The notes below the pieces were generated by a model that saw nothing but the letters and a program-made list of their open reading frames with translations, searched no databases and was not told the origin of the DNA. Shown one piece after another: positions 1 to 64,000 of a DNA stretch of 64,000 bases. Where the stretch lies: the NCBI RefSeq assembly GCF_014635345.1, contig NZ_BMCU01000001.1, positions 248,001 to 312,000 on the forward strand. The letters run 5' to 3'. The stretch's first letter is position 1. Each line of letters starts with the position of its first letter. The position numbers were made by a program, and so were the translations under genes. The stretch is from Rhodococcoides trifolii (GTDB lineage: Bacteria; Actinomycetota; Actinomycetes; Mycobacteriales; Mycobacteriaceae).

Positions 1-563
1 AGTGTTGCAGCAAAAGCGGATCGGAGACGCAGCGGCAACCGCGTCGTCATCACGTAGACCGCCCCGACGGACGTTGCGACGACGGGTAGCTCCCAGTTGT
101 GGAACGCGTAGAGAACGAGCGCCGGCCCGGCCGACCACACGAGGGCGGTCCGGCCGGCGAGCCGTCCGAGCATCCATGCCGTCAGAACGCCGAACGGCGC
201 GAGCAGGGCAGCCGAGTAGAAGAGGAACTCGGCATCGGTGTGGGACGGGAGTCCGCCGAGCCACATGAGCAGACCGCTGAGCACCGGATACTCGACGGCG
301 CCGCCGACGAGTGATCCGTCCGCCGTCATGCCGCCGGTGAGGTACGGGAACAGGTGCAGGTCGATACCGCGGTCGAGCCAGAGGAACTGGATGTCGGAGT
401 AGCAGACCGCCGAATCCTTGATGGTGTCGAACATGGTGCTTCGCCCGAGTTCGTCGAAAGGGGGACCTGCGCACCGAGCCTTGTTGACGTATCCGAGCAC
501 GATCGTCAGCACGCTCAGTGCCGTCACGAGGACGACGGAGGCGCCGGATGCTCGGGGCGTCAT
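1..563 (-). CDS. Partial integral-membrane glycosyltransferase (GT87/DUF2029-like), 3' end outside window
   Basis: An open minus-strand frame runs from an ATG at 563 off the left edge (187 codons, no stop). The translation has an N-terminal hydrophobic helix at about residues 8-24, then a polar loop rich in Asp and aromatic residues containing IQFLWLDRGIDLHLFPY, then further membrane helices (GGLLMWLGG-type, FYSAALLAPFGVLTAWML, ALVWSAGPALVLYAF). This pattern fits polyprenyl-phosphate-mannose-dependent alpha-mannosyltransferases of the GT87/DUF2029 group; mycobacteria carry such a gene (Rv0051) next to rpsF. Here it is divergent from rpsF, whereas Rv0051 is co-directional. A role in cell-envelope mannan or arabinogalactan assembly is inferred from the family. 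Confidence 0.72.
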   Translation of the reverse strand, partial: MTPRASGASVVLVTALSVLTIVLGYVNKARCAGPPFDELGRSTMFDTIKDSAVCYSDIQFLWLDRGIDLHLFPYLTGGMTADGSLVGGAVEYPVLSGLLMWLGGLPSHTDAEFLFYSAALLAPFGVLTAWMLGRLAGRTALVWSAGPALVLYAFHNWELPVVATSVGAVYVMTTRLPLRLRSAFAAT

Positions 564-592
564 GGGGATCAGACTATGCGGCGGCGCCGCTC

Positions 593-632
593 GGGCGTGA
601 AAAGGAGTGCTGGGCCACTCTTTTCCACACCC
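593..632. repeat. Intergenic hairpin element, copy 1
   Basis: A 17-nt arm (593-609), 6-nt loop (610-615) and 17-nt arm (616-632) form an imperfect inverted repeat, GGGCGTGAAAAGGAGTG against CACTCTTTTCCACACCC. It lies between the divergent glycosyltransferase and rpsF, so it is not at the end of either gene. A closely related hairpin with the same GAGTG-CTG...CACTCTTTT-CACACCC core is at 19932-19971. This suggests a dispersed repeat rather than a simple terminator. Confidence 0.6.
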
Positions 633-704
633 GTGCCGAAGGCCGGTTTCGCTGGTCAGGGGTGCGACCTGTAGCCTGGACCGGTTGCTGACGCAACGAC
701 CCTC

Positions 705-735
705 CTGTCACGGAACGTCCGTGACCGTTTCACAG
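705..735 (+). promoter_or_regulatory. Candidate S6:S18-binding rpsF leader RNA
   Basis: Just upstream of the rpsF ribosome-binding site, CTGT (705-708) can pair with ACAG (732-735). This outer stem encloses a 6-bp hairpin CACGGA-ACG-TCCGTG (709-723) and a 3' bulge ACCGTTTC (724-731) containing CCG (725-727). The outer stem, inner hairpin and CCG in the 3' bulge match the architecture known for the rpsF leader recognised by the S6:S18 heterodimer, which represses its own operon. The downstream operon encodes both S6 and S18. The fold was read by eye. Confidence 0.5.
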
Positions 736-758
736 TCCATAGGAGGTGATGAGGTCTT

Positions 759-1046
759 ATGCGTCATTACGAATTGATGGTCATTCTCGACCCCAACCTG
801 GACGAGCGCACCGTCGCCCCGTCGCTCGACACGTTCCTCAACGTCATTCGCAAGGATGGCGGCAAGGTCGACAAGGTCGACGTGTGGGGAAAGAGGCGTC
901 TCGCCTACGAGATCCTCAAGCACACCGAAGGCATCTACGCGGTGATCGACATCAACGCCGAACCCGCCACGGTGTCCGAGCTGGATCGCCAGCTCGGTCT
1001 CAACGAGTCGGTGCTGCGCACCAAGGTTCTGCGTCAAGGCAAGTGA
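759..1046 (+). CDS. rpsF: 30S ribosomal protein S6
   Basis: This 95-residue protein begins [17 protein letters not shown] and is S6 along its whole length, including [13 protein letters not shown] and [11 protein letters not shown]6 binds the central domain of 16S rRNA as a heterodimer with S18, encoded two genes downstream. A strong AGGAGGTGA Shine-Dalgarno lies 8 nt before the ATG. It is the first gene of rpsF-ssb-rpsR-rplI. The upstream leader has a hairpin that may bind S6:S18. The length is normal for actinobacteria, with no acidic C-terminal extension. Confidence 0.98.
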
Positions 1047-1114
1047 TTGTCAGTGCTCAGCCCTAGGCTGGGCGGCATTCACACCCTTTGGCACTTTCAG
1101 CAGAAAGAGGAACC

Positions 1115-1663
1115 ATGGCAGGCGAAACCGTCATCACGGTCGTCGGGAATCTGACGGCCGACCCCGAACTTCGATTCACTCCCGCCGGTGCGGCGGTCGC
1201 CAACTTCACGGTTGCGTCCACGCCCCGCACGTTCGATCGTCAGACCAACGAATGGAAAGACGGCGACGCACTCTTCATGCGCTGCAACATCTGGCGTGAA
1301 GCTGCGGAGAACGTGGCCGAGAGTCTGACTCGCGGTGCACGGGTGGTCGTGACCGGGCGGCTTCGGCAGCGCTCGTTCGAGACACGTGAAGGCGAGAAGC
1401 GCACTGTCGTGGAGCTCGAAGTCGACGAGATCGGTCCCTCACTCCGTTATGCGACGGCCAAGGTCAACAAGGCCAGTCGTGGCGGCGGTGGTGGAGGCGG
1501 CGGATTCGGCGGCGGCTCGGGTTCCTCAGGTGGATCGGGTGGTTCCAGCCGACCTTCCGGCGGCGGCAACTCCGGTGGAGACGACCCTTGGGGCAGTGCC
1601 CCGCAGGCGTCGGGCTCCTTCGGTGGCGGCCGCAACGGCGGAGACGACGAACCCCCGTTCTGA
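1115..1663 (+). CDS. ssb: Single-stranded DNA-binding protein
   Basis: This 182-residue replication SSB has an OB fold at residues 1-115 ([59 protein letters not shown]). A long Gly/Ser-rich disordered linker of about 55 residues follows, and the tail is the conserved acidic tip DDEPPF that docks partner proteins. The ATG at 1115 is chosen because the protein then starts [13 protein letters not shown], as in mycobacterial SSB, with an AAAGAGG ribosome-binding site at 1104-1110; an in-frame TTG at 1088 would add nine unsupported residues. It sits between rpsF and rpsR as in most actinobacteria. Confidence 0.97.
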
Positions 1664-1740
1664 TAATCGGGTACAAATCCGGCCGGCCTCCGGCCTACCC
1701 GCACACATGCGTTCGATGAACCAAGTTATGGAGAATGACC

Positions 1741-1983
1741 ATGCCTAAACCGCCGTTGCGCGACAAGGTGATCAAGAAGAAGGTTTGCGCCTTCTGCAAG
1801 GAAAAGAACTCGACGATCGACTACAAGGACACGACGCTGCTGCGTAAGTACGTCAGTGACCGAGGAAAGATCCGCGCTCGCCGTGTCACGGGAAACTGTG
1901 TCCAGCACCAGCGCGACATCGCCATTGCCGTCAAGAACTCGCGCGAGGTTGCTTTGCTTCCTTACGCGACCACCGGCCGCTGA
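1741..1983 (+). CDS. rpsR: 30S ribosomal protein S18, zinc-binding (C+) form
   Basis: This 80-residue S18 contains [10 protein letters not shown] and, later, GNCVQHQRD. The CxxC and CxxH pairs form the zinc ribbon of the C+ paralogue, the form used when zinc is plentiful; zinc-free C- copies normally sit in Zur-controlled loci elsewhere. The ATG at 1741 is preferred over the ATG at 1735 because the GGAG at about 1730-1733 is properly spaced from 1741. It is co-transcribed with ssb and rplI and partners S6 on the 30S platform. Confidence 0.97.
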
Positions 1984-1996
1984 GAAGGGGAGACAC

Positions 1997-2452
1997 ATGA
2001 AACTCATTCTCACCGCTGACGTCGACAACCTCGGCGCACCCGGCGATACCGTCGAGGTCAAGGACGGATACGGCCGCAACTTCCTGCTGCCCCGTGGACT
2101 CGCGATCACCGCGACCCGTGGAGCCCAGAAGCAGGTCGAGGGCATCCGCCGCGCGCAGGAAGCCCGCGCCGTGCGCGGTCTCGAGCACGCCAACGAGCTC
2201 AAGCAGGCCATCGAGGCGCTCGACTCGGTATCGCTCGCGGTTCGTACCGCAGGTGGTTCGGGCAAGCTGTTCGGATCGGTCACCGCGTCCGACGTTGCCG
2301 CTGCCGTCAAGAAGGCCGGTGGCCCGGTCGTCGACAAGCGCAGCGTCGAGCTGCCGAAGTCGCACATCAAGTCGACGGGCAAGCACACCATCACGGTTGC
2401 TCTGCACCCCGACGTGACGGCGACGTTCGTCCTGGATGTCACTGCATCCTGA
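1997..2452 (+). CDS. rplI: 50S ribosomal protein L9
   Basis: This 151-residue L9 has the N-terminal rRNA-binding domain [13 protein letters not shown]...[18 protein letters not shown], the connecting helix (residues 41-78) and a C-terminal domain with GKLFGSVT and [13 protein letters not shown]. The ATG at 1997 follows an AGAAGGGGAG ribosome-binding site 13 bp after rpsR; the longer in-frame ORF starting inside rpsR is not used. It is the last gene of the operon and is followed immediately by a strong hairpin terminator. Confidence 0.97.
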
Positions 2453-2467
2453 TTCTCGAGTACTGAC

Positions 2468-2503
2468 GAAAGACCCCCGACTCACTGGAGTCGGGGGTCT
2501 TTC
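2468..2503. terminator. Bidirectional rho-independent terminator after rplI
   Basis: A perfect 15-bp inverted repeat (GAAAGACCCCCGACT at 2468-2482; AGTCGGGGGTCTTTC at 2489-2503) with a 6-nt loop lies between convergent rplI and the ABC permease. The arm ends supply T-rich runs on both strands, so it can terminate both. Confidence 0.93.
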
Positions 2504-2514
2504 GTTTCTCACGT

Positions 2515-4110
2515 CTAGTTGCTTCGCATGTCCCGCCGCTCGAGCGCCGCGGTCCCCACACTCGCCGTGACGACGGCCAACACGACGAGAACGATCAGCG
2601 GAGCCCACGACACGCTGGAGCCGGGCAACCTCGAAATGTGTTGAAACGGAGACAAATCCAACAGCCACTGCGGAACTCGGAGAATCACGCCGACGATTCC
2701 CACGATCGCGCAATAGGTCATCACCACCCCTGTCAGACGCGCCGCATCGGGTGAGATGCCGACGAGGAGTGCCGCGGCTCCCACGATCACCAGTACGGCC
2801 GGGAAGAAAACGAGTGCGCCCGCCAGAACGGATCCGGTCATGGGGTCACCTGTCGATGCGGTGGCGGTGATGCCCATGGCCAGGCCACCGACCGCCAACA
2901 TGACCCCGCTCGCGACAATCGTGACCGACAGCGTCGACCAAATCCACCGGGTGCGCGATACGCCGGTGGTCAGCACGGTGTCCGCCCGGCCCGCGGTTTC
3001 CTCGCTCGCGGCGCGGAGCGACGACGTCACGGCGAACGCACCCACGGCCAGCGCGAGGATCGAGAGAATGGTGGCCGAGAACGCGTCGGTGAGTGATCCG
3101 CCCGCTCGCTGCAGCAGGTCGGTCACCGTCGTGTTTCCCGACAGCGAGTCTCGTGCCGCACCGAGGACTCCCCCGAACGCTGCACCCGCCAGGCCCAGCG
3201 CGGCGGTCCACCCCGCGACGGAGGCCCGTTGGAGCCGCCACGCCAGTCCGACCGGCCCGGCCAGCATCGACGACGCGTGCGCGGGGCCGACCCGTACGGG
3301 GAGAACACCGGCGCCGACGTCGCGTCGAGTCGACAAGGCAACGGCCGCAACACATGCGGGGACGATGACGAGCAGGAACAGTCCGAGGGGCCACACGCGC
3401 ATGTCGACGAACGGGCGGGTCTGCTGCGCCCAGGCGAACGGCGAAGCCCACGACCACGCGTCACCGCCGCGTCTCCTCGTGTCGCCGAGAGCGCGTAGCG
3501 CGAACGCCGTGGCGGCCAGCACCAGCGTCCATCCCGTCGCTGTCGACGCGTGTTCGGTGAGTTGAGCCATCACGGCAGCGAGGGAACCGAAAGCGAACGC
3601 CGTCAACCCGATTCCGACAGCCAGAACGAAGGAGGGTCCGACGGCGAGACCGCTGATCGCCAGCGCGGCCGTGGTAGCGATCACGACGAGGACGTCGGCC
3701 ACTGCGGCGAGGATCAACGCGGCCGCCGGCATGGCGCGTGAGCCGACGACGGTCGCTCGAAGCACCTCGGCACGGCCGGTCTCCTCCTCTTTGCGTGTAT
3801 GGCGCACAACGAGACTCACCGTCAGCACGACCACCGCGACGATCAGATACTGCACCTGCTCGTTCTCGAACATGGCGCCGAACGTGTAGTCGTCGAGGCC
3901 GTACCCGGGACCGGCCAGGAGCGAGGCGGTGGGTGACGCGATCAGTTGGGCGCGCGCTTGGCGGTCTTCGGCGGTGGCGTACACCGATCTCACCGATGCG
4001 GTGCTACCGACCTGGTACAGAAAGAGTGCGACGATCCACACGGTGAGTCGAATTCGGTCGGCTCGAAGTCCCAGTCGAACGAGTTCGACAGTGCCTGTGT
4101 ACGAGCTCAT
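2515..4110 (-). CDS. ABC transporter permease, antibiotic-exporter type (ABC-2)
   Basis: This 531-residue protein has about twelve hydrophobic segments arranged as two six-helix halves (first helix after ADRIRLTVWIVALFLYQVG, last at APLIVLVVLAVVTASVGTAAL). It resembles the two-fold ABC-2 permeases annotated as exporters of polyketide antibiotics. It starts with ATG inside the last codons of the ATPase gene (4-bp overlap, 4107-4110), so the two are translationally coupled. With the upstream tetR this forms a self-regulated efflux operon. The substrate is unknown; a toxic lipophilic compound is likely from the family. Confidence 0.88.
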   Translation of the reverse strand: MSSYTGTVELVRLGLRADRIRLTVWIVALFLYQVGSTASVRSVYATAEDRQARAQLIASPTASLLAGPGYGLDDYTFGAMFENEQVQYLIVAVVVLTVSLVVRHTRKEEETGRAEVLRATVVGSRAMPAAALILAAVADVLVVIATTAALAISGLAVGPSFVLAVGIGLTAFAFGSLAAVMAQLTEHASTATGWTLVLAATAFALRALGDTRRRGGDAWSWASPFAWAQQTRPFVDMRVWPLGLFLLVIVPACVAAVALSTRRDVGAGVLPVRVGPAHASSMLAGPVGLAWRLQRASVAGWTAALGLAGAAFGGVLGAARDSLSGNTTVTDLLQRAGGSLTDAFSATILSILALAVGAFAVTSSLRAASEETAGRADTVLTTGVSRTRWIWSTLSVTIVASGVMLAVGGLAMGITATASTGDPMTGSVLAGALVFFPAVLVIVGAAALLVGISPDAARLTGVVMTYCAIVGIVGVILRVPQWLLDLSPFQHISRLPGSSVSWAPLIVLVVLAVVTASVGTAALERRDMRSN

Positions 4111-5003
4111 TTCGAGGTCACGCTGTACTCGCGCAGGAAGAGGTCTTCGAGCGATGGTGGGGTGCTCGTGAGCGCGCGAACACCGAGATCGGACACGGTG
4201 CGGACGACGGCTGCCAAAGCGTCCGGGTCCACGTCGAACGTCATGTTCCGTCCGTCACGGCGCACGTTGTGCACTCCGGGAATGTCGGCGAGTGGGGCCG
4301 GATCCGACTCCGTCGCGACGTCGAAATGTGTTCGGCTGAGATGGCGCATGTCGCTCAACGAACCCGATTGCACTGTGCGCCCGCCGCGAAGAATGGTCAC
4401 CGTGTCGCACAGTTTCTCTACTTCGGCGAGAATGTGGCTCGACAGCAGAACCGTGGTGCCGCGGCGTGCAACCTCGACCACAGTTTCTTGAAAGACGTGC
4501 TCCATCAACGGGTCCAAACCGGATGTCGGCTCGTCGAGTACGAGCAGTTCGACATCGGCGGACAGCGCCGCGACAAGCGCAACCTTCTGTCGGTTGCCTT
4601 TGGAATACGTGCGGGCCTTCTTTCGTGGATCGAGTTCGAAGCGGTCCACCAATTCGTCTCGGCGGGCGGTGTCGAGTCCGCCGCGCATCCGGCCGAGGAG
4701 GTCGATCGTCTCGCCGCCGGTGAGTGTGGGCCACAGATCGACGTCACCCGGGACATACGCAAGACGCCGGTGAAGGGCGACCGAATCTTTCCAGGGGTCG
4801 CGTCCCAGGACGGTGATCGACCCGGAGTCGGCGCGTAGCAGTCCGAGGAGGAGTCGAACGGTCGTGCTCTTGCCGGCTCCGTTCGGTCCCAGAAAGCCTG
4901 CGATAGCGCCCTTTTCGACGGACATGGTGAGACCGTCGAGGGCGGTGGTCTTTCCGAAGGTCTTCACGACATTGTCGACATCGATTGCGGACGTCATGGT
5001 CAT
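4107..5003 (-). CDS. ABC transporter ATP-binding protein (drug exporter type)
   Basis: This 298-residue nucleotide-binding subunit has Walker A GPNGAGKST (about residues 39-47), a signature region read as YSKGNRQKVAL in place of LSGGQ, Walker B LLVLDEPTSGLDP, and an H-loop LLSSH. The degenerate signature is common in the DrrA/CcmA-like exporter group. The C-terminal 80 residues form the accessory domain typical of that group. It overlaps tetR by 4 bp at its start and the permease by 4 bp at its end. Alternative ATGs at 5003 and 4997 differ by two residues. Confidence 0.92.
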   Translation of the reverse strand: MTMTSAIDVDNVVKTFGKTTALDGLTMSVEKGAIAGFLGPNGAGKSTTVRLLLGLLRADSGSITVLGRDPWKDSVALHRRLAYVPGDVDLWPTLTGGETIDLLGRMRGGLDTARRDELVDRFELDPRKKARTYSKGNRQKVALVAALSADVELLVLDEPTSGLDPLMEHVFQETVVEVARRGTTVLLSSHILAEVEKLCDTVTILRGGRTVQSGSLSDMRHLSRTHFDVATESDPAPLADIPGVHNVRRDGRNMTFDVDPDALAAVVRTVSDLGVRALTSTPPSLEDLFLREYSVTSK

Positions 5004-5647
5004 TGCTCTTCGTTCTGTGGTCGGATTTGTTCGAGAAGGGTGCGGTCGGCGAACACGCCGTCCGTGTAGAGCTCGAGGGTCGGAACGGCCCAGCGATCGG
5101 TGTACTCACGGAGGAAGCGGGGGAAGTCGGTGCGTAGCAGGTCGTCGGACAGTGTGGCCTCGACGACGAGGGCTCCCAGCGACATCCGTGCCAGAAGCGC
5201 TGCCCGAGCGGGTGGGTCGTGGCTCGGCTTGATGCGTCCGGTCTCGACACCGATGGCCATGTACTCGATCGTGTCGTCGACGATGCGTTTCAAGAAGACG
5301 TCCGCCAGCCGCCCGCCGCCCTGGAGGGATCGCACGATGTACAGCGTCATGGGCGCGTATCGGTCCGTCTCGGCGAGTTGGTGCAGCAGTGACGCGTTTC
5401 CAGGGCTACGCAGTGCTGAGCTCTTGGTTTCGCGGAGCAGGGCGAGAACATGGTCGTCGCATGCGGCGCGCAGTCCGTCCTTGGACCCGAAGTGATGCAC
5501 GATGAGCGCTCCGCTGACGCCGGCGTCGGAGGCGACGGCTCGGAGGGACGCGGTGAAGCCGTCGCGCCCGTAGCGGTCGATTGCGGCGTCTCGAATACGT
5601 GCTGCCGCGGTGAGGTCGCCGGTGTCTCGAGGCCGTGTTGATCGCAT
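5000..5647 (-). CDS. TetR-family transcriptional regulator of the ABC exporter
   Basis: This 215-residue protein has an N-terminal helix-turn-helix (ARIRDAAIDRYGRDGFTASLRAVASDAGVS then GALIVHHFGSKDGLRAACDD), which is diagnostic of TetR. The C-terminal ligand domain is alpha-helical and unlike well-known members by eye. The ATG at 5647 is chosen because the HTH then starts about 14 residues in; a longer reading from 5800 adds an implausible N-terminus and runs through the operator. An imperfect palindrome 11 bp upstream is the likely autoregulatory site. It probably represses itself and the ABC genes until the exported compound binds. Confidence 0.9.
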   Translation of the reverse strand: MRSTRPRDTGDLTAAARIRDAAIDRYGRDGFTASLRAVASDAGVSGALIVHHFGSKDGLRAACDDHVLALLRETKSSALRSPGNASLLHQLAETDRYAPMTLYIVRSLQGGGRLADVFLKRIVDDTIEYMAIGVETGRIKPSHDPPARAALLARMSLGALVVEATLSDDLLRTDFPRFLREYTDRWAVPTLELYTDGVFADRTLLEQIRPQNEEQ

Positions 5648-5657
5648 GTTCAAGATG

Positions 5658-5673
5658 CTAAACAGTTGTTCAG
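5658..5673. promoter_or_regulatory. Putative TetR operator
   Basis: CTAAACAGTTGTTCAG is a 16-bp imperfect palindrome (12 of 16 positions symmetric) centred 18 bp upstream of the tetR start. Size, symmetry and position fit TetR autoregulation. Confidence 0.5.
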
Positions 5674-5904
5674 TCGTTGCGCAAGGGTGGGCGCCGGGTA
5701 GGAATCGGGAGTACGGAACATACTTCGAGTCGGGTTCGGCTGAATTTACCAAGATTGTGACCCACGTCATGCATTCGTTCAGGCGACGTTTACCCAACAC
5801 GCCCGAGCTGTCAACTCATGAGACACGCCGAAGCGAAATCTATGCACAACAAACAACTTTTCAACATGCCCTCCGAGCTGCGGATCAATGGGTAAACCGA
5901 AAAG

Positions 5905-5980
5905 TTATCCTCAGTTTGTCCACAGATGGTCAACACAGCCGTCCAGCACTATGCACAATTGCTCCACAGATTCATCCACA
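5905..5980. promoter_or_regulatory. Cluster of DnaA-box-like sites in the 509-bp gap before dnaB
   Basis: The gap 5648-6156 holds no convincing gene. Within it are an exact actinobacterial DnaA box TTGTCCACA at 5916-5924, one-mismatch forms TTATCCTCA (5905-5913) and TCATCCACA (5972-5980), and a weaker TGCTCCACA (5960-5968). A further one-mismatch site on the other strand lies at 6165-6173, inside the first codons of dnaB. The stretch is AT-richer than its surroundings. It may be a DnaA-controlled dnaB promoter or a DnaA-titrating site. The rest of the gap (5674-5900) shows nothing I recognise. Confidence 0.5.
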
Positions 5981-6156
5981 GGCCGGTTTGAGGGATGTCG
6001 ACCGACCACATAGCGTCCCTCCGGCATGCCATCGCAGCGGTGGACTTCGGGAGTCGGGCCCGAATTCGTGTCGGAGTTGCGCGGTAGAAATGCCGTGCAG
6101 CCGACCGGGTTTGTGTCGGTTCTTATCTTGATCGGGCGAGAGGGCGGCGAACTTCA

Positions 6157-7545
6157 GTGGCAGTTGTGGACGATCGAGGGCATTCCGACTATCAGGGGCC
6201 TGCAGAGGCGCCGGGCGAGGATTTCGGTCGCCAACCGCCACAGGACATGGCCGCCGAGCAGTCGGTGCTGGGCGGCATGCTGCTCAGCAAGGACGCCATC
6301 GCGGATGTGCTCGAAGTCCTGCGTCCGGGCGACTTCTATCGTCCCGCACACCAGATGGTCTACGACGCCATCCTCGATCTGTACGGCCGTGGTGATCCCG
6401 CCGATCCCGTGACCGTGTCCGCTGAACTCGACCGCCGCGGCGAGCTGCGCCGGATCGGCGGTCCGCCCTACTTGGTCACCCTGACTCAGACGGTCCCCAC
6501 CGCCGCGAACGCGTCCTTCTACGCAGAGATCGTCGTCGAGAAGGCGATTCTTCGTCGCCTCGTCGAGGCCGGGACACGCATCGTGCAGTTCGGCTACGCC
6601 GGGGCCGACGGCCAAGACGTTGCGGAAGTCGTCGACCGCGCCCAGGCCGAGGTGTACGAGGTCACCGAACGCCGCACAGCCGAGGACTTCATTCAGCTCG
6701 AAGAACTGCTGCAACCGACGATGGACGAGATCGACTCCATTGCGAGCCGTGGCGGTATGTCCAACGGTGTCCCAACGGGTTTCACCGAATTGGACGAGGT
6801 GACGAATGGTTTGCACCCGGGTCAGATGATCATCGTGGCGGCCAGGCCTGGTGTGGGCAAATCCACCTTGGGAATGGATTTTATGCGCTCCTGCTCCATT
6901 AAACATGGAATGGCGAGCGTCATGTTCTCCCTCGAAATGAGCCGCACCGAGATCGTGATGCGACTCCTTTCTGCCGAAGCCAAGATCAAGCTGGGTGACA
7001 TGCGGTCGGGAAAGATGACCGACGACGACTGGACGCGGCTCGCGCGACGGATGAGTGAAATCTCCGAAGCGCCTCTCTTCGTCGACGATTCGCCCAACCT
7101 GACCATGATGGAAATTCGTGCCAAGGCTCGCCGGCTCAAGCAGCGGCACGATCTCAAGCTCATCGTCATCGACTACCTGCAGCTGATGTCGTCGGGCAAG
7201 AAGGTCGAGTCACGTCAGCAGGAGGTGTCGGACTTCTCGCGTCAGCTCAAGCTGCTCGCCAAGGAGCTCATGGTTCCCGTGGTCGCGATCTGCCAGCTGA
7301 ACCGTGGACCCGAGCAACGTACGGACAAGAAGCCAATGGTCTCGGACCTTCGCGAGTCGGGCTCGCTCGAGCAGGACGCCGACATGGTGATCCTCCTCTA
7401 CCGCCCCGACGCCACCGAGCGCGACGATCCGCGCGGCGGCGAGGCCGACCTGATCCTGGGCAAGCACCGTAACGGTCCGACCGCGACAATCACTGTGGCA
7501 CACCAGCTTCACCTGTCGAGGTTCGTGGACATGGCGCGGGGGTAA
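6157..7545 (+). CDS. dnaB: Replicative DNA helicase
   Basis: This 462-residue hexameric replication-fork helicase has an N-terminal primase-interacting domain (residues 28-130, MAAEQSVLGGMLLSKDAIADV), a linker, and a RecA-like motor with Walker A ARPGVGKST (229-237), Walker B LKLIVIDYLQLM, and the QLNR and ESGSLEQDAD motifs. The GTG at 6157 puts the conserved region about 30 residues in, the normal spacing. No intein interrupts the Walker A or downstream motifs, unlike in many mycobacteria. The upstream region carries DnaA-box-like sites. A hairpin follows the stop. Confidence 0.97.
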   Translation: MAVVDDRGHSDYQGPAEAPGEDFGRQPPQDMAAEQSVLGGMLLSKDAIADVLEVLRPGDFYRPAHQMVYDAILDLYGRGDPADPVTVSAELDRRGELRRIGGPPYLVTLTQTVPTAANASFYAEIVVEKAILRRLVEAGTRIVQFGYAGADGQDVAEVVDRAQAEVYEVTERRTAEDFIQLEELLQPTMDEIDSIASRGGMSNGVPTGFTELDEVTNGLHPGQMIIVAARPGVGKSTLGMDFMRSCSIKHGMASVMFSLEMSRTEIVMRLLSAEAKIKLGDMRSGKMTDDDWTRLARRMSEISEAPLFVDDSPNLTMMEIRAKARRLKQRHDLKLIVIDYLQLMSSGKKVESRQQEVSDFSRQLKLLAKELMVPVVAICQLNRGPEQRTDKKPMVSDLRESGSLEQDADMVILLYRPDATERDDPRGGEADLILGKHRNGPTATITVAHQLHLSRFVDMARG

Positions 7546-7557
7546 GAACATAGTCGG

Positions 7558-7592
7558 GTGCAGTTCACCGCGCTGACCGCGGTCAAGTGCAC
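7558..7592. terminator. Hairpin between convergent dnaB and DUF6194 gene
   Basis: Arms 7558-7572 and 7578-7592 pair at 13 of 15 positions around a 5-nt loop. The site sits between two convergent stop codons and lacks a long T-run, as is usual for actinobacterial terminators. Confidence 0.65.
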
Positions 7593-7601
7593 TTGATTCA
7601 C

Positions 7602-8024
7602 CTACCGCCGTTCGTGGCGTGCCTTCGCAACGCTGTATGCGGAGACGAGCAAATCTCGGACATCCGCTTCGGTGTCGGGCCCGGGATTGACGACACAGAC
7701 CCATCCGGCTGCCCCGTAAGTGGGGTGGACGGCAAGCACGTCATCTGCTGAAGCGTCTGCGAGGGAACGCGATTGGTCTTTCGATGCGGCAATGTTCACG
7801 CGGAAGGCGCCGGGTCGGTCGAGGTGGGACCGATCGTCGGCGGGGTAGTTCTTGGTGATGATCGTGGCGAACGGTTGCGTTCTGCTGGGCAACGTGTGGT
7901 CCGGTGAGTAGTAGAAGAACAGATCGCCCCATGCGAGCTCCGGCGAACCGTCGCCCTCGCTCGGCCGCTGTGTCAGCGTCCCGTCCAGCTTCTCGACCAG
8001 GGCGACGATGTCATCGACAGTCAT
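7602..8024 (-). CDS. DUF6194 family protein
   Basis: This 140-residue soluble protein has no signal peptide. Conserved blocks AWGDLFFYYSPD, PFATIITKNYP, DRPGAFRVNI and VNPGPDTE match what I recall of DUF6194, a family of unknown function widespread in actinobacteria. The ATG at 8024 starts MTVDDIVALVEKLDG. It is convergent with dnaB and lies 61 bp downstream of a secreted-protein gene from which a hairpin separates it. No active-site pattern is evident, so function stays open. Confidence 0.75.
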   Translation of the reverse strand: MTVDDIVALVEKLDGTLTQRPSEGDGSPELAWGDLFFYYSPDHTLPSRTQPFATIITKNYPADDRSHLDRPGAFRVNIAASKDQSRSLADASADDVLAVHPTYGAAGWVCVVNPGPDTEADVRDLLVSAYSVAKARHERR

Positions 8025-8045
8025 GGGTCCCAGTATCCACCGGCT

Positions 8046-8079
8046 GGGAGGCTCCCGTAGAGGAGAAAGGGAGCCTCCC
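8046..8079 (-). terminator. Terminator of the secreted-protein gene
   Basis: A perfect 11-bp inverted repeat (GGGAGGCTCCC at 8046-8056, GGGAGCCTCCC at 8069-8079) with a 12-nt loop begins 7 bp beyond the stop of the minus-strand gene. No T-run follows. Confidence 0.75.
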
Positions 8080-8085
8080 GCGAAA

Positions 8086-8640
8086 TCAGTTGGGGCAGTT
8101 GACGGTGTAGCTCCACTCGGTGTCCGACGGTCCCGTGACTCGAACGAGTACGGACGATTCGACTCCCGGCGGCACGTTGACCACGGCGGATCCGGTGCCT
8201 TCGTTCAGGTTGTCCCCGACGTAGCCCGAGTTGTACAGCGGTGCGCCCTGGTAGAACACCTCGATCTGATCGGGAACGTACTCGGTTTCATACGCCAGAA
8301 CGAACGACGTCGGACCGGTTCGACCCAGATTGTGAAGTGTATCGGTGACACCTTCGCCGCCGGCCTGTGTGGATTCGTTGCATTGCTGCGTCGGCGTCCC
8401 GCCACCACTGCTGCCGCCTCCGAGGTAGTCCTCGACTATGCCGATTCCGCCCTGCACGATCCCGATCGGGTCGATGGCAGCGCTGCCGCTCTGGATGGTG
8501 CCGATCGGATCGTCGATCAGGCCACTTCCCGTCGAACTTCCGAGGGTGGGCTGCGCCGAAGCGAGTGCCGGTGCCATGCACGCGAAGGCCAGGCTTATCG
8601 TGCCGACCGCCGCAACCCTGCGAAACTTACTCTTGCTCAA
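8086..8640 (-). CDS. Secreted protein of unknown function
   Basis: This 184-residue protein has an N-terminal signal peptide SKSKFRRVAAVGTISLAFACMAPALASA with an ASA cleavage site near residue 29. The mature part has a low-complexity Gly/Ser/Ile stretch with DPIGTIQSG/DPIGIVQGG repeats, then a beta-rich domain with one cysteine near each end (TQQCNES and YTVNCPN), a likely disulfide. The TTG at 8640 is chosen because a GGAGG lies 7 nt upstream and the signal peptide follows at once; in-frame ATGs further upstream would bury it. I do not recognise the domain. A secreted, possibly ligand-binding, role is inferred only from topology. Confidence 0.78.
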   Translation of the reverse strand: MSKSKFRRVAAVGTISLAFACMAPALASAQPTLGSSTGSGLIDDPIGTIQSGSAAIDPIGIVQGGIGIVEDYLGGGSSGGGTPTQQCNESTQAGGEGVTDTLHNLGRTGPTSFVLAYETEYVPDQIEVFYQGAPLYNSGYVGDNLNEGTGSAVVNVPPGVESSVLVRVTGPSDTEWSYTVNCPN

Positions 8641-8733
8641 TGTTTTTCCTCCACCGGTGACGTCGAAGTCCGACATCGCGATGGTTTCATCCGGACGAAG
8701 CGGGCAATATCCTCCGTTCGACGGACGCGACAC

Positions 8734-8910
8734 TCACCCCGCCGGTTCGGACGTCGTCGTGACGACCGACGCCGGCGGCGGTCCCTCGGGCGGGCCCATG
8801 ATCCCGCGTACGAGGAAGGTCGCGGCGACGGCGATCAGCGCCACGACGATGACGACGAGCATGACCACCAGGATGGTGCGCGGTCCGCCGAAGAGGTTGT
8901 TCGAGCTCAT
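8734..8910 (-). CDS. Small single-pass membrane protein
   Basis: This 58-residue protein starts MSSNNLFGGPRTI, then has one strong hydrophobic helix (LVVMLVVIVVALIAVAATFLV, about residues 14-34) and a Pro/Thr-rich tail ending TTTSEPAG. It begins 14 bp after the stop of the upstream lrp-type gene on the same strand, so the two probably share a transcript. No catalytic motif is possible at this size. The ribosome-binding site is weak. It is either a small membrane regulator or of no known function; composition and location support it being real. Confidence 0.6.
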   Translation of the reverse strand: MSSNNLFGGPRTILVVMLVVIVVALIAVAATFLVRGIMGPPEGPPPASVVTTTSEPAG

Positions 8911-8924
8911 GTGTCGATCATGCC

Positions 8925-9365
8925 TCAGTTCACGCCCTTGATCGTCTTCATCGAGATCAGCGACGTGACCCGTCCCACGGCCGGCAACCCACTGAGCTTC
9001 TCGACGAGGAAGCGCTCGTAGGACGGGAGATCCCGCACCGCGACCCTGATGAAGTAGTCGGGGTTGCCGAACAGTCGGTGACACTCGATCACCTCCTCGA
9101 AGCCGGCGATGCGCGATTCGAACTTCTCGATCGTCTTCTGGTCGTTGACGATGATCTCGGCGGTCACGATCACCTGGAATCCTCGACCGAGCGCCTTGTC
9201 GCTGAGCACGGCCCGGTATCCGGTGATGACGCCGTCCGCCTCGAGCTTCTTCACGCGGCGCAGGCACGGCGACGGCGTCAGACCGACCAGATCCGCCAGC
9301 TCGGTGTTGGTCAGACTGGAGTCCTGCTGCAGGTGGTGCAGAATTGCGTCGTCGAGATAGTCCAT
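8925..9365 (-). CDS. Lrp/AsnC family transcriptional regulator
   Basis: This 146-residue regulator has an N-terminal HTH (DDAILHHLQQDSSLTNTELADLVGLTPSPCLRRVKKLEADGVI) followed by a RAM/effector domain (GFQVIVTAEI to YFIRVAVRDLPSYERFLVEKLSGLPAVGRV). The ATG at 9365 gives the standard family start MDYLDDAIL; a longer reading to 9410 is unlikely. It is divergent from azlCD, with an inverted-repeat site between them. By analogy with other Lrp-AzlCD and Lrp-BrnFE pairs it probably senses branched-chain amino acids or methionine and activates their export. Confidence 0.92.
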   Translation of the reverse strand: MDYLDDAILHHLQQDSSLTNTELADLVGLTPSPCLRRVKKLEADGVITGYRAVLSDKALGRGFQVIVTAEIIVNDQKTIEKFESRIAGFEEVIECHRLFGNPDYFIRVAVRDLPSYERFLVEKLSGLPAVGRVTSLISMKTIKGVN

Positions 9366-9374
9366 TGAAATATT

Positions 9375-9411
9375 ATTGCTCAAAACGGTATGTAGGGACA
9401 GATCGAGCAAT
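9375..9411. promoter_or_regulatory. Putative Lrp operator between lrp-type gene and azlC
   Basis: ATTGCTCAA (9375-9383) and TCGAGCAAT (9403-9411) form an inverted repeat matching at 8 of 9 positions with a 19-bp spacer. The site lies in the intergenic region shared by the divergent genes, where an Lrp-type dimer of dimers would bind. Confidence 0.5.
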
Positions 9412-9445
9412 CCATCACCGCCCGATCCGCTATATGTTGTTCGAC

Positions 9446-10129
9446 ATGACCGATCGCGAATCCGCCCTCCGCATGTCCGTGCCCGTCGGCATCGGTCTCT
9501 TCCCGCTCGGTATAGCGCTGGGAATCCTCGTCGTGCAGAGCGGTCTGAACCCGTTGTGGGCGTTGGGGTTCACCGCATTCATCTATGCCGGCTCGCTCGA
9601 GTTCGTCGCCGTCGGACTGGTTGCCGCGATGACCCCGCTTCCTTACATCGCGCTGACTGCCCTGCTCGTCAATTTCCGGCACGTGTTCTATGCGCTGAGC
9701 TTTCCGCTCGACAGGGTCGATGGACGCATCGCCCGCTTCTACAGCGTGTTCGCCCTCACGGACGAGGCCTACGCCATGTCCGTCACTGCAGATCGACGGG
9801 TGCTCACGGGCCGCGTGATGGTGTGGACCCAGCTGTGTCTCCACGGTTACTGGGTCACCGGTGCCGTGGTCGGTGCCATTGCAGGACAGTGGATACCGGC
9901 CCACCTCGTCGGTCTGGAGTTCGGGCTCACCGCACTGTTCGTGGTCTTGACCATCGACGCGATCAAGGCTCAGCGCGGCTGGGCGGTACCCACCGCTGCC
10001 GTGGCATGCGGGTTGGTCGCCCGGATGGTCTCGCCGGATCACATGCTGCCGATTGCCATGGGGGCGTTCGTGATTCTGCTCGCTGCCCGGTACGCGTCAA
10101 CGAACCGGAAGGAACTCGTCCATGCCTGA
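9446..10129 (+). CDS. azlC: Branched-chain amino-acid exporter, large subunit
   Basis: This 227-residue membrane protein belongs to the AzlC family, with VPVGIGLFPLGIALGILV, FIYAGSLEFVAVGLVA and LLVNFRHVFYALSFP, all conserved in AzlC/BrnF. It has about seven hydrophobic helices. With AzlD it forms an exporter for Leu/Ile/Val and often Met. No ribosome-binding site precedes the start. The ATG at 9446 is about 10 nt downstream of a TATATG box, which fits leaderless translation; the ATG at 9434 would add four residues. It overlaps azlD by 8 bp. Confidence 0.93.
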   Translation: MTDRESALRMSVPVGIGLFPLGIALGILVVQSGLNPLWALGFTAFIYAGSLEFVAVGLVAAMTPLPYIALTALLVNFRHVFYALSFPLDRVDGRIARFYSVFALTDEAYAMSVTADRRVLTGRVMVWTQLCLHGYWVTGAVVGAIAGQWIPAHLVGLEFGLTALFVVLTIDAIKAQRGWAVPTAAVACGLVARMVSPDHMLPIAMGAFVILLAARYASTNRKELVHA

Positions 10130-10448
10130 CACCATCTACATCGCGTCGGCCATCGCGATCATGGCGGCAACCACCTTCGCTCTTCGCGCCGTTCCGTTCG
10201 CGCTGTTGCGCCCGCTGCGGTCGTCTGCGCTCGTGGCGTACCTGGGTGTGTACCTACCGGCCGGCATCATGGCGATCCTGGTCCTCTACTCGCTGCGCGA
10301 CGTGAGCATCGCCGCACCGGCGCACGGAATTCCCGAGGTGCTTGCCGTCGCAGCGACAGTCGGCGTGCACCTGTGGAAGAAGAATGCCGTGCTGTCGATC
10401 ATCGGCGGAACGGTGCTCTACGTGGCGCTCGTCAACTACGTCTTCTGA
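10122..10448 (+). CDS. azlD: Branched-chain amino-acid exporter, small subunit
   Basis: This 108-residue AzlD-family protein has four hydrophobic helices and the conserved AATTFALRAVPFALL and YLPAGIMAILVLYSL segments. It is translated with an 8-bp overlap onto azlC, so the two subunits are coupled. Its 3' end overlaps the convergent methyltransferase gene by 13 bp (10436-10448). Confidence 0.93.
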   Translation: MPDTIYIASAIAIMAATTFALRAVPFALLRPLRSSALVAYLGVYLPAGIMAILVLYSLRDVSIAAPAHGIPEVLAVAATVGVHLWKKNAVLSIIGGTVLYVALVNYVF

Positions 10449-11257
10449 GCGGTAAGCAACAGATACTGCCACTTCATGATTCCGCCGGTCATGAAGCGCC
10501 GGGCCAGGTCGGTGAGGTCTCGATAGAGGGCTTCGGCCCGGTCGGGCTGGTCCGCGAGCCGTGCGAACACCGCAATCGTGGGTCCGTAGTTGGCTGTGAA
10601 GTAGTCGACGAAATGTTGGGGTGTCTCGAACGCGTCGACGGCCAGTGATTCTCGGGTGACGTCGACCCCGGTGACTCGGTCACCGAGCAGGTCGCGAACA
10701 TGAGCCTCGTTGCCCCACAACGGCGGAGGCCCCGCACCGGGCGGCGGCGGCGGAGCGTAGGGCCTCATCGTCGCGAACATCTGACCGATGAATCCGGTCG
10801 GGGTCCAGCTCAGTAGGCCGATCGTTCCGCCCGGCCGGCAGACGCGCACCAACTCGTCGGCACTGTCGTGATGGTGGGGTGCGAACATGACCCCCACACA
10901 GGACATCACGACGTCGAACATGTTGTCGTCGTACGGAAGTGCCTCGGCGTCGCCTTCCTGCCACACGAGGTGGACGCCTCGCTGCGCCGCCCGAGCGCGA
11001 CCGTGGACGAAGAGTTCCGGTGTCAGGTCGCTCGCGATCACGTCTGCGCCGACTGCGGCAGCCTCGATGGCGGCATTCCCCGATCCTGCCGCCACATCGA
11101 GCACCTTCTGGCCCGCTCGGACACCGCACGCCGACGTCAACACCGCGCCGAGTTCGGGGATCACCTCCGTGGCGACGGCGTTGTAGTCACCGAGATTCCA
11201 CATCGCACGATGTGCTCTCTTCAGGTCGCTGTACGACGGACTGGTCACTTGCGTCAT
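10436..11257 (-). CDS. Class I SAM-dependent methyltransferase
   Basis: This 273-residue enzyme has motif I KVLDVAAGSGNAAIEAA (residues 51-67), an acidic post-I strand DVIASDLTPE, motif DVVMSCVGVMFAPHH and motif GGTIGLLSWTP. This is a UbiE/Methyltransf_11-like fold. A Pro-rich insert (APPPPPGAGPPP) lies before the C-terminal substrate cap. The neighbours do not suggest a substrate. It is convergent with azlD, sharing 13 bp, and divergent from the downstream oxidase. The fold call is firm; the methyl acceptor is unknown. Confidence 0.85.
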   Translation of the reverse strand: MTQVTSPSYSDLKRAHRAMWNLGDYNAVATEVIPELGAVLTSACGVRAGQKVLDVAAGSGNAAIEAAAVGADVIASDLTPELFVHGRARAAQRGVHLVWQEGDAEALPYDDNMFDVVMSCVGVMFAPHHHDSADELVRVCRPGGTIGLLSWTPTGFIGQMFATMRPYAPPPPPGAGPPPLWGNEAHVRDLLGDRVTGVDVTRESLAVDAFETPQHFVDYFTANYGPTIAVFARLADQPDRAEALYRDLTDLARRFMTGGIMKWQYLLLTAQKT

Positions 11258-11370
11258 GGCCGAACTCCTCTGGTGGAAAACGAATGGAACTCCACCGTCG
11301 CCGGTCCGGCGCCGACCGTCACGGGTAGTCCACTACGCGACCGTGTCGGACACGGGGTGATACTCGAAGG

Positions 11371-12747
11371 ATGTTGCTCGACGAACTGACCGCAGCTCTA
11401 CCGTCGGACCTGGTCGTCTCGGATCCGGACGTGGTCGCGACCTACCTGCACGACGAGGCCGAGTGGGCGGCGTACGACGCGCCGCTGGCGGTGGTGCGTC
11501 CCCGCACCGCGGACGACGTCGCCGCGGTGGTTGCCTTCTGCGCGCGTCACGCCGTTCCTGTGGTGCCGCGCGGAGCCGGAACGGGGTTGTCGGGCGGCGC
11601 CAACTCGGTGCGCGGCTGTGTGATCGTGTCGATGGAGGCCATGTCGTCCATCGTCGAGATCGACGAGCTCGAACGTCTTGCGGTCGTCCAGCCGGGAGTG
11701 GTCAACGACGATCTTCGAGCCGCCTGCGCCGAGCGTGGACTCTGGTATCCACCGGATCCTGCCAGCTCGCCCTGGTCGACTATCGGGGGCAACGTGGCGA
11801 CGAATGCGGGCGGACTTTGCTGCGTCAAGTACGGAGTGACCCGCGATTACGTGCTGGCCCTTCAGGTGGTGACGGGAACGGGCGACACGGTCCGCCTCGG
11901 TCGCAGAACTGCGAAAGGCGTTGCGGGCTACGACCTTGCGGGTCTGATGGTCGGATCCGAGGGCACCCTGGGCATCGTCACCGAGATCACCGTGAAGCTG
12001 CGGCCCATGCGAGATCCGGAACGGACGGTGGCCGGATACTTCGATTCGATCGTCGACGCGGGCCGCGCCGTCGAAGCCGTGGCCGCCGCGGGACTGACAC
12101 CGTCGGCACTCGAGTTGGTCGACCGGCAGTGCCTGCTCGCGGTGGACGCGTGGAAGAACATGGGCTTGGCCGTCGACGCCAATGTGGTTCTGCTCGGTCG
12201 GGTCGACACGCCGGGCGAGGTCGGCGACGCCGAGGCCGAGAAGATGCGGGCGTGTTTCGCCGAAGCGGGCGCCACCTGGAGCGTGCACTCGACCGATCAG
12301 GACGAGGCCGACGCGCTGTTCGCCGCGCGACGGTTGGCCTACCCGGCCGTGGAACGACTGGGCCCGGTGCTCACCGAGGACGTGTGCGTGCCCAAACGTG
12401 CTGTGCCGGAGATGCTGTCGCGCATCGAGCAGATCGCCGAGCGACACGACACAGTCATCGCGAACATCGCACACGCGGGCGACGGCAATCTCCACCCCCT
12501 GCTGATCACGCCGCGGGGGGACGACGCAGCACGCGCGCGGGCACAGGCGGCGTTTGCCGACATCATCGACTCGGCGCTCGAGCTGGGTGGGACCGTGACC
12601 GGTGAGCACGGGATCGGATTGCTCAAGATGGACGGATTGGCGGCCGAGCTCGACCCCGTCGTGATGGCCATGCACCGGAGCATCAAGGACGCCTTGGACC
12701 CGCACGGCATCATGAACCCGGGAAAAGTCATCCCGTTGCTGGCATAG
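11371..12747 (+). CDS. FAD-linked oxidase (GlcD / D-2-hydroxyacid dehydrogenase type)
   Basis: This 458-residue flavoprotein has a PCMH-type FAD domain (VVPRGAGTGLSGGAN at about 72-86, ASSPWSTIGGNVATNAGGLC, LAGLMVGSEGTLGIVTE) and an FAD-oxidase C-terminal domain with HAGDGNLHPLL, GEHGIGLLK and MNPGKVIP. These are hallmarks of glycolate oxidase subunit GlcD and D-lactate or D-2-hydroxyglutarate dehydrogenases. No GlcE/GlcF or iron-sulfur partner is adjacent, which favours a single-subunit D-2-hydroxyacid dehydrogenase. The exact substrate is not readable from sequence. The start ATG gives the usual short N-terminus. Confidence 0.9.
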   Translation: MLLDELTAALPSDLVVSDPDVVATYLHDEAEWAAYDAPLAVVRPRTADDVAAVVAFCARHAVPVVPRGAGTGLSGGANSVRGCVIVSMEAMSSIVEIDELERLAVVQPGVVNDDLRAACAERGLWYPPDPASSPWSTIGGNVATNAGGLCCVKYGVTRDYVLALQVVTGTGDTVRLGRRTAKGVAGYDLAGLMVGSEGTLGIVTEITVKLRPMRDPERTVAGYFDSIVDAGRAVEAVAAAGLTPSALELVDRQCLLAVDAWKNMGLAVDANVVLLGRVDTPGEVGDAEAEKMRACFAEAGATWSVHSTDQDEADALFAARRLAYPAVERLGPVLTEDVCVPKRAVPEMLSRIEQIAERHDTVIANIAHAGDGNLHPLLITPRGDDAARARAQAAFADIIDSALELGGTVTGEHGIGLLKMDGLAAELDPVVMAMHRSIKDALDPHGIMNPGKVIPLLA

Positions 12748-12785
12748 TTCGCCAGAGCAGCGAAAGACCGACCGGGGGGTAGCAC

Positions 12786-14015
12786 GTGAAGTTCCGCAAG
12801 CATGCAACGGTGGTGGCTGCGGTGGCAGCCCTGGCCATGGGGTCCGGCGTTGCCTCGGCAGACCCGATCGGCGATTTCGTGAGCCCGCCGCGAGATGCCG
12901 CGTCCTACGAACCCACCCCGCTGGGTGATCCGTTCTTCGACGCGCCCGCCGGCTTCGAGAGTGCCGCTCCAGGAACGGTGTTCACTACACGCAGCGTGGC
13001 GGTTCCGAAACTCTCCCAGCCTGTGACGGCTACCCAGTACCTGTTCCGATCGACGGATTCCAAGGACCGTCCGATCGTCGCCGCCACCACGCTGCTGGTG
13101 CCGACGGCGCCCTGGGGCGCGGGCCCCCGTCCCGTCGTGTCGTTCAATCCGGCGACGGATTCACTGGGCAACGCGTGCGCTCCCTCGTACACGCTGCCTC
13201 GAGGCACCAACGCCGAGGTCGACTCGGTGAACAACTTCCTCGACCGCAACTACGCCGTCGTCGTCACCGACTATCAGGGGCCCAGGCAGGCGTACTCGGC
13301 GGGCCGCGTCGAAGGCCACACCGTGCTCGACGGACTGCGTGCGGTGGTGAACGACCAGGCGACCGGACTGTCGCCGGCGTCGCCGGTCGGTATCACCGGC
13401 TATTCGGGAGGCGCCATCGCGTCGGGATGGGCGGCGCAGCTCGCACCGTCGTACGCGCCCGAGCTGAACATCGCCGGTGTGGCGTTCGGTGGCCCCCCGA
13501 CCGACTATTCGATCCTGCGGCAGTCACTGAACGGGCACATCGGCGCGGGCCTGTACATGGCGGCGACGTTCGGACTTGCGCGTGAGTACCCGGAACTCAA
13601 CGCGTTCGTCAACGACAACGGTCGGCGTCTGTCCCTGATCTACCGCGATCAGTGTTCCGATTTCCTCAGCTACAGCGGCATTTTCATGATCGATCAGGCT
13701 GCGCTGCAGAACGATCCCGCTGCGTTCTTCGACCCCGTCGTGCAGAAAGTCGTGAACGAAAATCGCATGGGCGCCCTCGAGCCAGACGCCCCCGTGTACA
13801 TCTACCAGGGCATTCAGGACTTCCTCATACCGAAGGAAGGCGCGGAGAACCTGTACCGGGACTGGTGCGGACAGGGCGCCGTCGTGCATCTCGAGGAGAT
13901 TCCGGGCGAGCACACTATCGCCGAGGACACCGGCTCGCCGGGCGCATTCGATTGGCTCGCACAGCGTCTGGGCGGCGCGCCGACGCCGACCGAGTGCACC
14001 CTCACCGTGAAGTGA
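12786..14015 (+). CDS. Secreted lipase, LIP family
   Basis: This 409-residue secreted hydrolase has a signal peptide (KFRKHATVVAAVAALAMGSGVASA, cut after residue 25) and a mature LIP-family (secretory triacylglycerol lipase) domain. The nucleophile elbow is GITGYSGGAIASGW (GYSGG); YQGPRQAYSAG, GDFLIP-like and GEHTIAEDTG supply the acid/histidine region. Cysteines NACAPS, QCSD, WCGQ and TECT could form disulfides. Actinobacterial members hydrolyse triacylglycerols or esters outside the cell. The GTG start at 12786 follows a GGGGGG ribosome-binding site. It is convergent with, and directly abuts, the nitroreductase. Confidence 0.9.
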   Translation: MKFRKHATVVAAVAALAMGSGVASADPIGDFVSPPRDAASYEPTPLGDPFFDAPAGFESAAPGTVFTTRSVAVPKLSQPVTATQYLFRSTDSKDRPIVAATTLLVPTAPWGAGPRPVVSFNPATDSLGNACAPSYTLPRGTNAEVDSVNNFLDRNYAVVVTDYQGPRQAYSAGRVEGHTVLDGLRAVVNDQATGLSPASPVGITGYSGGAIASGWAAQLAPSYAPELNIAGVAFGGPPTDYSILRQSLNGHIGAGLYMAATFGLAREYPELNAFVNDNGRRLSLIYRDQCSDFLSYSGIFMIDQAALQNDPAAFFDPVVQKVVNENRMGALEPDAPVYIYQGIQDFLIPKEGAENLYRDWCGQGAVVHLEEIPGEHTIAEDTGSPGAFDWLAQRLGGAPTPTECTLTVK

Positions 14016-14660
14016 TCACCATCGGTCGACGTGCAGCACCGTCTCGATCGGGTCGCGCGGAGCAACCTTGAACGTCTCGCCGGTGAAGTAGGCCGTCGGA
14101 ATCAGTGCGCCCTGGTGGAAGGTGGCCGGGATGCCCAGGATGTCGGCGACTTCTGCCTCACGCTGGAGATGCAGTGTTGTCCAAGCAGTTCCGAGGCCAC
14201 GAGCTCGCGCCGCCAGTGCATAACTCCACACCGCGGGAAGCAACGAGCCCCACAGGCCCGCCTGGTTCCCCGCCGGAAGGGTCTCGCCGGCCTCGATGCA
14301 CGGAATCAGGAGAACGGGCACGTCGCCCATGTGCTCTCCGAGCCACTCCGCGCTGGTGCCGACCCGCTTCTGGATCGACGAACGCGCCGGATCGTCGGCG
14401 AACAGCGCACCGGCGCCGTGCTTCGAGGTCAGGTATCTGGCGGCGACGTCACCGTAGATGGCGCCGATCGCGGCCCGGACGTCGGGATCGGTGACGACGA
14501 TCCACTGCCACCCCTGTCGGTTCGAGCCCGACGGCGCCTGCAGCGCGATCTCGAGGCATTCCTTGATCAGCTCCATCGGGACCGGGCGAGTCAGGTCCAG
14601 ACGCTTGCGAACAGTGCGCGTGGTGGTCAGAAGCTCGTCGAGAGTCAAGTCCAAAGTCAT
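14016..14660 (-). CDS. Nitroreductase family FMN oxidoreductase
   Basis: This 214-residue enzyme has TTRTVRKRLDL at the start, QAPSGSNRQGWQWIVV (FMN phosphate-binding region), a central variable loop, and GLGTAWTTLHLQREAEVADILGIP near the C-terminus, the standard nitroreductase pattern. It reduces nitro, quinone or enone groups with NAD(P)H. The ATG at 14660 (MTLDLTLDELL) is used; upstream sequence in frame is non-conserved and lies over the divergent CGNR gene. The stop codons of the lipase and this gene are adjacent with no spacer. Confidence 0.9.
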   Translation of the reverse strand: MTLDLTLDELLTTTRTVRKRLDLTRPVPMELIKECLEIALQAPSGSNRQGWQWIVVTDPDVRAAIGAIYGDVAARYLTSKHGAGALFADDPARSSIQKRVGTSAEWLGEHMGDVPVLLIPCIEAGETLPAGNQAGLWGSLLPAVWSYALAARARGLGTAWTTLHLQREAEVADILGIPATFHQGALIPTAYFTGETFKVAPRDPIETVLHVDRW

Positions 14661-14696
14661 ACCTCGATCATGCACCATTCGTGCTGTAATGGCTTC

Positions 14697-15215
14697 ATGC
14701 ACATCAACCCTTACGGCACGTATGCCGTTCAGCTGGGTGTCGATCTGGTCAATCGTCCGCCGCAGACGGCCGACGAGCTCGGTACGCGCTGCGCTGCAGC
14801 GGGTTTGGTGGTCGACTGGGACTCGACAGACAACGATCTGGTGGCCACCCGCGAATTCCTCGCCGACTGGGTCGGTGTCGTCGACGCATCGACGGACAGC
14901 GAACGTGCCGACCGACTCAACGTCCTGCTCGCCGCCGCCACGGCCTACCCGCGACTGACGAACCATGCCGACGACGGATGGCACATGCACTATCGCGATC
15001 CGGGAATCTCGTTGGCGGGCGTCATCCGAGCGCTGGTCGGGGTGGGAACGGCCCTGCATCTGACCGGGCGCGGCATGAGCCGACTCGGGCGGTGCGCCGC
15101 GCAGAACTGCGAGAACGTCTTCGCGGACGTGTCCAGAACCGGCCGTCAACGGTACTGCGGCACCGCCTGCTCGAATCGCGATGCGGTGCGCAGGCACCGA
15201 GCGCGCGCCGTGTGA
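14697..15215 (+). CDS. CGNR zinc-finger / ABATE-domain regulator
   Basis: This 172-residue protein has an N-terminal ABATE-like domain (YAVQLGVDLVNRPP) and a C-terminal zinc ribbon with CAAQNCENVF, SRTGRQRYCGTACSNRDAVRRHRAR. The four cysteines and the NRDAV-HRAR tail define the CGNR family, thought to be DNA-binding regulators often paired with hydrolases or oxidoreductases. It is divergent from the nitroreductase (36 bp apart), so it may control it. The start is the ATG at 14697; longer upstream ORF sequence is antisense to the nitroreductase. Confidence 0.88.
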   Translation: MHINPYGTYAVQLGVDLVNRPPQTADELGTRCAAAGLVVDWDSTDNDLVATREFLADWVGVVDASTDSERADRLNVLLAAATAYPRLTNHADDGWHMHYRDPGISLAGVIRALVGVGTALHLTGRGMSRLGRCAAQNCENVFADVSRTGRQRYCGTACSNRDAVRRHRARAV

Positions 15216-15273
15216 CCCGTTACGGTGAGCGGAGGCGGCAGGGGGTCGCCGACGAACGACGGAGGGGTTCATC

Positions 15274-16080
15274 GTGTCGCAGAACGTCAGGGGAACAACG
15301 GTCCTCATCACCGGGGCGAGCGCCGGTCTGGGCGTGGAATTCGCCCGCCGCTACGCCCGACGGGGTGCGAACCTGGTGCTGGTGGCACGTCGCCGTGACC
15401 GGCTCGATGCCCTCGCCGACGAACTGAGACAGGCGAATTCGGTCACCGTCACCGTGGCGCAGAAGGACCTTGCCGAACCGGGTGCGGGGTCGGCCCTGTA
15501 CCGCGAACTGACGGAGCAGGGTATCCGCGTGGACTCGCTGATCAACAACGCCGGGTTCGGCACCTACGGCCAGTTCGCGGGCGAGGAGCTCGACCGGATC
15601 CTGTCCGAGATCCAACTCAACATCGCGACGCTCGTGGAGCTGTCGCACGTCTTCCTGCCGGACCTGATCCGCGGCCGCGGGATGCTCGTGAACATCGCCA
15701 GCACCGCGGCGTTCCAGCCCACTCCCGGCATGGCGGTGTACGGCGCTACCAAGGCATTCGTTCTGAACTTCACCGAAGCGCTGTGGGCCGAAGCGCAGGG
15801 CAGCGGACTCACCGTGCTCACGGTGTGTCCCGGGCCGACGGAGACCGAGTTCTTCCAGGTCGTCGGTAGCGAGGAGGCGGGCGTGGGTCGCATGCAGACA
15901 GCGGAACAGGTGGTGGACACGGCGTTCGCCGCACTCGACAAGCGTTTCGCGCCGCCCACCGTCGTCTCCGGCCTGTCGAACTGGATCTCCGCGAACAGCA
16001 CCCGCCTCGCGACGCGTCGTCTGGGCGTCGTGATCACCGGGCGTCTGCTCGGCAATGTGCGGTTGAGGCCTCGGCCCTAG
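15274..16080 (+). CDS. Short-chain dehydrogenase/reductase
   Basis: This 268-residue SDR has the cofactor loop TGASAGLG (residues 13-20), an Arg-rich VARRRDRL after beta-2 suggesting NADPH, the NNAGFG motif, catalytic Ser in NIASTAAF and YGATK (Y-x-x-x-K). The GTG at 15274 follows a GGAGGGG ribosome-binding site. The C-terminus is extended by about 40 residues ([16 protein letters not shown]), seen in the DltE/YqjQ-like group. Substrate unknown. Its stop overlaps the convergent tam gene by 4 bp. Confidence 0.9.
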
Positions 16081-16844
16081 CGCACCTGCGCGACCACGAA
16101 GATCCGACGGAACGGGAAGAAGGTCGTGCCGTCGGATCGACGGGGGTACGCGTCGGCCAGCAGTGGGGCGAGTTCGCTCCGGAACGTCAGCCAATCCTGA
16201 TCGGACAGTGACGCTTTCACGGGTCGGAGCGCCGTGCCGGTCGTCCACTCGAGCACGGGGTCGTCACCGGTCAACACCTGCACGTAGGTGGTCTCCCAGG
16301 CGTCGACGACGGTTCCTGCCTCGCCGAGCATGTCGGCATACCGCTCGGGTGAGTCGACGGTTCCGTCGGCCCGCAGCGTCACGTCGCGCAAGGACTTCGA
16401 CCACGCCTTCGATTCGGCGAGGTCACGGATGATCGCGTGTGACGGTGCGTCGAAGTTGCCGGGTACCTGGACCGCGATCCAGGCGCCCGCGCCGAGCTGA
16501 TTCGGCCACCGTCGCAACAGGTCTCGATGTTCCGGCACCCACTGCAACGTCGCGTTCGAGACGACCACGTCGGTGTCGGGCGCGGGTGTCCACTCCCGGA
16601 TGTCGAGCACCGTCGCGTCGAGGCCCAACTTCTGCGCGGCGGCCACCATGTCGGGCGAGCTGTCCGACGCCTCCACTACCGCGTCCGGCCAGCGCTCTTT
16701 CAGGGCGACCGTCAGGTTGCCCGGCCCGCATCCGAGATCGACCACACGGCGCGGACTTTCGGCTCGTACACGGGAAAGGAGCTCGTAGAACGGGCGACCG
16801 CGATGGTCGGAGAAATCGAGGTATTTGTTCGGATCCCATCTCAT
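16077..16844 (-). CDS. tam: Trans-aconitate 2-methyltransferase
   Basis: This 255-residue SAM methyltransferase begins [23 protein letters not shown], the family-specific start, with motif [13 protein letters not shown] (34-45), [11 protein letters not shown], and [15 protein letters not shown]. Tam methylates trans-aconitate, which forms spontaneously from cis-aconitate and inhibits aconitase. The ATG at 16844 is the natural start; the long in-frame extension to 17372 runs antisense through the next gene and is spurious. It is co-directional with the fused oxidoreductase/methyltransferase upstream but 41 bp away. Confidence 0.93.
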
Positions 16845-16885
16845 GGATTTAACCGTACGCCCGTACTGTGAGCATTGTCCAGAGG

Positions 16886-18442
16886 TCAGCTCGTCCGGGT
16901 CGCGCGCATTATCGCGTCGTGAATCGTGATGATGTTTCCGTCGGGGTCCGGCGCTTGGCGCGACGGGGTGTCGGTGACGATCGACCACTCGTTCGGATCG
17001 AGTACCGACGCTATCTCCTCGGCCGTCAGGAACATGTCGGGGAGGTCGGGACGCTGCATGTGGGTATGCACATCCGACCGTGCGTGACCGACGATCAGCA
17101 GCGTTCCGCCGGGGCGGACCGCAGCAGCCAGTCGTCGGTGCAATGACTGCGCGACTTCGCGCGGAAGGTGCATGAACTGCGCGGAGATCAAATCGAACCG
17201 TCGCGGCGCCGGATCCCACTCGACTGCGTCGGCCTGTTCCCAGACGACACCGTCGACACCGGCGAGGCGTGCGTGGTCGGCGGCGCGTTCGAGACCGACC
17301 GTGGAGACGTCGACTCCGGTGACCGACCAGCCCCGCTTGGCCAGCCACATCGCGTCGGCGCCCTCGCCGCATCCGACGTCCAAAGCGGTACCGTGTGTGA
17401 GGTCCGAAACGTGTTCGACCAGGCGGACATTGGGGTTTCCGCTCCAGATCGAGCCGCCACTGTAGCGGTCGTCCCAGAACTCGGCCGTGAAGTGGTTGGA
17501 GTAGTCCACCGGGCGCGGGTGCCGGGCCGCCTCGACGGCGACACGTGTGTCCTCGGCGGTGAGATCCATGTTGGCGGCCGCGCCGGCCATCACGCCGGCT
17601 GCGGCGGAGACGACCACCGTCGCGGACAGCTCGGTGACGTTGCCTGCCACCCAGACCCCGGGTACGTCGGTGAGGCCGAGAAAGTCGGATTCGATCTGCT
17701 CACCCATGCCCATCGGGTGCGGGACCGGTTGCAGCCCCAAGCCCGACAGCACGCCCGATCGAGCGTGACCGTTGGGCGCCACCACCAGGGCCTGGCAGGT
17801 GTGAACGTCGGATCCTATTGTCACGGCGGCTTTCTCGACACTGTCGATGGTGCCGCGGACGATCCGGATGCCTCGGGCGTCGAGCTGTTCCGACTCGTCG
17901 GCCGACGGTTCGGGCGCGGTGTGCAGGAACAGGGTGATGTCGGCAGACCACTGGCGGAACATCAGTGCTTGATGGACGGCGAACGCGCTGCTGCCGATCA
18001 CGCCGATAGCCTCGTCTCGAACTTCCCAACCGTGGCAGTACGGGCAGTGAATGACGCTGCGACCCCAGCCGTCTCGGAGGCCCGGAATGTCGGGGAGCTC
18101 GTCGACCGAGCCGGTGGTCACGACGAGGCGGCGCGCAGCCAAGGTGGTTCCGTCGCTCAGATCCACCTCGAAACCTGTGTCGGTGCGCCGTGCCGTGATC
18201 GCCTCTCCGTGGACGATTCGGCCGCCGTAGAACTCGACTTCGGCGTGACCGATGGAGACGAGTTCGGTGGGGGAGATTCCGTCGCGGGTGAGGAAGCCGT
18301 GTACTCCTTCCGCGGGGGCGTTACGGGGTTGTCCCGCGTCGATCATGGTCACGGAACGGCGGGCGCGAGCAAGCGTGAGTGCCGCGGACGAACCGGCTGC
18401 ACCGCCGCCGATGACGGCAACGTCGATTGTTTCTGAGGTCAT
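16886..18442 (-). CDS. Bifunctional thioredoxin-reductase-like oxidoreductase / SAM methyltransferase fusion
   Basis: This 518-residue protein has two catalytic halves. Residues 1-300 are a flavin-disulfide reductase: FAD motif [12 protein letters not shown] (10-21), [10 protein letters not shown] with the redox pair C133/C136, NAD-site-like [12 protein letters not shown], and the terminal FAD motif [11 protein letters not shown]. Residues 311-518 are a class I methyltransferase of TehB/thiopurine type: [31 protein letters not shown] (353-368), SAQFMHLP. The sequence runs through the junction without a stop. Its divergent neighbour is an XRE-cupin regulator with an operator between them. It may handle reactive thiols or chalcogen compounds by redox plus methyl transfer; this is inference. 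Confidence 0.88.
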
Positions 18443-18468
18443 GCGACTACTGTGCCGCCCAGCCGCTC

Positions 18469-18499
18469 ATATCTGCAAGCCCCGTTGCCGATATGGCAA
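18469..18499. promoter_or_regulatory. Operator between the fusion gene and the XRE-cupin regulator
   Basis: ATATCTGCAA (18469-18478) and TTGCCGATAT (18485-18494) are inverted with 9 of 10 matches across 6 bp. A second, perfect TTGCC-GATAT-GGCAA palindrome sits at 18485-18499. The 66-bp divergent promoter region is therefore almost wholly symmetric DNA, as expected for regulation of both genes by the XRE protein. Confidence 0.62.
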
Positions 18500-18508
18500 A
18501 CTACTGGC

Positions 18509-19117
18509 ATGACCTCAGATCTCGACGGCGTTCTCGACGCCGTAGGACCGCGCTTGCGCGCGCTCCGTACGCAACGCGAGACCACGCTGTCCGACGTGGC
18601 CGGTGCCACCGGCATCTCGGTGAGCACGCTCTCTCGGCTCGAGTCGGGACAGCGCAAACCCACACTCGAATTGCTGTTGCCGCTGGCACGCACGTACGGC
18701 GTCCAGATCGACGAGCTGGTCGGAGCGCCGCCCACCGGTGATCCTCGCGTCCACCTGAAACCGGTCACCCACCACGGCATGACGATGATCCCGCTGACCC
18801 GTCGTCCCGGTGGGCTGCAGGCCTACAAGATGATCATCCCCGGCAACATCCGTCGCGAGCCCGACCCACAGACGCACGAGGGGTACGAGTGGCTCTACGT
18901 GTTGAACGGGAAGCTGCGTCTGATCCTGGGCGACCAGGACATGATCCTGAGCTCAGGAGAGGCAGTCGAATTCGATACCCGTGTGCCACACTGGTTTTCG
19001 GCGGCCGGGGACGACGCTGTCGAACTGCTCAGTCTGTTCGGTCGTCAAGGGGAGCGGGCTCACCTGCGAGCGAAGTCTCCCGACGCGAAGTCTCCCGACG
19101 TGAAGTCCGCAGTGTGA
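18509..19117 (+). CDS. XRE-family regulator with C-terminal cupin sensor
   Basis: This 202-residue protein has an HTH_3 domain (residues 12-66: LRALRTQRETTLSDVAGATGIS, TLSRLESGQRKPTLELLLPLA) and a cupin domain (PDPQTHEGYEWLYVLNGKLRLIL, FDTRVPHWF). This layout is typical of small-molecule-responsive repressors. The ATG at 18509 is used. The tail contains AKSPD repeated twice, encoded by a 15-bp tandem repeat, and the last 89 bp overlap the convergent nuclease gene. It is divergent from the oxidoreductase/methyltransferase fusion, its likely target. Confidence 0.9.
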   Translation: MTSDLDGVLDAVGPRLRALRTQRETTLSDVAGATGISVSTLSRLESGQRKPTLELLLPLARTYGVQIDELVGAPPTGDPRVHLKPVTHHGMTMIPLTRRPGGLQAYKMIIPGNIRREPDPQTHEGYEWLYVLNGKLRLILGDQDMILSSGEAVEFDTRVPHWFSAAGDDAVELLSLFGRQGERAHLRAKSPDAKSPDVKSAV

Positions 19118-19904
19118 TGTCCGCGTAGGACATCAGTTCGCGCCACCGGTCGGACTCCGCGGCAACGGCGGGGACCAGGTAGCGATCCGCTGCCACGAGC
19201 GGCCCCATCGCGAGGCCGGTCAGGTCGGCGATGTCGGCGACGGGTACCTGATACGTCCGATAGGGGCCGAGCGGAGGGATGTCGTCCGGCGCCACCTCTT
19301 TGGGGATGTCGTCCAGGCTCGGAGTCTGGTCGAGAACGTATCCCGACGTCGCGAGCTCGTCTCCCTCCGCCCACGCGGCGATCTTGAAGAAGCGGCGGGG
19401 AACTGCGAAGCCGCGGTACACCGGATCGTCGGCCGCGAAGATGCATCCGGTGAACACGCTGATCTTCTGCTCGTACTCGCTCGCGTACGCGATCACGAAG
19501 TCCTCGAGCCCCAACCACAGATCCATCGACTGGTTGAACACCGACGTCTGCGGGGCACACACGGTGTAGTGGAACGTGTCCGTGTTGGCCTGTTCTGCAA
19601 CGGACGTCTCGCCCCATACGGGATCGCGACGACGAACGAGGTGGCCGCGGTCGATGTCGTTGTCCGCGTACAACTCTTCGCCGGCCTGTTGATCCTCGGG
19701 CAACCGCGGATCCAGTTGCCAGTCGTCCTCGCGTTCGACCTCTTTCAACTGTGATCCGTCGATGTTGACCCCGGTCACCGCCGCCAGCCTGCGGTCGGTG
19801 TTCATCGACACCGTGAAGTGCGTGTACGGCAGATCGACCAGTCCCTCACCGACGGGAATGTCGACACCGTCGGTGAGGGCGAGGAAAGTCGGTTCGTATC
19901 CCAT
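19029..19904 (-). CDS. DNA/RNA non-specific endonuclease (NUC1 family)
   Basis: This 291-residue protein has the hallmark DRGHLVRR (D85-R86-G87-H88, general-base His) and a downstream metal-binding region around CAPQTSVFNQSMDLWLGLEDFV of beta-beta-alpha-metal nucleases. No signal peptide or immunity gene is present, so it appears cytoplasmic, unlike the classic secreted Serratia type. The ATG at 19904 is chosen; an in-frame upstream ATG at 19967 would make the hairpin repeat coding. Its last 30 codons overlap the XRE gene antisense and include RRETS twice. Confidence 0.85.
   Translation of the reverse strand: MGYEPTFLALTDGVDIPVGEGLVDLPYTHFTVSMNTDRRLAAVTGVNIDGSQLKEVEREDDWQLDPRLPEDQQAGEELYADNDIDRGHLVRRRDPVWGETSVAEQANTDTFHYTVCAPQTSVFNQSMDLWLGLEDFVIAYASEYEQKISVFTGCIFAADDPVYRGFAVPRRFFKIAAWAEGDELATSGYVLDQTPSLDDIPKEVAPDDIPPLGPYRTYQVPVADIADLTGLAMGPLVAADRYLVPAVAAESDRWRELMSYADITLRTSRRETSRRETSLAGEPAPLDDRTD
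19070..19110. repeat. 15-bp tandem repeat in the overlap of two convergent genes
   Basis: GCGAAGTCTCCCGAC occurs at 19070-19084 and 19085-19099, with a degenerate third partial copy at 19100-19110. It encodes AKSPD units in the XRE regulator and RRETS units in the antisense nuclease, so a copy-number change keeps both frames open. Confidence 0.8.
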
Positions 19905-19931
19905 GAGGCCAGTATTGCGGCTTCGCCACTC

Positions 19932-19971
19932 GGGTGCGAAAAAGAGTGCTGCAACACTCTTTTTCACACCC
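19932..19971. repeat. Intergenic hairpin element, copy 2 (possible terminator)
   Basis: The 17-nt arms GGGTGCGAAAAAGAGTG (19932-19948) and CACTCTTTTTCACACCC (19955-19971) pair with only one wobble around a 6-nt CTGCAA loop. It lies 13 bp past the stop of the minus-strand aldo/keto reductase, where it could terminate transcription, and 27 bp upstream of the nuclease start. It shares loop start and arm sequence with the element at 593-632. Confidence 0.75.
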
Positions 19972-19984
19972 GGGTGCGCAGCGC

Positions 19985-20989
19985 CTAGACGATGCGCGTC
20001 TCGGGGCTCACCGTCTTGGCCGGGTCACGCTCGATCGAGCCGTCCAGCGCCTCGTCGATCGCGGCGAGAACGTCCGGGGTCAAGGTCACCTCGGCCGCCT
20101 TCACGTTCTCGGCAATCTGCTCCGGCCGCGACGCTCCGACGAGAGCAGCGGCGACGTTGTCGTTGGCGAGAACCCACGCAACGGCCAACTGCGCCATGGT
20201 GATCGACAGATCGTCGGCGATCGGCTTCAGCTTCTGCACACGGGTGAGTGTCTCGTCGTTCAGGTAACGCTTGATCATGTTGTCGCCACCCTTGGTGTCC
20301 GTGGCGCGCGATCCCTCGGGAACAGGCTGTCCCGGTTGGTATTTCCCGGTAAGAACACCCTGTGCGATGGGCGACCACACGACCTGAGAGATGCCGAGCT
20401 CCTTGGACGCGGGGACGACGTCGGATTCGATCACTCGCCAGAGCGCCGAGTACTGAGGCTGATTCGACACCAGCGAGAAGCCGTCGGCCCTGGCCAGCTC
20501 CTGTCCGCGCCGAAGTTGGTCCGCCGTCCACTCGGACACACCGATGTAGAGCGCCTTACCCTGTCGTACTACGTCGCCGAACGCCGAAATGGTCTCTTCC
20601 AGCGGGGTTTCGACGTCGTAACGATGCGCCTGGTACAGATCCACGTAGTCCATCCCGAGGCGGTCGAGCGAGTTGTCGATGCCCTCGAAGATGTGCTTGC
20701 GTGAAAGACCCGTGTCGTTCGGACCCTTGCGTCCCACGGGGAAGTACACCTTGGTGAAGATTTCGAGCGACTCACGCGGTTCTCCGGCGAGCGCCGCGCC
20801 CAACACGGTCTCGGCCGCTCCGTTGGCGTAGACGTCAGCCGTGTCGAACGTGGTGATTCCGGCGTCCAGTGCGGCCCGAACGCACTGGGTGGCCACGTCG
20901 TTCTCCACCTGTGAACCGTGTGTGAGCCAGTTGCCGTACGTGATCTCCGAGACCTTGAGACCGCTGTTGCCGAGGTATCTGTATGCCAT
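19985..20989 (-). CDS. Aldo/keto reductase (YghZ / Kv-beta-like)
   Basis: This 334-residue TIM-barrel oxidoreductase begins MAYRYLGNSGLKVSEITYGNWLTHG. The catalytic tetrad lies in TFDTADVYANG (Asp, Tyr), IFTKVYF (Lys) and DLYQAHRYD (His). The NADPH-binding segment is AALVGASRPEQIAENVKA. The size and opening motif match the group of voltage-gated K-channel beta subunits and YghZ, which reduce aldehydes such as methylglyoxal. It is transcribed alone, 21 bp downstream of lsr2 on the same strand. Confidence 0.92.
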   Translation of the reverse strand: MAYRYLGNSGLKVSEITYGNWLTHGSQVENDVATQCVRAALDAGITTFDTADVYANGAAETVLGAALAGEPRESLEIFTKVYFPVGRKGPNDTGLSRKHIFEGIDNSLDRLGMDYVDLYQAHRYDVETPLEETISAFGDVVRQGKALYIGVSEWTADQLRRGQELARADGFSLVSNQPQYSALWRVIESDVVPASKELGISQVVWSPIAQGVLTGKYQPGQPVPEGSRATDTKGGDNMIKRYLNDETLTRVQKLKPIADDLSITMAQLAVAWVLANDNVAAALVGASRPEQIAENVKAAEVTLTPDVLAAIDEALDGSIERDPAKTVSPETRIV

Positions 20990-21010
20990 GTCCGCGACGG
21001 TACGCCCGCC

Positions 21011-21367
21011 TCAGTTGGCGCTGTTGTAGGCCTCTTCGACCTCGCCCGGGATCCGGCCGCGCTCGGAGACGGTGAAGCCGTTCTGGTTGGCCCAGTCTCT
21101 GATGGCCTTGGTCTGGAGTCGGTCGCGCGCCGGGCCGGACTTCTTGGCTGCACTCGGGGCGACCGTCTTCTTCGACTTTCCGCCCACGCGAGTGGCGTGC
21201 TCCGACCAGTATCCGAGTTGCTTTCGAAATTCTTTCGCATTCTTTGTGCCGAGATCGATTTCGTATTCGACCCCGTCGACGGCGAATTCTATTGTCTCAC
21301 CGCGACCCGTCTTGATGGGTGAGCCGTCGATATCGTCGACCAGTTCGACGTAAACCTGCTTCGCCAT
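21011..21367 (-). CDS. lsr2: Nucleoid-associated protein Lsr2
   Basis: This 118-residue protein has the N-terminal dimerisation domain (MAKQVYVELVDDIDGSPI, TIEFAVDGVEYEIDLGTKNAKEFRKQL) and a C-terminal DNA-binding domain with the AT-hook-like RGR triplet in TVSERGRIPGEVEEAY. Lsr2 is the actinobacterial H-NS analogue: it binds AT-rich DNA and silences horizontally acquired genes. The ATG at 21365-21367 follows a GAGGGAAA ribosome-binding site. The central linker (KSKKTVAPSAAKKSGPARDR) is somewhat longer than in M. tuberculosis. This copy sits away from lysS/clpC, so it may be a second paralogue. Confidence 0.96.
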   Translation of the reverse strand: MAKQVYVELVDDIDGSPIKTGRGETIEFAVDGVEYEIDLGTKNAKEFRKQLGYWSEHATRVGGKSKKTVAPSAAKKSGPARDRLQTKAIRDWANQNGFTVSERGRIPGEVEEAYNSAN

Positions 21368-21513
21368 CACAATTTCCCTCTGCAGTCGTGGTCTTTGTCC
21401 GATTGACACCGTAGTCGTAATCCGTGCCGACAGGGAGGCGAGTGAGGGAATATTCGACGCTCGACGGTGGTTGCCGGTAGCAACTGTATTTGTCTCGAAA
21501 GGACGCCCCCACC

Positions 21514-22503
21514 GTGGTTGTACCTCTGTCGATCCTCGACCTGGCATCCGTCCCCGACGGTTCCACCATTCGCAGCACCTTCGACGCGAGCGTTCAGTTG
21601 GCCCAACTCGCGGAAAAACGCGGCTACCGTCGCATCTGGTACGCCGAGCACCACAACATGGCCTCCATTGCCTCGTCCGCCACGTCCGTCCTGATCGCGC
21701 ACGTCGCAGCCAACACCGACTCCATTCGCCTCGGATCCGGTGGCGTCATGCTGCCCAACCATTCACCGTTGACGATTGCCGAGCAGTTCGGAACCCTCGC
21801 GACTTTGCACCCCGGACGGATCGACCTCGGTCTCGGTCGAGCTCCCGGCAGTGATCAGGTGACGATGCGTGCATTGCGCCGCGATCCGGGCTCGTCGGAT
21901 TCCTTCCCCCAAGACGTTCTCGAACTGCAGGGTTACCTGACCGGTAATTCGCGGGTGTCCGGGGTGAATGCCGTGCCGGGTCAGGGCACCGATGTTCCCC
22001 TGTACATTCTGGGGTCGTCACTCTTCGGTGCGCAGCTCGCTGCTCACCTCGGATTGCCCTACGCGAACGCGTCCCATTTCTCACCCGATTCGCTCGAGCA
22101 GGCAGTGTCGGTCTACCGCGATACCTTCCGCCCATCCGCGCAATTGGAGCAGCCGTACGTCATTGCCGGCGTCAATGCGATCGTGGCCGACACGTCCGCC
22201 GAAGCGCACGAGCTGCGCGAAGCGTCCGCCCGCCGCCGTGTGGTGCAGATGGTGGGCCGAGGCCGCACCTTCAGCGCCGAGGAGATCGAGATGATCATGG
22301 ATTCACCTGCAGCTCAGCAGATCCTGCAGATGATGAAGTTCACCGCGGTGGGCACGGCCGGTGAGGCGAAGGACTACCTCGACTCCTTCGCAACGCGTTT
22401 CGGCGCCGACGAACTGATCGTCGCGTCGCACATCGACGACCGGCAGAAGTGGCTACGTTCCTACGACTTGCTCGCCGACGCCATGCTGCCCGTTCCTGCC
22501 TGA
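21514..22503 (+). CDS. Luciferase-like (LLM class) flavin-dependent oxidoreductase
   Basis: This 329-residue protein starts [16 protein letters not shown], with [45 protein letters not shown] and [14 protein letters not shown]. These motifs define the MsnO8-type LLM subgroup, which uses reduced FMN or F420 to oxidise alkanals, sulfonates or similar. The GTG at 21514 has an AAAGGA 10 nt upstream; the TTG at 21490 would add eight residues. It is divergent from lsr2 with a 146-bp gap. Substrate unknown. Confidence 0.88.
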
Positions 22504-22609
22504 TTTCAAACCCTCCCCTTTCTGCGGTGATCACGGTCGTATTGTCCGAATTTCGCTGAAAGAACGGCAATTTCGCCGTGATCCCCGCCGGAAGGGTTAG
22601 CGTCCAACA

Positions 22610-24070
22610 ATGGACGTTTTCAGAACCAAGTCGGTCGAGGCGATCAGAGCCGACGCCGAGGGCGAGACCGGAGACGGACTGCGCAAGCAGTTGCGACTGC
22701 GCGATCTCGTGGGCTTCGGAGTCGGCATCGTGATCGGGACCGGCATCTTCACTCTCACCGGGGTGCAGGCGAAGGAGAACGCCGGCCCGGCGGTGGTTCT
22801 GTCGTTCGCCATCGCCGGTGTGGTGAGTTTGCTCGCCGCGCTCTGCTACGCAGAGTTGGCGTCCGCGGTCCCGACCGCCGGCAGCGCGTACACCTACGCC
22901 TACGCGACACTCGGCGAAATGTTCGCGTGGATCATCGGCTGGGATCTCATTCTCGAGTTCGCCCTCGGTGCCGCCGTGGTCGCGCGAAGCTGGTCCGGTT
23001 ACCTGGCGGACCTGTTCGGGTTACCGCCCCGGTTGTTCACCGAGGAGGCGCCGGTCAACATCGGCGCGGTTCTCATCGTGGTGGTGCTCGGCGTGATCGC
23101 GGCCGTGGGCGTGAAGGAATCCGCCCGCGTCACCAATTTCCTGGTTCTCGTGAAGGTCGCCATTTCGGTCTTCATCATCATCGCCGGATTCTTCTTCATC
23201 AAGAAGTCCAACGTCGTCCCCTTCATCGCGGAGTCGACGCCGAAGGAAGCGGGTGGATCGTCCCTCGACCAGCCGCTGCTGCAGGTCGTTGCGGGTGTCA
23301 CTCCGGCGGCGTTCGGCCTCGCCGGCGTCATCACGGCCGCAGCTGTGGTGTTCTTCGCGTACACGGGCTTCGAGGCGGTCGCGAATCTGAGCGAAGAATC
23401 GAAGCGTCCGGCGAGAGATCTTCCCCGAGCACTGATCGGCACCCTGATCCTGTGCACCATCCTCTACATGCTGGTCGCGTTCGTGGTGACAGGCATGGTC
23501 AAGTACTCCGACCTCGACGAAAGCGCGCCCATCGCAAAGGCATTCGATTCGGTCGGAGCGAGCTGGGCCGGAGTGCTGGTGTCCATCGCAGCAGTTGCGG
23601 GTCTGACGTCGGTCATCCTGGTCGAACTGGTCACCATGGGCCGCATCGGTTTTGCGATGGGACGTGACGGTCTGCTGCCCAAGTCCGTCGCCAAGGTGTC
23701 GCCGCGCTTCGGAACGCCCGTGCGATTGACGATCGGCATCGTGATCCTGGTGTCCGTCCTCGGCGCCATCGTTCCGCTCGCCGAGCTGGCCGAGATGGTC
23801 AGTATCGGCGCGCTGTTCGCATTTCTACTGGTCTCGATCGCGGTCCCGGTGCTCCGCCGCACGAAGCCGGAACTGAAGCGGCCGTTCCGGGTACCGCTGT
23901 CCCCGCTGATCCCGATCCTGTCGGGACTCGCGTGCATCTACCTGATGGTGAACCTGGTCGTCGAGACGTGGATCCGCTTCGTCGTCTGGCTGGCGCTGGG
24001 CATGATCATCTACTTCGGGTACGGGCGCCGGAACGCACGGTTGGCGGCGAAGCTGGTGACGGAGAGCTAG
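22610..24070 (+). CDS. APC-superfamily amino-acid permease (cationic amino-acid transporter type)
   Basis: This 486-residue protein has about 12-13 membrane helices. The first carries GFGVGIVIGTGIFTLTGVQA (substrate-binding kink GTGIF), then ELASAVPTAGSAYTYAYATLGE and FFAYTGFEAVANLSEESKRPARDLP, all conserved in the CAT/YfnA branch. A TAGCGT box sits 6 nt before the ATG, suggesting a leaderless transcript. The substrate is probably a cationic or broad-range amino acid. It overlaps the convergent VOC gene by 4 bp at its stop. Confidence 0.92.
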   Translation: MDVFRTKSVEAIRADAEGETGDGLRKQLRLRDLVGFGVGIVIGTGIFTLTGVQAKENAGPAVVLSFAIAGVVSLLAALCYAELASAVPTAGSAYTYAYATLGEMFAWIIGWDLILEFALGAAVVARSWSGYLADLFGLPPRLFTEEAPVNIGAVLIVVVLGVIAAVGVKESARVTNFLVLVKVAISVFIIIAGFFFIKKSNVVPFIAESTPKEAGGSSLDQPLLQVVAGVTPAAFGLAGVITAAAVVFFAYTGFEAVANLSEESKRPARDLPRALIGTLILCTILYMLVAFVVTGMVKYSDLDESAPIAKAFDSVGASWAGVLVSIAAVAGLTSVILVELVTMGRIGFAMGRDGLLPKSVAKVSPRFGTPVRLTIGIVILVSVLGAIVPLAELAEMVSIGALFAFLLVSIAVPVLRRTKPELKRPFRVPLSPLIPILSGLACIYLMVNLVVETWIRFVVWLALGMIIYFGYGRRNARLAAKLVTES

Positions 24071-24501
24071 CTGGGCGCCTGCTCACCCGGCGCCTGTTCA
24101 CCCGATGCCACAGCCGGATCCATCCACATGACCTCCCAGACGTGGTTGTCCGGGTCCAGGAACGAACGGCCGTACATGAACCCGTGATCCTGCGGGTCCA
24201 TCCAAGCCGATCCGCCCGAGTTCAGCGCCTTGTCGCACAGGGTGTCGACGTCGTCCTTGCTGTCGGCGGAGAGTGCGAACAACGCTTCGCGGGACGTGCT
24301 GGTGTCGGCAATCTCGTCCCGGATGAAGTCCTTGAATCGCGCCTCCTCCAGCAGCATCACGGTAGCGAGGTCACTGACGACCAACGACGCGGTGTGCTCG
24401 TCGCTGAACGTCTCGTTGAACTCGAATCCGAGTCCGGAGAAGAAGGCCCGGCTGACGGTGACGTCCTTGACGGGCAGATTGACGAAAATCATGCGGGACA
24501 T
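24067..24501 (-). CDS. VOC (glyoxalase/bleomycin-resistance fold) family protein
   Basis: This 144-residue protein has two beta-alpha-beta-beta-beta modules: MIFVNLPVKDVTVSRAFFSGLGFEFNETF and HGFMYGRSFLDPDNHVWEVMWMD. The DPDGHxWE-like segment supplies a metal ligand. The family includes dioxygenases, lyases and antibiotic-binding proteins; this extradiol-like short form has no assigned function. The tail carries a 5-residue duplication (GEQAP twice) from a short DNA repeat overlapping the permease stop. It lies just downstream of the SigG-like sigma gene on the same strand (63 bp). Confidence 0.88.
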   Translation of the reverse strand: MSRMIFVNLPVKDVTVSRAFFSGLGFEFNETFSDEHTASLVVSDLATVMLLEEARFKDFIRDEIADTSTSREALFALSADSKDDVDTLCDKALNSGGSAWMDPQDHGFMYGRSFLDPDNHVWEVMWMDPAVASGEQAPGEQAPS

Positions 24502-24564
24502 GGTGTGCTCCTCGGGCTCACGCGAAAGGTTGTCGAAAGTGCAGACACGCGGATCCAGGAAAAC

Positions 24565-25548
24565 TCATCGCGCCTTGTACACCTGCGGCAGACCGAACTT
24601 CTCGAACAGGTCCAGATCGAAGAAGCACGCGACGTGCGCCACCCGACCGGCGACGATCTCGAGCACATGAAGTTGGAATGGGCGATGGACACCGTCCTCG
24701 CCCAGCATGTACAGCCCGAACGCCGGCGCACCGTTGGCACTGGTCGCGATCATCCGCATGCTTTCGCTGCCGGTTGCCGGGCACTTTGTGGAGATGAGCT
24801 GGCCGATGTCGGCCGGGCCTCGGTACCACCCCTCGAAGGGCGGCATTTCCCAGACGGCCTCGGCTGCGAAAAGCTTGATGATGCCGTCGACGTCGTAGTT
24901 CTCGAACCCTTCGACGTAGCGACGCAACAACTCTCGTGTCTCTTCCGACTCGGGCTCGTCGACGGAGTCCTCGGTGGGCATGATCAGGTCGATCTGCGCA
25001 CGGGCGCGTTGAAGCAGGCTGTTGATGGCGGTGGTCGACGTGCCCATCAGCTCGGCGACCTCCGCAGCCTTCCACTGCAACACCTCGCGCAGAACCAGCA
25101 CGGCCCGCTGCCGGGCCGACAGGTGCTGCAATGCGGCCACGAAGGCCAGGCGAATGGATTCGCGACCCGCAACCACCGTCGCCGGATCGTTCTTCTCCAC
25201 CACGTCGGCATCGGGAAGTGGTTCGAGCCAGGCGATCTCGTGTCGTTCGACGAGCTCGTCGGAAGGACTGGACGAGGGGTTGCCCAACCCCGACGGCAAC
25301 GGTCGACGCTTCCGCCCTTCGAGCGACGTCAGGCAGGTGTTGGTGGCGATGCGGTACAACCAGGTCCGCAGCGAGGAATCGCCCTTGAAGTTTCCGTATC
25401 CACGCCAGGCGCGGACCAGTGTGTCCTGAACCAGGTCCTCGGCGTCGTGAATGGAGCCGGTCATGCGGTAACAATGGGCCAACAGCTCCCGGCGGTACGG
25501 CTCGGCGACATCCATGAAGTCGCCGGAGAGTTCCTGCGTGGCAGTCAT
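24565..25548 (-). CDS. ECF RNA polymerase sigma factor with C-terminal SnoaL-like domain (SigG-like)
   Basis: This 327-residue protein has sigma region 2 (YRRELLAHCYRMTGSIHDAEDLVQDTLVRAWRGYGNF), region 4 (LQHLSARQRAVLVLREVLQWKAAEVAELMGTSTTAINSLLQRARAQ) and, from about residue 205, an NTF2/SnoaL fold (RRYVEGFENYDVDGIIKLFAAEAVWEMPPFEGWYRG). This arrangement is that of M. tuberculosis SigG and relatives, whose extra domain replaces a separate anti-sigma factor. The ATG at 25548 is used; the in-frame extension to 25674 is antisense to the DoxX gene. The VOC protein downstream is a typical companion. Confidence 0.9.
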   Translation of the reverse strand: MTATQELSGDFMDVAEPYRRELLAHCYRMTGSIHDAEDLVQDTLVRAWRGYGNFKGDSSLRTWLYRIATNTCLTSLEGRKRRPLPSGLGNPSSSPSDELVERHEIAWLEPLPDADVVEKNDPATVVAGRESIRLAFVAALQHLSARQRAVLVLREVLQWKAAEVAELMGTSTTAINSLLQRARAQIDLIMPTEDSVDEPESEETRELLRRYVEGFENYDVDGIIKLFAAEAVWEMPPFEGWYRGPADIGQLISTKCPATGSESMRMIATSANGAPAFGLYMLGEDGVHRPFQLHVLEIVAGRVAHVACFFDLDLFEKFGLPQVYKAR

Positions 25549-25619
25549 GAATGCAGAGAATAGTCCCAACGGCGGCGAAAAGACCGGTGACTTTTCGTCT
25601 TCACCTCGGTCGAACCACC

Positions 25620-26039
25620 ATGACCACAACTGCACGTCGTATCGGCCTGGTTCTGCAGATCCTCGTAGTCGCATTTCTGCTGTTCGACGCCGTGACCCAC
25701 ATTCTGAACATTCAAGTAGTCAGGGACGCGTCGGCGGACCTCGGCTTGCGCGACGACATGGCCCCGATCACCGGTGTCGTCATGGCGATCATCCTGGTGA
25801 TTTACGTCGTCCCGGCAACGTCGATCCTGGGCGCAATTCTCCTCACCGGGTACCTCGGTGGCGCGGTGCTGACGAACTGGCGCGTCGAGAAGCCATTGGT
25901 GAGCACCGTCTTCTTCGCAATCTACGTCGGTGTTGCGGCGTGGGGTGCGTTGTACCTGCGCGACGAGCGGGTCCGCAGCATCATCCCGCTGCGGCGGGAA
26001 GCCCGGAGGCCGGTCGGGACACGGACCGGAACCGTCTGA
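25620..26039 (+). CDS. DoxX-like membrane protein
   Basis: This 139-residue protein has four hydrophobic helices ([79 protein letters not shown]), matching the DoxX_2 group. The gene lies opposite the sigma-factor gene with a 71-bp divergent space. DoxX proteins next to ECF sigma factors are often their targets. The ATG at 25620 is chosen. The last 59 bp overlap the end of copA on the other strand. Confidence 0.85.
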
Positions 26040-28194
26040 GCCGCAGGCTGTTGGTCACCACGAACACCGACGACAACGCCATCGCCGCTCCCGCGAACAT
26101 CGGATTCAGCAGGCCCGCCGCGGCGACGGGGATGGCAGCCACGTTGTAGGCGAACGCCCAGAACAGGTTGGTCTCGATGGTGCGTAACGTGCTGCGCGAC
26201 AATCGGACTGCGTCGACAGCTCCTCTGAGGTCGCCTCGTACCAGCGTCAGGTCGCTTGCCTCGATGGCGACGTCGGTGCCGGTGCCCATGGACAGGCCGA
26301 GGTCCGCGGTGGCAAGAGCAGCGGCGTCGTTCACGCCGTCGCCGACCATGGCCACCACATGTCCCTGCCTCTGCAGTTCGGTGACCGCGTCGACTTTCTG
26401 GTGCGGCAGCACTCCGGCGATGACCTCGTCGATCCCGACCTCGGCGGCGATGGCGCGAGCGGCGCGTTCGTTGTCGCCGGTCAGCATCACGGGGGTGAGG
26501 CCGAGCGCGCGGAGCTCGGAAACAGCTCGAGCCGATGTCGGCTTGACCGTGTCCGAAACGACGACGACGCCCCTGATCTCGTCGTCCCACCCGACGACCA
26601 CCGCCGTCCGGCCGGCACTCTCGGCCTCGTCGAGCGCCCGCTGCGCACCGACGGGGAGGACGCCGCCGTGCAGCTGCGGCCGGCCGACGACCACTCGATG
26701 GCCGTCGACCGTCCCCCGCACGCCGAGGCCGGGGACGTTCTCGAACTGTTCGACGGGGGCGGGATCGTCGGTGACGATAGCGCGCGCGACCGGGTGTTCG
26801 GACCCGTTCTCGACAGCCGAGGCGAAGCGACGGACATCGGTGGCGGTGGCACCACCCTCGGGCACCACGTCGACCAGGGTCATGACACCGGTGGTGATGG
26901 TGCCCGTCTTGTCCAACACGATGGTGTCGATCGTGCGCGTGCTTTCCAGTACTTCGGGTCCCTTGATCAGTACGCCCAGCTGAGCGCCGCGACCGGTGCC
27001 CACCATCAGGGCGGTGGGCGTCGCGAGGCCGAGAGCGCAGGGGCAGGCGATGATGAGCACCGAGACGGCTGCGGTGAACGCCGCCGTCCAGGAACCGGTG
27101 GCGAGCAGCCAGCCCACCAGCGTCAGGGCGGCGAGGCCGATGACCACGGGGACGAACACTCCCGAGATTCGATCGGCGAGCCGCTGGGCCTGCGCTTTGC
27201 CGTTCTGCGCGTCCTCGACCAGCCGTGCCATTCGCGCCAGCTGGGTATCCGATCCGACGCGGGTTACCGTCACGACCAGCCGCCCGCCGACGTTCACCGT
27301 CGCCCCGACGACGGCGTCACCGGGAGCGACCTCGACCGGCACCGATTCCCCGGTCAGAAGTGAGACGTCGAGTGCTGAGGTGCCGTCGGCCACGACACCG
27401 TCGGTTGCCACCTTCTCCCCCGGTCGAACGACGAAGGTGTCCCCCACGACCAGCGTGTCGACGGGTACGAGCTGCTCGCGACCGTCCCGCAGCACCGACA
27501 CGTCCTTGGCGCCCATGTCGAGCAGTGCTCGAAGTGCCGCGCCCGCCCGACGCTTGGACCGCGCTTCCAGGTAGCGACCCGCGATGATGAAGGTGGTGAC
27601 CCCGGCCGCGGCTTCGAGGTAGATGTTTCCGGAACCGTCGGACCGGGAGACGGTGAACTCGAACGCGTGCCGCATTCCCTGCATGCCGGCCGTGCCGAAG
27701 AACAGGGCGTACAGCGACCACCCGAAGGCAGCGAGGGTTCCGACGGAGACGAGTGTGTCCATTGTCGCAGCGCCGTGACGCAGATTCGTCCATGCGGCGA
27801 CGTGGAACGGCCATCCCGCCCACACCACGACGGGCGCGGCCAAGGTGAGGGACAGCCATTGCCAGTTGTCGAACTGCAGCGCCGGAATCATCGCCATGAG
27901 CACGACGGGGACACTGAGGACCGTCGAGATCAGCAGTCGTCGACGAAGCAGGTCGGTCGGGTCCGGCTCGACCGGCTGCGGCAGTGCCGCGCTGTACCCG
28001 GCCTTCTCGACGGCGGCGATCAGCACCTCGGTCGACGCGGTGCCGGGGTGAATGCTCGCCTTCTCCGTCGCGTAGTTGACGGTGGCGCTGACGCCGTCGA
28101 TCTTGTTGAGTCGCTTCTCGATTCGGTTGGCGCACGACGCGCAGGTCATGCCGCTGATGGCGAGCTCGACTCGCTCTCCTGCCGGGGCGCTCAC
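25981..28194 (-). CDS. copA: Copper-translocating P1B-type ATPase
   Basis: This 737-residue pump has one N-terminal heavy-metal domain ([17 protein letters not shown]), eight membrane helices with the CPC metal motif [13 protein letters not shown], actuator motif LLTGES, phosphorylation motif DKTGTITTG, the SEHPVARAI His-Pro motif and the hinge [10 protein letters not shown]. It exports Cu(I) from the cytosol. The start GTG at 28194 overlaps the copZ stop (GTGA), giving a coupled copZ-copA operon. The longer in-frame reading to 28515 is antisense sequence. Its 3' end overlaps the convergent DoxX gene by 59 bp. Confidence 0.95.
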
Positions 28195-28433
28195 GAGCGG
28201 GAAGGCCGGAGGCCGGCCGGATTCGGTGGGCCGGCCAGCTCGTACCCGGCCTCGTCGACCGCGTCGACGAGGTCCTGCGTCGCAATCGGCTCGTCGGAGG
28301 TGACCACGACGTGACCCGAAGTCAGATCGACCTCGACCGCAGTAACGCCGGGTATGTTCTCGATCTCTTCGGTCACGGCGGAGACGCAGTGTGCACACGT
28401 CATACCGACGACGGTGATGTCCTCTGTGATCAT
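28191..28433 (-). CDS. copZ: Copper chaperone (heavy-metal-associated domain)
   Basis: This 80-residue protein has a single HMA ferredoxin-like fold with the Cu(I)-binding motif GMTCAHC (residues 10-16), followed by a short Pro/Arg-rich tail. It hands copper to CopA, translated from an overlapping GTG start. A copper-type operator lies 11 bp upstream of the ATG. Length and motif are standard for actinobacterial CopZ. Confidence 0.94.
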
Positions 28434-28443
28434 GAGGTCGATG

Positions 28444-28460
28444 ATACCCCCCTAGGGTAT
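28444..28460. promoter_or_regulatory. Copper-responsive operator (CsoR/CueR-type) upstream of copZ
   Basis: ATACCC-CCCTA-GGGTAT is a perfect 6-bp inverted repeat with a 5-bp centre. The G/C-tract flanked by TATA resembles known CsoR operators of copper-export operons. No csoR or cueR gene lies in this window, so the regulator must be elsewhere. Confidence 0.62.
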
Positions 28461-28597
28461 ATACGGCTACCGGCCAACACGCCCCGTACCCCTGCCCGAC
28501 GCCATATGTACACACGACATGGTTACGCTGGTGAAGCAGAACAGGGGGCGTACAAACCTTGCGCCCTTGCGGTCGGCAAACCGGAAGCGAGACGCCG

Positions 28598-29503
28598 ATG
28601 GAGCTTCGTACGGCCGAACATCCCCGTCCGGATCACTTCCTTCTCCACATCAGCGACACGCATCTGGTCGGTGGCGGACGGGAACTGCACGGCGCCGTCG
28701 ACAGCGAAGCTCGGCTACGGCAGATATTCGCCGAGCTCGAGGCATCGCACGCTCGACCGGACGCGTTGATCTTCACCGGAGACCTCACCGACAAGGGTGA
28801 GCGCGACGCCTACGCCTCGCTGCGAGCCATCGTCGAACCCGTCGCCGAATCGCTCGGGGCCGCCGTCATCTGGGCCATGGGCAATCACGACGACCGGTCG
28901 GCATTCCGCACTCTGCTCCTCGACGAGTCCGCGTCGACCGCTCCCATCCACCGCACGTACGACCTGGACGGACTGCGGGTGGTCACCATCGACACGACAG
29001 TTCCCGGCAAGCACTACGGCGAGATCACCGACGACCAGCTCGGCTGGCTCGCGAACGAGCTGGCCACTCCGGCTCCCCACGGCAGCATCCTGGCGCTGCA
29101 TCACCCACCGGTCCCGTGTGTGCAGGATCTGGCGGTGCTGGTCGAGTTGCGCGACCAGAACCGCCTGGCCGACGTCGTCCGCGGCAGCGACGTCCGGTCC
29201 ATTCTTGCTGGGCACCTGCACTATTCGACGACGGCGACGTTCGCCGGCGTCCCGGTGTCCGTTGCGTCGGCTACCTGCTACACCCAGGACCTCAACGTCC
29301 CGGTCGGCGCGCAGCGTGGGCGCGACGCGGCCCAGGCCTACAACCTGGTGCACGTGTATCAGGACACGGTGGTGCACTCGGTCGTTCCCATCAGCGGCGG
29401 CGACACCGTCGGTGAATACGTTTCGGCGGACGAAACGGCGCGGCGACTGGCCGACGCCGGGGTGCGGATACCGGACAAGCACGAGGCGTTCAGCCGGGCG
29501 TAG
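28598..29503 (+). CDS. Metallophosphoesterase (CpdA/Rv0805-like cyclic-nucleotide phosphodiesterase)
   Basis: This 301-residue protein has all class III phosphodiesterase motifs in order: HISDTHL (D-x-H), [10 protein letters not shown] (G-D), AMGNHDDR (G-N-H-D), [10 protein letters not shown] and ILAGHLHYS (G-H-x-H). The spacing and the long C-terminal tail match Rv0805, which cleaves 2',3'- and 3',5'-cyclic nucleotides and other phosphodiesters. The ATG at 28598 ([16 protein letters not shown]) is chosen over a TTG at 28559. It is convergent with the Stealth gene. Confidence 0.9.
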
Positions 29504-29536
29504 GGCTGGTCAACCGGTCAGAAACCCGGGTGCCCC

Positions 29537-31045
29537 TCAGTCGGAACGGGTGTCGCACTCCCACGGCGCCGGAATCGGGAAGTACCGATCCAGGAAGTCC
29601 GTGACCGCACTGGCCCGCTCGTCCGCATCGATTTCGGGGAAGCTGCCGTCGTTGAGGCAGAAGAAGTCCATGGACCGCTTCATCAACAGGCGATCCATCT
29701 CCCGCAGCCCCTGCCGCATCGTGGTGTCGATGTACTTGACCGACGCCGCGGTCTGCACCACGGCGCGTCCACTGAGCAACGCGTAGTAGTGGTACAGCGA
29801 ATTCGTCACGGAGATATTGGAACTCGCGCGGAAGGTGCTCGCGGCAGTGGCGGCGAACTCGTCGGGGAACTCCTTCTCCAACTCGTACATGACACTGCGG
29901 CGCAACGGGACCGGAGCGTGTTCGAGGTGCCGGGTGGTGACGCGGCCGAAGCGTTGCATCAACAGTCGACGGTTGACGCGAGCCGCGTTCTCGAATCCGC
30001 TGCGCTTCTCGTCGTTGGTGCCCAACCCGATTCGTGTTCCGGCTTCGACGAACATCGTGACGCCACCGGGTGAGAAGAATATCTGCGGGCCGACGGGACG
30101 ACCGAAGAACATGTCGTCGTTGGAGTAGAGGAAGTGTTCCGCCAGACCTTCGATGTGGTGCAGCTGGCACTCGACGGCCTGAGAGTTGTAGGTGGGCAAC
30201 GCATCCTGGTTCTCGAAGAACTCCTCGCTGCGCACGAACGTCACATCGGGGTGCTCGGCGAGCCAGTTCGGGCGAGGGGAGTCCGTGACGACGAAGATGC
30301 GGCGGATCCACGGCGCGTACAGGTGAACCGACCGCAGCGCGTACTTGAGTTCGTCGATCTGCCGGAAGCGTGCCTCGTGGTCGTCGCCTTCTCCGACGAC
30401 GAACTGCCGCAGATGTTCTGCGCGTTCGGCCTGCCATTCGAGGTCGGTTCCGTCGACCCAGGAGAAGACGATGTCGACGTCGAAATCGATGTCCGACGCG
30501 TGGTCGGCGAACATGTTCTCGATGGTCGGCCACTGACGGCCCCACCGCTCGACGGTTCCGCGGATCGCTTCGTCGGGCCGCACCGTGCGACGGGTGAGCG
30601 AGTTCTCGATGGGAAGCACGATCTCGTCGTCGGTGAACAGCCACAGCTCCACCTGGACACCGGTGCCCGCTCCGTAGGTGAGACCGGACGGCACGTGCAC
30701 TCGGGGGCGGAACAACCGGAAGATGCGGGCCTGTGACGTGGAGGACAACTGACCGTCGGCGACGAGCAGGGTCGGCGCCTTCTTCGCGTCGACAGGCTTG
30801 GAGTAGAACGGCTCGTTCGCGAAGGCGGAGACCAGCGCGGCGCGCAGCTCCCGCCGGACCGACCAGTCGACGGCGATGACGGGCCGCTCGTCGTTTCCTC
30901 GCACGAGCAGGTAGCGGATGCCGGCGGCGTCGAGCACGTCGCGAATGAACAGCAGGTCCTCGACCATGGCCTCGAACGGGGTGGTCTCGGTGATGGAGAG
31001 GGCGAACCGGTCCCTGCTCCGGACGATGTCGGCGCGTTCGAACAA
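29537..31045 (-). CDS. Stealth-family capsular polysaccharide phosphotransferase (CpsY-like)
   Basis: This 502-residue protein has the Stealth conserved regions: FDVDIVFSWVDGTDLEWQ (CR1), ELKYALRSVHLYAPWIRRIFVVTDSPRPNWL (CR2, largest), GLAEHFLYSNDDMFFGRPV and a C-terminal segment around FFCLNDGSF (CR4). These enzymes transfer hexose-1-phosphate from a nucleotide sugar to build phosphodiester-linked surface glycans; mycobacterial CpsY (Rv0806c) is a relative. The listed TTG start at 31045 is the most upstream canonical start codon. Family-like coding (ARLFERADIV preceded by VQRASAASR) continues about 33 codons further, to an ATC codon at 31144 behind a strong AAGGAAGG, so the true N-terminus may be longer. 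Confidence 0.87.
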   Translation of the reverse strand: MFERADIVRSRDRFALSITETTPFEAMVEDLLFIRDVLDAAGIRYLLVRGNDERPVIAVDWSVRRELRAALVSAFANEPFYSKPVDAKKAPTLLVADGQLSSTSQARIFRLFRPRVHVPSGLTYGAGTGVQVELWLFTDDEIVLPIENSLTRRTVRPDEAIRGTVERWGRQWPTIENMFADHASDIDFDVDIVFSWVDGTDLEWQAERAEHLRQFVVGEGDDHEARFRQIDELKYALRSVHLYAPWIRRIFVVTDSPRPNWLAEHPDVTFVRSEEFFENQDALPTYNSQAVECQLHHIEGLAEHFLYSNDDMFFGRPVGPQIFFSPGGVTMFVEAGTRIGLGTNDEKRSGFENAARVNRRLLMQRFGRVTTRHLEHAPVPLRRSVMYELEKEFPDEFAATAASTFRASSNISVTNSLYHYYALLSGRAVVQTAASVKYIDTTMRQGLREMDRLLMKRSMDFFCLNDGSFPEIDADERASAVTDFLDRYFPIPAPWECDTRSD

Positions 31046-31179
31046 ACGGGCGCGTGACGCAGCCGAGGCACGTTGGACGTCCTCGTGATCATCGCTCTCG
31101 GGTGATCCGAAGTAGACGTCGGGCGGGGCAGTGAACTGAGTGATGACGGTCCTTCCTTCTTCTCGTGCGTCCTCCTATT

Positions 31180-31905
31180 CTATTCGGCTGCGGGAGGCGC
31201 GGTGACCGCGTCGCCGCGGAGACGACCCAGGGCATTCTGGACATGTTGCAGGTGGCGGCTCATCGCCTCGGACGCGTCGTCGCCCGACCCGTCGACGATG
31301 GCGTCGACGATCGAGCGATGTTCGATGTCGGACCGCTCCCGCCGGTCGGGAAGCACGTTGACCATTTCCGACTGTCCGGCCAGGGCATCGCGGATCTGGG
31401 CGATGACCGCGGCGAAGACGTCGTTGCCACTGGCCTGTGCGATCAACAGGTGGAACTCGGCGTCCAAGCGCACCCAGGTCTTGGGATCGGGCTCGGCCAG
31501 CATGGTGTCGAACAGCTGCCGCAGGGCGTCGGCCTGCTCGGGAGTGCGGCGGACCGCGGCGAGAGCGGCGGCGGGAACCTCGATGTGAGGTCGCGCTTCG
31601 CGCAGCGCGTCCACGGTGTACGCCCCGAAGGTGGGGTTCGCGGCCACCTCCGATGCGACGACGAACGTCCCCTTACCCGTGTGGGTCTCCGTCAAGCCGA
31701 GGGTGGTGGTCGAGCGCAGCGCTTCGCGCACGACGGACCGGCTCACGCCGAACTTGGTAGCGAGCGCAGCCTCGGACGGCAACCTCTCGCCGACGACCAG
31801 TTCGCCGCCCTCGATCGCGGCTCTGAGGTCGGACAGCACCGCTTCGGCGGCGCCGACGCGGACGGTGGAGGGCTGCTTGCGTGCCCAGCTGTCTGACAGG
31901 CTCAT
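31180..31905 (-). CDS. GntR-family (FadR/FCD) transcriptional regulator
   Basis: This 241-residue regulator has a winged helix (RLPSEAALATKFGVSRSVVREALRSTTTLGLTETHTGKGTFV) and an all-helical FCD ligand domain with metal-site residues in RLDAEFHLLIAQASGN and HRSIVDAIVDG. FCD regulators sense organic acids or similar metabolites. The ATG at 31905 is used. It is divergent from a second GntR gene with a 52-bp shared promoter. It may control the transporter cluster to the right, which carries paired palindromic operators. Confidence 0.9.
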   Translation of the reverse strand: MSLSDSWARKQPSTVRVGAAEAVLSDLRAAIEGGELVVGERLPSEAALATKFGVSRSVVREALRSTTTLGLTETHTGKGTFVVASEVAANPTFGAYTVDALREARPHIEVPAAALAAVRRTPEQADALRQLFDTMLAEPDPKTWVRLDAEFHLLIAQASGNDVFAAVIAQIRDALAGQSEMVNVLPDRRERSDIEHRSIVDAIVDGSGDDASEAMSRHLQHVQNALGRLRGDAVTAPPAAE

Positions 31906-31957
31906 GGCGTCACTGTGATGCATCGGTGCGTCGGCGGCAAGTTCTAGACTTCTCCGT

Positions 31958-32563
31958 GTGGCGTTCCCCGACTCTCGTGCCGACGATTCACCCGGTGCGA
32001 TGGTTGCCAGTGGGCTGCGTGAGAAGATCCTGGCTCGCGAACTCGTCCCCGGTGAGCGACTGATCGAAGAGTCGATCGCCAAGAGATTCGGCGTGTCGCG
32101 CGTGCCCGTGCGGGAGGCTCTCGCGCAGCTCGAGAGCGAAGGATTCGTCACCATCGTTCGCTACCGGGGGGCGACGGTCTCGGAGTCGCTCGCCAAGGAC
32201 AGTCACGAGCTGTTGCAGGTGCGGCGCGGGCTCGAGGTGCTGGCTGCTCAACTCGCCGCCGAGAACCGAGGCGGAGACGCCGCGGACGAGCTCTCTGCCA
32301 TCGCGCGGGGTCAAGCAACCGACTCTCCCTTCCACGACCTCGTGGCAGTAGCGTCCGGAAACGGCCACCTGCGCGAGATGGTGGCGTCCATCAATCGCCG
32401 CCTGTCCTGGGGGTTCGGCCAGAATCCGGAGGCGTCTTTCGACGACCACGCCGTGCTGGCCCGCGCGATCCTGGGTGGAGCGCAGGTGCAAGCGGCGTTC
32501 TTGATGGCAGAGCATCTGAGTCGCGACGAACAGTACTTTGCCGACAAATGGGATACGGATTAG
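31958..32563 (+). CDS. GntR-family (FCD) transcriptional regulator
   Basis: This 201-residue regulator has the HTH KILARELVPGERLIEESIAKRFGVSRVPVREALAQLESEGFV and a short FCD domain (HDLVAVASGNGHLREMVASI, DDHAVLARAILGG). It is about 20 residues shorter than usual in the C-terminal domain. The GTG at 31958 starts MAFPDSRADDS; a TAGACT box just upstream suggests leaderless translation. The gene reads toward the MFS transporter cluster, and two TTGTATACAA sites follow its stop, so it is the prime candidate repressor. Confidence 0.88.
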   Translation: MAFPDSRADDSPGAMVASGLREKILARELVPGERLIEESIAKRFGVSRVPVREALAQLESEGFVTIVRYRGATVSESLAKDSHELLQVRRGLEVLAAQLAAENRGGDAADELSAIARGQATDSPFHDLVAVASGNGHLREMVASINRRLSWGFGQNPEASFDDHAVLARAILGGAQVQAAFLMAEHLSRDEQYFADKWDTD

Positions 32564-32580
32564 CTATCTGACAGACAAGG

Positions 32581-32590
32581 TTGTATACAA
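32581..32590. promoter_or_regulatory. GntR-type operator 1
   Basis: A perfect 10-bp palindrome TTGTATACAA, of the type bound by FCD-class GntR regulators, 17 bp after the GntR stop and in the leader region of the MFS gene. Confidence 0.62.
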
Positions 32591-32654
32591 AACAGTGTGA
32601 TGTGCGGTCTTCGTAACGTGAACGACACCGGTAATAACGGGTGCGTTACATTGA

Positions 32655-32664
32655 TTGTATACAA
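32655..32664. promoter_or_regulatory. GntR-type operator 2
   Basis: An exact second copy of TTGTATACAA, 74 bp centre to centre from the first (about seven helical turns), 88 bp before the MFS start. Two sites on the same helix face suggest cooperative binding or looping. Confidence 0.62.
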
Positions 32665-32752
32665 ATTGGGACAGCGAGTTCGAGAGTGATTCGGCCTCGC
32701 TTCGCCACGGCAACCGCCCCTGGCGTTCCGCTCCCACGCACCGGAGTCCGCC

Positions 32753-34213
32753 ATGTCCATCACGTTCCCGCGTTTCTCGAAGTCGTCCGGAAGCCAGCCT
32801 CCCCCGCTCACCCCCGACGTACCCGCAACCGGCCTGACCGCTGCGCTCGATCGCATCGGGTTCACCCGAGTTCAGTTCTTCGTCATCGCATTGCTGATGG
32901 CCGGGCTGTTCTTCGACAGTCTCGAACAGAACTCGACCGGGGCCATGGGCCCTCTCCTCAAGGATTCGTTCGGTATCGGCAATGCCGAACTGACACTGAT
33001 CAATACGGCCACGGTGCTCGGTGGTCTCGCCGGACGACTCATCGGCGGGTACATGGCCGACCGCTGGGGACGCCGAGTCGCGTTGAGCGCCAACCTACTT
33101 GTCTACACACTGGGTGGGCTGATCAGCGCCGCCGCGGTCAACTACGAGATGCTGCTCACCAGCCGCTTCATCGTGGGCATCGGTCTCGGTGGCGAATTCA
33201 CCGTGGGTCTGGCGATCCTCGCCGAGCTGGTCGCCACTCGTCACCGCGGCTCTTTGCTTGCGACGCTGAACATTTCGTCCGGCGGCATCGGCAACATCGC
33301 ATCGTTCGGATTCTTCCTGCTGGTTCTCGGCCCGCTCGGCGGACTGCTCGGTGGTCCGGACACCTCGTGGCGCTGGACCTACGTCATCCTGGCCGTTCCC
33401 GCACTCCTGGTCGTGTTCTTCCGTCGCTATCTGCCCGAGTCCCCTCGATTCCTGTTGTCGAAGGGCCGTGTCGACGACGCGAACCGCACGCTCACCAAGC
33501 TCGCCAGCGGCTCGATCAAGGGGCTTCGCGATCCGGGTCCGACGAAGCAGTTCGTCACCGCCGCAGACGTTCTCCCGCACACCAAGACGTCCTACCTCGA
33601 AGTGTTCAAGGGTGTCAGCCTGCGGCGCACGGCCGCCATCGGTTCCGCCTCCTGGATGTCCTTCGGCGCACAGGTGACGCTGCTCTTCCTCATGCCGATC
33701 CTTCTCGTCGACCGCGGCTACTCGCTGAGCGATTCGCTGGCCTTCACGATGATCATGAACATCGGCAGCCTGTTCGGCGCATGCGCAGCGTGCTACATCG
33801 CCGGCAAGGTGCCCCGTCGTGTGACCGTCATGAGTGCCGCCGTCCTGGGGTGCATCTCGGCCATCTCCTTCGCCGTGTTTGCACAGAACACCTTCCTGAT
33901 CCTGTTGCTGGGCGCCATCTTCCAGTTCTTCACGATGTTCATGAACACCATGTTGTCGGTGTGGACTCCGGAACTGTTCCCGACGTCCATCCGCGCCATG
34001 GGTGCCTCCGTCGTCAACGGCATCGGCAACGTCGCAGGAGCCGTCATGCCGTTCGCCGCTCTGTTCTTCTTCGATCGGGCCGGTATCGCCGGGGTGTTCT
34101 TGATGATCGCCGGCATGTACGCCCTGCTGGTCGTCGCCGCCAGGTTCGGCCCCGAAACGTTCGGCAAGTCCCTCGAAACCGTCACCGAAGCTCCGGTACT
34201 CGTCAACGCCTAG
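32753..34213 (+). CDS. MFS transporter (sugar porter / metabolite:H+ symporter type)
   Basis: This 486-residue protein has 12 predicted helices and MFS signatures: AGRLIGGYMADRWGRRVAL (motif A between helices 2 and 3), RFIVGIGLGGEFTVGLAILAEL and LPESPRFLLSKGR after helix 6, and ELFPTSIRAMG near helix 10. The LPESPRF and ELFPT motifs mark the sugar-porter/AAHS-like branch used for sugars, aromatic acids and other organic acids. It is the first gene of a cluster with a THI5-like protein and an ornithine-cyclodeaminase-like enzyme, and it is preceded by two GntR operators. Confidence 0.9.
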   Translation: MSITFPRFSKSSGSQPPPLTPDVPATGLTAALDRIGFTRVQFFVIALLMAGLFFDSLEQNSTGAMGPLLKDSFGIGNAELTLINTATVLGGLAGRLIGGYMADRWGRRVALSANLLVYTLGGLISAAAVNYEMLLTSRFIVGIGLGGEFTVGLAILAELVATRHRGSLLATLNISSGGIGNIASFGFFLLVLGPLGGLLGGPDTSWRWTYVILAVPALLVVFFRRYLPESPRFLLSKGRVDDANRTLTKLASGSIKGLRDPGPTKQFVTAADVLPHTKTSYLEVFKGVSLRRTAAIGSASWMSFGAQVTLLFLMPILLVDRGYSLSDSLAFTMIMNIGSLFGACAACYIAGKVPRRVTVMSAAVLGCISAISFAVFAQNTFLILLLGAIFQFFTMFMNTMLSVWTPELFPTSIRAMGASVVNGIGNVAGAVMPFAALFFFDRAGIAGVFLMIAGMYALLVVAARFGPETFGKSLETVTEAPVLVNA

Positions 34214-34235
34214 CAACACCCCCCGAGAGAAAGTA

Positions 34236-35156
34236 GTGTCACCGATGCTGGAATTGTCCATCTCCGCCACCGCGCGCGGACTGAACTACCTACCCGAGTA
34301 CTACGCTGATCAGACGGGGCTCTTCGCCGATCACGGTGTGCACGTGACGAACACGGCCAAGGACCCGTGGACGGGTGTGCTCGACGATCTCGAGAGCGGT
34401 GCCGCAGACGTCGCCCTCGGAGGGCTGTGGGTCCCCGGGATGTACTGGGGCAGCTCGCGTGAGCTGACCGTCTTCGCTCAGGTGAACCACCAGTTCCCGA
34501 AGGCACTCGTCACGCGGACTCCCGAACCGTCATTCGCATGGTCCGATCTCACCGGCCGCACCGTGCTGGCCCCGGGTATCGGCGGCAGCGCGCCGTACGC
34601 CTTCACCGCGGGCCTCGTCCGGGAGTCGGGCACCGACCCGGCGTCGATCACCTGGCTTCGCGACCTCTCCACCCCGATGTACGTCGAGATGTTCGAAGCC
34701 GGACTGGGCGACGCGATCGTCCTCGACATCACGACGGCGCAATTGATGCAGGACAAGGGAACCGGATTCATCGCCATCGAGTACACGGAAGCCGGCGGGC
34801 TCGGCCCGAACAGCGTGTACTACTGCCGCACGGACCGCGTCGACGAACTGCGTGAGCGCCTCGTGCGGTTCACCGGAGCCCTCGCGCAGTCGATGGACCG
34901 CATGCAGTCGGTCACGGCGGGGGACCTCGAGGGCATCATGGCGCAGTACTGGCCGCAGCTGCCCATGCCGACGCTCCTCGCGTCGTGCACACGGATGCTG
35001 AACTCGCGTACGTGGGACACCGTTCGCATCGATGCGGACGCCACGGATCGGTGGATGGGGATTCTCGAGGACGAGAAGATGGTGCGCAAGGCACCGTCGT
35101 TCGGTGATCTCGTCGACACGTCCATCGTCGACGCTGCTCTCGCGCCCACCCGCTGA
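34236..35156 (+). CDS. NMT1/THI5-like protein without signal peptide
   Basis: This 306-residue protein has the periplasmic-binding type II fold of the NMT1/THI5 group: LNYLPEYYADQTGLFADHGVHV, DDLESGAADVALGGLW, LTGRTVLAPGIGGSAPYAF and FEAGLGDAIVLDITTAQLM. Transport-associated members carry a lipoprotein signal; this one starts MSPMLELSISATARG with none, so it is probably a cytoplasmic enzyme or sensor. It begins 23 bp after the MFS gene and ends 3 bp before the cyclodeaminase-like gene, so all three act together. The GTG at 34236 has a GAGAAAG upstream; an ATG at 34245 is an alternative. Confidence 0.8.
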   Translation: MSPMLELSISATARGLNYLPEYYADQTGLFADHGVHVTNTAKDPWTGVLDDLESGAADVALGGLWVPGMYWGSSRELTVFAQVNHQFPKALVTRTPEPSFAWSDLTGRTVLAPGIGGSAPYAFTAGLVRESGTDPASITWLRDLSTPMYVEMFEAGLGDAIVLDITTAQLMQDKGTGFIAIEYTEAGGLGPNSVYYCRTDRVDELRERLVRFTGALAQSMDRMQSVTAGDLEGIMAQYWPQLPMPTLLASCTRMLNSRTWDTVRIDADATDRWMGILEDEKMVRKAPSFGDLVDTSIVDAALAPTR

Positions 35157-35158
35157 CG

Positions 35159-36103
35159 ATGGTCCTCGTCCTGGGGCACGACGACATCGTGGGACTTCTC
35201 GATCGAGACGAGGTACGGCGGGCCGTCGAACAGGCGCTCGCCGACCTCGCGACGGGCGACGCCGTCAACCCTGCACCGGTGGCAATGCCGGTGCAGGGGA
35301 ACGGGACCGTGCTGCCCATGGCCGCCGCGCACGGCGACCTCGCGATCGTCAAGGTGCTCTCCGACCTCCCGGCCAACCGATCGGCAGGCCTGCCGGTACA
35401 GCGGTCGACGATGGTGGTCACGTCGACGAAGACCGGAGAAGCCGTCGCGGTGCTCGACGGTCGCGCGATCACCAAGGTGCGTACGGCGGCCACCAGCGCC
35501 GTCGCGACCGATCATCTCGCTCGGCGTGACGCCGTCACGCTCGGCCTGGTCGGTGCGGGAAACCTCGCCGTCGAGCACACGTTCGCGATTGCGGCGGTCA
35601 GACCGCTCGAACGTGTCGTGGTGTGGTCGCGTTCGGAGAGCACCGTCGAGAAGTACCGCGCTGCAACGCAATCACTCGGATTGATCGTCGAGGTTGCGCC
35701 GACGATCGAGTACGCCGTCAAGGCTGCCGACGTGCTGTGCACGCTGACACCGTCGCGTGACCCGCTCGTGCAGGGTGCCTGGTTCGAGCCCGGTCTGCAC
35801 GTCAACGCAGTAGGGGCGCCGCCCCGTCCGGACCACCGAGAGATCGACGGTGAGGGGATGGCGCGGTCGAGAGTGGTCGTCGACAGTCGAGCGACCTCCC
35901 TGGCCAAATCCGGTGACCTTCTGCTCGCCGTTGCCGAAGGACGTATCGACTCCGGTGCGGCCGACCTCGAACTCGGTGCCGTGATTGCCGGGAGTGTCGT
36001 GGGAAGGCGATCGGATCGCGACATCACCCTGTTCGACTCGGTCGGCCTCGGTTTGCAAGACCTCGCGGCAGCGACGTTGGTGCTGCGCGCGATGTCGGCC
36101 TGA
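35159..36103 (+). CDS. Ornithine cyclodeaminase / mu-crystallin family protein
   Basis: This 314-residue NAD(P)-dependent enzyme has GNGTVLPMAAAHGDLAIVKVL, RTAATSAVATDHLARRDAVTLGLVGAGNLA (Rossmann GxGxxA), ADVLCTLTPSRDPLV and HVNAVGAPPRPDHREID. The family includes ornithine cyclodeaminase, alanine dehydrogenase, ketimine and delta-1-pyrroline-2-carboxylate reductases, and opine-like enzymes. The Asp in RPDHREID matches the catalytic Asp region. It starts 3 bp after the THI5-like gene. The substrate is probably the compound imported by the MFS protein or a derivative. Confidence 0.9.
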   Translation: MVLVLGHDDIVGLLDRDEVRRAVEQALADLATGDAVNPAPVAMPVQGNGTVLPMAAAHGDLAIVKVLSDLPANRSAGLPVQRSTMVVTSTKTGEAVAVLDGRAITKVRTAATSAVATDHLARRDAVTLGLVGAGNLAVEHTFAIAAVRPLERVVVWSRSESTVEKYRAATQSLGLIVEVAPTIEYAVKAADVLCTLTPSRDPLVQGAWFEPGLHVNAVGAPPRPDHREIDGEGMARSRVVVDSRATSLAKSGDLLLAVAEGRIDSGAADLELGAVIAGSVVGRRSDRDITLFDSVGLGLQDLAAATLVLRAMSA

Positions 36104-36262
36104 TGTCCGAATTGTCCAGCTGAGACTCATATTTCACCGCTGTCATCCACTGTTTACAGACAGCCCGTGCATCACCGGTCTCCCGGCGATACCTTCGATT
36201 TTCCGTCAGATTATCTGCGGCTGCAGCAGCGTGGCCGCAACTTCCGATCGAAGGATCTTCCG

Positions 36263-37744
36263 ATGACCGACGTTCAAGGCGCTGCATACGACAATTCCGC
36301 GTTGTCCCACGAGGACGAGGGATATCACAAGGGGCTCAAACCCCGACAGCTACAGATGATCGCCATCGGCGGTGCGATCGGTACCGGCCTGTTCCTCGGT
36401 GCCGGTACTCGTCTCCGCGAGGCCGGGCCGGGTCTGTTCATCGTCTATGCGATCTGCGGGTTCTTCGTCTTCCTCATCCTGCGGGCGCTCGGCGAGCTGG
36501 TGCTGCACCGGCCGTCGTCGGGATCGTTCGTCTCCTACGCTCGCGAATTCCTCGGTGAGAAAGCAGCGTTCGCCGCCGGGTGGCTGTACTTCCTCAACTG
36601 GGCGATGACCGCCATCGTCGACACGACAGCCATCGCGACCTACATGCATTACTGGAGCGCCTTCAAGGGCATTCCGCAGTGGACCATCGCGCTCATCGCA
36701 TTGGTGATCGTCTTGGCGATGAACCTGATCTCGGTGAAGCTGTTCGGTGAGTTGGAGTTCTGGGCCGCCCTGGTCAAAGTCGTTGCGCTGGTTGCGTTCA
36801 TCGTCATCGGCACCGTGTTCCTCGCGGGCCGTATCGACATCGACGGGCACAAGGCCGGCTTCAGCCTGATTCAGGACGCGGGTGGCCTCTTCCCGACCGG
36901 ACTGTTCCCGCTCGTCATCGTGACCTCCGGTGTCGTGTTCGCCTACGCAGCAGTCGAACTGGTCGGTACCGCAGCCGGTGAGACCGAGAACCCGGAAAAG
37001 ATCATGCCGCGGGCGATCAACTCCGTGATCGCCCGTATCGCAATCTTCTACGTCGGCTCGCTCGTCCTGCTCGCTCTTCTGCTGCCGTACACGGATTACG
37101 AGAAGGGGACGAGCCCGTTCGTGACCTTCTTCGGCAAGATCGGGCTGGCGGGCGGCGGCACCATCATGAACATCGTCGTGCTCACCGCCGCACTGTCGAG
37201 TCTCAATGCCGGCCTCTACTCCACGGGCCGCATCCTGCGATCCATGGCGATGAACGGAAGTGCCCCCGCCTTCACCGGCAAGATGAGCAAGAACGGTGTG
37301 CCGTTCGGCGGCATCCTGTTGACCGGCTTCATCACGCTGTTCGGCGTCGCACTGAACGCGTTCAACCCGGGTGAAGCATTCGAGATCGTGCTGAACATGT
37401 CCGCACTCGGCATCGTCGCATCGTGGGGCACCATCGTGATCTGCCAGATCCAGCTGTACCGCTGGGCGCAGAAGGGGATTCTGTCGAGGCCGACGTTCCA
37501 GATGCCGTGGGCGCCGTACTCGAGCTACGTCACGCTGGTGTTCCTGTTCGCCGTGTTGGTGCTCATGGGCTTCGACCGCCCCATCGGAACCTGGACTCTC
37601 GCAACGCTGATCATCATCGTTCCCGCGTTGATCGGCGGCTGGTACGCAGCACGCGGCAAGGTGCTGGCCATGGCGCAGGAGCGGATCGGCTACACCGGTG
37701 AGTACCCGGTGGTGGCGAATCGGCCGCTGCCGGAGGACAAGTAG
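36263..37744 (+). CDS. ansP: Amino-acid permease, AnsP/GabP type (APC superfamily)
   Basis: This 493-residue protein has 12 helices. The N-terminus ([31 protein letters not shown]) and [35 protein letters not shown] are characteristic of the AAT family, and the whole matches L-asparagine permease AnsP closely by eye. The ATG at 36263 ([11 protein letters not shown]) follows an AAGGATC site and gives the family N-terminus; a TTG/GTG extension to 36167 is unlikely. A 159-bp gap separates it from the upstream cluster, so it may have its own promoter. Asparagine is the likely substrate. Confidence 0.88.
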
Positions 37745-37758
37745 CTCGCTCCCCTGAC

Positions 37759-39030
37759 TCAGGGGCGTCGAGGGCGCACACTGGTGAACACCAGCAGGAC
37801 GGCCAGGACGACGATGACGGCGCCGAACAGAAACGGCACCCAGTTCGTCGACTCGGTCGACTGCCCGGTCGTCGACGCGTACGTCACGTTCACCGGATCC
37901 TTCAGGACGGAGGACAGTGCGGTCGATGTGGACGGTAGGGCGGAGACTCCCGCGCCGATCTGCTTGCCGATGGTGTCCGACAATGTCGACAGCTGCGTGA
38001 TGGCACCCAGAATCTGGTCCTTCGCACCGCCGAGCAACTGCGGAGCGCCCTCGGCGATGGGCCCGATAGCGGCTTGCAATTGGGAACCGGCGCTGGACAA
38101 TTGAGCCGATATCTCGGCGAGCTGGTCGTAGCCGTTCTGAACTGCGCTCCCCAACAGCGTGTCCGGCCCGCTCCCGAGCAAGGTCGAGAAACTGGTCAGT
38201 TGGTTCGTGGCCAGAGCGATGTCCGACTGTGTCTGCACTACCGGGGCCGCATCGATACCGTTGGCGCGCAACGTGTTCTGCACTGTGTCGAGCAGCCCAC
38301 GCAGTTGATCGGCACCTCGGGTCACGTCCGCGATGGTCAGCCCCGCCTGATTGAGCCGTGCGGACAGATCGGCTGTGGGTTGGCGGGCTCCGTCGACGAG
38401 GCGGGAGACGTTGTCCGACGCCGCAACCAGCTGATCGGCGCCGGAGCTCGCTGTCTGCAGGAACGGCAGAAACTGATCGACGCTTCCCAGTAGCTGTTCG
38501 CCCTGAGCGCCGGCACCCTTCGTGGCGGCGGCGAGGAGCTGCGACGGGAGAAGAGCTTGCTGCAGTTGCGCTTTCGCACGCGCCGTCTGGGTCAGTAGCC
38601 CTTGGACACCCGTGGACGACGTCCGGTCGGCTGCGGCGTCGACGAGTGCGACGAGAGTCGGATCGGCCGCGCCGTCGACACTCAACTGTGCCTGCTCCGG
38701 TGTCGTTCCCGTGGTCGAGTTCAGTGCGGTGGAGAATCCGGCCGGCACCGTGACGGTTGCGTCGAAGGTGCCCGTCGGACGCTCACCGCTGGTGACGGTC
38801 CAGTCGAACGCTGTCGACTGGGTGAGGTTGTCGGCGAAGTCCGTGCCGGCTTCGACGGTCGTGGTCCCGACGGTCACGCCGTCGTCGTTGTTCAGGACGA
38901 GGACCTTCGGTGCCCGATCCCCGCCGCTGCTGATCGCGGTGTACGCGCCCACTCCGATGACGAGAAGGACTGCGATCAGTGCGACGACGATCGGCCAGCG
39001 CCGACGTGTCGCCGAGGAAGTGTGGACCAT
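37759..39030 (-). CDS. YhgE/Pip-like membrane protein
   Basis: This 423-residue protein has one N-terminal helix (RWPIVVALIAVLLVIGVGAYTAI), a large extracellular region (residues 35-385) rich in Ala/Gln/Ser/Thr coiled or helical repeats (GADQLVAASDNVSRLVDG, GADQLRGLLDTVQ), and one C-terminal helix (VPFLFGAVIVVLAVLLVFTSV). The VLVLNNDDGVTVG and TVPAGFSTAL segments match the YhgE/Pip family, related to phage-infection protein and ESX-associated EsaA. It begins 64 bp downstream of the EmrB-type exporter on the same strand. A 15-bp palindrome (37751-37765) overlaps its stop. Confidence 0.85.
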   Translation of the reverse strand: MVHTSSATRRRWPIVVALIAVLLVIGVGAYTAISSGGDRAPKVLVLNNDDGVTVGTTTVEAGTDFADNLTQSTAFDWTVTSGERPTGTFDATVTVPAGFSTALNSTTGTTPEQAQLSVDGAADPTLVALVDAAADRTSSTGVQGLLTQTARAKAQLQQALLPSQLLAAATKGAGAQGEQLLGSVDQFLPFLQTASSGADQLVAASDNVSRLVDGARQPTADLSARLNQAGLTIADVTRGADQLRGLLDTVQNTLRANGIDAAPVVQTQSDIALATNQLTSFSTLLGSGPDTLLGSAVQNGYDQLAEISAQLSSAGSQLQAAIGPIAEGAPQLLGGAKDQILGAITQLSTLSDTIGKQIGAGVSALPSTSTALSSVLKDPVNVTYASTTGQSTESTNWVPFLFGAVIVVLAVLLVFTSVRPRRP

Positions 39031-39094
39031 GAACTCCACGGTAACTGTGGCCGCGCCGGACCCCTGAAATGCAGAGCCTACGAAAGCCGAAGCC

Positions 39095-40681
39095 TCAGCC
39101 CATGTGCACCGGTGTGTCACCGGCCGGCAGGTCGTCCTTCTTCGCGCGGACGAGGAACAGCACGATCGGCGTGATGATGATGACCATGACCGCAGCCGCG
39201 GCGAACGCGTGCGCGTATCCGGAGACCTCGGCCGAGAACATGTAGTCGATGGTCGAGTTGATGAAATTCCGGATGGGTTCGGGCAGCGCGGCGAGGGCTT
39301 CGTCAGACGGAAGCGTTTGCGACGCAAGCGCTTCGGGCGGAACACCGGCCGGGGGAACGGGCGCGGCGTTGGAGCTCATGTACGACGACTTGGCGGAGGT
39401 GTAGATGGTGGTGAAGACGGCGGTGCCGAGGGCGCCGCCGATCTGCAGTGCCGCGTTGACGAGGGCGCTGGCTGCGCCGGCGTCGTGATCGGCGACGCCG
39501 ATGAGTGCAACGTTCTGCATGGGCACCATCAGCAGGCCCAATCCCAGGCCGAGAAGAAGAACGCCGGGCAGAACGTGGGTCCAGTAGGACGTGTCGACGC
39601 CGATCTGCGTCAGCAGTACCAATCCGACGGCCGAGACGACGGGACCGGCGGCCATGAGCGGCTTCGGTCCGACTCGGGGCATGAGGGCGGACGCCGCACC
39701 GGCGGTGATCATGATGCCCGCGGTCATGGGCAGCGACGCGACGCCGGCCACGACGGGGCTGAAGCCGAGCACGATCTGGAAGTAGAACGTCAGGTACAAC
39801 GTGCCACCGAGGAGGGCGGCACCGATGATGGCCGAGCCCAGGTAGGCCGACCCGCGATCGCGGTCCAAGAGGACACCGAGCGGAAGAAGCGGGTGATCGG
39901 ACTTGGCCTCGACGACCACGAACGCGGCCAGCAGCACGATTCCGAGGGCGATGAAGCTGAGGGTGGAGACGTTGGACCAGCCGTCTTCGGCCTTGGTGAA
40001 GCCGTAGACGAGCGAGCCCAGTCCGAGTGCGACCAGCACGGCGCCGGGGACGTCGTACTTCGTGTTGCCCTCGGCCTTGCTTTCCTTGACCAGCGGAATC
40101 GCCGCAGCCGCGGCAAAGATGGCGACGGGGACGTTCACGAGCAGGCACCAGCGCCAGTTCGCGTATTCGGTGAGGACACCGCCGAGGAGCAGGCCGACGG
40201 CGGCGCCGCCGCCTGCGATCGCACCGAAGACACCGAACGCCTTGGCGCGTTCCTTCTCGTCGGTGAAGGTGGTGGTGAGGATCGCGAGCGCGGCGGGCGC
40301 GAGGAGTGCGGCGAAGACGCCCTGTCCGGCGCGTGCGATGAAGAGTTGGTACCCCTCCTGCGCGAGACCGCCGATTGCGGACGCGATGGCGAAGCCGGCC
40401 ATACCCACGAGGAACGAGCGCTTGCGGCCCCAGTAGTCGGCGATGCGACCGCCGAGCAGCAGCAGCGCACCGAACGACAGCGCGTACGCGGTGATGACCC
40501 ACGCGCGGCTTCCGTCGCTGATGCCCAGATCCTCCTGAGCCTGCGGCAGGGCGATGTTGACGATTGTCGCGTCCAGCACGATGGTCAGCTGAGTGATCGC
40601 GACGATGCAGAGCACCAGCCAGCGGCGTTCGTAGTTCGGGTTCGCGTGCGCCAGATCGGTCGCGTTGCTCGGTGAAGTCAC
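39095..40681 (-). CDS. MFS multidrug exporter, DHA2 (EmrB/QacA) family
   Basis: This 528-residue drug:proton antiporter has 14 predicted helices. Signatures are TIVLDATIVNIALPQAQEDLGIS (helix 1), LGGRIADYWGRKR (motif A), ARAGQGVFAALLAPAALAIL (motif B/C region) and GAIAGGGAAVGLLLGGVLTEYANWRWCLLVNVPVA (motif C). A loop of about 60 residues before the last helix is typical. It is divergent from a TetR gene with a palindrome between the starts, the usual repressor-exporter pair. The substrate is unknown; broad lipophilic cations or antibiotics are typical. Confidence 0.92.
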   Translation of the reverse strand: MTSPSNATDLAHANPNYERRWLVLCIVAITQLTIVLDATIVNIALPQAQEDLGISDGSRAWVITAYALSFGALLLLGGRIADYWGRKRSFLVGMAGFAIASAIGGLAQEGYQLFIARAGQGVFAALLAPAALAILTTTFTDEKERAKAFGVFGAIAGGGAAVGLLLGGVLTEYANWRWCLLVNVPVAIFAAAAAIPLVKESKAEGNTKYDVPGAVLVALGLGSLVYGFTKAEDGWSNVSTLSFIALGIVLLAAFVVVEAKSDHPLLPLGVLLDRDRGSAYLGSAIIGAALLGGTLYLTFYFQIVLGFSPVVAGVASLPMTAGIMITAGAASALMPRVGPKPLMAAGPVVSAVGLVLLTQIGVDTSYWTHVLPGVLLLGLGLGLLMVPMQNVALIGVADHDAGAASALVNAALQIGGALGTAVFTTIYTSAKSSYMSSNAAPVPPAGVPPEALASQTLPSDEALAALPEPIRNFINSTIDYMFSAEVSGYAHAFAAAAVMVIIITPIVLFLVRAKKDDLPAGDTPVHMG

Positions 40682-40716
40682 GGGAGAAATTTACCGGGGA
40701 CCTCCGACACCCGTCA

Positions 40717-40732
40717 AACGAACTGGTTGGTT
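40717..40732. promoter_or_regulatory. Putative TetR operator between exporter and tetR
   Basis: AACGAACTGGTTGGTT is a 16-bp imperfect palindrome (12 of 16 symmetric) in the 68-bp divergent promoter region, 35 bp upstream of the exporter start and 17 bp upstream of the tetR start. Confidence 0.5.
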
Positions 40733-40749
40733 GGGGTAGAATATCGGCT

Positions 40750-41301
40750 GTGAAATCGGACACCCGGGACCGCATATTGGGCGCAGCTCGCACGGAGTTC
40801 TCGCATCACGGACTCGCCGGCGCTCGCGTCGACCGGATCGCCGTGGCCGCGAAGGCGAGCAAAGAACGGCTCTACGCCTACTTCGGCGACAAGGACAAGC
40901 TCTTCGAGGCGGTGCTCGAGGCCGGTTTCGCGCGGTTCGTCGATTCGGTGCCCTTCACCCCGCGAGATCTGACGGCGTATGCCCTCGCGAGCTTCTCGCA
41001 CCTGTCGACCACGGACGGCGATCTGCGCATGTTGCTGTGGGCACAACTGCAGGGCGACGGACAGCGGATCGCCTCGGCCGAGCAGACGATGCTCGATCGC
41101 ATACAACTCGTGGAGAAGGCTCAGGCCGACGGCGTCGTCGATTCGACGTGGCGGGCGGACGATCTGCTGACGATGATCTTCGGCGTGGTGTTCAGCTGGG
41201 CCACCATGCCTCACTCGGAGACCGATGTCGACGAGACGGAGATCGGGCGTCGTCGACGGGTGATCGGTGACGCGGTGGGCCGGTTGGTCGACCCGCGATG
41301 A
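40750..41301 (+). CDS. TetR-family regulator of the EmrB-type exporter
   Basis: This 183-residue protein has the HTH region TRDRILGAARTEFSHHGLAGARVDRIAVAAKASKERLYAYFGDKDKLFEAVLE and a short helical ligand domain, with a conserved TetR_C-like WAQLQGDGQRI segment. The GTG at 40750 puts the HTH at residue 5; upstream in-frame codons back to 40672 lie across the operator. Divergence from the drug exporter points to local control. Its stop overlaps the YchJ-like gene by 4 bp (ATGA). Confidence 0.9.
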   Translation: MKSDTRDRILGAARTEFSHHGLAGARVDRIAVAAKASKERLYAYFGDKDKLFEAVLEAGFARFVDSVPFTPRDLTAYALASFSHLSTTDGDLRMLLWAQLQGDGQRIASAEQTMLDRIQLVEKAQADGVVDSTWRADDLLTMIFGVVFSWATMPHSETDVDETEIGRRRRVIGDAVGRLVDPR

Positions 41302-41660
41302 TGTGTCCGTGCGGGTTCGGACCGGACTACGCCTCGTGTTGCGGTCCCCTGCTGGAGGGGTCGGTAACCGCCCCGACGGCCGAACGGTTGATGCGATCGC
41401 GGTTCACCGCCTTCGCACGCGGCGACCGCGACTACCTGCTCCGCACCTGGCATCCGTCGACCCGTCCGAAACGGCTCGATCTCGACGACGACCAGGAATG
41501 GACCGGGCTCGAGGTGCTCGAATCACAGAACGGCGGGTTGTTCCATCACGACGGGACGGTCGAGTTCGTGGCGCACTATCGACAAGCGGGTCGGCCCGGG
41601 TCCATGCGGCAGCACAGCCGTTTCACCCGCGTCGACGGCCTGTGGACCTACCTGGACTGA
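41298..41660 (+). CDS. YchJ-family (UPF0225) SEC-C motif protein
   Basis: This 120-residue protein begins MMCPCGFGPDYASCCGPLLEG, a zinc-binding SEC-C-like cluster (CPCG...CCG). The YchJ domain follows: APTAERLMRSRFTAFARGDRDYLLRTWHPSTRP, GTVEFVAHYR and SRFTRVDGLWTYLD. The fold is NTF2-like. The cellular role is unknown. It is translationally coupled to tetR (4-bp overlap) and its end overlaps the convergent hydrolase by 13 bp. Confidence 0.9.
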   Translation: MMCPCGFGPDYASCCGPLLEGSVTAPTAERLMRSRFTAFARGDRDYLLRTWHPSTRPKRLDLDDDQEWTGLEVLESQNGGLFHHDGTVEFVAHYRQAGRPGSMRQHSRFTRVDGLWTYLD

Positions 41661-42550
41661 TGTTCGGCCGAGTCCCGCGCCTCCACCGAGAGCGCGAACT
41701 CCGTCGTCAACCGCGCCAGGTGTTCGGGATGCGAGAGCGGTGACCAGTGTCCGGCCTCGATGTCGTTGCGGCGCAGGTCTTTCACCCACAGCCCGGTGTC
41801 GTCGTAGTGGAACGGACGCACGGCGACGTCCTCGGTGTTCACGATGAGCTGCACCGGGATGTCGACGTACCGTTCGCGTGGACGGGTCAGGCGCGGAACG
41901 AGATTGGCGCGATAGAGGGCGCCGCCGTTCAGCGCGTCCTCGAGGAGGGTCGGCGACATCTCCACGCGAGACGGATCGACGTTCGAGAACGTCTTCAGAA
42001 AGTTCGCCCAGCCCTTGCGGTAGTAGCGCTTGGCGCGCAACCGTGCGAGCGGCGGGATGTGGAACGTCACGGTGTACCAGGACGCGCGAACCTGCGCGAA
42101 CACCTGCGCGAGGTTGCGGGGTGTCGGTCGCTTCAGGCGCGCCCTCGACCATTTGCCGAGATGGTCGAGATTCGGGCCGCTGACCGATGTGTAGGACCGG
42201 ATACGCTGCGCTGCGCGAGGTTCCGCGGCAGCTTCCCAGACTTCGACGCCGCCCCAGTCGTGCGCCAGCACGTGGACGGGCGCGTCCGGACTGACGGCGT
42301 CGATCACGGCGTAGAAGTCGGCGGCCAACTTGTCGAGAGTGAAGTCCGACGTCCGCGGCGGGGTCGTGCTCTGGCCCGCTCCACGGGAGTCGTAGCTCAC
42401 GATGCGAAACTTGTCCTTCAGCAACGGAACTACGTGCATCCATAGCGCGTGCGTGTCGGGCCACCCGTGGACGAGCACCAGCGTGGGCCCCTCGGGGTTG
42501 CCGGTCTCGAACACTGCGAGGTCGACGTCTTGACTTCGAACGGTGATCAA
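41648..42550 (-). CDS. Alpha/beta-fold hydrolase (epoxide hydrolase-like)
   Basis: This 300-residue hydrolase has the oxyanion motif LVHGWPDTHALW, SYDSRGAGQS, the nucleophile elbow LAHDWGGVEVW (Asp nucleophile, as in epoxide hydrolases and dehalogenases), a cap domain, and a catalytic His in AGHWSPLSHPEHL. The Asp nucleophile argues against a simple esterase. It is the last gene of a three-gene operon with a ferredoxin-type reductase (13 bp) and a metal-dependent hydrolase. It may act on an epoxide or lipid product made there. Confidence 0.88.
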   Translation of the reverse strand: MITVRSQDVDLAVFETGNPEGPTLVLVHGWPDTHALWMHVVPLLKDKFRIVSYDSRGAGQSTTPPRTSDFTLDKLAADFYAVIDAVSPDAPVHVLAHDWGGVEVWEAAAEPRAAQRIRSYTSVSGPNLDHLGKWSRARLKRPTPRNLAQVFAQVRASWYTVTFHIPPLARLRAKRYYRKGWANFLKTFSNVDPSRVEMSPTLLEDALNGGALYRANLVPRLTRPRERYVDIPVQLIVNTEDVAVRPFHYDDTGLWVKDLRRNDIEAGHWSPLSHPEHLARLTTEFALSVEARDSAEHQSR

Positions 42551-42563
42551 CGTGCTCCTTGAA

Positions 42564-43631
42564 CTAGAGGTCGAGAACGAGCCGCGTCCGATCGGCGCGG
42601 GAGACGCAGATCAGCATGTGGTCGGCGCGCTCGTCGTCGGTGAGTCGTTTCTCGCGATGATCCGGAATCCCGGACAGCACCCGGACTTTGCACGTTCCGC
42701 AGAAACCCTGTTGGCACGAGTACCCGATGTTCGGCTCCTGTTCCTTGATCACCGACAACGCGGAGCGGTCGGCAGGGACGTCCAGAATCTGTCCCGAGGA
42801 GACGAGTTGCACCTGAAAGGCTCGGCCGTCGACGATGGGCGCAGGCCCGAAGCGCTCGAAATGCAGTGCGATCGCCGGACATTGCTTGAATCCGGAACGT
42901 ACGGCAGCGAGCATCGGAGGCGGTCCGCAGCAGTAGACGGCACCGCCGTCGGGCGCGTCGCCGAGCAGGTCGTCGGTCGTGGGAAATCCATTGTCGACAT
43001 CGGTGTGGATGCGGACGCGGTCGGATTCCCACGATTCGATCTCGTCGAGGAACGGCATCGACTCGCGCGAGCGTCCGGCGTAGACGAACCGCCAGTCGAG
43101 TCCGCGGTCACGCGCGGCGCGCACCATCGGCAGGATCGGTGTGATGCCGATACCGCCGGCGAGAAACAGCACGCTGGGTTCGGCTGCGAACGGGAATGCG
43201 TTGCGGGGGCCGCGAACGGTGACCGTCGATCCGGCGAGCAGGGCGTGCATGAAGCCGGATCCGATGCCGGACGGGATGCGTCGCACGCCGACGCGATAGC
43301 GGCCCCGATCTGCGGGGTCACCGCACAGCGAGTACTGACGACGCACGCCGCCGCCGAGGTGAATGTCGATGTGCGAACCGGGTTTCCACGCCGGGAGTTC
43401 GTCTCCGGACGGATCGACCAGTTCGATCACCGCGACCTCGCCGTCGGCTGTACCGGGGCGTATGGAGTCGACCGCGAGTTCGAGTGCTGCGGATCGGTCG
43501 GTACCCGCGACGGACTCGTCGTACGCGAAGCGGGACACCGCACCGAGATAGTTGTTGACCACGAGACCGATCGCCGACAGGATGCGATCGGGTCGTGGTC
43601 GGCCGCGTAGATCCAGCGGCCCGTCGATCAT
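42564..43631 (-). CDS. PDR-type ferredoxin reductase (FMN/NAD(P)H, C-terminal [2Fe-2S])
   Basis: This 355-residue electron-transfer protein has a flavin-binding beta-barrel (GSHIDIHLGGGVRRQYSLCGDP), an NAD-binding domain (FLAGGIGITPILPMVRAARDRG, VYCCGPPPML) and a C-terminal plant-type ferredoxin domain with EPNIGYSCQQGFCGTCKVRVLSG and a final MLICVSRA cysteine. Four cysteines bind the [2Fe-2S] cluster. The RQYSL motif favours FMN/FAD of the phthalate dioxygenase reductase group. The ATG at 43631 overlaps the metal-hydrolase stop by 4 bp. It would pass electrons to an oxygenase, perhaps the diiron-like neighbour. Confidence 0.92.
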   Translation of the reverse strand: MIDGPLDLRGRPRPDRILSAIGLVVNNYLGAVSRFAYDESVAGTDRSAALELAVDSIRPGTADGEVAVIELVDPSGDELPAWKPGSHIDIHLGGGVRRQYSLCGDPADRGRYRVGVRRIPSGIGSGFMHALLAGSTVTVRGPRNAFPFAAEPSVLFLAGGIGITPILPMVRAARDRGLDWRFVYAGRSRESMPFLDEIESWESDRVRIHTDVDNGFPTTDDLLGDAPDGGAVYCCGPPPMLAAVRSGFKQCPAIALHFERFGPAPIVDGRAFQVQLVSSGQILDVPADRSALSVIKEQEPNIGYSCQQGFCGTCKVRVLSGIPDHREKRLTDDERADHMLICVSRADRTRLVLDL

Positions 43632-44512
43632 CTCGTAGCCGCCTGCGCTGCAGGTGATTTCGCAAGATAGGCGATTGCCTGCTCCGTGGATCCCTCGTGG
43701 CTGGGGTGGTAGCCGCGATGGAAGTAGTGCGAGTAACGGACGGTCAGCTCCACGGCGGACGGCAAGGTGCCCTTCCGTGCGGCTCGCCACCACTTGATCG
43801 GGGTCGGGCGACGGCGTTTCGCGGAGTTGCCCTGCAGCTCGGGGTCGTTGGCCATGAGGAAGCGCGTGCCCCGCATCCAGAGGTAGACCATCATCGGGCC
43901 CGCGATGAGTTGGGTCCGCAGTCGGCGCACCTCGCGCTTGTCGAAGTAGCGCAGCGTGTCGTACGCGACGGAACGGTGTTCGACCTCCTCCGAGCCGTGC
44001 CACCGCAGGAGGTCCAGCATCGTGGGGTGAATGCGGGCGCGGTCGAGGCCGTCGGCGTTGAGAACCCAGTCGCCCAGGAACGCCGTGACGTGTTCGATCG
44101 CTGCGATCAGCGCAAGTCTTTCGACCAGATGGTTCTTGGACCGGGCGCTGGTGACGGGTCGCGGTCCGATGACCTTGAAGAAGATCCAGTTCATCTGTTC
44201 GGTGAACGGCGTCGGATCCAGCCCGCTCTCCTTCAGATGTTCGAGCACACCCGCGTGGGCGTTGGAGTGCATCGCTTCCTGGCCGATGAAACCGACGACG
44301 TCGTCACGCAGTTTCTCGTCCTCGATGAACGGCAGCGCCTGCTTGAACGTCTCGACGAACCATTCCTCGCCCGCGGGAAGGAGAAGGTGCAGGACGTTGA
44401 GCACGTGGGTGGAGAACGGATCGTTCGGAATCCAGTGCATCGGAAGTTCGTCCCAGTCGAAATGCACGTCGCGTGCCTGCAGGACGAGATCGTCCGTCTC
44501 GGTGCCAGTCAT
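43628..44512 (-). CDS. Metal-dependent hydrolase family protein (PF10118-like)
   Basis: This 294-residue helical protein is rich in His/Glu: NDPFSTHVLNVLHLLLPAGEEWFVETFKQALP, IGQEAMHSNAHAGVLEHL, ALIAAIEHVTAFLGDWVL and WHGSEEVEHRSVAYDTL. The E-x(n)-E-x-x-H pattern across the helices resembles a ferritin-like diiron site, and the family name hydrolase is poorly supported. The family is found beside ferredoxin reductases in lipid- or terpene-active operons. The ATG at 44512 is preceded by an inverted repeat (44551-44571). It is the first gene of the operon. Confidence 0.88.
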   Translation of the reverse strand: MTGTETDDLVLQARDVHFDWDELPMHWIPNDPFSTHVLNVLHLLLPAGEEWFVETFKQALPFIEDEKLRDDVVGFIGQEAMHSNAHAGVLEHLKESGLDPTPFTEQMNWIFFKVIGPRPVTSARSKNHLVERLALIAAIEHVTAFLGDWVLNADGLDRARIHPTMLDLLRWHGSEEVEHRSVAYDTLRYFDKREVRRLRTQLIAGPMMVYLWMRGTRFLMANDPELQGNSAKRRRPTPIKWWRAARKGTLPSAVELTVRYSHYFHRGYHPSHEGSTEQAIAYLAKSPAAQAATR

Positions 44513-44550
44513 GGAGTGCCTCTCGTCGACGATCTTGCCTATGACGACAA

Positions 44551-44571
44551 GTTACTATGACGGAGCGTAAC
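44551..44571. promoter_or_regulatory. Inverted repeat upstream of the metal-hydrolase operon
   Basis: GTTAC (44551-44555) and GTAAC (44567-44571) are perfect arms around 11 bp, 39 bp upstream of the first gene. The arms are short and no regulator gene is adjacent, so this is tentative. The remaining gap to 44715 shows nothing else clear. Confidence 0.35.
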
Positions 44572-44715
44572 GGTAAAGGCGTTCCGGCTACGAAACGTGC
44601 GGGCGAACACATGTGATGCTGGTCAAGAAGCCTTGCGTGGTGTAGGAGGTCTGCGAATCATGAGAGAAGGTAATGAGACGGTTGCGGGGACTACATCGAT
44701 CGAGGTAATCAGCGG

Positions 44716-45291
44716 ATGGACAAGTTCAGCAGCCTGACCGGGCGTGACACGGTCGGCAGTACGGAAAGCCCACTCCTGCGCACCGTCGACCGCATCGAGC
44801 GGGCCGTGCACCGCATCACCGTCGCTTTGATCGTGGCCACCGTCCCCCTCGCGTTGTGGCTCGGCTTCTCGACGTACAGCCAGCAGGAACAACTGTCCGA
44901 CCAGATCGCCGCGTCGACACGCACTGTCGAGGCGACGACGCTGGAAGACGCGCCGAAGTTCACGATGATGACCTCTGACTACTCGACGCCTCCCTCCATG
45001 GCCGTCCCCGCGAAGTGGACCGTGGACGGTATCGAGCACGACGGGCAGGTGACGGTCACCGCCGGCGCTCTGGCAGGCACCAAGACCGACCTGGTCGTCG
45101 ACGAAGCCGGTCTGCCGTCCGCACCCGCAGCCAGCAGCACCGACATCACCGTCGTCTCGATCTTTGCCGTGATCGTCACCGTCATCACCGTGGTGAGCGT
45201 GCTGGCCCTGCTCGGGTGGGCCGTCCGCCGGCAGTTGGACCGTCACCGGGACGCGATGTGGGACGACGCGTTGTACCGCTTCTTCGCCTGA
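44716..45291 (+). CDS. Rv1733c-like two-pass membrane protein
   Basis: This 191-residue protein has two transmembrane helices (VALIVATVPLALWLGFSTY at about 36-54; VSIFAVIVTVITVVSVLALLGWAV near 146-169) separated by about 90 extracellular residues containing PAKWTVDGIEHDGQV. This topology and motif define the Rv1733c family; the mycobacterial member is a dormancy-induced antigen of unknown function. The ATG at 44716 is used. It is divergent from the metal-hydrolase operon and convergent with the LeuA-domain gene. Confidence 0.88.
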   Translation: MDKFSSLTGRDTVGSTESPLLRTVDRIERAVHRITVALIVATVPLALWLGFSTYSQQEQLSDQIAASTRTVEATTLEDAPKFTMMTSDYSTPPSMAVPAKWTVDGIEHDGQVTVTAGALAGTKTDLVVDEAGLPSAPAASSTDITVVSIFAVIVTVITVVSVLALLGWAVRRQLDRHRDAMWDDALYRFFA

Positions 45292-45315
45292 TCCGAACGG
45301 GCTACCGACTTCCGT

Positions 45316-45759
45316 TCAGTGCAACCGATTGGCCCCGGCGACGATGGCCCGCGCGGTGGATTCGAACGATGTTGCGCCGCTCCCCATCGCCCACGCAGTG
45401 CGATGACCGTTGCTGCACAGGGCGAACGTGACGGTGCCCGTCTCGGTCGGCTGCTGATGGAACGACGTGATCTCGACATGGATGCCGGCCTCGTAGAGCA
45501 TCGACGTCATGGCCTCGGCCGGACCGAACGCGGTGATCGCGGCGCTGTGAATGGTGTCGGCGACCGCGAAAGTGGCGGCACAGTCGTACCGTCCCGAGCC
45601 GCATGCGGTGGACTCCCAGCTACCGAGCCGCAGTGGCCCGAAGGTCGGCGAGTACGTGGCGCGAAAGTCGGTGAAGGACATGCCCTGCGCCTCGGCATGC
45701 AGAGCTCGCGGCATCGCAGGAGTCGAGAACGAGTCGAGGAATGCGTGTGAAGTAGTCAT
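45316..45759 (-). CDS. Stand-alone LeuA-type allosteric (regulatory dimerisation) domain protein
   Basis: This 147-residue protein from residue 27 on follows the C-terminal regulatory domain of actinobacterial 2-isopropylmalate synthase: MSFTDFRATYSPTFGPLRL, ITAFGPAEAMTSMLYEAGIHVEI, SNGHRTAWAMGSGATSFESTARAIVAGANRL. In LeuA this domain binds leucine for feedback control. The catalytic TIM barrel is entirely absent, and its loss here is clean with a normal start. Upstream are a leaderless Val/Leu-rich leader peptide and alternative hairpins, so it is probably controlled by branched-chain amino-acid supply. It could be a leucine sensor or a modulator of LeuA. Residue-level identity was judged by eye. 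Confidence 0.82.
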   Translation of the reverse strand: MTTSHAFLDSFSTPAMPRALHAEAQGMSFTDFRATYSPTFGPLRLGSWESTACGSGRYDCAATFAVADTIHSAAITAFGPAEAMTSMLYEAGIHVEITSFHQQPTETGTVTFALCSNGHRTAWAMGSGATSFESTARAIVAGANRLH

Positions 45760-45785
45760 TTCGGGGTTCTTCCGGTGTAGAGGAA

Positions 45786-45842
45786 GGACCGACTGGTAGC
45801 GAACGACCCGCAGCGAGGGGTCGGTCCGAATCAGACCCCGCT
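45786..45842 (-). promoter_or_regulatory. Transcription attenuator with mutually exclusive hairpins
   Basis: Read on the minus strand, AGCGGGGTC (45842-45834) can pair with GACCCCTCGCT (45822-45812, one bulge). The competing stem GGACCGAC (45827-45820) with GTCGGTCC (45793-45786) is a perfect 8 bp followed by TTCCT. A further CGACCC/GGGTCG stem (45823-45818 with 45809-45804) is also possible. These share bases 45818-45822 and so exclude one another. The first strand overlaps the end of a Val/Leu-rich leader ORF, the classic layout of amino-acid attenuation. Confidence 0.7.
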
Positions 45843-45872
45843 ACGGTGACGTACTACGAGTACACGCGACAT
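45831..45872 (-). CDS. Branched-chain amino-acid leader peptide (13 residues)
   Basis: The ORF reads MSRVLVVRHRSGV and stop. Residues 4-7 are Val-Leu-Val-Val, with another Val last. Composition and length resemble the actinobacterial ilvB leader peptides, which begin with one or two basic residues followed by an Ile/Leu/Val run. The ATG lies 6 nt after a TACTGT -10 box, so the transcript should start at or next to the A of the ATG: a leaderless leader peptide. Ribosome stalling at the Val/Leu codons would change the downstream hairpins. Confidence 0.72.
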   Translation of the reverse strand: MSRVLVVRHRSGV

Positions 45873-45878
45873 GCAATC

Positions 45879-45908
45879 ACAGTAACCCGGCGCGGTGACG
45901 TCAGGCAA
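45879..45908 (-). promoter_or_regulatory. Promoter of the leader peptide and LeuA-domain gene
   Basis: On the minus strand, TTGCCT (45908-45903) and TACTGT (45884-45879) are separated by 18 bp, a good -35/-10 pair for the main sigma factor. The start point would fall at the leader-peptide ATG. Confidence 0.6.
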
Positions 45909-46046
45909 GCACGGCCGTGACCACCGGAGTATTCGTCTTTCTAGCCTCCGCGCAAGATTTCGGTAGACGCTCATGTCGCCGTTTTGTGTCTAGGACACGC
46001 GCTAGAGAGCCGCAGAATTGCCTGTCGAACTTGTTAGCGTCGCGCC

Positions 46047-47234
46047 ATGGATCCCGTGCGCAATCCGTACGCCCCCGGCGCCGGACAACGTCCGCCCGAA
46101 CTGGCGGGACGAAGCAAGCAGCTCGACGCGTTCGACGTGGTGCTCGAGCGCATCGCGCGTGGCCGGCCGGAACGCAGTGTGGTGCTCACCGGGCTCCGCG
46201 GTGTGGGCAAGACCGTGTTGCTCAACCACCTGCGATCGGCGGCCATTTCGCGTCGGTGGGGAACGGGCAAGATCGAGGCGCGGCCCGATCAGGACCTGCG
46301 CCGGCCCCTGTCGTCCGCATTGCACATGGCCGTCCGCGAGATAGCCGCGTCTCATCGGGACCCCGACCGAGTCGACGAATTCCTGGGTGTGCTCAAGTCT
46401 TTCGCGCTGAAGGCGTCCGCCGACAAGGGAATGCGCGACAAATGGCAACCCGGCATCGATGCGCCTGCGCTGAAGGGCCGCGCCGACACCGGCGACATCG
46501 AGATCGACTTGGTCGAACTGCTGCTCGATGCGGCGTCCCTCGCGCGGGACGTCGGGGTGGGCATCGCCATCTTCATCGACGAGATGCAGGATCTCGCCGC
46601 CGAGGACGTCTCCGCGATCTGCGGCGCGTGCCACGAACTGAGCCAGGATGCGGCGCCGCTGATCGTGGTCGGTGCCGGGCTGCCGCATCTACCGGCGGTG
46701 TTGTCGGCGTCGAAGAGCTACTCGGAGAGGCTGTTCAGCTACCACCGCATCGACCGGCTCGATCGCGCGTCCGCGGATCAGGCGCTGATCGCGCCGGCCG
46801 AGCGCGAGGACGTCGAATTCACGTCCGGCGCCCTCGATGCCCTGTACGCCGCGGCGGACGGTTACCCGTACTTCGTGCAGGCGTACGGCAAGGCGACGTG
46901 GGACCACGCCGCGGCGAGCCCGATCACCGACGCCGATGTTCGGGTGGCGGCACCCACCGCGGAAGACGAACTGGCCGTGGGGTTCTTCGGCTCTCGCTAC
47001 GAGCGAGCCACTCCCGCCGAGCGGGAGTACATGCGCGCCATGGCCGATCTGTCCGGCGACGACGGGCCGGTGGCGACCGCGAAGATCGCGTCGGAACTCG
47101 GTCGGCGTCCGGCGTCGCTGTCCCCGGCACGCGACGGGCTCATCAAGAAGGGCCTCATCTACTCGGCGGAGCGAGGGTCGATCGGGTTCACCGTTCCGCA
47201 CTTCGGACGCTATCTGCGCGGGCAGGCGGACTAG
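46047..47234 (+). CDS. AAA-type (AAA_16/ORC-like) ATPase
   Basis: This 395-residue ATPase has PPELAGRSKQLDAFDVVLERI, Walker A VLTGLRGVGKTVLLN (about 46-60), Walker B AIFIDEMQDLAAED, sensor-1-like IVVGAGLPHLP and a C-terminal winged helix (ATAKIASELGRRPASLSPARDGLIKKGLIYSAERGSIGFTVP). The fold is that of archaeal/bacterial ATPases with ORC-like domains. No toxin or membrane domain is attached. A TTAGCG box sits about 9 nt before the ATG, so it may be leaderless. No neighbour gives a role. Confidence 0.85.
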   Translation: MDPVRNPYAPGAGQRPPELAGRSKQLDAFDVVLERIARGRPERSVVLTGLRGVGKTVLLNHLRSAAISRRWGTGKIEARPDQDLRRPLSSALHMAVREIAASHRDPDRVDEFLGVLKSFALKASADKGMRDKWQPGIDAPALKGRADTGDIEIDLVELLLDAASLARDVGVGIAIFIDEMQDLAAEDVSAICGACHELSQDAAPLIVVGAGLPHLPAVLSASKSYSERLFSYHRIDRLDRASADQALIAPAEREDVEFTSGALDALYAAADGYPYFVQAYGKATWDHAAASPITDADVRVAAPTAEDELAVGFFGSRYERATPAEREYMRAMADLSGDDGPVATAKIASELGRRPASLSPARDGLIKKGLIYSAERGSIGFTVPHFGRYLRGQAD

Positions 47235-47238
47235 CGGG

Positions 47239-47955
47239 TCAGTTCAGTGCCCACTCGACGGCCACGGACACGCCGACGGTCTGCTGCCCGGGCTCGATGG
47301 GAACCGCCGAACTCGCGGAACTGCGATCGCTCAGCGTCATCGGTTGCTCCTGGCCGGTGATGTTCTCGGTGATGGACAGGACGCCCCCGAGTTCGCCGCC
47401 CGACAACGTCGCGTATTGCTCGGCGCGGTCGCGTGCGTCGGCGAAAGCACGCGATCGGGCGTCCGCGACGAGTGCCGAGTTGTCGTCGATGCGGAACGAC
47501 ACCCCGGAGACACGGGTCGCGTTGCCGCCGGCCGTCGTCGCGTCGCCCAGCACGGACGACGCCTTCGACAGATCGCGGACGGTCACCCGCAAGGTGTTCG
47601 TCGCCCGGTAGCCGGAGATCTCGGAGGTGTCGCCCGAAAATCCGCCGGAGTACTGCGGGTCGATCGACACCTGTTGCGTCTGCACATCGCTGCGATCGAC
47701 GCCGGCAGCGACGATCGCGTCGGTCACCGAGGTGACCGCCGTGTTCGCTTGTTCGATGGCTGCGGTCACGTCGGTCGCCACAGCTTCGACGCCGATCTGG
47801 GTGGTCAGAGTGTCCGGAGTGCCCTGGACCTCGCCGAGACCGTTGACCGACACGCTGGGAGGCCCGTCGCCCGATCCTGCCGTAGGGGAGCTGCTTCCAC
47901 ACGCTGTGGTCAGGGCCGTCGTGAGCACGAGTGCGGCTGCCAGTTTCCGTTTCAC
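47239..47955 (-). CDS. SIMPL-domain (DUF541) lipoprotein
   Basis: This 238-residue protein has a lipoprotein signal MKRKLAAALVLTTALTTAC, with lipidation at Cys19 followed by GSSSPTAGSG. The SIMPL domain follows: VSVNGLGEVQGTPDTLTTQIGVEA, GVDRSDVQTQQVSIDPQY, GYRATNTLRVTVRDLSKASSVL and ALVADARSRAFADARDRAEQYA. Such proteins are exported and of unclear function; mycobacterial relatives (Rv0191-type) exist. The stop is 4 bp from the convergent AAA ATPase stop. Confidence 0.9.
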   Translation of the reverse strand: MKRKLAAALVLTTALTTACGSSSPTAGSGDGPPSVSVNGLGEVQGTPDTLTTQIGVEAVATDVTAAIEQANTAVTSVTDAIVAAGVDRSDVQTQQVSIDPQYSGGFSGDTSEISGYRATNTLRVTVRDLSKASSVLGDATTAGGNATRVSGVSFRIDDNSALVADARSRAFADARDRAEQYATLSGGELGGVLSITENITGQEQPMTLSDRSSASSAVPIEPGQQTVGVSVAVEWALN

Positions 47956-48012
47956 CGCCCGTATTGTCCACTGCCGGTGCCGAGTTGGAAAGACCTGGCT
48001 ACGGATCCGGCG

Positions 48013-48909
48013 TCAGTGGGTGATGCTGCGCAGTGTGAAGGTGCGCACCGGACCGGGGATGCTCGCGTCGCAGGTGGTCAGGATGGGCGTCGACCACCCC
48101 TGCTCGAGGGTGACGGTGACGTCGCTACCGCTGTCATGGGCCAGGACGATCGTCCACACATCGTGCTCGACGGACTCCGACAGCGGTGCGAGTGTGTCGA
48201 TTCTGTTGTCCTGCAGCATCAGTCGTGCGTGATGCTGGGCCGCCTGTACCGGGTTGGACAGCGAACTGCGTCCACGTACGAAGCGTGTGTCCACCGTCCC
48301 CTGCGTGTACTGCTGAAACAACGTGCTCGTGTCGGTCAGATCGGCACGGCCGAAGTAGAACCCGTGGGGGAACATCACCATCGTTGCCGCGAAGCGGTCC
48401 CCACCGAGGTGCGAGCACTCCCACATCTGCTCGGGATGCGTCGCGTCGAGTGCCTGCGCGGCTCGGCGGCCGTGGACGGCGCAACACTGATCGTGCCGCC
48501 CGTGCGTGCAGACCACCACGATCGGGTCCGTGGAGGGAGAACCGGTCGACCCGTCCAGCGGGACGTCGAGCAGTTCTCGGGGTGTGTCGACGCGGCCCCA
48601 CCGAATCGTTTCGTGGCCGGGCCGCGAGTCGACGAACGCCCACCGCCACACGTCCGGCTCTGCTCGCCGGCCGGTTCGGCGAATGGCCAAGGGCCGCATG
48701 CCTGCTCGTTCGATGCGGCGAACGATGTCTCTGCCCAGGCCCGAGTCGATCACGCCGGGCGAGTCGATGAACGCCGAATGGCCCCAGGATCCCGACAGCT
48801 CGATCAGGAACCACTGCAACCCGCGTGATCCGGTGCCTTCGAGATTGTCACCGCGTTCGAGTGCGCAGTCGCTGCAGGGTCGCCAGTTCGGATCCGAGCG
48901 TGGTGTCAT
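48013..48909 (-). CDS. Sucrase/ferredoxin-like (thioredoxin-fold [2Fe-2S]) protein
   Basis: This 298-residue protein of the Suc_Fer-like family has N-terminal PCSDCALERGDNLEGT, RWAFVDSRPGHETIRW, then VVVCTHGRHDQCCAVHGRRAAQ and WECSHLGGDRFAATMVMFPHGFYFGR. The CTHGRHDQCCAVHG block supplies cluster ligands of a thioredoxin-like ferredoxin. The ATG at 48909 overlaps the stop of the JmjC gene by 4 bp (48906-48909), so the two are coupled. It is a plausible electron donor to, or second modifying enzyme with, that oxygenase. The long extension to 49377 is antisense noise. Confidence 0.88.
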   Translation of the reverse strand: MTPRSDPNWRPCSDCALERGDNLEGTGSRGLQWFLIELSGSWGHSAFIDSPGVIDSGLGRDIVRRIERAGMRPLAIRRTGRRAEPDVWRWAFVDSRPGHETIRWGRVDTPRELLDVPLDGSTGSPSTDPIVVVCTHGRHDQCCAVHGRRAAQALDATHPEQMWECSHLGGDRFAATMVMFPHGFYFGRADLTDTSTLFQQYTQGTVDTRFVRGRSSLSNPVQAAQHHARLMLQDNRIDTLAPLSESVEHDVWTIVLAHDSGSDVTVTLEQGWSTPILTTCDASIPGPVRTFTLRSITH

Positions 48910-50150
48910 CTCTTCCGACCGGGCACGAGGATTCCCTCGCGCAGCAACCGCGTGACCACGACCTTCGAGTCGTCGGCGTCGAGACCGTCGAGTTCGCCTG
49001 CGCGGGCAGGTTTTCCCTCGTGCAACCGCCGCACGGCGGGAGCACAGACGAGAGGGAGGGTCACCGTCTTGCCGGGCAACACGACGGAGACACCTCCGGC
49101 ACCCTCGACGATTCGCGCGCTCGACCCGTGTCGCCAGATCACCTCGTCCGCGTCGGTCAGGCTTGCCATCGTCGCCACCGTACGGAGTGGGCGCACTGGC
49201 TCGGGGCGGGTGGTGTCGAGGAAACGCGAACGAATGCGTTCGGCGACCGCCTGCGGATCGGTGTCCACGGCGCCGAGTGCGTCGAGCGTGGAAAGGACGT
49301 GCGGTGCAACGGCATCGACGTCGGTGAGGTCGATGCCGAGCGGTAGCGGCGACCGCATGGCCGGGTCGTCGGCCCACGTCTTCAGCATCTGCAGTGCGAC
49401 GTCGTAACGCGTGAACGCGGCCATTCCCACGGTGAGATGTATGGACGTCTCGCCCAGCGCCGTGGCCGAGTGGATCCAGCCCTTCGGGATGTACAGCGAA
49501 TCACCTTCGCGCAGAACGACATCGAGGGTGGGTTCGGTGGCCGCCATACGTTCGACCGCGGACCGGTGGTCGGTCCAGGGCTGGTTCGACAGGGGATGCT
49601 CGTGAACCGGCGGATGTATCAGCCAGCGCTTCTCGCCACTGACCTGGAGTACGAACACGTCGTGCACGTCGTAATGGGGATCGAAACCACGCGACGACGA
49701 CGGTGTCACGTACGCGTTGATCTGTACCGGATGACCCACGTCGTCGACGAGGTCTCGGGAGAACCGAATCAGTGGGGGCCACAGTCGATGCAGACCCTGC
49801 AACACCATCGTGGCGCCGGCGGCGAACTCGGCCAACGCCTTCGCGGAATCGACCTGGTCGGGCATCTCCGCACCGAAACCACCGGACGCCGTGTAGGACT
49901 CACGCGGCAGAACCGAGCCCTCGTGCGCCATGCGCAGGAACGGTGTGCGCACACCACGCTCGGCGACGAGCTCGTCGACGGCATCGACGGACAGAAGGTC
50001 GGTGAACGGCGTGGGCAATTCGTCGGCGCGACTGAGCAGCGGTGCGCGGCCCCAGAATTCGTCGGCGAAGCGTTTCGTGTCGTGTGAGATGCAACGAGAA
50101 AGCGCGGACCGGTTCTCCGGCCCGCGCATCCCGTCACGCAGTGTGTTCAA
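48906..50150 (-). CDS. JmjC/RoxA-type Fe(II)/2-oxoglutarate oxygenase (cupin_4 family)
   Basis: This 414-residue oxygenase has the iron triad H159-Y-D161 in FDPHYDVHDVFVLQ and distal H227 in YIPKGWIHSATALG, with VQINAYVTPSSSRGF before it, matching ribosomal oxygenases RoxA/ycfD and human MINA. The C-terminal winged-helix-like region (residues 300-414) is also typical. Known members hydroxylate Arg or His of ribosomal proteins. Here the ATG at 50150 lies 11 bp after the stop of a three-repeat peptide gene rich in Asp, Asn and His. The context argues for that peptide as substrate. This is inference from linkage. Confidence 0.9.
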   Translation of the reverse strand: MNTLRDGMRGPENRSALSRCISHDTKRFADEFWGRAPLLSRADELPTPFTDLLSVDAVDELVAERGVRTPFLRMAHEGSVLPRESYTASGGFGAEMPDQVDSAKALAEFAAGATMVLQGLHRLWPPLIRFSRDLVDDVGHPVQINAYVTPSSSRGFDPHYDVHDVFVLQVSGEKRWLIHPPVHEHPLSNQPWTDHRSAVERMAATEPTLDVVLREGDSLYIPKGWIHSATALGETSIHLTVGMAAFTRYDVALQMLKTWADDPAMRSPLPLGIDLTDVDAVAPHVLSTLDALGAVDTDPQAVAERIRSRFLDTTRPEPVRPLRTVATMASLTDADEVIWRHGSSARIVEGAGGVSVVLPGKTVTLPLVCAPAVRRLHEGKPARAGELDGLDADDSKVVVTRLLREGILVPGRKR

Positions 50151-50161
50151 TGGACGCAGAA

Positions 50162-50413
50162 CTACGCGGTGCCGTCGGCTCCGCCGTCGTGGCCGTCCGG
50201 GTTCGAGCCGCCGTCGGCCGTGCCCTCGCCTGCGCTGCCGTCGGCTCCGCCGTCGTGGCCGTCCGGGTTCGAACCGCCGTCAGCGGTGCCCTCGCCGGGT
50301 GCTGCGCTGCCGTCGGCTCCACCGTCGTGTCCGCCGGGGTTGGATCCGCCGTCAGCGGGACCCTCGCCGCCTGCGGCTCCGGATGTGGTGATGTCGTCGT
50401 CGTTGATGCTCAT
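50162..50413 (-). CDS. Three-repeat Gly/Asp-rich small peptide, candidate multi-core RiPP-like precursor
   Basis: This 83-residue protein has a short leader MSINDDDITTSGAAG followed by three units, residues 16-39, 40-61 and 62-83, each built on GGSNP-x-GHDGGADG with x Gly or Asp. The unit starts GEGPADGG or GEGTADGG. The peptide has no membrane segment, cysteine, Lys or Arg, and His and Asn recur once per unit. An AGAGG ribosome-binding site lies 6 nt before the ATG at 50413. It is 11 bp upstream of the JmjC oxygenase. I know no named family for it. Alternatives: an intrinsically disordered Asp-rich protein that binds metal or is not modified. Confidence 0.75.
   Translation of the reverse strand: MSINDDDITTSGAAGGEGPADGGSNPGGHDGGADGSAAPGEGTADGGSNPDGHDGGADGSAGEGTADGGSNPDGHDGGADGTA
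50165..50368 (-). repeat. Three tandem coding repeats (72, 66 and 66 bp)
   Basis: Units at 50297-50368, 50231-50296 and 50165-50230 encode the near-identical 24-, 22- and 22-residue blocks of the peptide. The second and third differ by one residue (final SA against TA). The first has an extra AP and Gly for Asp at the variable site. Near-identity at the DNA level suggests recent unit duplication. Confidence 0.85.
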
Positions 50414-50522
50414 CGAATTCCTCTCGTTGCCATCCATACCTGGTCTACAGGCATGTCATCAGTGTTGACCGAGCGGGCTCCATTCAAACAGTGAACGGCA
50501 TAACTCACCACACCGACTCGGT

Positions 50523-52301
50523 TCAGTGATCGGCCAATGCCCGGTCGTCCGCTTCTCTCAGTTCTTCCGCTTCGTCGTGCACGTACCGACCGCCGGCGAG
50601 CAGCGACGCCACGGACCCGATCACCATCAGAATCGCGGCCGCGACGAACACGACCACCAGACCGGAATGGAACGGACCGCTGATGAGGTTCGGGAAGAAG
50701 CTCTGTCCGGTGAGGACGTCGGTGTTCACTCCTGCCTGCCCCAGAACGCCTGTGGGACCGAGGAGTTCCTGGATCGGGTTGAATCCGAGGAACGCCGCGA
50801 ACAGGCTGCCCACGGGAGGCAGCCCTGCGACGGTGTTCGCCACGTCGGCAGGCACGCCCTGCCCCGTCAGTCCCGACGTCAGTGCTCCGGGGAGGGTGTG
50901 CGAGAGCCCGGCGATCATGAGCGAGAAGAAGATCCCGATGGACAGGGCCGATCCGGCATTGAAGAACGTCGCCCGCATCCCCGACGCCGCTCCGCGCTGT
51001 TCGGCGGGGACGCTGGACATGATCGCCGCGGTGTTCGGCGAGGAGAACAGGCCCGACCCGACACCGTTGAGGAACACGATTGCTGCGAACACCCAGTAGT
51101 CGAAGTCGACGGGAATGACCAGGAGCAGGACGAACGTCACGGCGACCAGTGCGAGACCTCCGGTCGCGAACGGCCGTGCCCCATAGCGGTCCGACAGGTA
51201 TCCCGAAACGGGACCCGCCGCGAGGAAGCCGACGGTGAGAGGTAGCAGGTAGATCCCGGCCCACAGCGGGGTGGACTCGTAGCTGTATCCGTGCAGCGGA
51301 AGCCAGATGCCCTGTAGCCAGATAATCAGCATGAACTGGAGGCCGCCGCGGCCGACCGACGCCATGAGGCCCGCAAGGTTGCCCAGCCCGAACGCGCGAT
51401 TGCGGAACAGCGAGAGGTGGAACATCGGTTGCGCGACAACCGATTCGACCCAGCAGAACGCTCCGAGGAACGCGATGCCGCCGATGATGGCGCCGAGCAC
51501 CCAGGGGTTGCCCCAGCCTGTCGGCGAATCACCATAGGGCTGAATGCCGTAGGTGATGCCCGACAGGAGCGCGATGAGACCGACCGCGAAGGTGACGGTC
51601 CCCCACCAGTCCAGCCGGCCGGCGACGCGTGCGGCGACTTCGTGCAGGGACCGGTAGGCCCACACCGTTCCGAGAACGCCGATGGGCACGCTGACCCAGA
51701 ACACGGCCTGCCAACTCCACTCCGAGAGCACACCGCCGATGATCAGGCCCAGGAACGAGCCGGCAACGGCGGCTACCTGATTGATACCCAGTGCCATGCC
51801 GCGCTGGTTCGACGGGAATGCGTCGGTGAGGATTGCGGCGGAGTTGGCCATCAGCATGGCGCCACCGATTCCCTGCACGACGCGCCAGACGATCAGCCAC
51901 ATCGCTCCGGCGCCCTGATCGAGAAAGTCGAAGCACAACAGGACCGACGCGAACGTGAACACGACGAACCCGAGGTTGTAGACCTTGACTCGGCCGTGGA
52001 TGTCCCCCAGTCGCCCGAACGCGACGACGAACACCGCCGACGCCAGCAGGTAGCCCATCAGGAGCCACAGCAGATAGCTGACGTTTCCCGCCGCGAGCGG
52101 ATCGAGGTGGATCCCCCGGAAGATGGCGGGCAGCGAGATGATCACGATCGAGGAGTTGATGGTGGCCATCAGCACGCCGAGCGTGGTGTTGGACAGCGCG
52201 ATCCACTTGTAGTTCGGGTGGTTCTGGTCGAGGCGTAGCCGTCGTCGGACGGTGTCCACGTCGCCTTGGTCGAAGTCGTCGGGCTTGTCGTCGATTGTCA
52301 T
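50523..52301 (-). CDS. MFS transporter, DHA2 (14-TM) family
   Basis: This 592-residue transporter has 14 helices: TLGVLMATINSSIVIISLPAIFRGI (helix 1), FGRLGDIHGRVKVYNLGF (motif A), RVVQGIGGAMLMANSAAIL (motif B), INQVAAVAGSFLGLIIGGVLSEWSWQAVFWVSVPIG (motif C), and a long loop with LTGQGVPADV before the last helices. The N-terminal tail (DDKPDDFDQGDVDTVRRRLRLDQNHPNYKWIAL) is unusually long. It is co-directional with, and 109 bp upstream of, the repeat-peptide gene, so it might export its product. It may equally be independent. Confidence 0.9.
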   Translation of the reverse strand: MTIDDKPDDFDQGDVDTVRRRLRLDQNHPNYKWIALSNTTLGVLMATINSSIVIISLPAIFRGIHLDPLAAGNVSYLLWLLMGYLLASAVFVVAFGRLGDIHGRVKVYNLGFVVFTFASVLLCFDFLDQGAGAMWLIVWRVVQGIGGAMLMANSAAILTDAFPSNQRGMALGINQVAAVAGSFLGLIIGGVLSEWSWQAVFWVSVPIGVLGTVWAYRSLHEVAARVAGRLDWWGTVTFAVGLIALLSGITYGIQPYGDSPTGWGNPWVLGAIIGGIAFLGAFCWVESVVAQPMFHLSLFRNRAFGLGNLAGLMASVGRGGLQFMLIIWLQGIWLPLHGYSYESTPLWAGIYLLPLTVGFLAAGPVSGYLSDRYGARPFATGGLALVAVTFVLLLVIPVDFDYWVFAAIVFLNGVGSGLFSSPNTAAIMSSVPAEQRGAASGMRATFFNAGSALSIGIFFSLMIAGLSHTLPGALTSGLTGQGVPADVANTVAGLPPVGSLFAAFLGFNPIQELLGPTGVLGQAGVNTDVLTGQSFFPNLISGPFHSGLVVVFVAAAILMVIGSVASLLAGGRYVHDEAEELREADDRALADH

Positions 52302-52314
52302 GACCCCACCTATG

Positions 52315-52343
52315 AATTCGCAATTTAGTTAGATAGGCGAATT
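52315..52343. promoter_or_regulatory. Inverted repeat upstream of the MFS gene
   Basis: AATTCGC (52315-52321) and GCGAATT (52337-52343) are perfect 7-bp arms with a 15-bp AT-rich spacer, starting 14 bp before the MFS start. It is probably the binding site of an unlinked repressor or of the flanking TetR; no dedicated regulator is adjacent. Confidence 0.45.
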
Positions 52344-52386
52344 GTATTTCAGAGGTGGGTGAGTAATCGAGTCGTAAAGACGGGGC

Positions 52387-53574
52387 TTAGGGGACGCGAA
52401 TGATCAGCGCGTCACCTTGGCCGCCGCCGCCGCACAGGGCGGCCGCGCCGACACCGCCGCCGCGACGCTTCAACTCCAGCGCCAGGTGCAGTGCGATGCG
52501 TGCGCCGGACATGCCGAGGGGGTGGCCGATGGAGATGGCGCCGCCGTTGACGTTGACCTTCTGCGGGTCGAGACCGAGTTCGCGGGTGGATTCGATGCCG
52601 ACGGCGGCGAAGGCTTCGTTGATCTCGACGAGGTCGAGGTCGGTGGGGGCGATGCCCTCTTTCTCGCAGGCCTTGGCGATGGCGCGGGCGGGCTGCTGTT
52701 GCAGGGTGGAGTCGGGGCCGGCGACGACGCCGTGGGCTCCGATCTCGGCCAGCCACTCGATGCCCAGTTCCTCCGCCTTTGCCTTGCTCATCACGACCAC
52801 GGCGGCGGCGCCGTCGTTGATGGTCGAGGCGTTGCCCGCGGTGATGGATCCGGTCTTGGAGAAGGCCGGGCGAAGTTTGGAGAGGGTGTCGGCGGTGGTG
52901 TCGGCGCGCACCCCTTCGTCCTCGGCGAACACGAGCGGATCGCCCTTGCGCTGCGGGATGGACACCGGCACGACCTCGTCGTCGAAGAGTCCGTTCTTCC
53001 ACGCGGCCGCGGCGCGCTGGTGCGACTGCGCGGCGAACTCGTCCTGCTCTTCGCGGGTGAGCGGTGTCTGTTCGTCGGCGTTGTAGGACTCGGTGAGCGA
53101 GCCCATGGCCTGGTCGGTGAAGATGTCGTAGAGGCCGTCGTACGCGAGGTGGTCCTTCATGGTCACGTCGCCGTACTTGAACCCGGCGCGCGACTTCTCG
53201 AGCATGTGCGGTGCCTGTGTCATGGACTCCTGTCCGCCGGCGACGACGATGTCGAACTCGCCCGCACGGATGAGCTGATCGGCCAGGGCGATGGCGTCCA
53301 CGCCGGACAGGCAGACCTTGTTGATGGTGAGCGACGGAACGGACATGGGGATTCCGCCGGCGACGGCGGCCTGGCGGGCGGGCATCTGCCCGGCGCCGGC
53401 GGTGAGGACCTGGCCCATGATCACGTACTGGACCTGGTCTCCGGACACTCCAGCCTTTTCCAGTGCCGCCTTGATGGCGATGCCGCCGAGATCGGAGCCG
53501 GAGAAGTCCTTGAGCGACCCCATGAGTTTTCCGACGGGGGTACGTGCGCCCGCGACGATGACCGATGTGCTCAT
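52387..53574 (-). CDS. Acetyl-CoA acetyltransferase (thiolase)
   Basis: This 395-residue thiolase has the acyl-accepting Cys in [17 protein letters not shown], the NEAFA motif ([13 protein letters not shown]), [10 protein letters not shown] with the catalytic His, and the second Cys in [14 protein letters not shown]. These are all four thiolase blocks. The size and sequence suit the biosynthetic/acetoacetyl-CoA type (FadA4/AtoB). The ATG overlaps the upstream tetR stop by 4 bp, so the regulator and enzyme are co-translated. Confidence 0.93.
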
Positions 53575-54185
53575 GCTGTTTCCCTACTGTCGTTACGAAC
53601 GTCGATTGCCAACGCTGACAAGGCCATACGAGAAAGTACGGCCTTCATGGCCGCGTCCGGGACGCGGCCTGTGGAGTGCGGCGTGGAGTTCAGGAGACCG
53701 AACGCCGCGTGTGCCTGGACCCGCGCAGTGTCTTCGGTGCGCCCGGAGTCGGCCGAACACAGAACCTGGACCCACAACTCGACGTACAGCCGCTGCAGCC
53801 GCCGGACGCGCCCACGCGCGGTGGGAGGAAGGTTCGCCAGATCGCGTCCCTGCACGCTGATCAATCCGGGAGACGTCAGAGCGAAATCGAGATGGAAGTC
53901 GACGAGCCCGCGTACGGCGTCCACGGGTGAGGTGCTGCTGCGCACCACGTCCTCGCCTCCGGACTGCAGGTGCTCGGAGATTCCGACGAGCAATTCGACC
54001 AGGACAGCTTCCTTGTTCGAGAAATGGCGATACACGGCCGGGCCGCTGATTCCGACGGCCGCTCCGAGATCCTCGAGCCGGACGCCGTGGAAACCCCGTT
54101 CGGCCACGAGATGAGCGGCGGCGTCCAGAAGTTGGTGCCGGCGGTCGGCCTTGAGCTGAGAACGGCGCGTCAGCGGCTGCGGCAT
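53571..54185 (-). CDS. TetR-family transcriptional regulator
   Basis: This 204-residue regulator has the [58 protein letters not shown] and a helical C-terminal domain ending [15 protein letters not shown]. The ATG at 54185 ([10 protein letters not shown]) has AGGGG 5 nt upstream; an ATG at 54227 adds a Gly/Ser/Ala-rich tail without a ribosome-binding site. It overlaps the thiolase start by 4 bp. It may control fatty-acid or ketone metabolism. The 322-bp gap to the next gene (54186-54507) shows no further feature I can support. Confidence 0.9.
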
Positions 54186-54507
54186 CGGTTCCCCTGCCGA
54201 CCCTGCTGCCGACCCTGCACTGGCCATCGCCGCGTCCCACTGCTTCCGCTCGAATGTACTGACCTCGAATGCTACCGGGTTGGGTTACTCGCTGTTCACT
54301 CGTCTGGAACCCTTCTTCGGGCCCATCCGGTGTGACCGTTGCCACGAATAAACCAGCACAGGGATCGGTGAACAGGTCGAAAAACGGGTGACTTGTCATC
54401 CGGACACCGTTCCTGGATGGTCAGCTTCAGAGATTCGGTAATGGCGCGTCCACATTGTTCGATAATGGTCGTCAGGGGCGACTAAGAGAGAGAGATCCGG
54501 GCAGACG

Positions 54508-56745
54508 ATGGCGTGGACACGTGTACTCACGCTGGGGGTGTTCGGCGTGGTCGTCTATGTCGTCGTGCCGTCCGCGTGGGGCCAGTCCGTCGTCTACTAC
54601 TCGGTCGCGGCCCTCGCGGTCGTGAGCATCGGACTCGGGACCAACGCGAACTGGCCGCACAACATCCTCTCGGCGCGGCTGTTCACAGCCGGGGTCGCGT
54701 CGTGGGTCGCAGGCGACGTCGTGGTCGGTTTCCAGGAGGATCCGAACGCCCTCGGGTCGGTCGCCGAACCGCTCTACATCGCCGGGTACATCGCCATCAT
54801 CTGCGCCCTGGCCACCGTCACCGTCGGCGGGCGCCGCGTCATCCGCACCGCGGAACTGCTCGAGAGCGCCATCGTCGCCGTCGGAGTCGGTCTCGCGTCG
54901 TGGACGTTCGTCGTGGTCAACCGGTCACCCGAGATCGGCGGCAACACGTGGGCTGCGGTTGTCTACACCAATCTGGATGTTTTTCTGCTCGCCATTCTCG
55001 GCTATTTCCTGTTGTCGCGACGGTCCCGCACCGCAACACTCGGACTGACCGCGGTTGCGCTCACGATCATGGCCGTCAGCGACTACGCGTCGTACGTTCT
55101 TCTCGATCCGTTGGGCCGGTACAGCGAGACCGCGACGAACGCTGCCTGGCTGCTGTCCTACGTCTTGATGGCCGCTGCGGTTCTGCATCCCCTTCCGCGT
55201 ATCGATCCAGCCAAGGCGCCGTCGGCTCGGGTCATGCCGTCGCTTCCGGCCTGGCGTCTGGTGCTGCTCACCTTCGCCGTCAGCATCGCGCCCGTCGTCA
55301 TGGTCATCGAGCTGGTGCGCGGCCTGCCGGTCGAAGTGTGGGGGTGGGTCGTGGTGCTGTCGTCCGCGGTCCTCACCCTGCTGGCGTCCACGCGGGCGTA
55401 CGTCATCCTGCGCGACCTACGACGCTACGCACGCAAGGTGCACGACTCCGCACGCACCGATCTGCTCACCGGTCTCGCGAACCGGCTGTCCCTCACCGAG
55501 TGGGTGGAGGAGCTGCTGGACGTGCACGACCACGAAGGTGTGGCGCTCCTGGTCGTCGACCTCGATCGGTTCTCGCACATCAACGAGACGTTCGGCTACG
55601 GCACCGGCGATCGGGTGCTGACCGAGGTGGGAGCGCGCATCGGATCGACGTTGGGGCCGAACGGTCTGGTGGGGCGGCTGGGAGGCGACGAATTCGTCGT
55701 CGTGCTGGCTCCCGAAGCGCGTCACGACACGGCCGTGTCGACGGCGCGCGCCATTCGCCGAGCCGTCGGCAAGGAACTGCGCGTCGGCGATATCGAGCTG
55801 GGTATCGAGGTCACGGTCGGAATTGCGTTGTCCTCCAGCGTTCTTCGACCGAGCGCCGAGGTGCTGTTCCAGCGAGCGCATCTTGCGATGACCGAAGCCG
55901 AGCGCCGGCAACCACGCCTGGCGGTCTACAACCGGTCGATGGACATCGACCGGCATCGCCAGCTGCGTCTGATGAGCGAGATTCCCAAAGCCATTGCCGA
56001 ACAGGAACTGCGGTTGTTCTACCAGCCACTGCTGGACCTGCGAACCGGCCGGGTGACGGGGGTGGAGACGCTGCTACGTTGGCAGCATCCCGTCGACGGT
56101 TTGCTCTGTCCGGGAGACTTCCTTCCCAGTGCCGAACAGACCGGAATGTTGCCCGCCATCACCTCTTTCGTCCTGCGTGAAGCGTTCTCCCAGTGCCGAC
56201 GCTGGCGCGACGACGGGCGCGACCTGTCCGTCGCGGTGAACCTTTCGGTGCGAAATCTCGTCGATTCGACTCTTTCCGAACAGGTTCGAGTCGAGCTGTC
56301 CCGAGCCGGCATTCCCGGATCCGCAGTAGCATTCGAGGTGACCGAATCCGACGCGATGACCGATCCGACGAAGTCGATCGAAACCCTGCTGTCCCTGCGC
56401 GAGCTCGGTTCGTCGATATCCGTCGACGATTACGGCACCGGCCACAGTTCGCTCGCGTATCTCAGTTCGCTTCCCGTGCAACAACTGAAGATCGACCGAT
56501 CTTTCGTCACGACGATGACCACGGACCCCGCCAACGCCGCGATCGTCCGGTCGACGGTCGACCTGGCTCGGGGTCTGGGGGTCAGCGTTCTCGCCGAGGG
56601 TGTGGAGGACGAGGCGACGTTGGTCGCCCTGCGCGGCCTCGGTTGCGACGCCGCCCAGGGATTCCACATCGCCGAGCCCATGCCCGCCGCGGCCGTCCTC
56701 TCCACCGTCTCTTCGATAGAGGGCAGGTCCGGCGTACTAGCCTGA
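54508..56745 (+). CDS. Membrane-bound GGDEF-EAL cyclic-di-GMP enzyme
   Basis: This 745-residue protein has about nine N-terminal helices (residues 5-310) as a membrane sensor. A GGDEF domain follows (TDLLTGLANRLSLTEWVEELL; active-site GGDEF intact in RLGGDEFVVVL, about residue 390). An EAL domain has the signature as ETL (GVETLLRW), NLSVRNL, FEVTESD, DDYGTGHSSLAYL, KIDRSFV and EGVED. All acidic metal ligands appear present, so both synthesis and breakdown are possible; the GGDEF part may act as a GTP sensor. It is transcribed alone. Confidence 0.92.
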   Translation: MAWTRVLTLGVFGVVVYVVVPSAWGQSVVYYSVAALAVVSIGLGTNANWPHNILSARLFTAGVASWVAGDVVVGFQEDPNALGSVAEPLYIAGYIAIICALATVTVGGRRVIRTAELLESAIVAVGVGLASWTFVVVNRSPEIGGNTWAAVVYTNLDVFLLAILGYFLLSRRSRTATLGLTAVALTIMAVSDYASYVLLDPLGRYSETATNAAWLLSYVLMAAAVLHPLPRIDPAKAPSARVMPSLPAWRLVLLTFAVSIAPVVMVIELVRGLPVEVWGWVVVLSSAVLTLLASTRAYVILRDLRRYARKVHDSARTDLLTGLANRLSLTEWVEELLDVHDHEGVALLVVDLDRFSHINETFGYGTGDRVLTEVGARIGSTLGPNGLVGRLGGDEFVVVLAPEARHDTAVSTARAIRRAVGKELRVGDIELGIEVTVGIALSSSVLRPSAEVLFQRAHLAMTEAERRQPRLAVYNRSMDIDRHRQLRLMSEIPKAIAEQELRLFYQPLLDLRTGRVTGVETLLRWQHPVDGLLCPGDFLPSAEQTGMLPAITSFVLREAFSQCRRWRDDGRDLSVAVNLSVRNLVDSTLSEQVRVELSRAGIPGSAVAFEVTESDAMTDPTKSIETLLSLRELGSSISVDDYGTGHSSLAYLSSLPVQQLKIDRSFVTTMTTDPANAAIVRSTVDLARGLGVSVLAEGVEDEATLVALRGLGCDAAQGFHIAEPMPAAAVLSTVSSIEGRSGVLA

Positions 56746-56800
56746 GCGGAATGCCAGGCGGGCAGGCCGGAGGCCCGTCGAAACGAGAAAGAGGCGTCAC

Positions 56801-57793
56801 ATGCGCGCAGTTCAGGTCACCACCCTCGACGGCCCGGAATCAGTCACCGTCGCCGACATCGACGAACCGTCGGGTGACGGGGTGGTGGTCGACGTCCGCG
56901 CCGCCGGAGTCGCGTTCCCCGACGCACTGTTGACGCGCGGCCTCTACCAGATGAAGCCCGAGCTGCCCTTCGTCGCCGGCAGCGAGGTCGCGGGGGTCGT
57001 GCGGTCCGCTCCGGACGGTTCGGGATTCGCGCCGGGCGATCGCGTTGCCGGGCTCACCGGGTTCAGTGGAGGGATGGCCGAGGTTGCGGTCGTGCACCCG
57101 GATCTGACGTTCCGCCTTCCCGATTCGATCTCGTTCGAGGCCGGTGCGGGGGTGCTCTTCAACGATCTGACCGTGCACTTCGCCCTACGTGAACGTGGTC
57201 GGCTGGCCGCCGGTGAGACGGTGTTGGTGCATGGCGCGGCGGGTGGGATCGGTACGTCCGCGCTGCGTCTCGCCCCACTGCTGGGCGCGGGCAGGGTGGT
57301 AGCCGTGGTCAGCACCGAAGCGAAGGCCGATGTCGCGCGGTCGGCCGGCGCCACCGACGTGGTGCTCGTCGACGGATGGCGCGAGGCGGTGAAGGAACTG
57401 ACCGGCGGGAAAGGTGTCGACGTGATCGTCGACCCGGTGGGCGGTGATCGATTCACCGACAGTCTGCGGTCGTTGGCTCCCTCGGGGCGCATCCTCGTCC
57501 TGGGGTTCACCGGTGGTGAGATTCCCACGGTGAAGGTGAATCGGTTGCTGCTGAACAACATCGACGTAGTCGGAGTCGGGTGGGGTGCGTGGTGGATGTC
57601 GCGGCCCGGGTACACCGCGACACAATGGGAGGAGCTCGAACCGTTGTTCGCCTCCGGCGAGTTGAGTGCTCCGGAACCGGTCGTCTACCCCGTCGACAAG
57701 GCGGCGGAAGCAATCGCGTCCCTCGAAAATCGCACGGCCGCAGGCAAAGTCGTGATCTCCTTCACGACTCCCGACCGGCCTCCGCTCGCATGA
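56801..57793 (+). CDS. NADPH:quinone oxidoreductase-like MDR enzyme
   Basis: This 330-residue zinc-free medium-chain dehydrogenase has MRAVQVTTLDGPESVTVADI, LPFVAGSEVAGVVRSAPDG, the cofactor loop VLVHGAAGGIGTSALRLAPLLG (AAGGIG), VIVDPVGGDRFTDSLRSLAPSGRILVLGF and a C-terminal AGKVVISF. Absence of the zinc cysteines places it with QOR. It probably reduces quinones or enones. Its stop overlaps the next start by 4 bp (ATGA), so it is coupled to the CMD-family gene. Confidence 0.92.
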   Translation: MRAVQVTTLDGPESVTVADIDEPSGDGVVVDVRAAGVAFPDALLTRGLYQMKPELPFVAGSEVAGVVRSAPDGSGFAPGDRVAGLTGFSGGMAEVAVVHPDLTFRLPDSISFEAGAGVLFNDLTVHFALRERGRLAAGETVLVHGAAGGIGTSALRLAPLLGAGRVVAVVSTEAKADVARSAGATDVVLVDGWREAVKELTGGKGVDVIVDPVGGDRFTDSLRSLAPSGRILVLGFTGGEIPTVKVNRLLLNNIDVVGVGWGAWWMSRPGYTATQWEELEPLFASGELSAPEPVVYPVDKAAEAIASLENRTAAGKVVISFTTPDRPPLA

Positions 57794-58173
57794 GCTACGA
57801 CGACGGCCTCACCGTCCGACGCGAGGTGATGGGTGACGCGTTCGTCGACCGCGCCCTGTCGAATTCCGCCGGGACGGACTCGGAGCAACTGCAGAAGCAC
57901 ATCACCGAACACGTGTGGGGCTCGGTCTGGACTCGCCCGGGGCTGGATCGCCGCAGCCGAAGTCTGCTGAACCTGGGCATGCTCATCGCGCTGCGCGCCG
58001 ACGACGAACTGGCCGGACACGTGCGCGGTGCTCTCACGAACGGACTGACTCGGGACGAGATCGTCGAGTCCGTGATCCATGCCAGCGGATACGTCGGGGC
58101 GCCCGCCGCTCTGGCTGCCATGCGAGTGGTGCAGAAGGCACTGGTCGACGAGCTCGGTGAGCTGTCGGAGTAG
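57790..58173 (+). CDS. Carboxymuconolactone decarboxylase (CMD) family protein
   Basis: This 127-residue helical protein has VMGDAFVDRAL, ITEHVWGSVWTRPGLDRRSRSLLNLGML, ELAGHVRGALTNGLTRDEIVESVIHASGYVGAPAALAAMRVVQKAL. This is close to the PcaC domain, which decarboxylates 4-carboxymuconolactone. No AhpD-type CxxC is present, so it is not a peroxidase. No other beta-ketoadipate genes are nearby, so a different lactone substrate is possible. It is co-translated with the quinone oxidoreductase. Confidence 0.9.
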   Translation: MSYDDGLTVRREVMGDAFVDRALSNSAGTDSEQLQKHITEHVWGSVWTRPGLDRRSRSLLNLGMLIALRADDELAGHVRGALTNGLTRDEIVESVIHASGYVGAPAALAAMRVVQKALVDELGELSE

Positions 58174-58191
58174 CGCAGTATCGTGAACGGC

Positions 58192-58956
58192 ATGCGCATC
58201 GGAGCCCACGTCCGCAACTCGGATAACCCACTCGAGGAGGCCGAGGCACTCGACGTCGACCTCGTTCAGCTCTTCGTCACCGATCCGCAGAAGTGGAAGA
58301 AGCCCGTCGTGGGTGAGGGGCTCGAGCGCATTCGCGACAGCGCCGTCGACGTGGTGGTGCACTCGTCGTACGTCATCAACGTCGCCAGCCTGAACAACCG
58401 AATCCGCATCCCCTCACGCAAGTCCGTCACCGAGCAGGCCGCGGTGGCTGCCGAGGTGGGGGCGCTCGGGCTGGTGGTACACGGTGGGCACGTGCGTGAC
58501 GGCGAAGATCCGGACGAGGGGATTGCGAACTGGCGCAAGCTTTTCGAGCGGCAAGCCGAATCCGGCGGGTTCGCGGTTCCCATCTGGATCGAGAACACCG
58601 CCGGCGGCGACTTCGCGATGGCACGACACTTCGACGCGATCGCCAAGCTCTGGGACGCGGTGGGTGAGTTCGGCGCAGGGTTCTGTCTGGACACCTGCCA
58701 CGCCTGGGCCGGCGGCGAGGACTTGGTGGGCGTCGTCGAGCGCATCAAGGCGATCACCGGACGGATCGATCTCGTCCACCTGAACAACTCTCGCGACGAC
58801 TTCGACTCCGCACGCGACCGTCACGCGAACCTCGAGGAGGGCACCATCGAACCGGAGGTGCTCGTCGAGGTCGGTCGAGCCTCCGGCGCGCCGGTCATGC
58901 TCGAGACTCCGGCCGAAGGTATCGCCGCCGACGTGGCGTACTTGCGCTCGTTGTGA
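58192..58956 (+). CDS. nfo: Deoxyribonuclease IV (endonuclease IV)
   Basis: This 254-residue AP endonuclease has the TIM-barrel zinc ligands in order: VVVHSSYVIN, LVVHGGHVRDGEDP, IWIENTAGGDF, CLDTCHAWAGGED, LVHLNNSRDDFDSARDRHANLEEG and MLETPAEG. It cleaves abasic sites in base-excision repair, as M. tuberculosis End (Rv0670). The ATG at 58192 (MRIGAHV) gives the family start; a GTG at 58183 would add three residues. It overlaps the following IclR gene by 4 bp (GTGA). Confidence 0.94.
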   Translation: MRIGAHVRNSDNPLEEAEALDVDLVQLFVTDPQKWKKPVVGEGLERIRDSAVDVVVHSSYVINVASLNNRIRIPSRKSVTEQAAVAAEVGALGLVVHGGHVRDGEDPDEGIANWRKLFERQAESGGFAVPIWIENTAGGDFAMARHFDAIAKLWDAVGEFGAGFCLDTCHAWAGGEDLVGVVERIKAITGRIDLVHLNNSRDDFDSARDRHANLEEGTIEPEVLVEVGRASGAPVMLETPAEGIAADVAYLRSL

Positions 58957-59687
58957 GCGAGCCGCACCCGGGCATGATCGCCAGGGTGTTCGCGGTGCTG
59001 AACTCGTTCGGAGACAACAGGACACGGCTCACGCAATCCGACCTGTCGCGCTCCACCGGTCTCCCGCTCCCCACCGTGCACCGGCTGTGTCGACAGTTGG
59101 TGGACCACGGTGCCCTCGAACGTGACGACGACGGGCACTACACGATCGGGGTGCGGATCTGGGAACTCGGATCGCTGGCCCCGCGCGCTCACGGGCTACG
59201 CCAAGTCGCGCTTCCCTACCTGGAAGACCTGTACGAGGCAACGCACCAGAACGTGCAACTCGTCGTGCTGGACGGAACGGATGCGCTCTACATCGAACGG
59301 TTGTCGGCCCGCAACGCTGTCCCGCTGATCTCGAGGGCCGGTGGGCGCCTCCCGCTCCACGCGTCGAGCGGTGGTCTGGTTCTGTTGGCGCACAACCGAA
59401 TCGAGTTACTCGATCAGGTGCTGGCCGGCGGGCTGGCGGCGTTCACCCCGCACACCGTCACCGACGAACACCGACTGCGCTCCGTCCTCGCCGACATCCG
59501 TCGTACCGGGGTGGTGGTGTGCCGGGAGTATCTGAACTTGGGGTCGCTGGCCATCGCCGCGCCGGTACGACGGGGGAACGAGGTGGTCGCCGCCGTGTCG
59601 GTCGTGATCTCGGTACGGGACGATCCGGCGCCGGTGGTGCCGGCGTTGCGGGCGGCGTGCCGGGCTATTTCGCGTGGGCTGATCTGA
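58953..59687 (+). CDS. IclR-family transcriptional regulator
   Basis: This 244-residue regulator has the winged helix ARVFAVLNSFGDNRTRLTQSDLSRSTGLPLPTVHRLCRQLVDHGALERDDDGHYTIGVRIWELG, then the effector domain VALPYLEDLYEATHQNVQLVVLDGTDALYIERL, HASSGGLVLLAHN, REYLNLGSLAIAAPVRRGNEVVAAVSVV. IclR proteins sense organic acids and control catabolic genes. The GTG at 58953 overlaps the nfo stop. No catabolic operon is adjacent on this side, so the target is unclear. Confidence 0.9.
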   Translation: MSEPHPGMIARVFAVLNSFGDNRTRLTQSDLSRSTGLPLPTVHRLCRQLVDHGALERDDDGHYTIGVRIWELGSLAPRAHGLRQVALPYLEDLYEATHQNVQLVVLDGTDALYIERLSARNAVPLISRAGGRLPLHASSGGLVLLAHNRIELLDQVLAGGLAAFTPHTVTDEHRLRSVLADIRRTGVVVCREYLNLGSLAIAAPVRRGNEVVAAVSVVISVRDDPAPVVPALRAACRAISRGLI

Positions 59688-59709
59688 CGCTTACCAAACG
59701 GGGAACGAA

Positions 59710-60159
59710 CTATTTCTCGAACCGCGCCTTGTACTCTCCGTACCCCTCTGCTTCGAGCTGGTCGACAGGGATGAAGCGCATCGAGGCGGAGTTCATGCAG
59801 TACCGCAGACCGCCGTCGGCCTTGGGTCCGTCCTTGAACAGGTGGCCGAGGTGGCTGTCCCCGTTCGCGGAGCGGACCTCGGTGCGGAGCATGAAGTGGC
59901 TGAGGTCGCGCTTCTCCACCACGTTCTCCGGCTCGACCGGCCGGGTGAAACTGGGCCAGCCCGAACCGCTTTCGAACTTGTCCTCCGAGGAGAACAGCGG
60001 CTCACCGGAGACCACGTCGACGTAGAGACCGGGCTCGTGGTTGTCCCACGTCTCACCGGTGAACGCGGGTTCGGTGCCGTTCTTCTGGGTTACCTGATAC
60101 TGCTCGGGTGTGAGAGCCGCAACGGCCTTCTCATCTTTGCGATACTGCTGCGTCGACAT
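59710..60159 (-). CDS. msrB: Peptide-methionine (R)-S-oxide reductase
   Basis: This 149-residue MsrB has [62 protein letters not shown] and [15 protein letters not shown], with the catalytic Cys in RYCMNSAS. It repairs the R-sulfoxide of methionine. The zinc-binding CxxC pairs of many MsrBs are missing, as in the zinc-free subgroup. The ATG at 60159 lies inside the end of the upstream MFS gene (29-bp overlap), so the two are coupled. The ORF to 60189 would add ten residues. Confidence 0.94.
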
Positions 60160-61399
60160 CGACGTCCTTCCCTTCGTACACGACCACACTTTCGGTGTCG
60201 GTCGTGGATTTGCGTACCGAGAACAAGGCGAGAAGCGCGATGAGCGCTCCCGCCGTCATGGTGATGGCGATGGCGGGACCATCGTTTCCGAGCACTCCGA
60301 CCAGCGGTGCAACCAAGGCGCCGAGGCCGAACTGGGCCGCGCCGAGGACCGCGGCGGCGGTGCCCGCTGCTTCGCCGTGACGGGACAGAGCCAGTGCGGG
60401 CGAGTTGGGGATCACGAAGCCCGCGGCTCCGAGAACGAACCACACCGGAATCAGGAAGCCCCACATGCCGCCGATCTCGAACTCGGTGGTGACGATCAAC
60501 GCCGCGCCGGCGATGGTCGAGGCGAGCAGAGCCGCGATCACGATCTGCTTGGGGTTGTAACGCTGCAGCAGAACGACATTGAACTGCGACGCGCCGATCA
60601 GCGCGATCGCACCGACGGCGAAGACCAGCGAGAACTGCTGCTGACCGAGGCCGTACTGGTCCTGGAGGACGAACGACGATCCCGAGATGTAGGCGAACAG
60701 CGCCGCCATGCCCAGTGCGGCGACGAGCACGAGCACGACGAACTGCCGGTCCCGGAACAGCGATCCGTAGGTCCGGAACACCGGTCCGAACTCCAGTTCA
60801 CGTCGCTTCGGTTGCGGCAGTGTCTCTTTGAGCAGGAAGATCGCAACGAACATCAGAGCCAGGCCCAGCACCGCGAGCATTGCGAAAACCCCACGCCACG
60901 ATCCGTGGACCAGGATGACGCTGCCCAGGCTGGGTGCGACGATGGGGGCCACTCCCATGACGAGCATCAGACGCGACATCACGGTGGCGGCGGCGTTGCC
61001 GTCGTACAGGTCGCGAACGACAGCCAGTGCGATGACCATGGCGGCTGCGGCGCCGAATCCTTGAACGGCGCGAAGCACGCCGAGCACGGCGACGTTCGGT
61101 GCGATGACGCAGAGCATCGACGCGACGATGTGGATGACGGTGCCGGCGATGAGGGGTCGGCGTCGACCGAGGGCGTCGGACAGTGGGCCGACCACCAGCT
61201 GACCGATGGCGAGGCCGATCAAGGTGCCGGTGAGAGTGAACTGAACTGCCGCGTCCGTGGACTGGAGATCGTCGGTGATCGCGGGGAGGGCAGGCAGGTA
61301 GGTGTCGATCGTCAGCGGCCCCAAGGCCACGAGGGCACCGAGGACGAGGATGGTGCGTAGGCGCGAGGTGGGCGCGGCGTTCTGGAGACTGTTCTCCAT
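60131..61399 (-). CDS. Bcr/CflA-type multidrug efflux MFS transporter (DHA1)
   Basis: This 422-residue protein has 12 helices: [21 protein letters not shown] (helix 1 region of Bcr), [20 protein letters not shown] (motif A), [26 protein letters not shown] (motif B) and [28 protein letters not shown] (motif C). This drug:H+ antiporter branch includes Bcr (bicyclomycin) and CmlA/FloR. The C-terminal tail is polar. Its last 29 bp include the msrB start, so an efflux pump and an oxidative-repair enzyme are made together. Confidence 0.92.
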
Positions 61400-61499
61400 G
61401 TGCGAATCTCCCTGAACGTTCTGTATGTGTGCCTTACCCGTGATGCAGCGTCCCGAAGCCTCGTTATGTTCCCGAAGTACGTTGCCGGCGGGTTAACAC

Positions 61500-61910
61500 T
61501 CAGCGGGTTCGGAGCGCGGGGACCGTCGGCTTCGTACTGCGGCCCTCTTCCAACGCCTCACCGAGGGTGTCCGCCCAGGCGACCAACCCGTCGACGTCGA
61601 CGCCGTGTGGTGGGTCGAGGTGGTACGGCCAGATTCGGTTCCGCCCCTGCATGAGAAGCGACAGCGCCCCCCGCTCGTTACCCCGCAGAAGGTGCGTGAG
61701 GCCGACGGCCAGTTGCGCCAGTCCCTGCCACAGCGCGCGTTCGCCCGGGACGGAAATCTTCCAGGTGCCTTCCAGAATCTCGTGCGCATGGAAGGGCATG
61801 CCGGCGTCGAGCAGGCGTTGCGCTTCGGTCAACGACTCGTCCGGCGGCAATTGGACATCGTCTGGGATGCGCGGAACCCCGACCGACCCGCGCGGCATCG
61901 GCCTCCCCAA
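61500..61910 (-). CDS. DUF309 family protein
   Basis: This 136-residue helical protein contains EAQRLLDAGMPFHAHEILEGTWKI and LWQGLAQLAVGLTHLLRGNERGALSLLMQG, the DUF309 helices. The listed TTG start at 61910 (with ATG at 61898 next) is the most upstream canonical start. The frame continues 19 codons upstream as ARERDIDGRPLNSRPRDELGRP, which closely resembles the N-terminus of actinobacterial family members. There the first codon would be ATC at 61967, 3 bp after the upstream aldo/keto reductase stop. No catalytic motif is obvious and function is unknown. Confidence 0.8.
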   Translation of the reverse strand: MGRPMPRGSVGVPRIPDDVQLPPDESLTEAQRLLDAGMPFHAHEILEGTWKISVPGERALWQGLAQLAVGLTHLLRGNERGALSLLMQGRNRIWPYHLDPPHGVDVDGLVAWADTLGEALEEGRSTKPTVPALRTR

Positions 61911-61970
61911 CTCGTCGCGAGGACGTGAGTTGAGGGGGCGGCCGTCGATGTCGCGTTCGCGGGCGATGAG

Positions 61971-62918
61971 TTACTCGCCGACCTTGTCCGAGGTGGCCGT
62001 CAACAGATCGAGTTCGTCGGCGGTGAGCGTGAGGGTGGTGGAGTCGAGCAGGCTCTGAAGCTGGTCGATGCGGCTGGCGCTCGCAATGGGAGCCACGATG
62101 CCGGGACGTGAGAGCAACCAGGCGAGAGCAACCGTGGCGAGCGAGGTGCCGTGCGCGTTCGCGACGGTGTCCAGTGCGCCGACGACCTCGAGCCCGGCGT
62201 CGCTGAAGTACCCCTGCGTCAGACGCTCGCGCGGAGTGTTCGCGAGGTCGTCACGGGTGCGGTACTTGCCGGTCAGGAACCCGGACGCGAGCGCGAAGTA
62301 GGGGAACACGCCGAGATTGTTCGCTTCGGCGATGTCGCGGATCTCCGGCTCGTACGACCGGCGGTGCACCAGGTTGTAGTGCGGCTGGATGGCGATGGGG
62401 AGGGCGAAACCCTCGCGTCGGGCGATCGACAGCCACTCCTCGATCCGTGCCGGCGAGTAGTTGGAGATCGCGACGTAGCGAACCTTCCCGTCCTTCACCA
62501 ACCCGTCGAAGGCTGCGAGCGACTCGTCGAGCGGAGTCTTGTCGTCGTCGTAGTGTGCGTAGTAGACGTCGATGTGATCGGTCTTCAGGCGGGACAGGGA
62601 TGCGTCTGCCGCGGCGCGAATGTTGTCGGGCGCCAGGCCCTTGAAGTCGGGATGCTGGCTGACCTTCGTAGCCAGAACGATGTCGTCGCGGTTGCCGCGG
62701 GCGGTGAACCACGAGCCCAGCACGCTCTCGGACTCGCCACCGGAGTTTCCGGGCGCGAACGCCGAGTACGAGTCCGCGGTGTCCACGAAGTTGCCGCCAC
62801 CGGCGACGAACGCGTCGAGGATCGCGTGGGAGTCCTTCTCGTCGCTGGTCCAGCCGAATGTGTTGGCGCCGAGAGCGAGAGGAAAGACGTCGAGGTCAGA
62901 GTTTCCGATCGTGGTCAT
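61971..62918 (-). CDS. Aldo/keto reductase
   Basis: This 315-residue TIM-barrel enzyme begins MTTIGNSDLDVFPLALGANTFG. The tetrad lies in NFVDTADSYSA (Asp, Tyr), VLATKVSQH (Lys) and VYYAHYDDD (His). Cofactor-binding is APIASASRIDQLQSLLDS. This is close to the YajO/AKR11-like group. The ATG at 62918 is chosen over one at 62981. It is upstream of the DUF309 gene on the same strand; the two form a likely operon with the AlkA-like gene further upstream (40 bp gap). Confidence 0.91.
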   Translation of the reverse strand: MTTIGNSDLDVFPLALGANTFGWTSDEKDSHAILDAFVAGGGNFVDTADSYSAFAPGNSGGESESVLGSWFTARGNRDDIVLATKVSQHPDFKGLAPDNIRAAADASLSRLKTDHIDVYYAHYDDDKTPLDESLAAFDGLVKDGKVRYVAISNYSPARIEEWLSIARREGFALPIAIQPHYNLVHRRSYEPEIRDIAEANNLGVFPYFALASGFLTGKYRTRDDLANTPRERLTQGYFSDAGLEVVGALDTVANAHGTSLATVALAWLLSRPGIVAPIASASRIDQLQSLLDSTTLTLTADELDLLTATSDKVGE

Positions 62919-62958
62919 ACGAGGTGCAACCAGGATCGGGTGAGGGGTATTTCGTGTG

Positions 62959-63861
62959 TCAGTGCCATCGGTGATCCGCAATCTGCGTCCGCGGCCCGAA
63001 TCGCGGCCGCAAGGCGGTGCCGCTGATCTCCAGGAGTCGAACCGCGCGATAGCGGTGCGGACGCAGCGGCTCCATGTACGCCACCATCTCGTCGTCGGTC
63101 ATGGGTTTACCCGTCAGCGAGCGACCTACGACCGTGGCCAGGTGATAGTCGCCGACGGACAGAGCATCTGCGTCACCGAGCGCGCGCTGCGTAACCTCCG
63201 CTGCCGTCCACAACCCGATTCCGGGCACGAACCGGAGCCGACGCTCGGCGTCCTCTCGATTCATCGTCGTGATCGCTTCGAGTTTGTCGGCGTACTGAGC
63301 AGCCCGAACAATCGTCTTGGATCGCTGAGGGTCGACGTTGGCGCGATGGAACTCCCACGACGGAATGCGTCGCCAGACCTCGGGCGGCGGCGGAACACGC
63401 ATGCCCTCGGGGGCGGGTCCGGGGGCCGGCTCCCCGAACTTCCGCAACAGATATCGCCATGCGGAGAACGCCGACGCGCCGTGAACCTTCTGTTCGAGGA
63501 TGGCCGGCACCATCGCTTCCATCACCCGGTTCGTCCTGCCGATCCGAAAATGCGGAAAGCGTCGGTGGGCTTCCTTCAGAATCGGGTGGTCGGGCGCGAA
63601 ACCGTCCGGGTCGTCCTGCGCTCCGACGATGCCTGGCACCGTCTCGAGAAGTTCCGCCGCGCCCGGTCCCCACGCCTCGCAGTGGGCGTCGTCGCCCGCG
63701 CGGGTCAGTCGGTAGGTGACCGGCCCCGACGGCATGAGCGAACACCGCCACAACGACCCGTCGGCGATCTGGCGATGCGCCGGGTCGCCGGGTCCGCGCC
63801 GGTTCGGCGAGAGCGTGCGAGCCAGGGCGACCGGATGCCCGACGCTGACGGTGACCTCCAC
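62959..63861 (-). CDS. HhH-GPD DNA glycosylase (DNA-3-methyladenine glycosylase II-like)
   Basis: This 300-residue protein has a helix-hairpin-helix-Gly/Pro-Asp region: RRLRFVPGIGLWTAAEVTQRALGDADALSVGDYHLATVVGRSL, with the catalytic Asp in VGDYHL. Upstream MVPAILEQKVHGASAFSAWRYLL is the AlkA-type helix pair (AILEQQ-like). The first 80 residues form a beta-rich accessory domain. It removes alkylated bases by base excision. The GTG at 63861 starts MEVTVSVGHPVALARTL. It lies 8 bp downstream of a dehydrogenase gene. Confidence 0.9.
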   Translation of the reverse strand: MEVTVSVGHPVALARTLSPNRRGPGDPAHRQIADGSLWRCSLMPSGPVTYRLTRAGDDAHCEAWGPGAAELLETVPGIVGAQDDPDGFAPDHPILKEAHRRFPHFRIGRTNRVMEAMVPAILEQKVHGASAFSAWRYLLRKFGEPAPGPAPEGMRVPPPPEVWRRIPSWEFHRANVDPQRSKTIVRAAQYADKLEAITTMNREDAERRLRFVPGIGLWTAAEVTQRALGDADALSVGDYHLATVVGRSLTGKPMTDDEMVAYMEPLRPHRYRAVRLLEISGTALRPRFGPRTQIADHRWH

Positions 63862-63869
63862 GGGGCCTG

Positions 63870-64000
63870 TCAGAAACCGCCGGCGACGCGCACCAGCGCC
63901 CGACCGGTATAACCGCCGTCGCGAATGGAGTCGATGACCGAGGTGACGTTCTCGACGTCCACCTCGCGCGTGATCGACGCCAGGTGCCGCGGCTTCAGAT
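63870..64000 (-). CDS. C-terminal fragment of a medium-chain alcohol/quinone dehydrogenase
   Basis: A minus-strand frame enters from the right edge and ends at a TGA (63870-63872) after 42 codons. The readable part includes VDVENVTSVIDSIRDGGYTGRALVRVAGG, the helix and last strand that close the Rossmann domain of MDR-superfamily dehydrogenases. Only the tail is in the window, so the subfamily cannot be set. It is probably co-transcribed with the glycosylase, 8 bp downstream. Confidence 0.6.
   Translation of the reverse strand, partial: LKPRHLASITREVDVENVTSVIDSIRDGGYTGRALVRVAGGF

Follow-up and report, generated by a model that had tools for sequence, protein, structure and literature searches.

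Human NO66, human MINA53 and YcfD (RoxA) are JmjC_2 oxygenases that, according to the titles of their structures, act on ribosomal proteins, at His for NO66 and MINA53 and at Arg for YcfD (RoxA). BipG and PbsQ, which hydroxylate ornithine in the biosynthesis of biphenomycin, were described as JmjC or cupin-like enzymes that act on a ribosomal precursor peptide (PMC12257519, PMC12707348). As far as the cited passages go, each belongs to a cluster that encodes many enzymes, among them an MNIO, a B12-radical SAM enzyme, an arginase and a protease, and it modifies Orn made from Arg; a tandem Asp core and a Suc_Fer partner do not appear in these passages. In passages of two further papers, 3-hydroxyaspartate in ribosomal peptides is reported for PesHI (nitrilobacillins), which modifies Asp21 of its peptide, and for SmaO of a graspetide cluster (PMC13060819, PMC13097080); neither paper uses the terms JmjC or cupin. 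For the thioredoxin-like ferredoxins Apd1 and Aim32, the cited passages give a C-X8-C ... HXGGH motif (PMC11138216, PMC8482512).

The window, a stretch of 64,000 nucleotides from Rhodococcoides trifolii, contains three genes on the minus strand that encode a repeat peptide, a JmjC_2 oxygenase and a Suc_Fer-like protein. The oxygenase has the predicted JmjC_2 fold in common with NO66, MINA53 and YcfD over nearly its whole length, including the C-terminal domain, and aligns with the motif GxxxHYD and the Lys of NO66. Unlike in those systems, a small repeat peptide gene lies directly upstream in nearly all close relatives analyzed here. The proposed action of a JmjC-type hydroxylase on a ribosomal precursor resembles that of BipG and PbsQ, and the proposed Asp beta-hydroxylation resembles that of PesHI and SmaO, as the passages describe them. 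The third protein shares the C-X8-C ... H-X-G-G-x motif and the thioredoxin-like ferredoxin fold of Apd1 and Aim32, but the JmjC-linked copies end in Asp (HxGGD) where the motif reported in the passages ends in His.

The original prediction of a new class of hydroxylated peptide was fair in outline, except that a JmjC-type hydroxylase already belongs to one RiPP pathway, that of biphenomycin. In the open-licence papers searched, none was found with the exact core strings, which does not imply absence from print, or with YxbC together with JmjC. The titles and abstract openings of the open-licence literature searched gave no description of the peptide-JmjC pairing. Our results suggest that these actinobacterial gene pairs encode and modify a family of bacterial peptides that has not been described before.

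Organization of the locus

The features of the locus are as follows, all on the minus strand.

50464..50489, minus strand: promoter-like element GTTT-N17-GTCAAC, which begins 76 bases ahead of the peptide start
50162..50413, minus strand: repeat peptide gene, putative precursor, 83 aa (open reading frame, selection, pairing counts)
50369..50413, minus strand: peptide leader, residues 1-15, MSINDDDITTSGAAG, with the DDDIxT motif (sequence comparison)
50297..50368, minus strand: core unit 1, 24 aa, GEGPADGGSNPGGHDGGADGSAAP (repeat analysis)
50231..50296, minus strand: core unit 2, 22 aa, GEGTADGGSNPDGHDGGADGSA (repeat analysis)
50165..50230, minus strand: core unit 3, 22 aa, GEGTADGGSNPDGHDGGADGTA (repeat analysis)
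50162-50164, minus strand: peptide stop codon TAG, directly after unit 3
48906..50150, minus strand: JmjC_2 (PF08007) NO66-like 2-oxoglutarate oxygenase, 414 aa (profile, fold model, alignment)
48013..48909, minus strand: Suc_Fer-like protein (PF06999) with a thioredoxin-like ferredoxin domain (profile, fold model)

The layout given in the original prediction, an 83-aa peptide of three 22-24-aa units followed by an 11-bp gap and a 4-bp overlap, was re-derived. The gap lies between the peptide stop and the TTG start of the oxygenase at 50150, and the Suc_Fer-like start overlaps the oxygenase stop in ATGA. Alternatively, the oxygenase could start at the in-frame ATG at 50129. The tandem array in the peptide gene had a TRF score of 277, and Arg was indeed absent from the 83 residues of the window peptide.

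The GTTT-N17-GTCAAC pattern, which may act as a promoter element, occurred in 40 of the 86 distinct upstream windows and in none of 392 windows used as background, a post hoc count because the pattern was read from alignments of the same loci. The spacer was 17 in 40/40 matches, with 14-19 permitted.

Pairing of the peptide and oxygenase genes

Close loci were defined as JmjC relatives of 400 bits or more, with duplicates removed. By a strict automatic composition test, an acidic peptide ORF lay directly upstream in 142 of the 147 distinct close JmjC loci, a count in which related species are not independent and which covers loci with at least 60 bases ahead of the JmjC start. In the five loci that failed, peptides were visible by eye. 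As a control, 12 of 1603 other ORFs passed the same test. Ten of these 12 were ORFs beside a JmjC gene that were met again from overlapping frames. Eight of the ten were peptides of the present type, one was the doubtful L152, and one, in L185, was a candidate of a different type. L152 (G175) passes the automatic test and its JmjC gene is a close one, but the upstream ORF is without clear repeats; it was dropped before the core counts, which left 141 cores.

In 110/110 related JmjC loci, the repeat motif was found in a frame at the JmjC start or beside it, a set in which the same species sometimes occurs twice and L056 and L095 show the motif in part. Of 396 genomes sampled across the phylum, 10 gave a match to the peptide query, and each of these 10 carried a JmjC relative of at least 48% identity as well. 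The cassette is present in many environmental mycobacteria, rhodococci and Microbacteriaceae. The predicted pairing of a dedicated peptide substrate with a ROX-type oxygenase is strongly supported by the close loci. Homologues consistently without a peptide had been named as evidence against it, and the opposite was seen among close relatives.

More distant JmjC genes (below 300 bits) were mostly without this peptide type. L186, which belongs to a tandem pair of JmjC genes and forms a long branch beside the family in the tree, had no such peptide. Two cyanobacterial JmjC relatives, preceded by genes for larger proteins, and the S. goshikiensis locus L173 (163 bits), preceded by a differing 43-aa ORF, were not counted as members.

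In flanks of about 4 kb, genes outside the trio recurred in at most 8 of 71 loci, and no recurring protease and/or exporter was found in these flanks. Neither is strictly required of RiPPs, though lacking them is unusual. The MNIO and B12-radical SAM genes that stand beside a biphenomycin-type precursor likewise had no recurring counterpart here by ORF comparison, as no fourth ORF recurred in more than 8 of the 71 loci.

Coding status and diversity of the repeat peptide

The peptide frame is under purifying selection. Among 30 distinct Rhodococcus-type sequences, pN/pS was 0.15 in this frame and 2.72 and 2.41 in the shifted frames. The DDDIxT leader motif was compared in 48 distinct leaders, which were preselected by a pattern. 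Distant relatives carried related L-[S/T]-x-[E/D/Q]-[D/E]-[I/V] leader motifs ahead of quite different cores. As in RiPPs, an encoded putative precursor with a kept leader and a variable core stands beside a putative modifying enzyme.

Beside PF08007 genes across actinobacteria, the unit was conserved while its copy number varied from 1 to 4 or more, the pattern that the original prediction had looked for. The 94 genes and 230 distinct canonical units were chosen by patterns fixing most positions, so that their invariance is partly by construction. His preceding DGGADG was also found in a second clade, and the L234/L207 core consists of GGPV followed by GADG repeats. Most of 17 distant JmjC loci (L153-L169, 33-40% identity) retained a leader motif and Asp every 2-3 residues but had little or no His and Asn. 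A different variant among the distant loci, L163, had Arg in most units.

At E 0.1, the window peptide had no match among NCBIfam or Pfam families. For variant peptides, family scans yielded weak sub-cut-off matches alone, between (ADGG)n and Sdr/ClfB repeat adhesins (E 0.02-0.07) and in two further cases (E 0.09 and 0.36). A tblastn search of the peptide against plasmids, with the low-complexity filter on, gave no match.

JmjC_2 oxygenase

The oxygenase matched Pfam JmjC_2 (PF08007) at E 5.6e-28, with 97.5 bits against a cut-off of 22. It is intact, as predicted, with H159-x-D161 and H227 in place. H159, D161, H227 and K174 were invariant in 41 diverse alignment rows, and HxDxHDVF was present in 160/160 collected JmjC ORFs (duplicates included). 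From the NO66 alignment and what is known of such oxygenases, we take H159, D161 and H227 to be the metal ligands and K174 the contact to 2-oxoglutarate.

A PDB profile search matched NO66 at E 3.8e-42. The predicted model (pLDDT 93.2) matched NO66 (4y4r) with Z 28.9 over 389 residues at rmsd 5.5, followed by MINA53 and YcfD. Its C-terminal domain is of mixed strand-helix type. Two C-terminal stretches compared with Pfam did not match a leader-binding (RiPP recognition) family, so that leader recognition is a guess.

Relatives at E 1e-20 were found in 58 of the 396 genomes of the phylum, and the window's genome had no second PF08007 gene. Relatives in public plasmid records are annotated merely as 'cupin domain-containing protein'.

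Suc_Fer-like partner

The third protein matched PF06999 at E 2.7e-16, with 60.6 bits against a cut-off of 34.9; Apd1 and Aim32 presumably belong to this family as well. Its predicted model (pLDDT 94.4) matched the Aquifex [2Fe-2S] ferredoxin 1m2a over 87 residues (128-214; Z 12.8, rmsd 1.9). The ligand motif is C134-x8-C143-x23-H167-x-G-G-D171, in which Asp replaces the last His of C-X8-C-X24-75-H-X-G-G-H. The protein probably carries a [2Fe-2S] cluster held by a Cys2-His-Asp set of ligands.

HxGGD was present in 110/110 JmjC-linked Suc_Fer ORFs (duplicates included). Linked and unlinked copies were compared in the 30 best-scoring Suc_Fer loci, not a random draw, from 70 class-sample genomes with a match. 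HxGGD occurred in 11/11 linked and 1/19 unlinked copies, and 18/19 unlinked copies had HxGGH (Fisher p 2e-7). By its sequence, the partner does look specialised.

No Suc_Fer match adjoined the pair in 24 of the 110 related JmjC loci (adjacent position only), and Suc_Fer is therefore not essential. In about 3-4 kb of downstream sequence, 7 of 80 named loci had no Suc_Fer match. 2-Oxoglutarate oxygenases normally need no ferredoxin. The suggestion that the ferredoxin supports the reaction is thus unproven.

Candidate modified residue

The original prediction had left His, Asn and Asp as candidate sites. In cores defined as the last 45 residues of the peptide, or all if shorter, Asp was present in 141/141, with at least 5 per core. 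Every residue except Asp, Gly and Ala was missing from some core. His was absent from 16 cores (17 when the first residue was left out) and present in 125, and Asn was absent from 32. His was found in 226 of 230 distinct canonical units, for which the selection pattern allowed H, A or Q at that position. Four Dietzia peptides had Ala in its place in their last unit, G250 and G638 had Gln in every unit, and L079 had Gln in one middle unit, and no His occurred in the last 45 residues of L234, L235, L237 and L243. Asn was replaced by Thr in G240.

His and Asn were rejected as family-wide targets due to these losses in relatives. Because Asp is in all cores, it is the sole candidate of the three that fits the whole family, and the aspartates are probably the modified residues. 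The variant L163, with its Arg-bearing units, counts against Asp.

Proposed pathway and alternatives

We propose, with a probability of roughly 55%, that the genes form a RiPP-like cassette in which leader-guided modification gives poly-3-hydroxyaspartyl peptides, possibly metal ligands; the chemistry and the function are our inference. The small gene would encode a precursor in which a short, conserved leader (DDDIxT) at the N-terminus is followed by a tandem core rich in Asp and Gly. The NO66-like oxygenase would bind the leader, perhaps via its C-terminal domain, and hydroxylate the recurring core Asp at C3, with several modified residues per unit. The Suc_Fer-like thioredoxin-fold protein would act with the pair as an electron donor or iron handler. 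The product would most likely be kept in the cell as a carboxylate/hydroxyl metal ligand and not exported as an antibiotic.

In the same cassette, the oxygenase might instead hydroxylate the recurring His in the window's clade, with other clades using Asp. Since the known targets of the closest enzymes are His or Arg and most cores hold His, this deserves consideration, and NO66, a histidyl hydroxylase, is the nearest enzyme by fold as well as by sequence. His also dominates the canonical units, although these were pattern-preselected. However, the Dietzia peptides and the other relatives named above drop His and keep Asp, and we consider His hydroxylation unlikely. It is rather improbable that the peptide stays unmodified and serves the oxygenase and Suc_Fer as an acidic, disordered partner for metal binding or scaffolding, with the oxygenase acting elsewhere. 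Asp-rich repeats with no recurring peptidase or exporter gene would suit such a role, and both Suc_Fer and JmjC are expected iron proteins. Yet the leader motif is kept ahead of very different cores, as in a precursor, and the peptide-JmjC pair persists where Suc_Fer is absent.

NO66, MINA53 and YcfD are ribosomal oxygenases by their structure titles, and the single PF08007 gene of the window's genome would fit an enzyme of this kind, with the small ORF merely regulatory, such as an upstream leader ORF. The chance of this appears slight: relatives in 58 of 396 genomes are sporadic for a ribosome modifier, and selection at the amino-acid level and changes in repeat copy number do not fit a regulatory ORF. 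That the trio are neighbors by accident, with an untranslated high-GC repeat ORF, was rejected and has a negligible probability. The repeat is rich in GC and also open in some of its other frames, but the pairing counts (142/147 vs 12/1603) and the in-frame selection (pN/pS 0.15 vs above 2 in the other frames of the same strand) contradict it.

Beyond the cassette itself, we tentatively extend the poly-3-hydroxyaspartyl proposal, at less than even odds, to an undescribed ribosomal peptide class in many Actinomycetota families. In this class, a NO66-type oxygenase would produce intracellular metal-binding poly-3-hydroxyaspartyl chains, served by a dedicated Cys2-His-Asp [2Fe-2S] protein, and distant Streptomyces JmjC genes with short Asp/Asn-rich precursors would be further branches.

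Biological significance

If the proposed hydroxylation of Asp holds, a large group of JmjC genes would gain a substrate, and the NO66 branch of oxygenases would gain a minimal, readily expressed enzyme-substrate pair. The Suc_Fer-like partner would offer an unusual Asp-ligated [2Fe-2S] site for study. Because many environmental mycobacteria, rhodococci and Microbacteriaceae carry the cassette, ordinary strains can be used to study its physiological role. The cassette would represent a gene-encoded route to polyhydroxyaspartate peptides and a case of the ribosomal-oxygenase fold recruited to peptide modification.

Gene organization of the cassette

The cassette is formed by a repeat-peptide gene, a JmjC_2 (PF08007) oxygenase gene and a Suc_Fer-like (PF06999) gene, and an upstream element precedes it.

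Features of the cassette, in window positions
50464-50489, upstream of the peptide gene, GTTT-N17-GTCAAC element
50162-50413, minus strand, repeat-peptide gene, 83 residues
48906-50150, minus strand, JmjC_2 oxygenase gene
48013-48909, minus strand, Suc_Fer-like gene

On the minus strand, the peptide gene is followed after an 11-bp gap by the oxygenase gene, which overlaps the Suc_Fer-like gene by 4 bp. In the 83-residue peptide, a leader of 15 residues is followed by units of 24, 22 and 22 residues; the peptide contains neither Arg nor Cys and matched no NCBIfam or Pfam family at E 0.1. The trio is flanked by an MFS transporter gene before the peptide and a SIMPL-domain protein gene after the trio. 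Across 71 loci read with about 4 kb of flanking sequence, no additional ORF recurred in more than 8, and the largest groups of recurring flank ORFs were confined to single genera or near relatives.

Of 86 distinct upstream windows, 40 contained the pattern GTTT-N17-[GT]CAA[CT] at 60-116 bases ahead of the peptide start, as against 0 of 392 background windows; the count is post hoc, since alignments of these very loci had first drawn attention to the element. The spacing was 17 in all 40. Rhodococci have the element as well, and mycobacteria have it in a GGCAAC form. We take its two boxes to resemble those of a promoter for an alternative sigma factor.

Pairing of peptide and oxygenase genes

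Of 37 genomes in the genus, 36 carried the JmjC gene. The best 80 of 172 JmjC loci came from Rhodococcus, Mycobacterium, Gordonia, Dietzia, Williamsia, Microbacteriaceae and others. These 80 were combined with 30 further loci, partly overlapping them, into a 110-locus set, in which a repeat motif was found in a frame adjoining the JmjC gene at every locus and a Suc_Fer match at 86. The 24 loci without this match included 17 from the 30-locus part, which had 1.5-kb flanks, and 7 from the best 80 of 172. Different ORFs lay downstream in these seven; thus, the constant core is the pair of peptide and oxygenase.

In a strict test, the ORF had to be 25-260 aa long, to stop within a narrow interval of the JmjC start, and to keep its contents of Asp, small residues and Arg inside set limits. 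Of 147 distinct loci whose JmjC gene scored at least 400 bits against the profile, 142 passed, one of them (L152) doubtfully; among 1603 other ORFs, each at least 250 aa long, 12 did, 10 of them adjoining a JmjC gene. The peptide was visible by eye in all five misses: L040 (at a contig end), L056 (with unread bases), L095 (with a broken frame), and L163 and L166 (variants that contain Arg). For 30 distinct Rhodococcus-type peptide genes, the true frame gave a pN/pS of 0.15, and each of the two other frames a value above 2. Three units were present in 81 of 94 peptide genes, two in 11 and one in 2; some peptides outside this set had at least four.

The oxygenase and its candidate target residue

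Human NO66 was the top match of the PDB profile search (E 3.8e-42); MINA53, YcfD-type enzymes and B. subtilis YxbC came next. Comparison of the predicted model (pLDDT 93.2) with NO66 gave Z 28.9 and an rmsd of 5.5 Å across 389 residues. The iron triad and Lys were invariant in 41 alignment rows, and HxDxHDVF was present in all 160 JmjC ORFs, duplicates counted. From family knowledge, the window enzyme should be an active 2-oxoglutarate oxygenase.

The original prediction had named His, Asn or Asp as the hydroxylation site. Residues were counted in 141 cores, the Asp-Gly-rich repeat part after the leader, taken as the last 45 residues or the whole if shorter. Only Asp, Gly and Ala occurred in all 141; 16 cores lacked His, 32 Asn, 24 Thr and 6 Ser. 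One genome (G569) has a core of GGPV and then GADG repeats, so that, a single Pro and a single Val aside, Asp is the only residue there with more to offer than Gly or Ala. Gly followed 894 of the 1125 Asp residues that have a next residue.

In a JmjC tree of 67 proteins, midpoint-rooted and with some weak forks, NPxGHDGGADG units marked a clade that includes the window's enzyme together with those of other Mycobacteriales and of Microbacteriaceae. His also stands ahead of DGGADG in a second clade, presumed Streptomyces, and it is possible that His is the target in some clades. The sister pair of the second clade (genomes G250 and G638) has Gln in place of His, and ADGG repeats lacking His occur in other neighbours. 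Judged from these sequences, His was gained or lost inside the family and Asp was kept, which favours Asp as the probable common target.

The Suc_Fer-like partner

Residues 128-214 of the predicted Suc_Fer-like model (pLDDT 94.4) form a thioredoxin-like ferredoxin domain (1m2a, Z 12.8, 1.9 Å, 87 residues). According to PMC11138216 (see also PMC8482512), yeast Apd1/Aim32 have the motif C-X8-C-X24-75-H-X-G-G-H, in which one iron is bound by two Cys and the second by two His. The window protein instead reads C134-x8-C143-x23-H167-x-G-G-D171. A class-wide sample comprised 118 genomes, of which 70 had a match, and the 30 best-scoring Suc_Fer loci were read. HxGGD was present in 11 of 11 loci with a JmjC gene versus 1 of 19 without, the other 18 having HxGGH (Fisher p 2e-7); the partner therefore bears its own mark. 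A Cys2-His-Asp cluster is thus a testable prediction from these motifs.

The single exception, L229/L244, encodes an HxGGD protein in a 10-kb stretch lacking a JmjC gene, reflecting either a lost partner or a variant site put to another use.

Reach of the cassette and variant peptides

In a phylum-wide sample, the peptide query matched 10 of 396 genomes, all ten of which also carried a JmjC relative of at least 48% identity; JmjC relatives at E 1e-20 occurred in 58 of 396. Cores in further genomes of the class ranged from EGPADGGAAGTPGVHDGGADGG to plain ADGG repeats. In other families of the phylum, JmjC genes with 33-40% identity to that of the window (L153-L169) adjoin peptides whose cores differ; as a rule, a leader such as MSDERNLSEDDIETV precedes a stretch with one Asp per two or three residues. 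At L163, a distant locus, units resemble ADGTDQGVxGGTYGPRDA with Arg in most, so the target there may differ. Two JmjC genes on cyanobacterial plasmids had no peptide of this type.

One host genus of the distant loci is presumed to be Streptomyces, with the same peptides as on the Streptomyces plasmids L172 and L173. More distant JmjC enzymes of presumed Streptomyces have other short ORFs upstream, which serve as leads only. At L172 (2269-2415) and L184, the ORF upstream of the JmjC gene combines a DEIEV leader with Asp-Pro repeats (DNDPxDP, DNDPSDP); on an S. clavuligerus plasmid, the DEIEV-leader ORF is annotated as a hypothetical protein. The small upstream ORF ends in PSDGGGTGRSDGND or a related string at L194, L195, L197, L200, L201, L202 and L203, and in GGKSDMNDT at L173 and L199. 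The JmjC genes of these nine loci are distant (163-183 bits) and from presumed or named Streptomyces; at L173, an aldo/keto reductase gene follows the JmjC gene. L185 has two tandem candidate precursors upstream of a single JmjC gene, with leaders LDPQDITVV and LDPSDIAIV and cores containing DDNDSNDSGG and DDNDSDDSGG. Two JmjC genes stand side by side at L189, L190 and L191. A 28-residue peptide, MENVDFDDIEFIETAEELLATSYYKNIQ, precedes the first of them at L190 and L191, and a similar peptide occurs in L187.

Novelty and proposed function

JmjC or cupin-type hydroxylases act on RiPP precursors in biphenomycin biosynthesis (PMC12257519, PMC12707348), and Asp beta-hydroxylation occurs in the RiPPs of PesHI and SmaO (PMC13060819, PMC13097080). 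A search of open-licence papers found no earlier description of the cassette, and there is a real chance that it represents a RiPP class of its own.

Enzymes of the NO66/MINA53/YcfD branch hydroxylate protein side chains, and 3-hydroxyaspartate is a metal ligand in siderophores and calcium-binding domains. Since Asp is also the sole constant reactive residue, the most economical account is that the oxygenase would recognise the leader and hydroxylate core Asp at C3, and that the product would bind metal, each chemical step being putative. No dedicated peptidase or exporter gene recurred in the flanks of about 4 kb at the 71 loci, which speaks for an intracellular role of the product.
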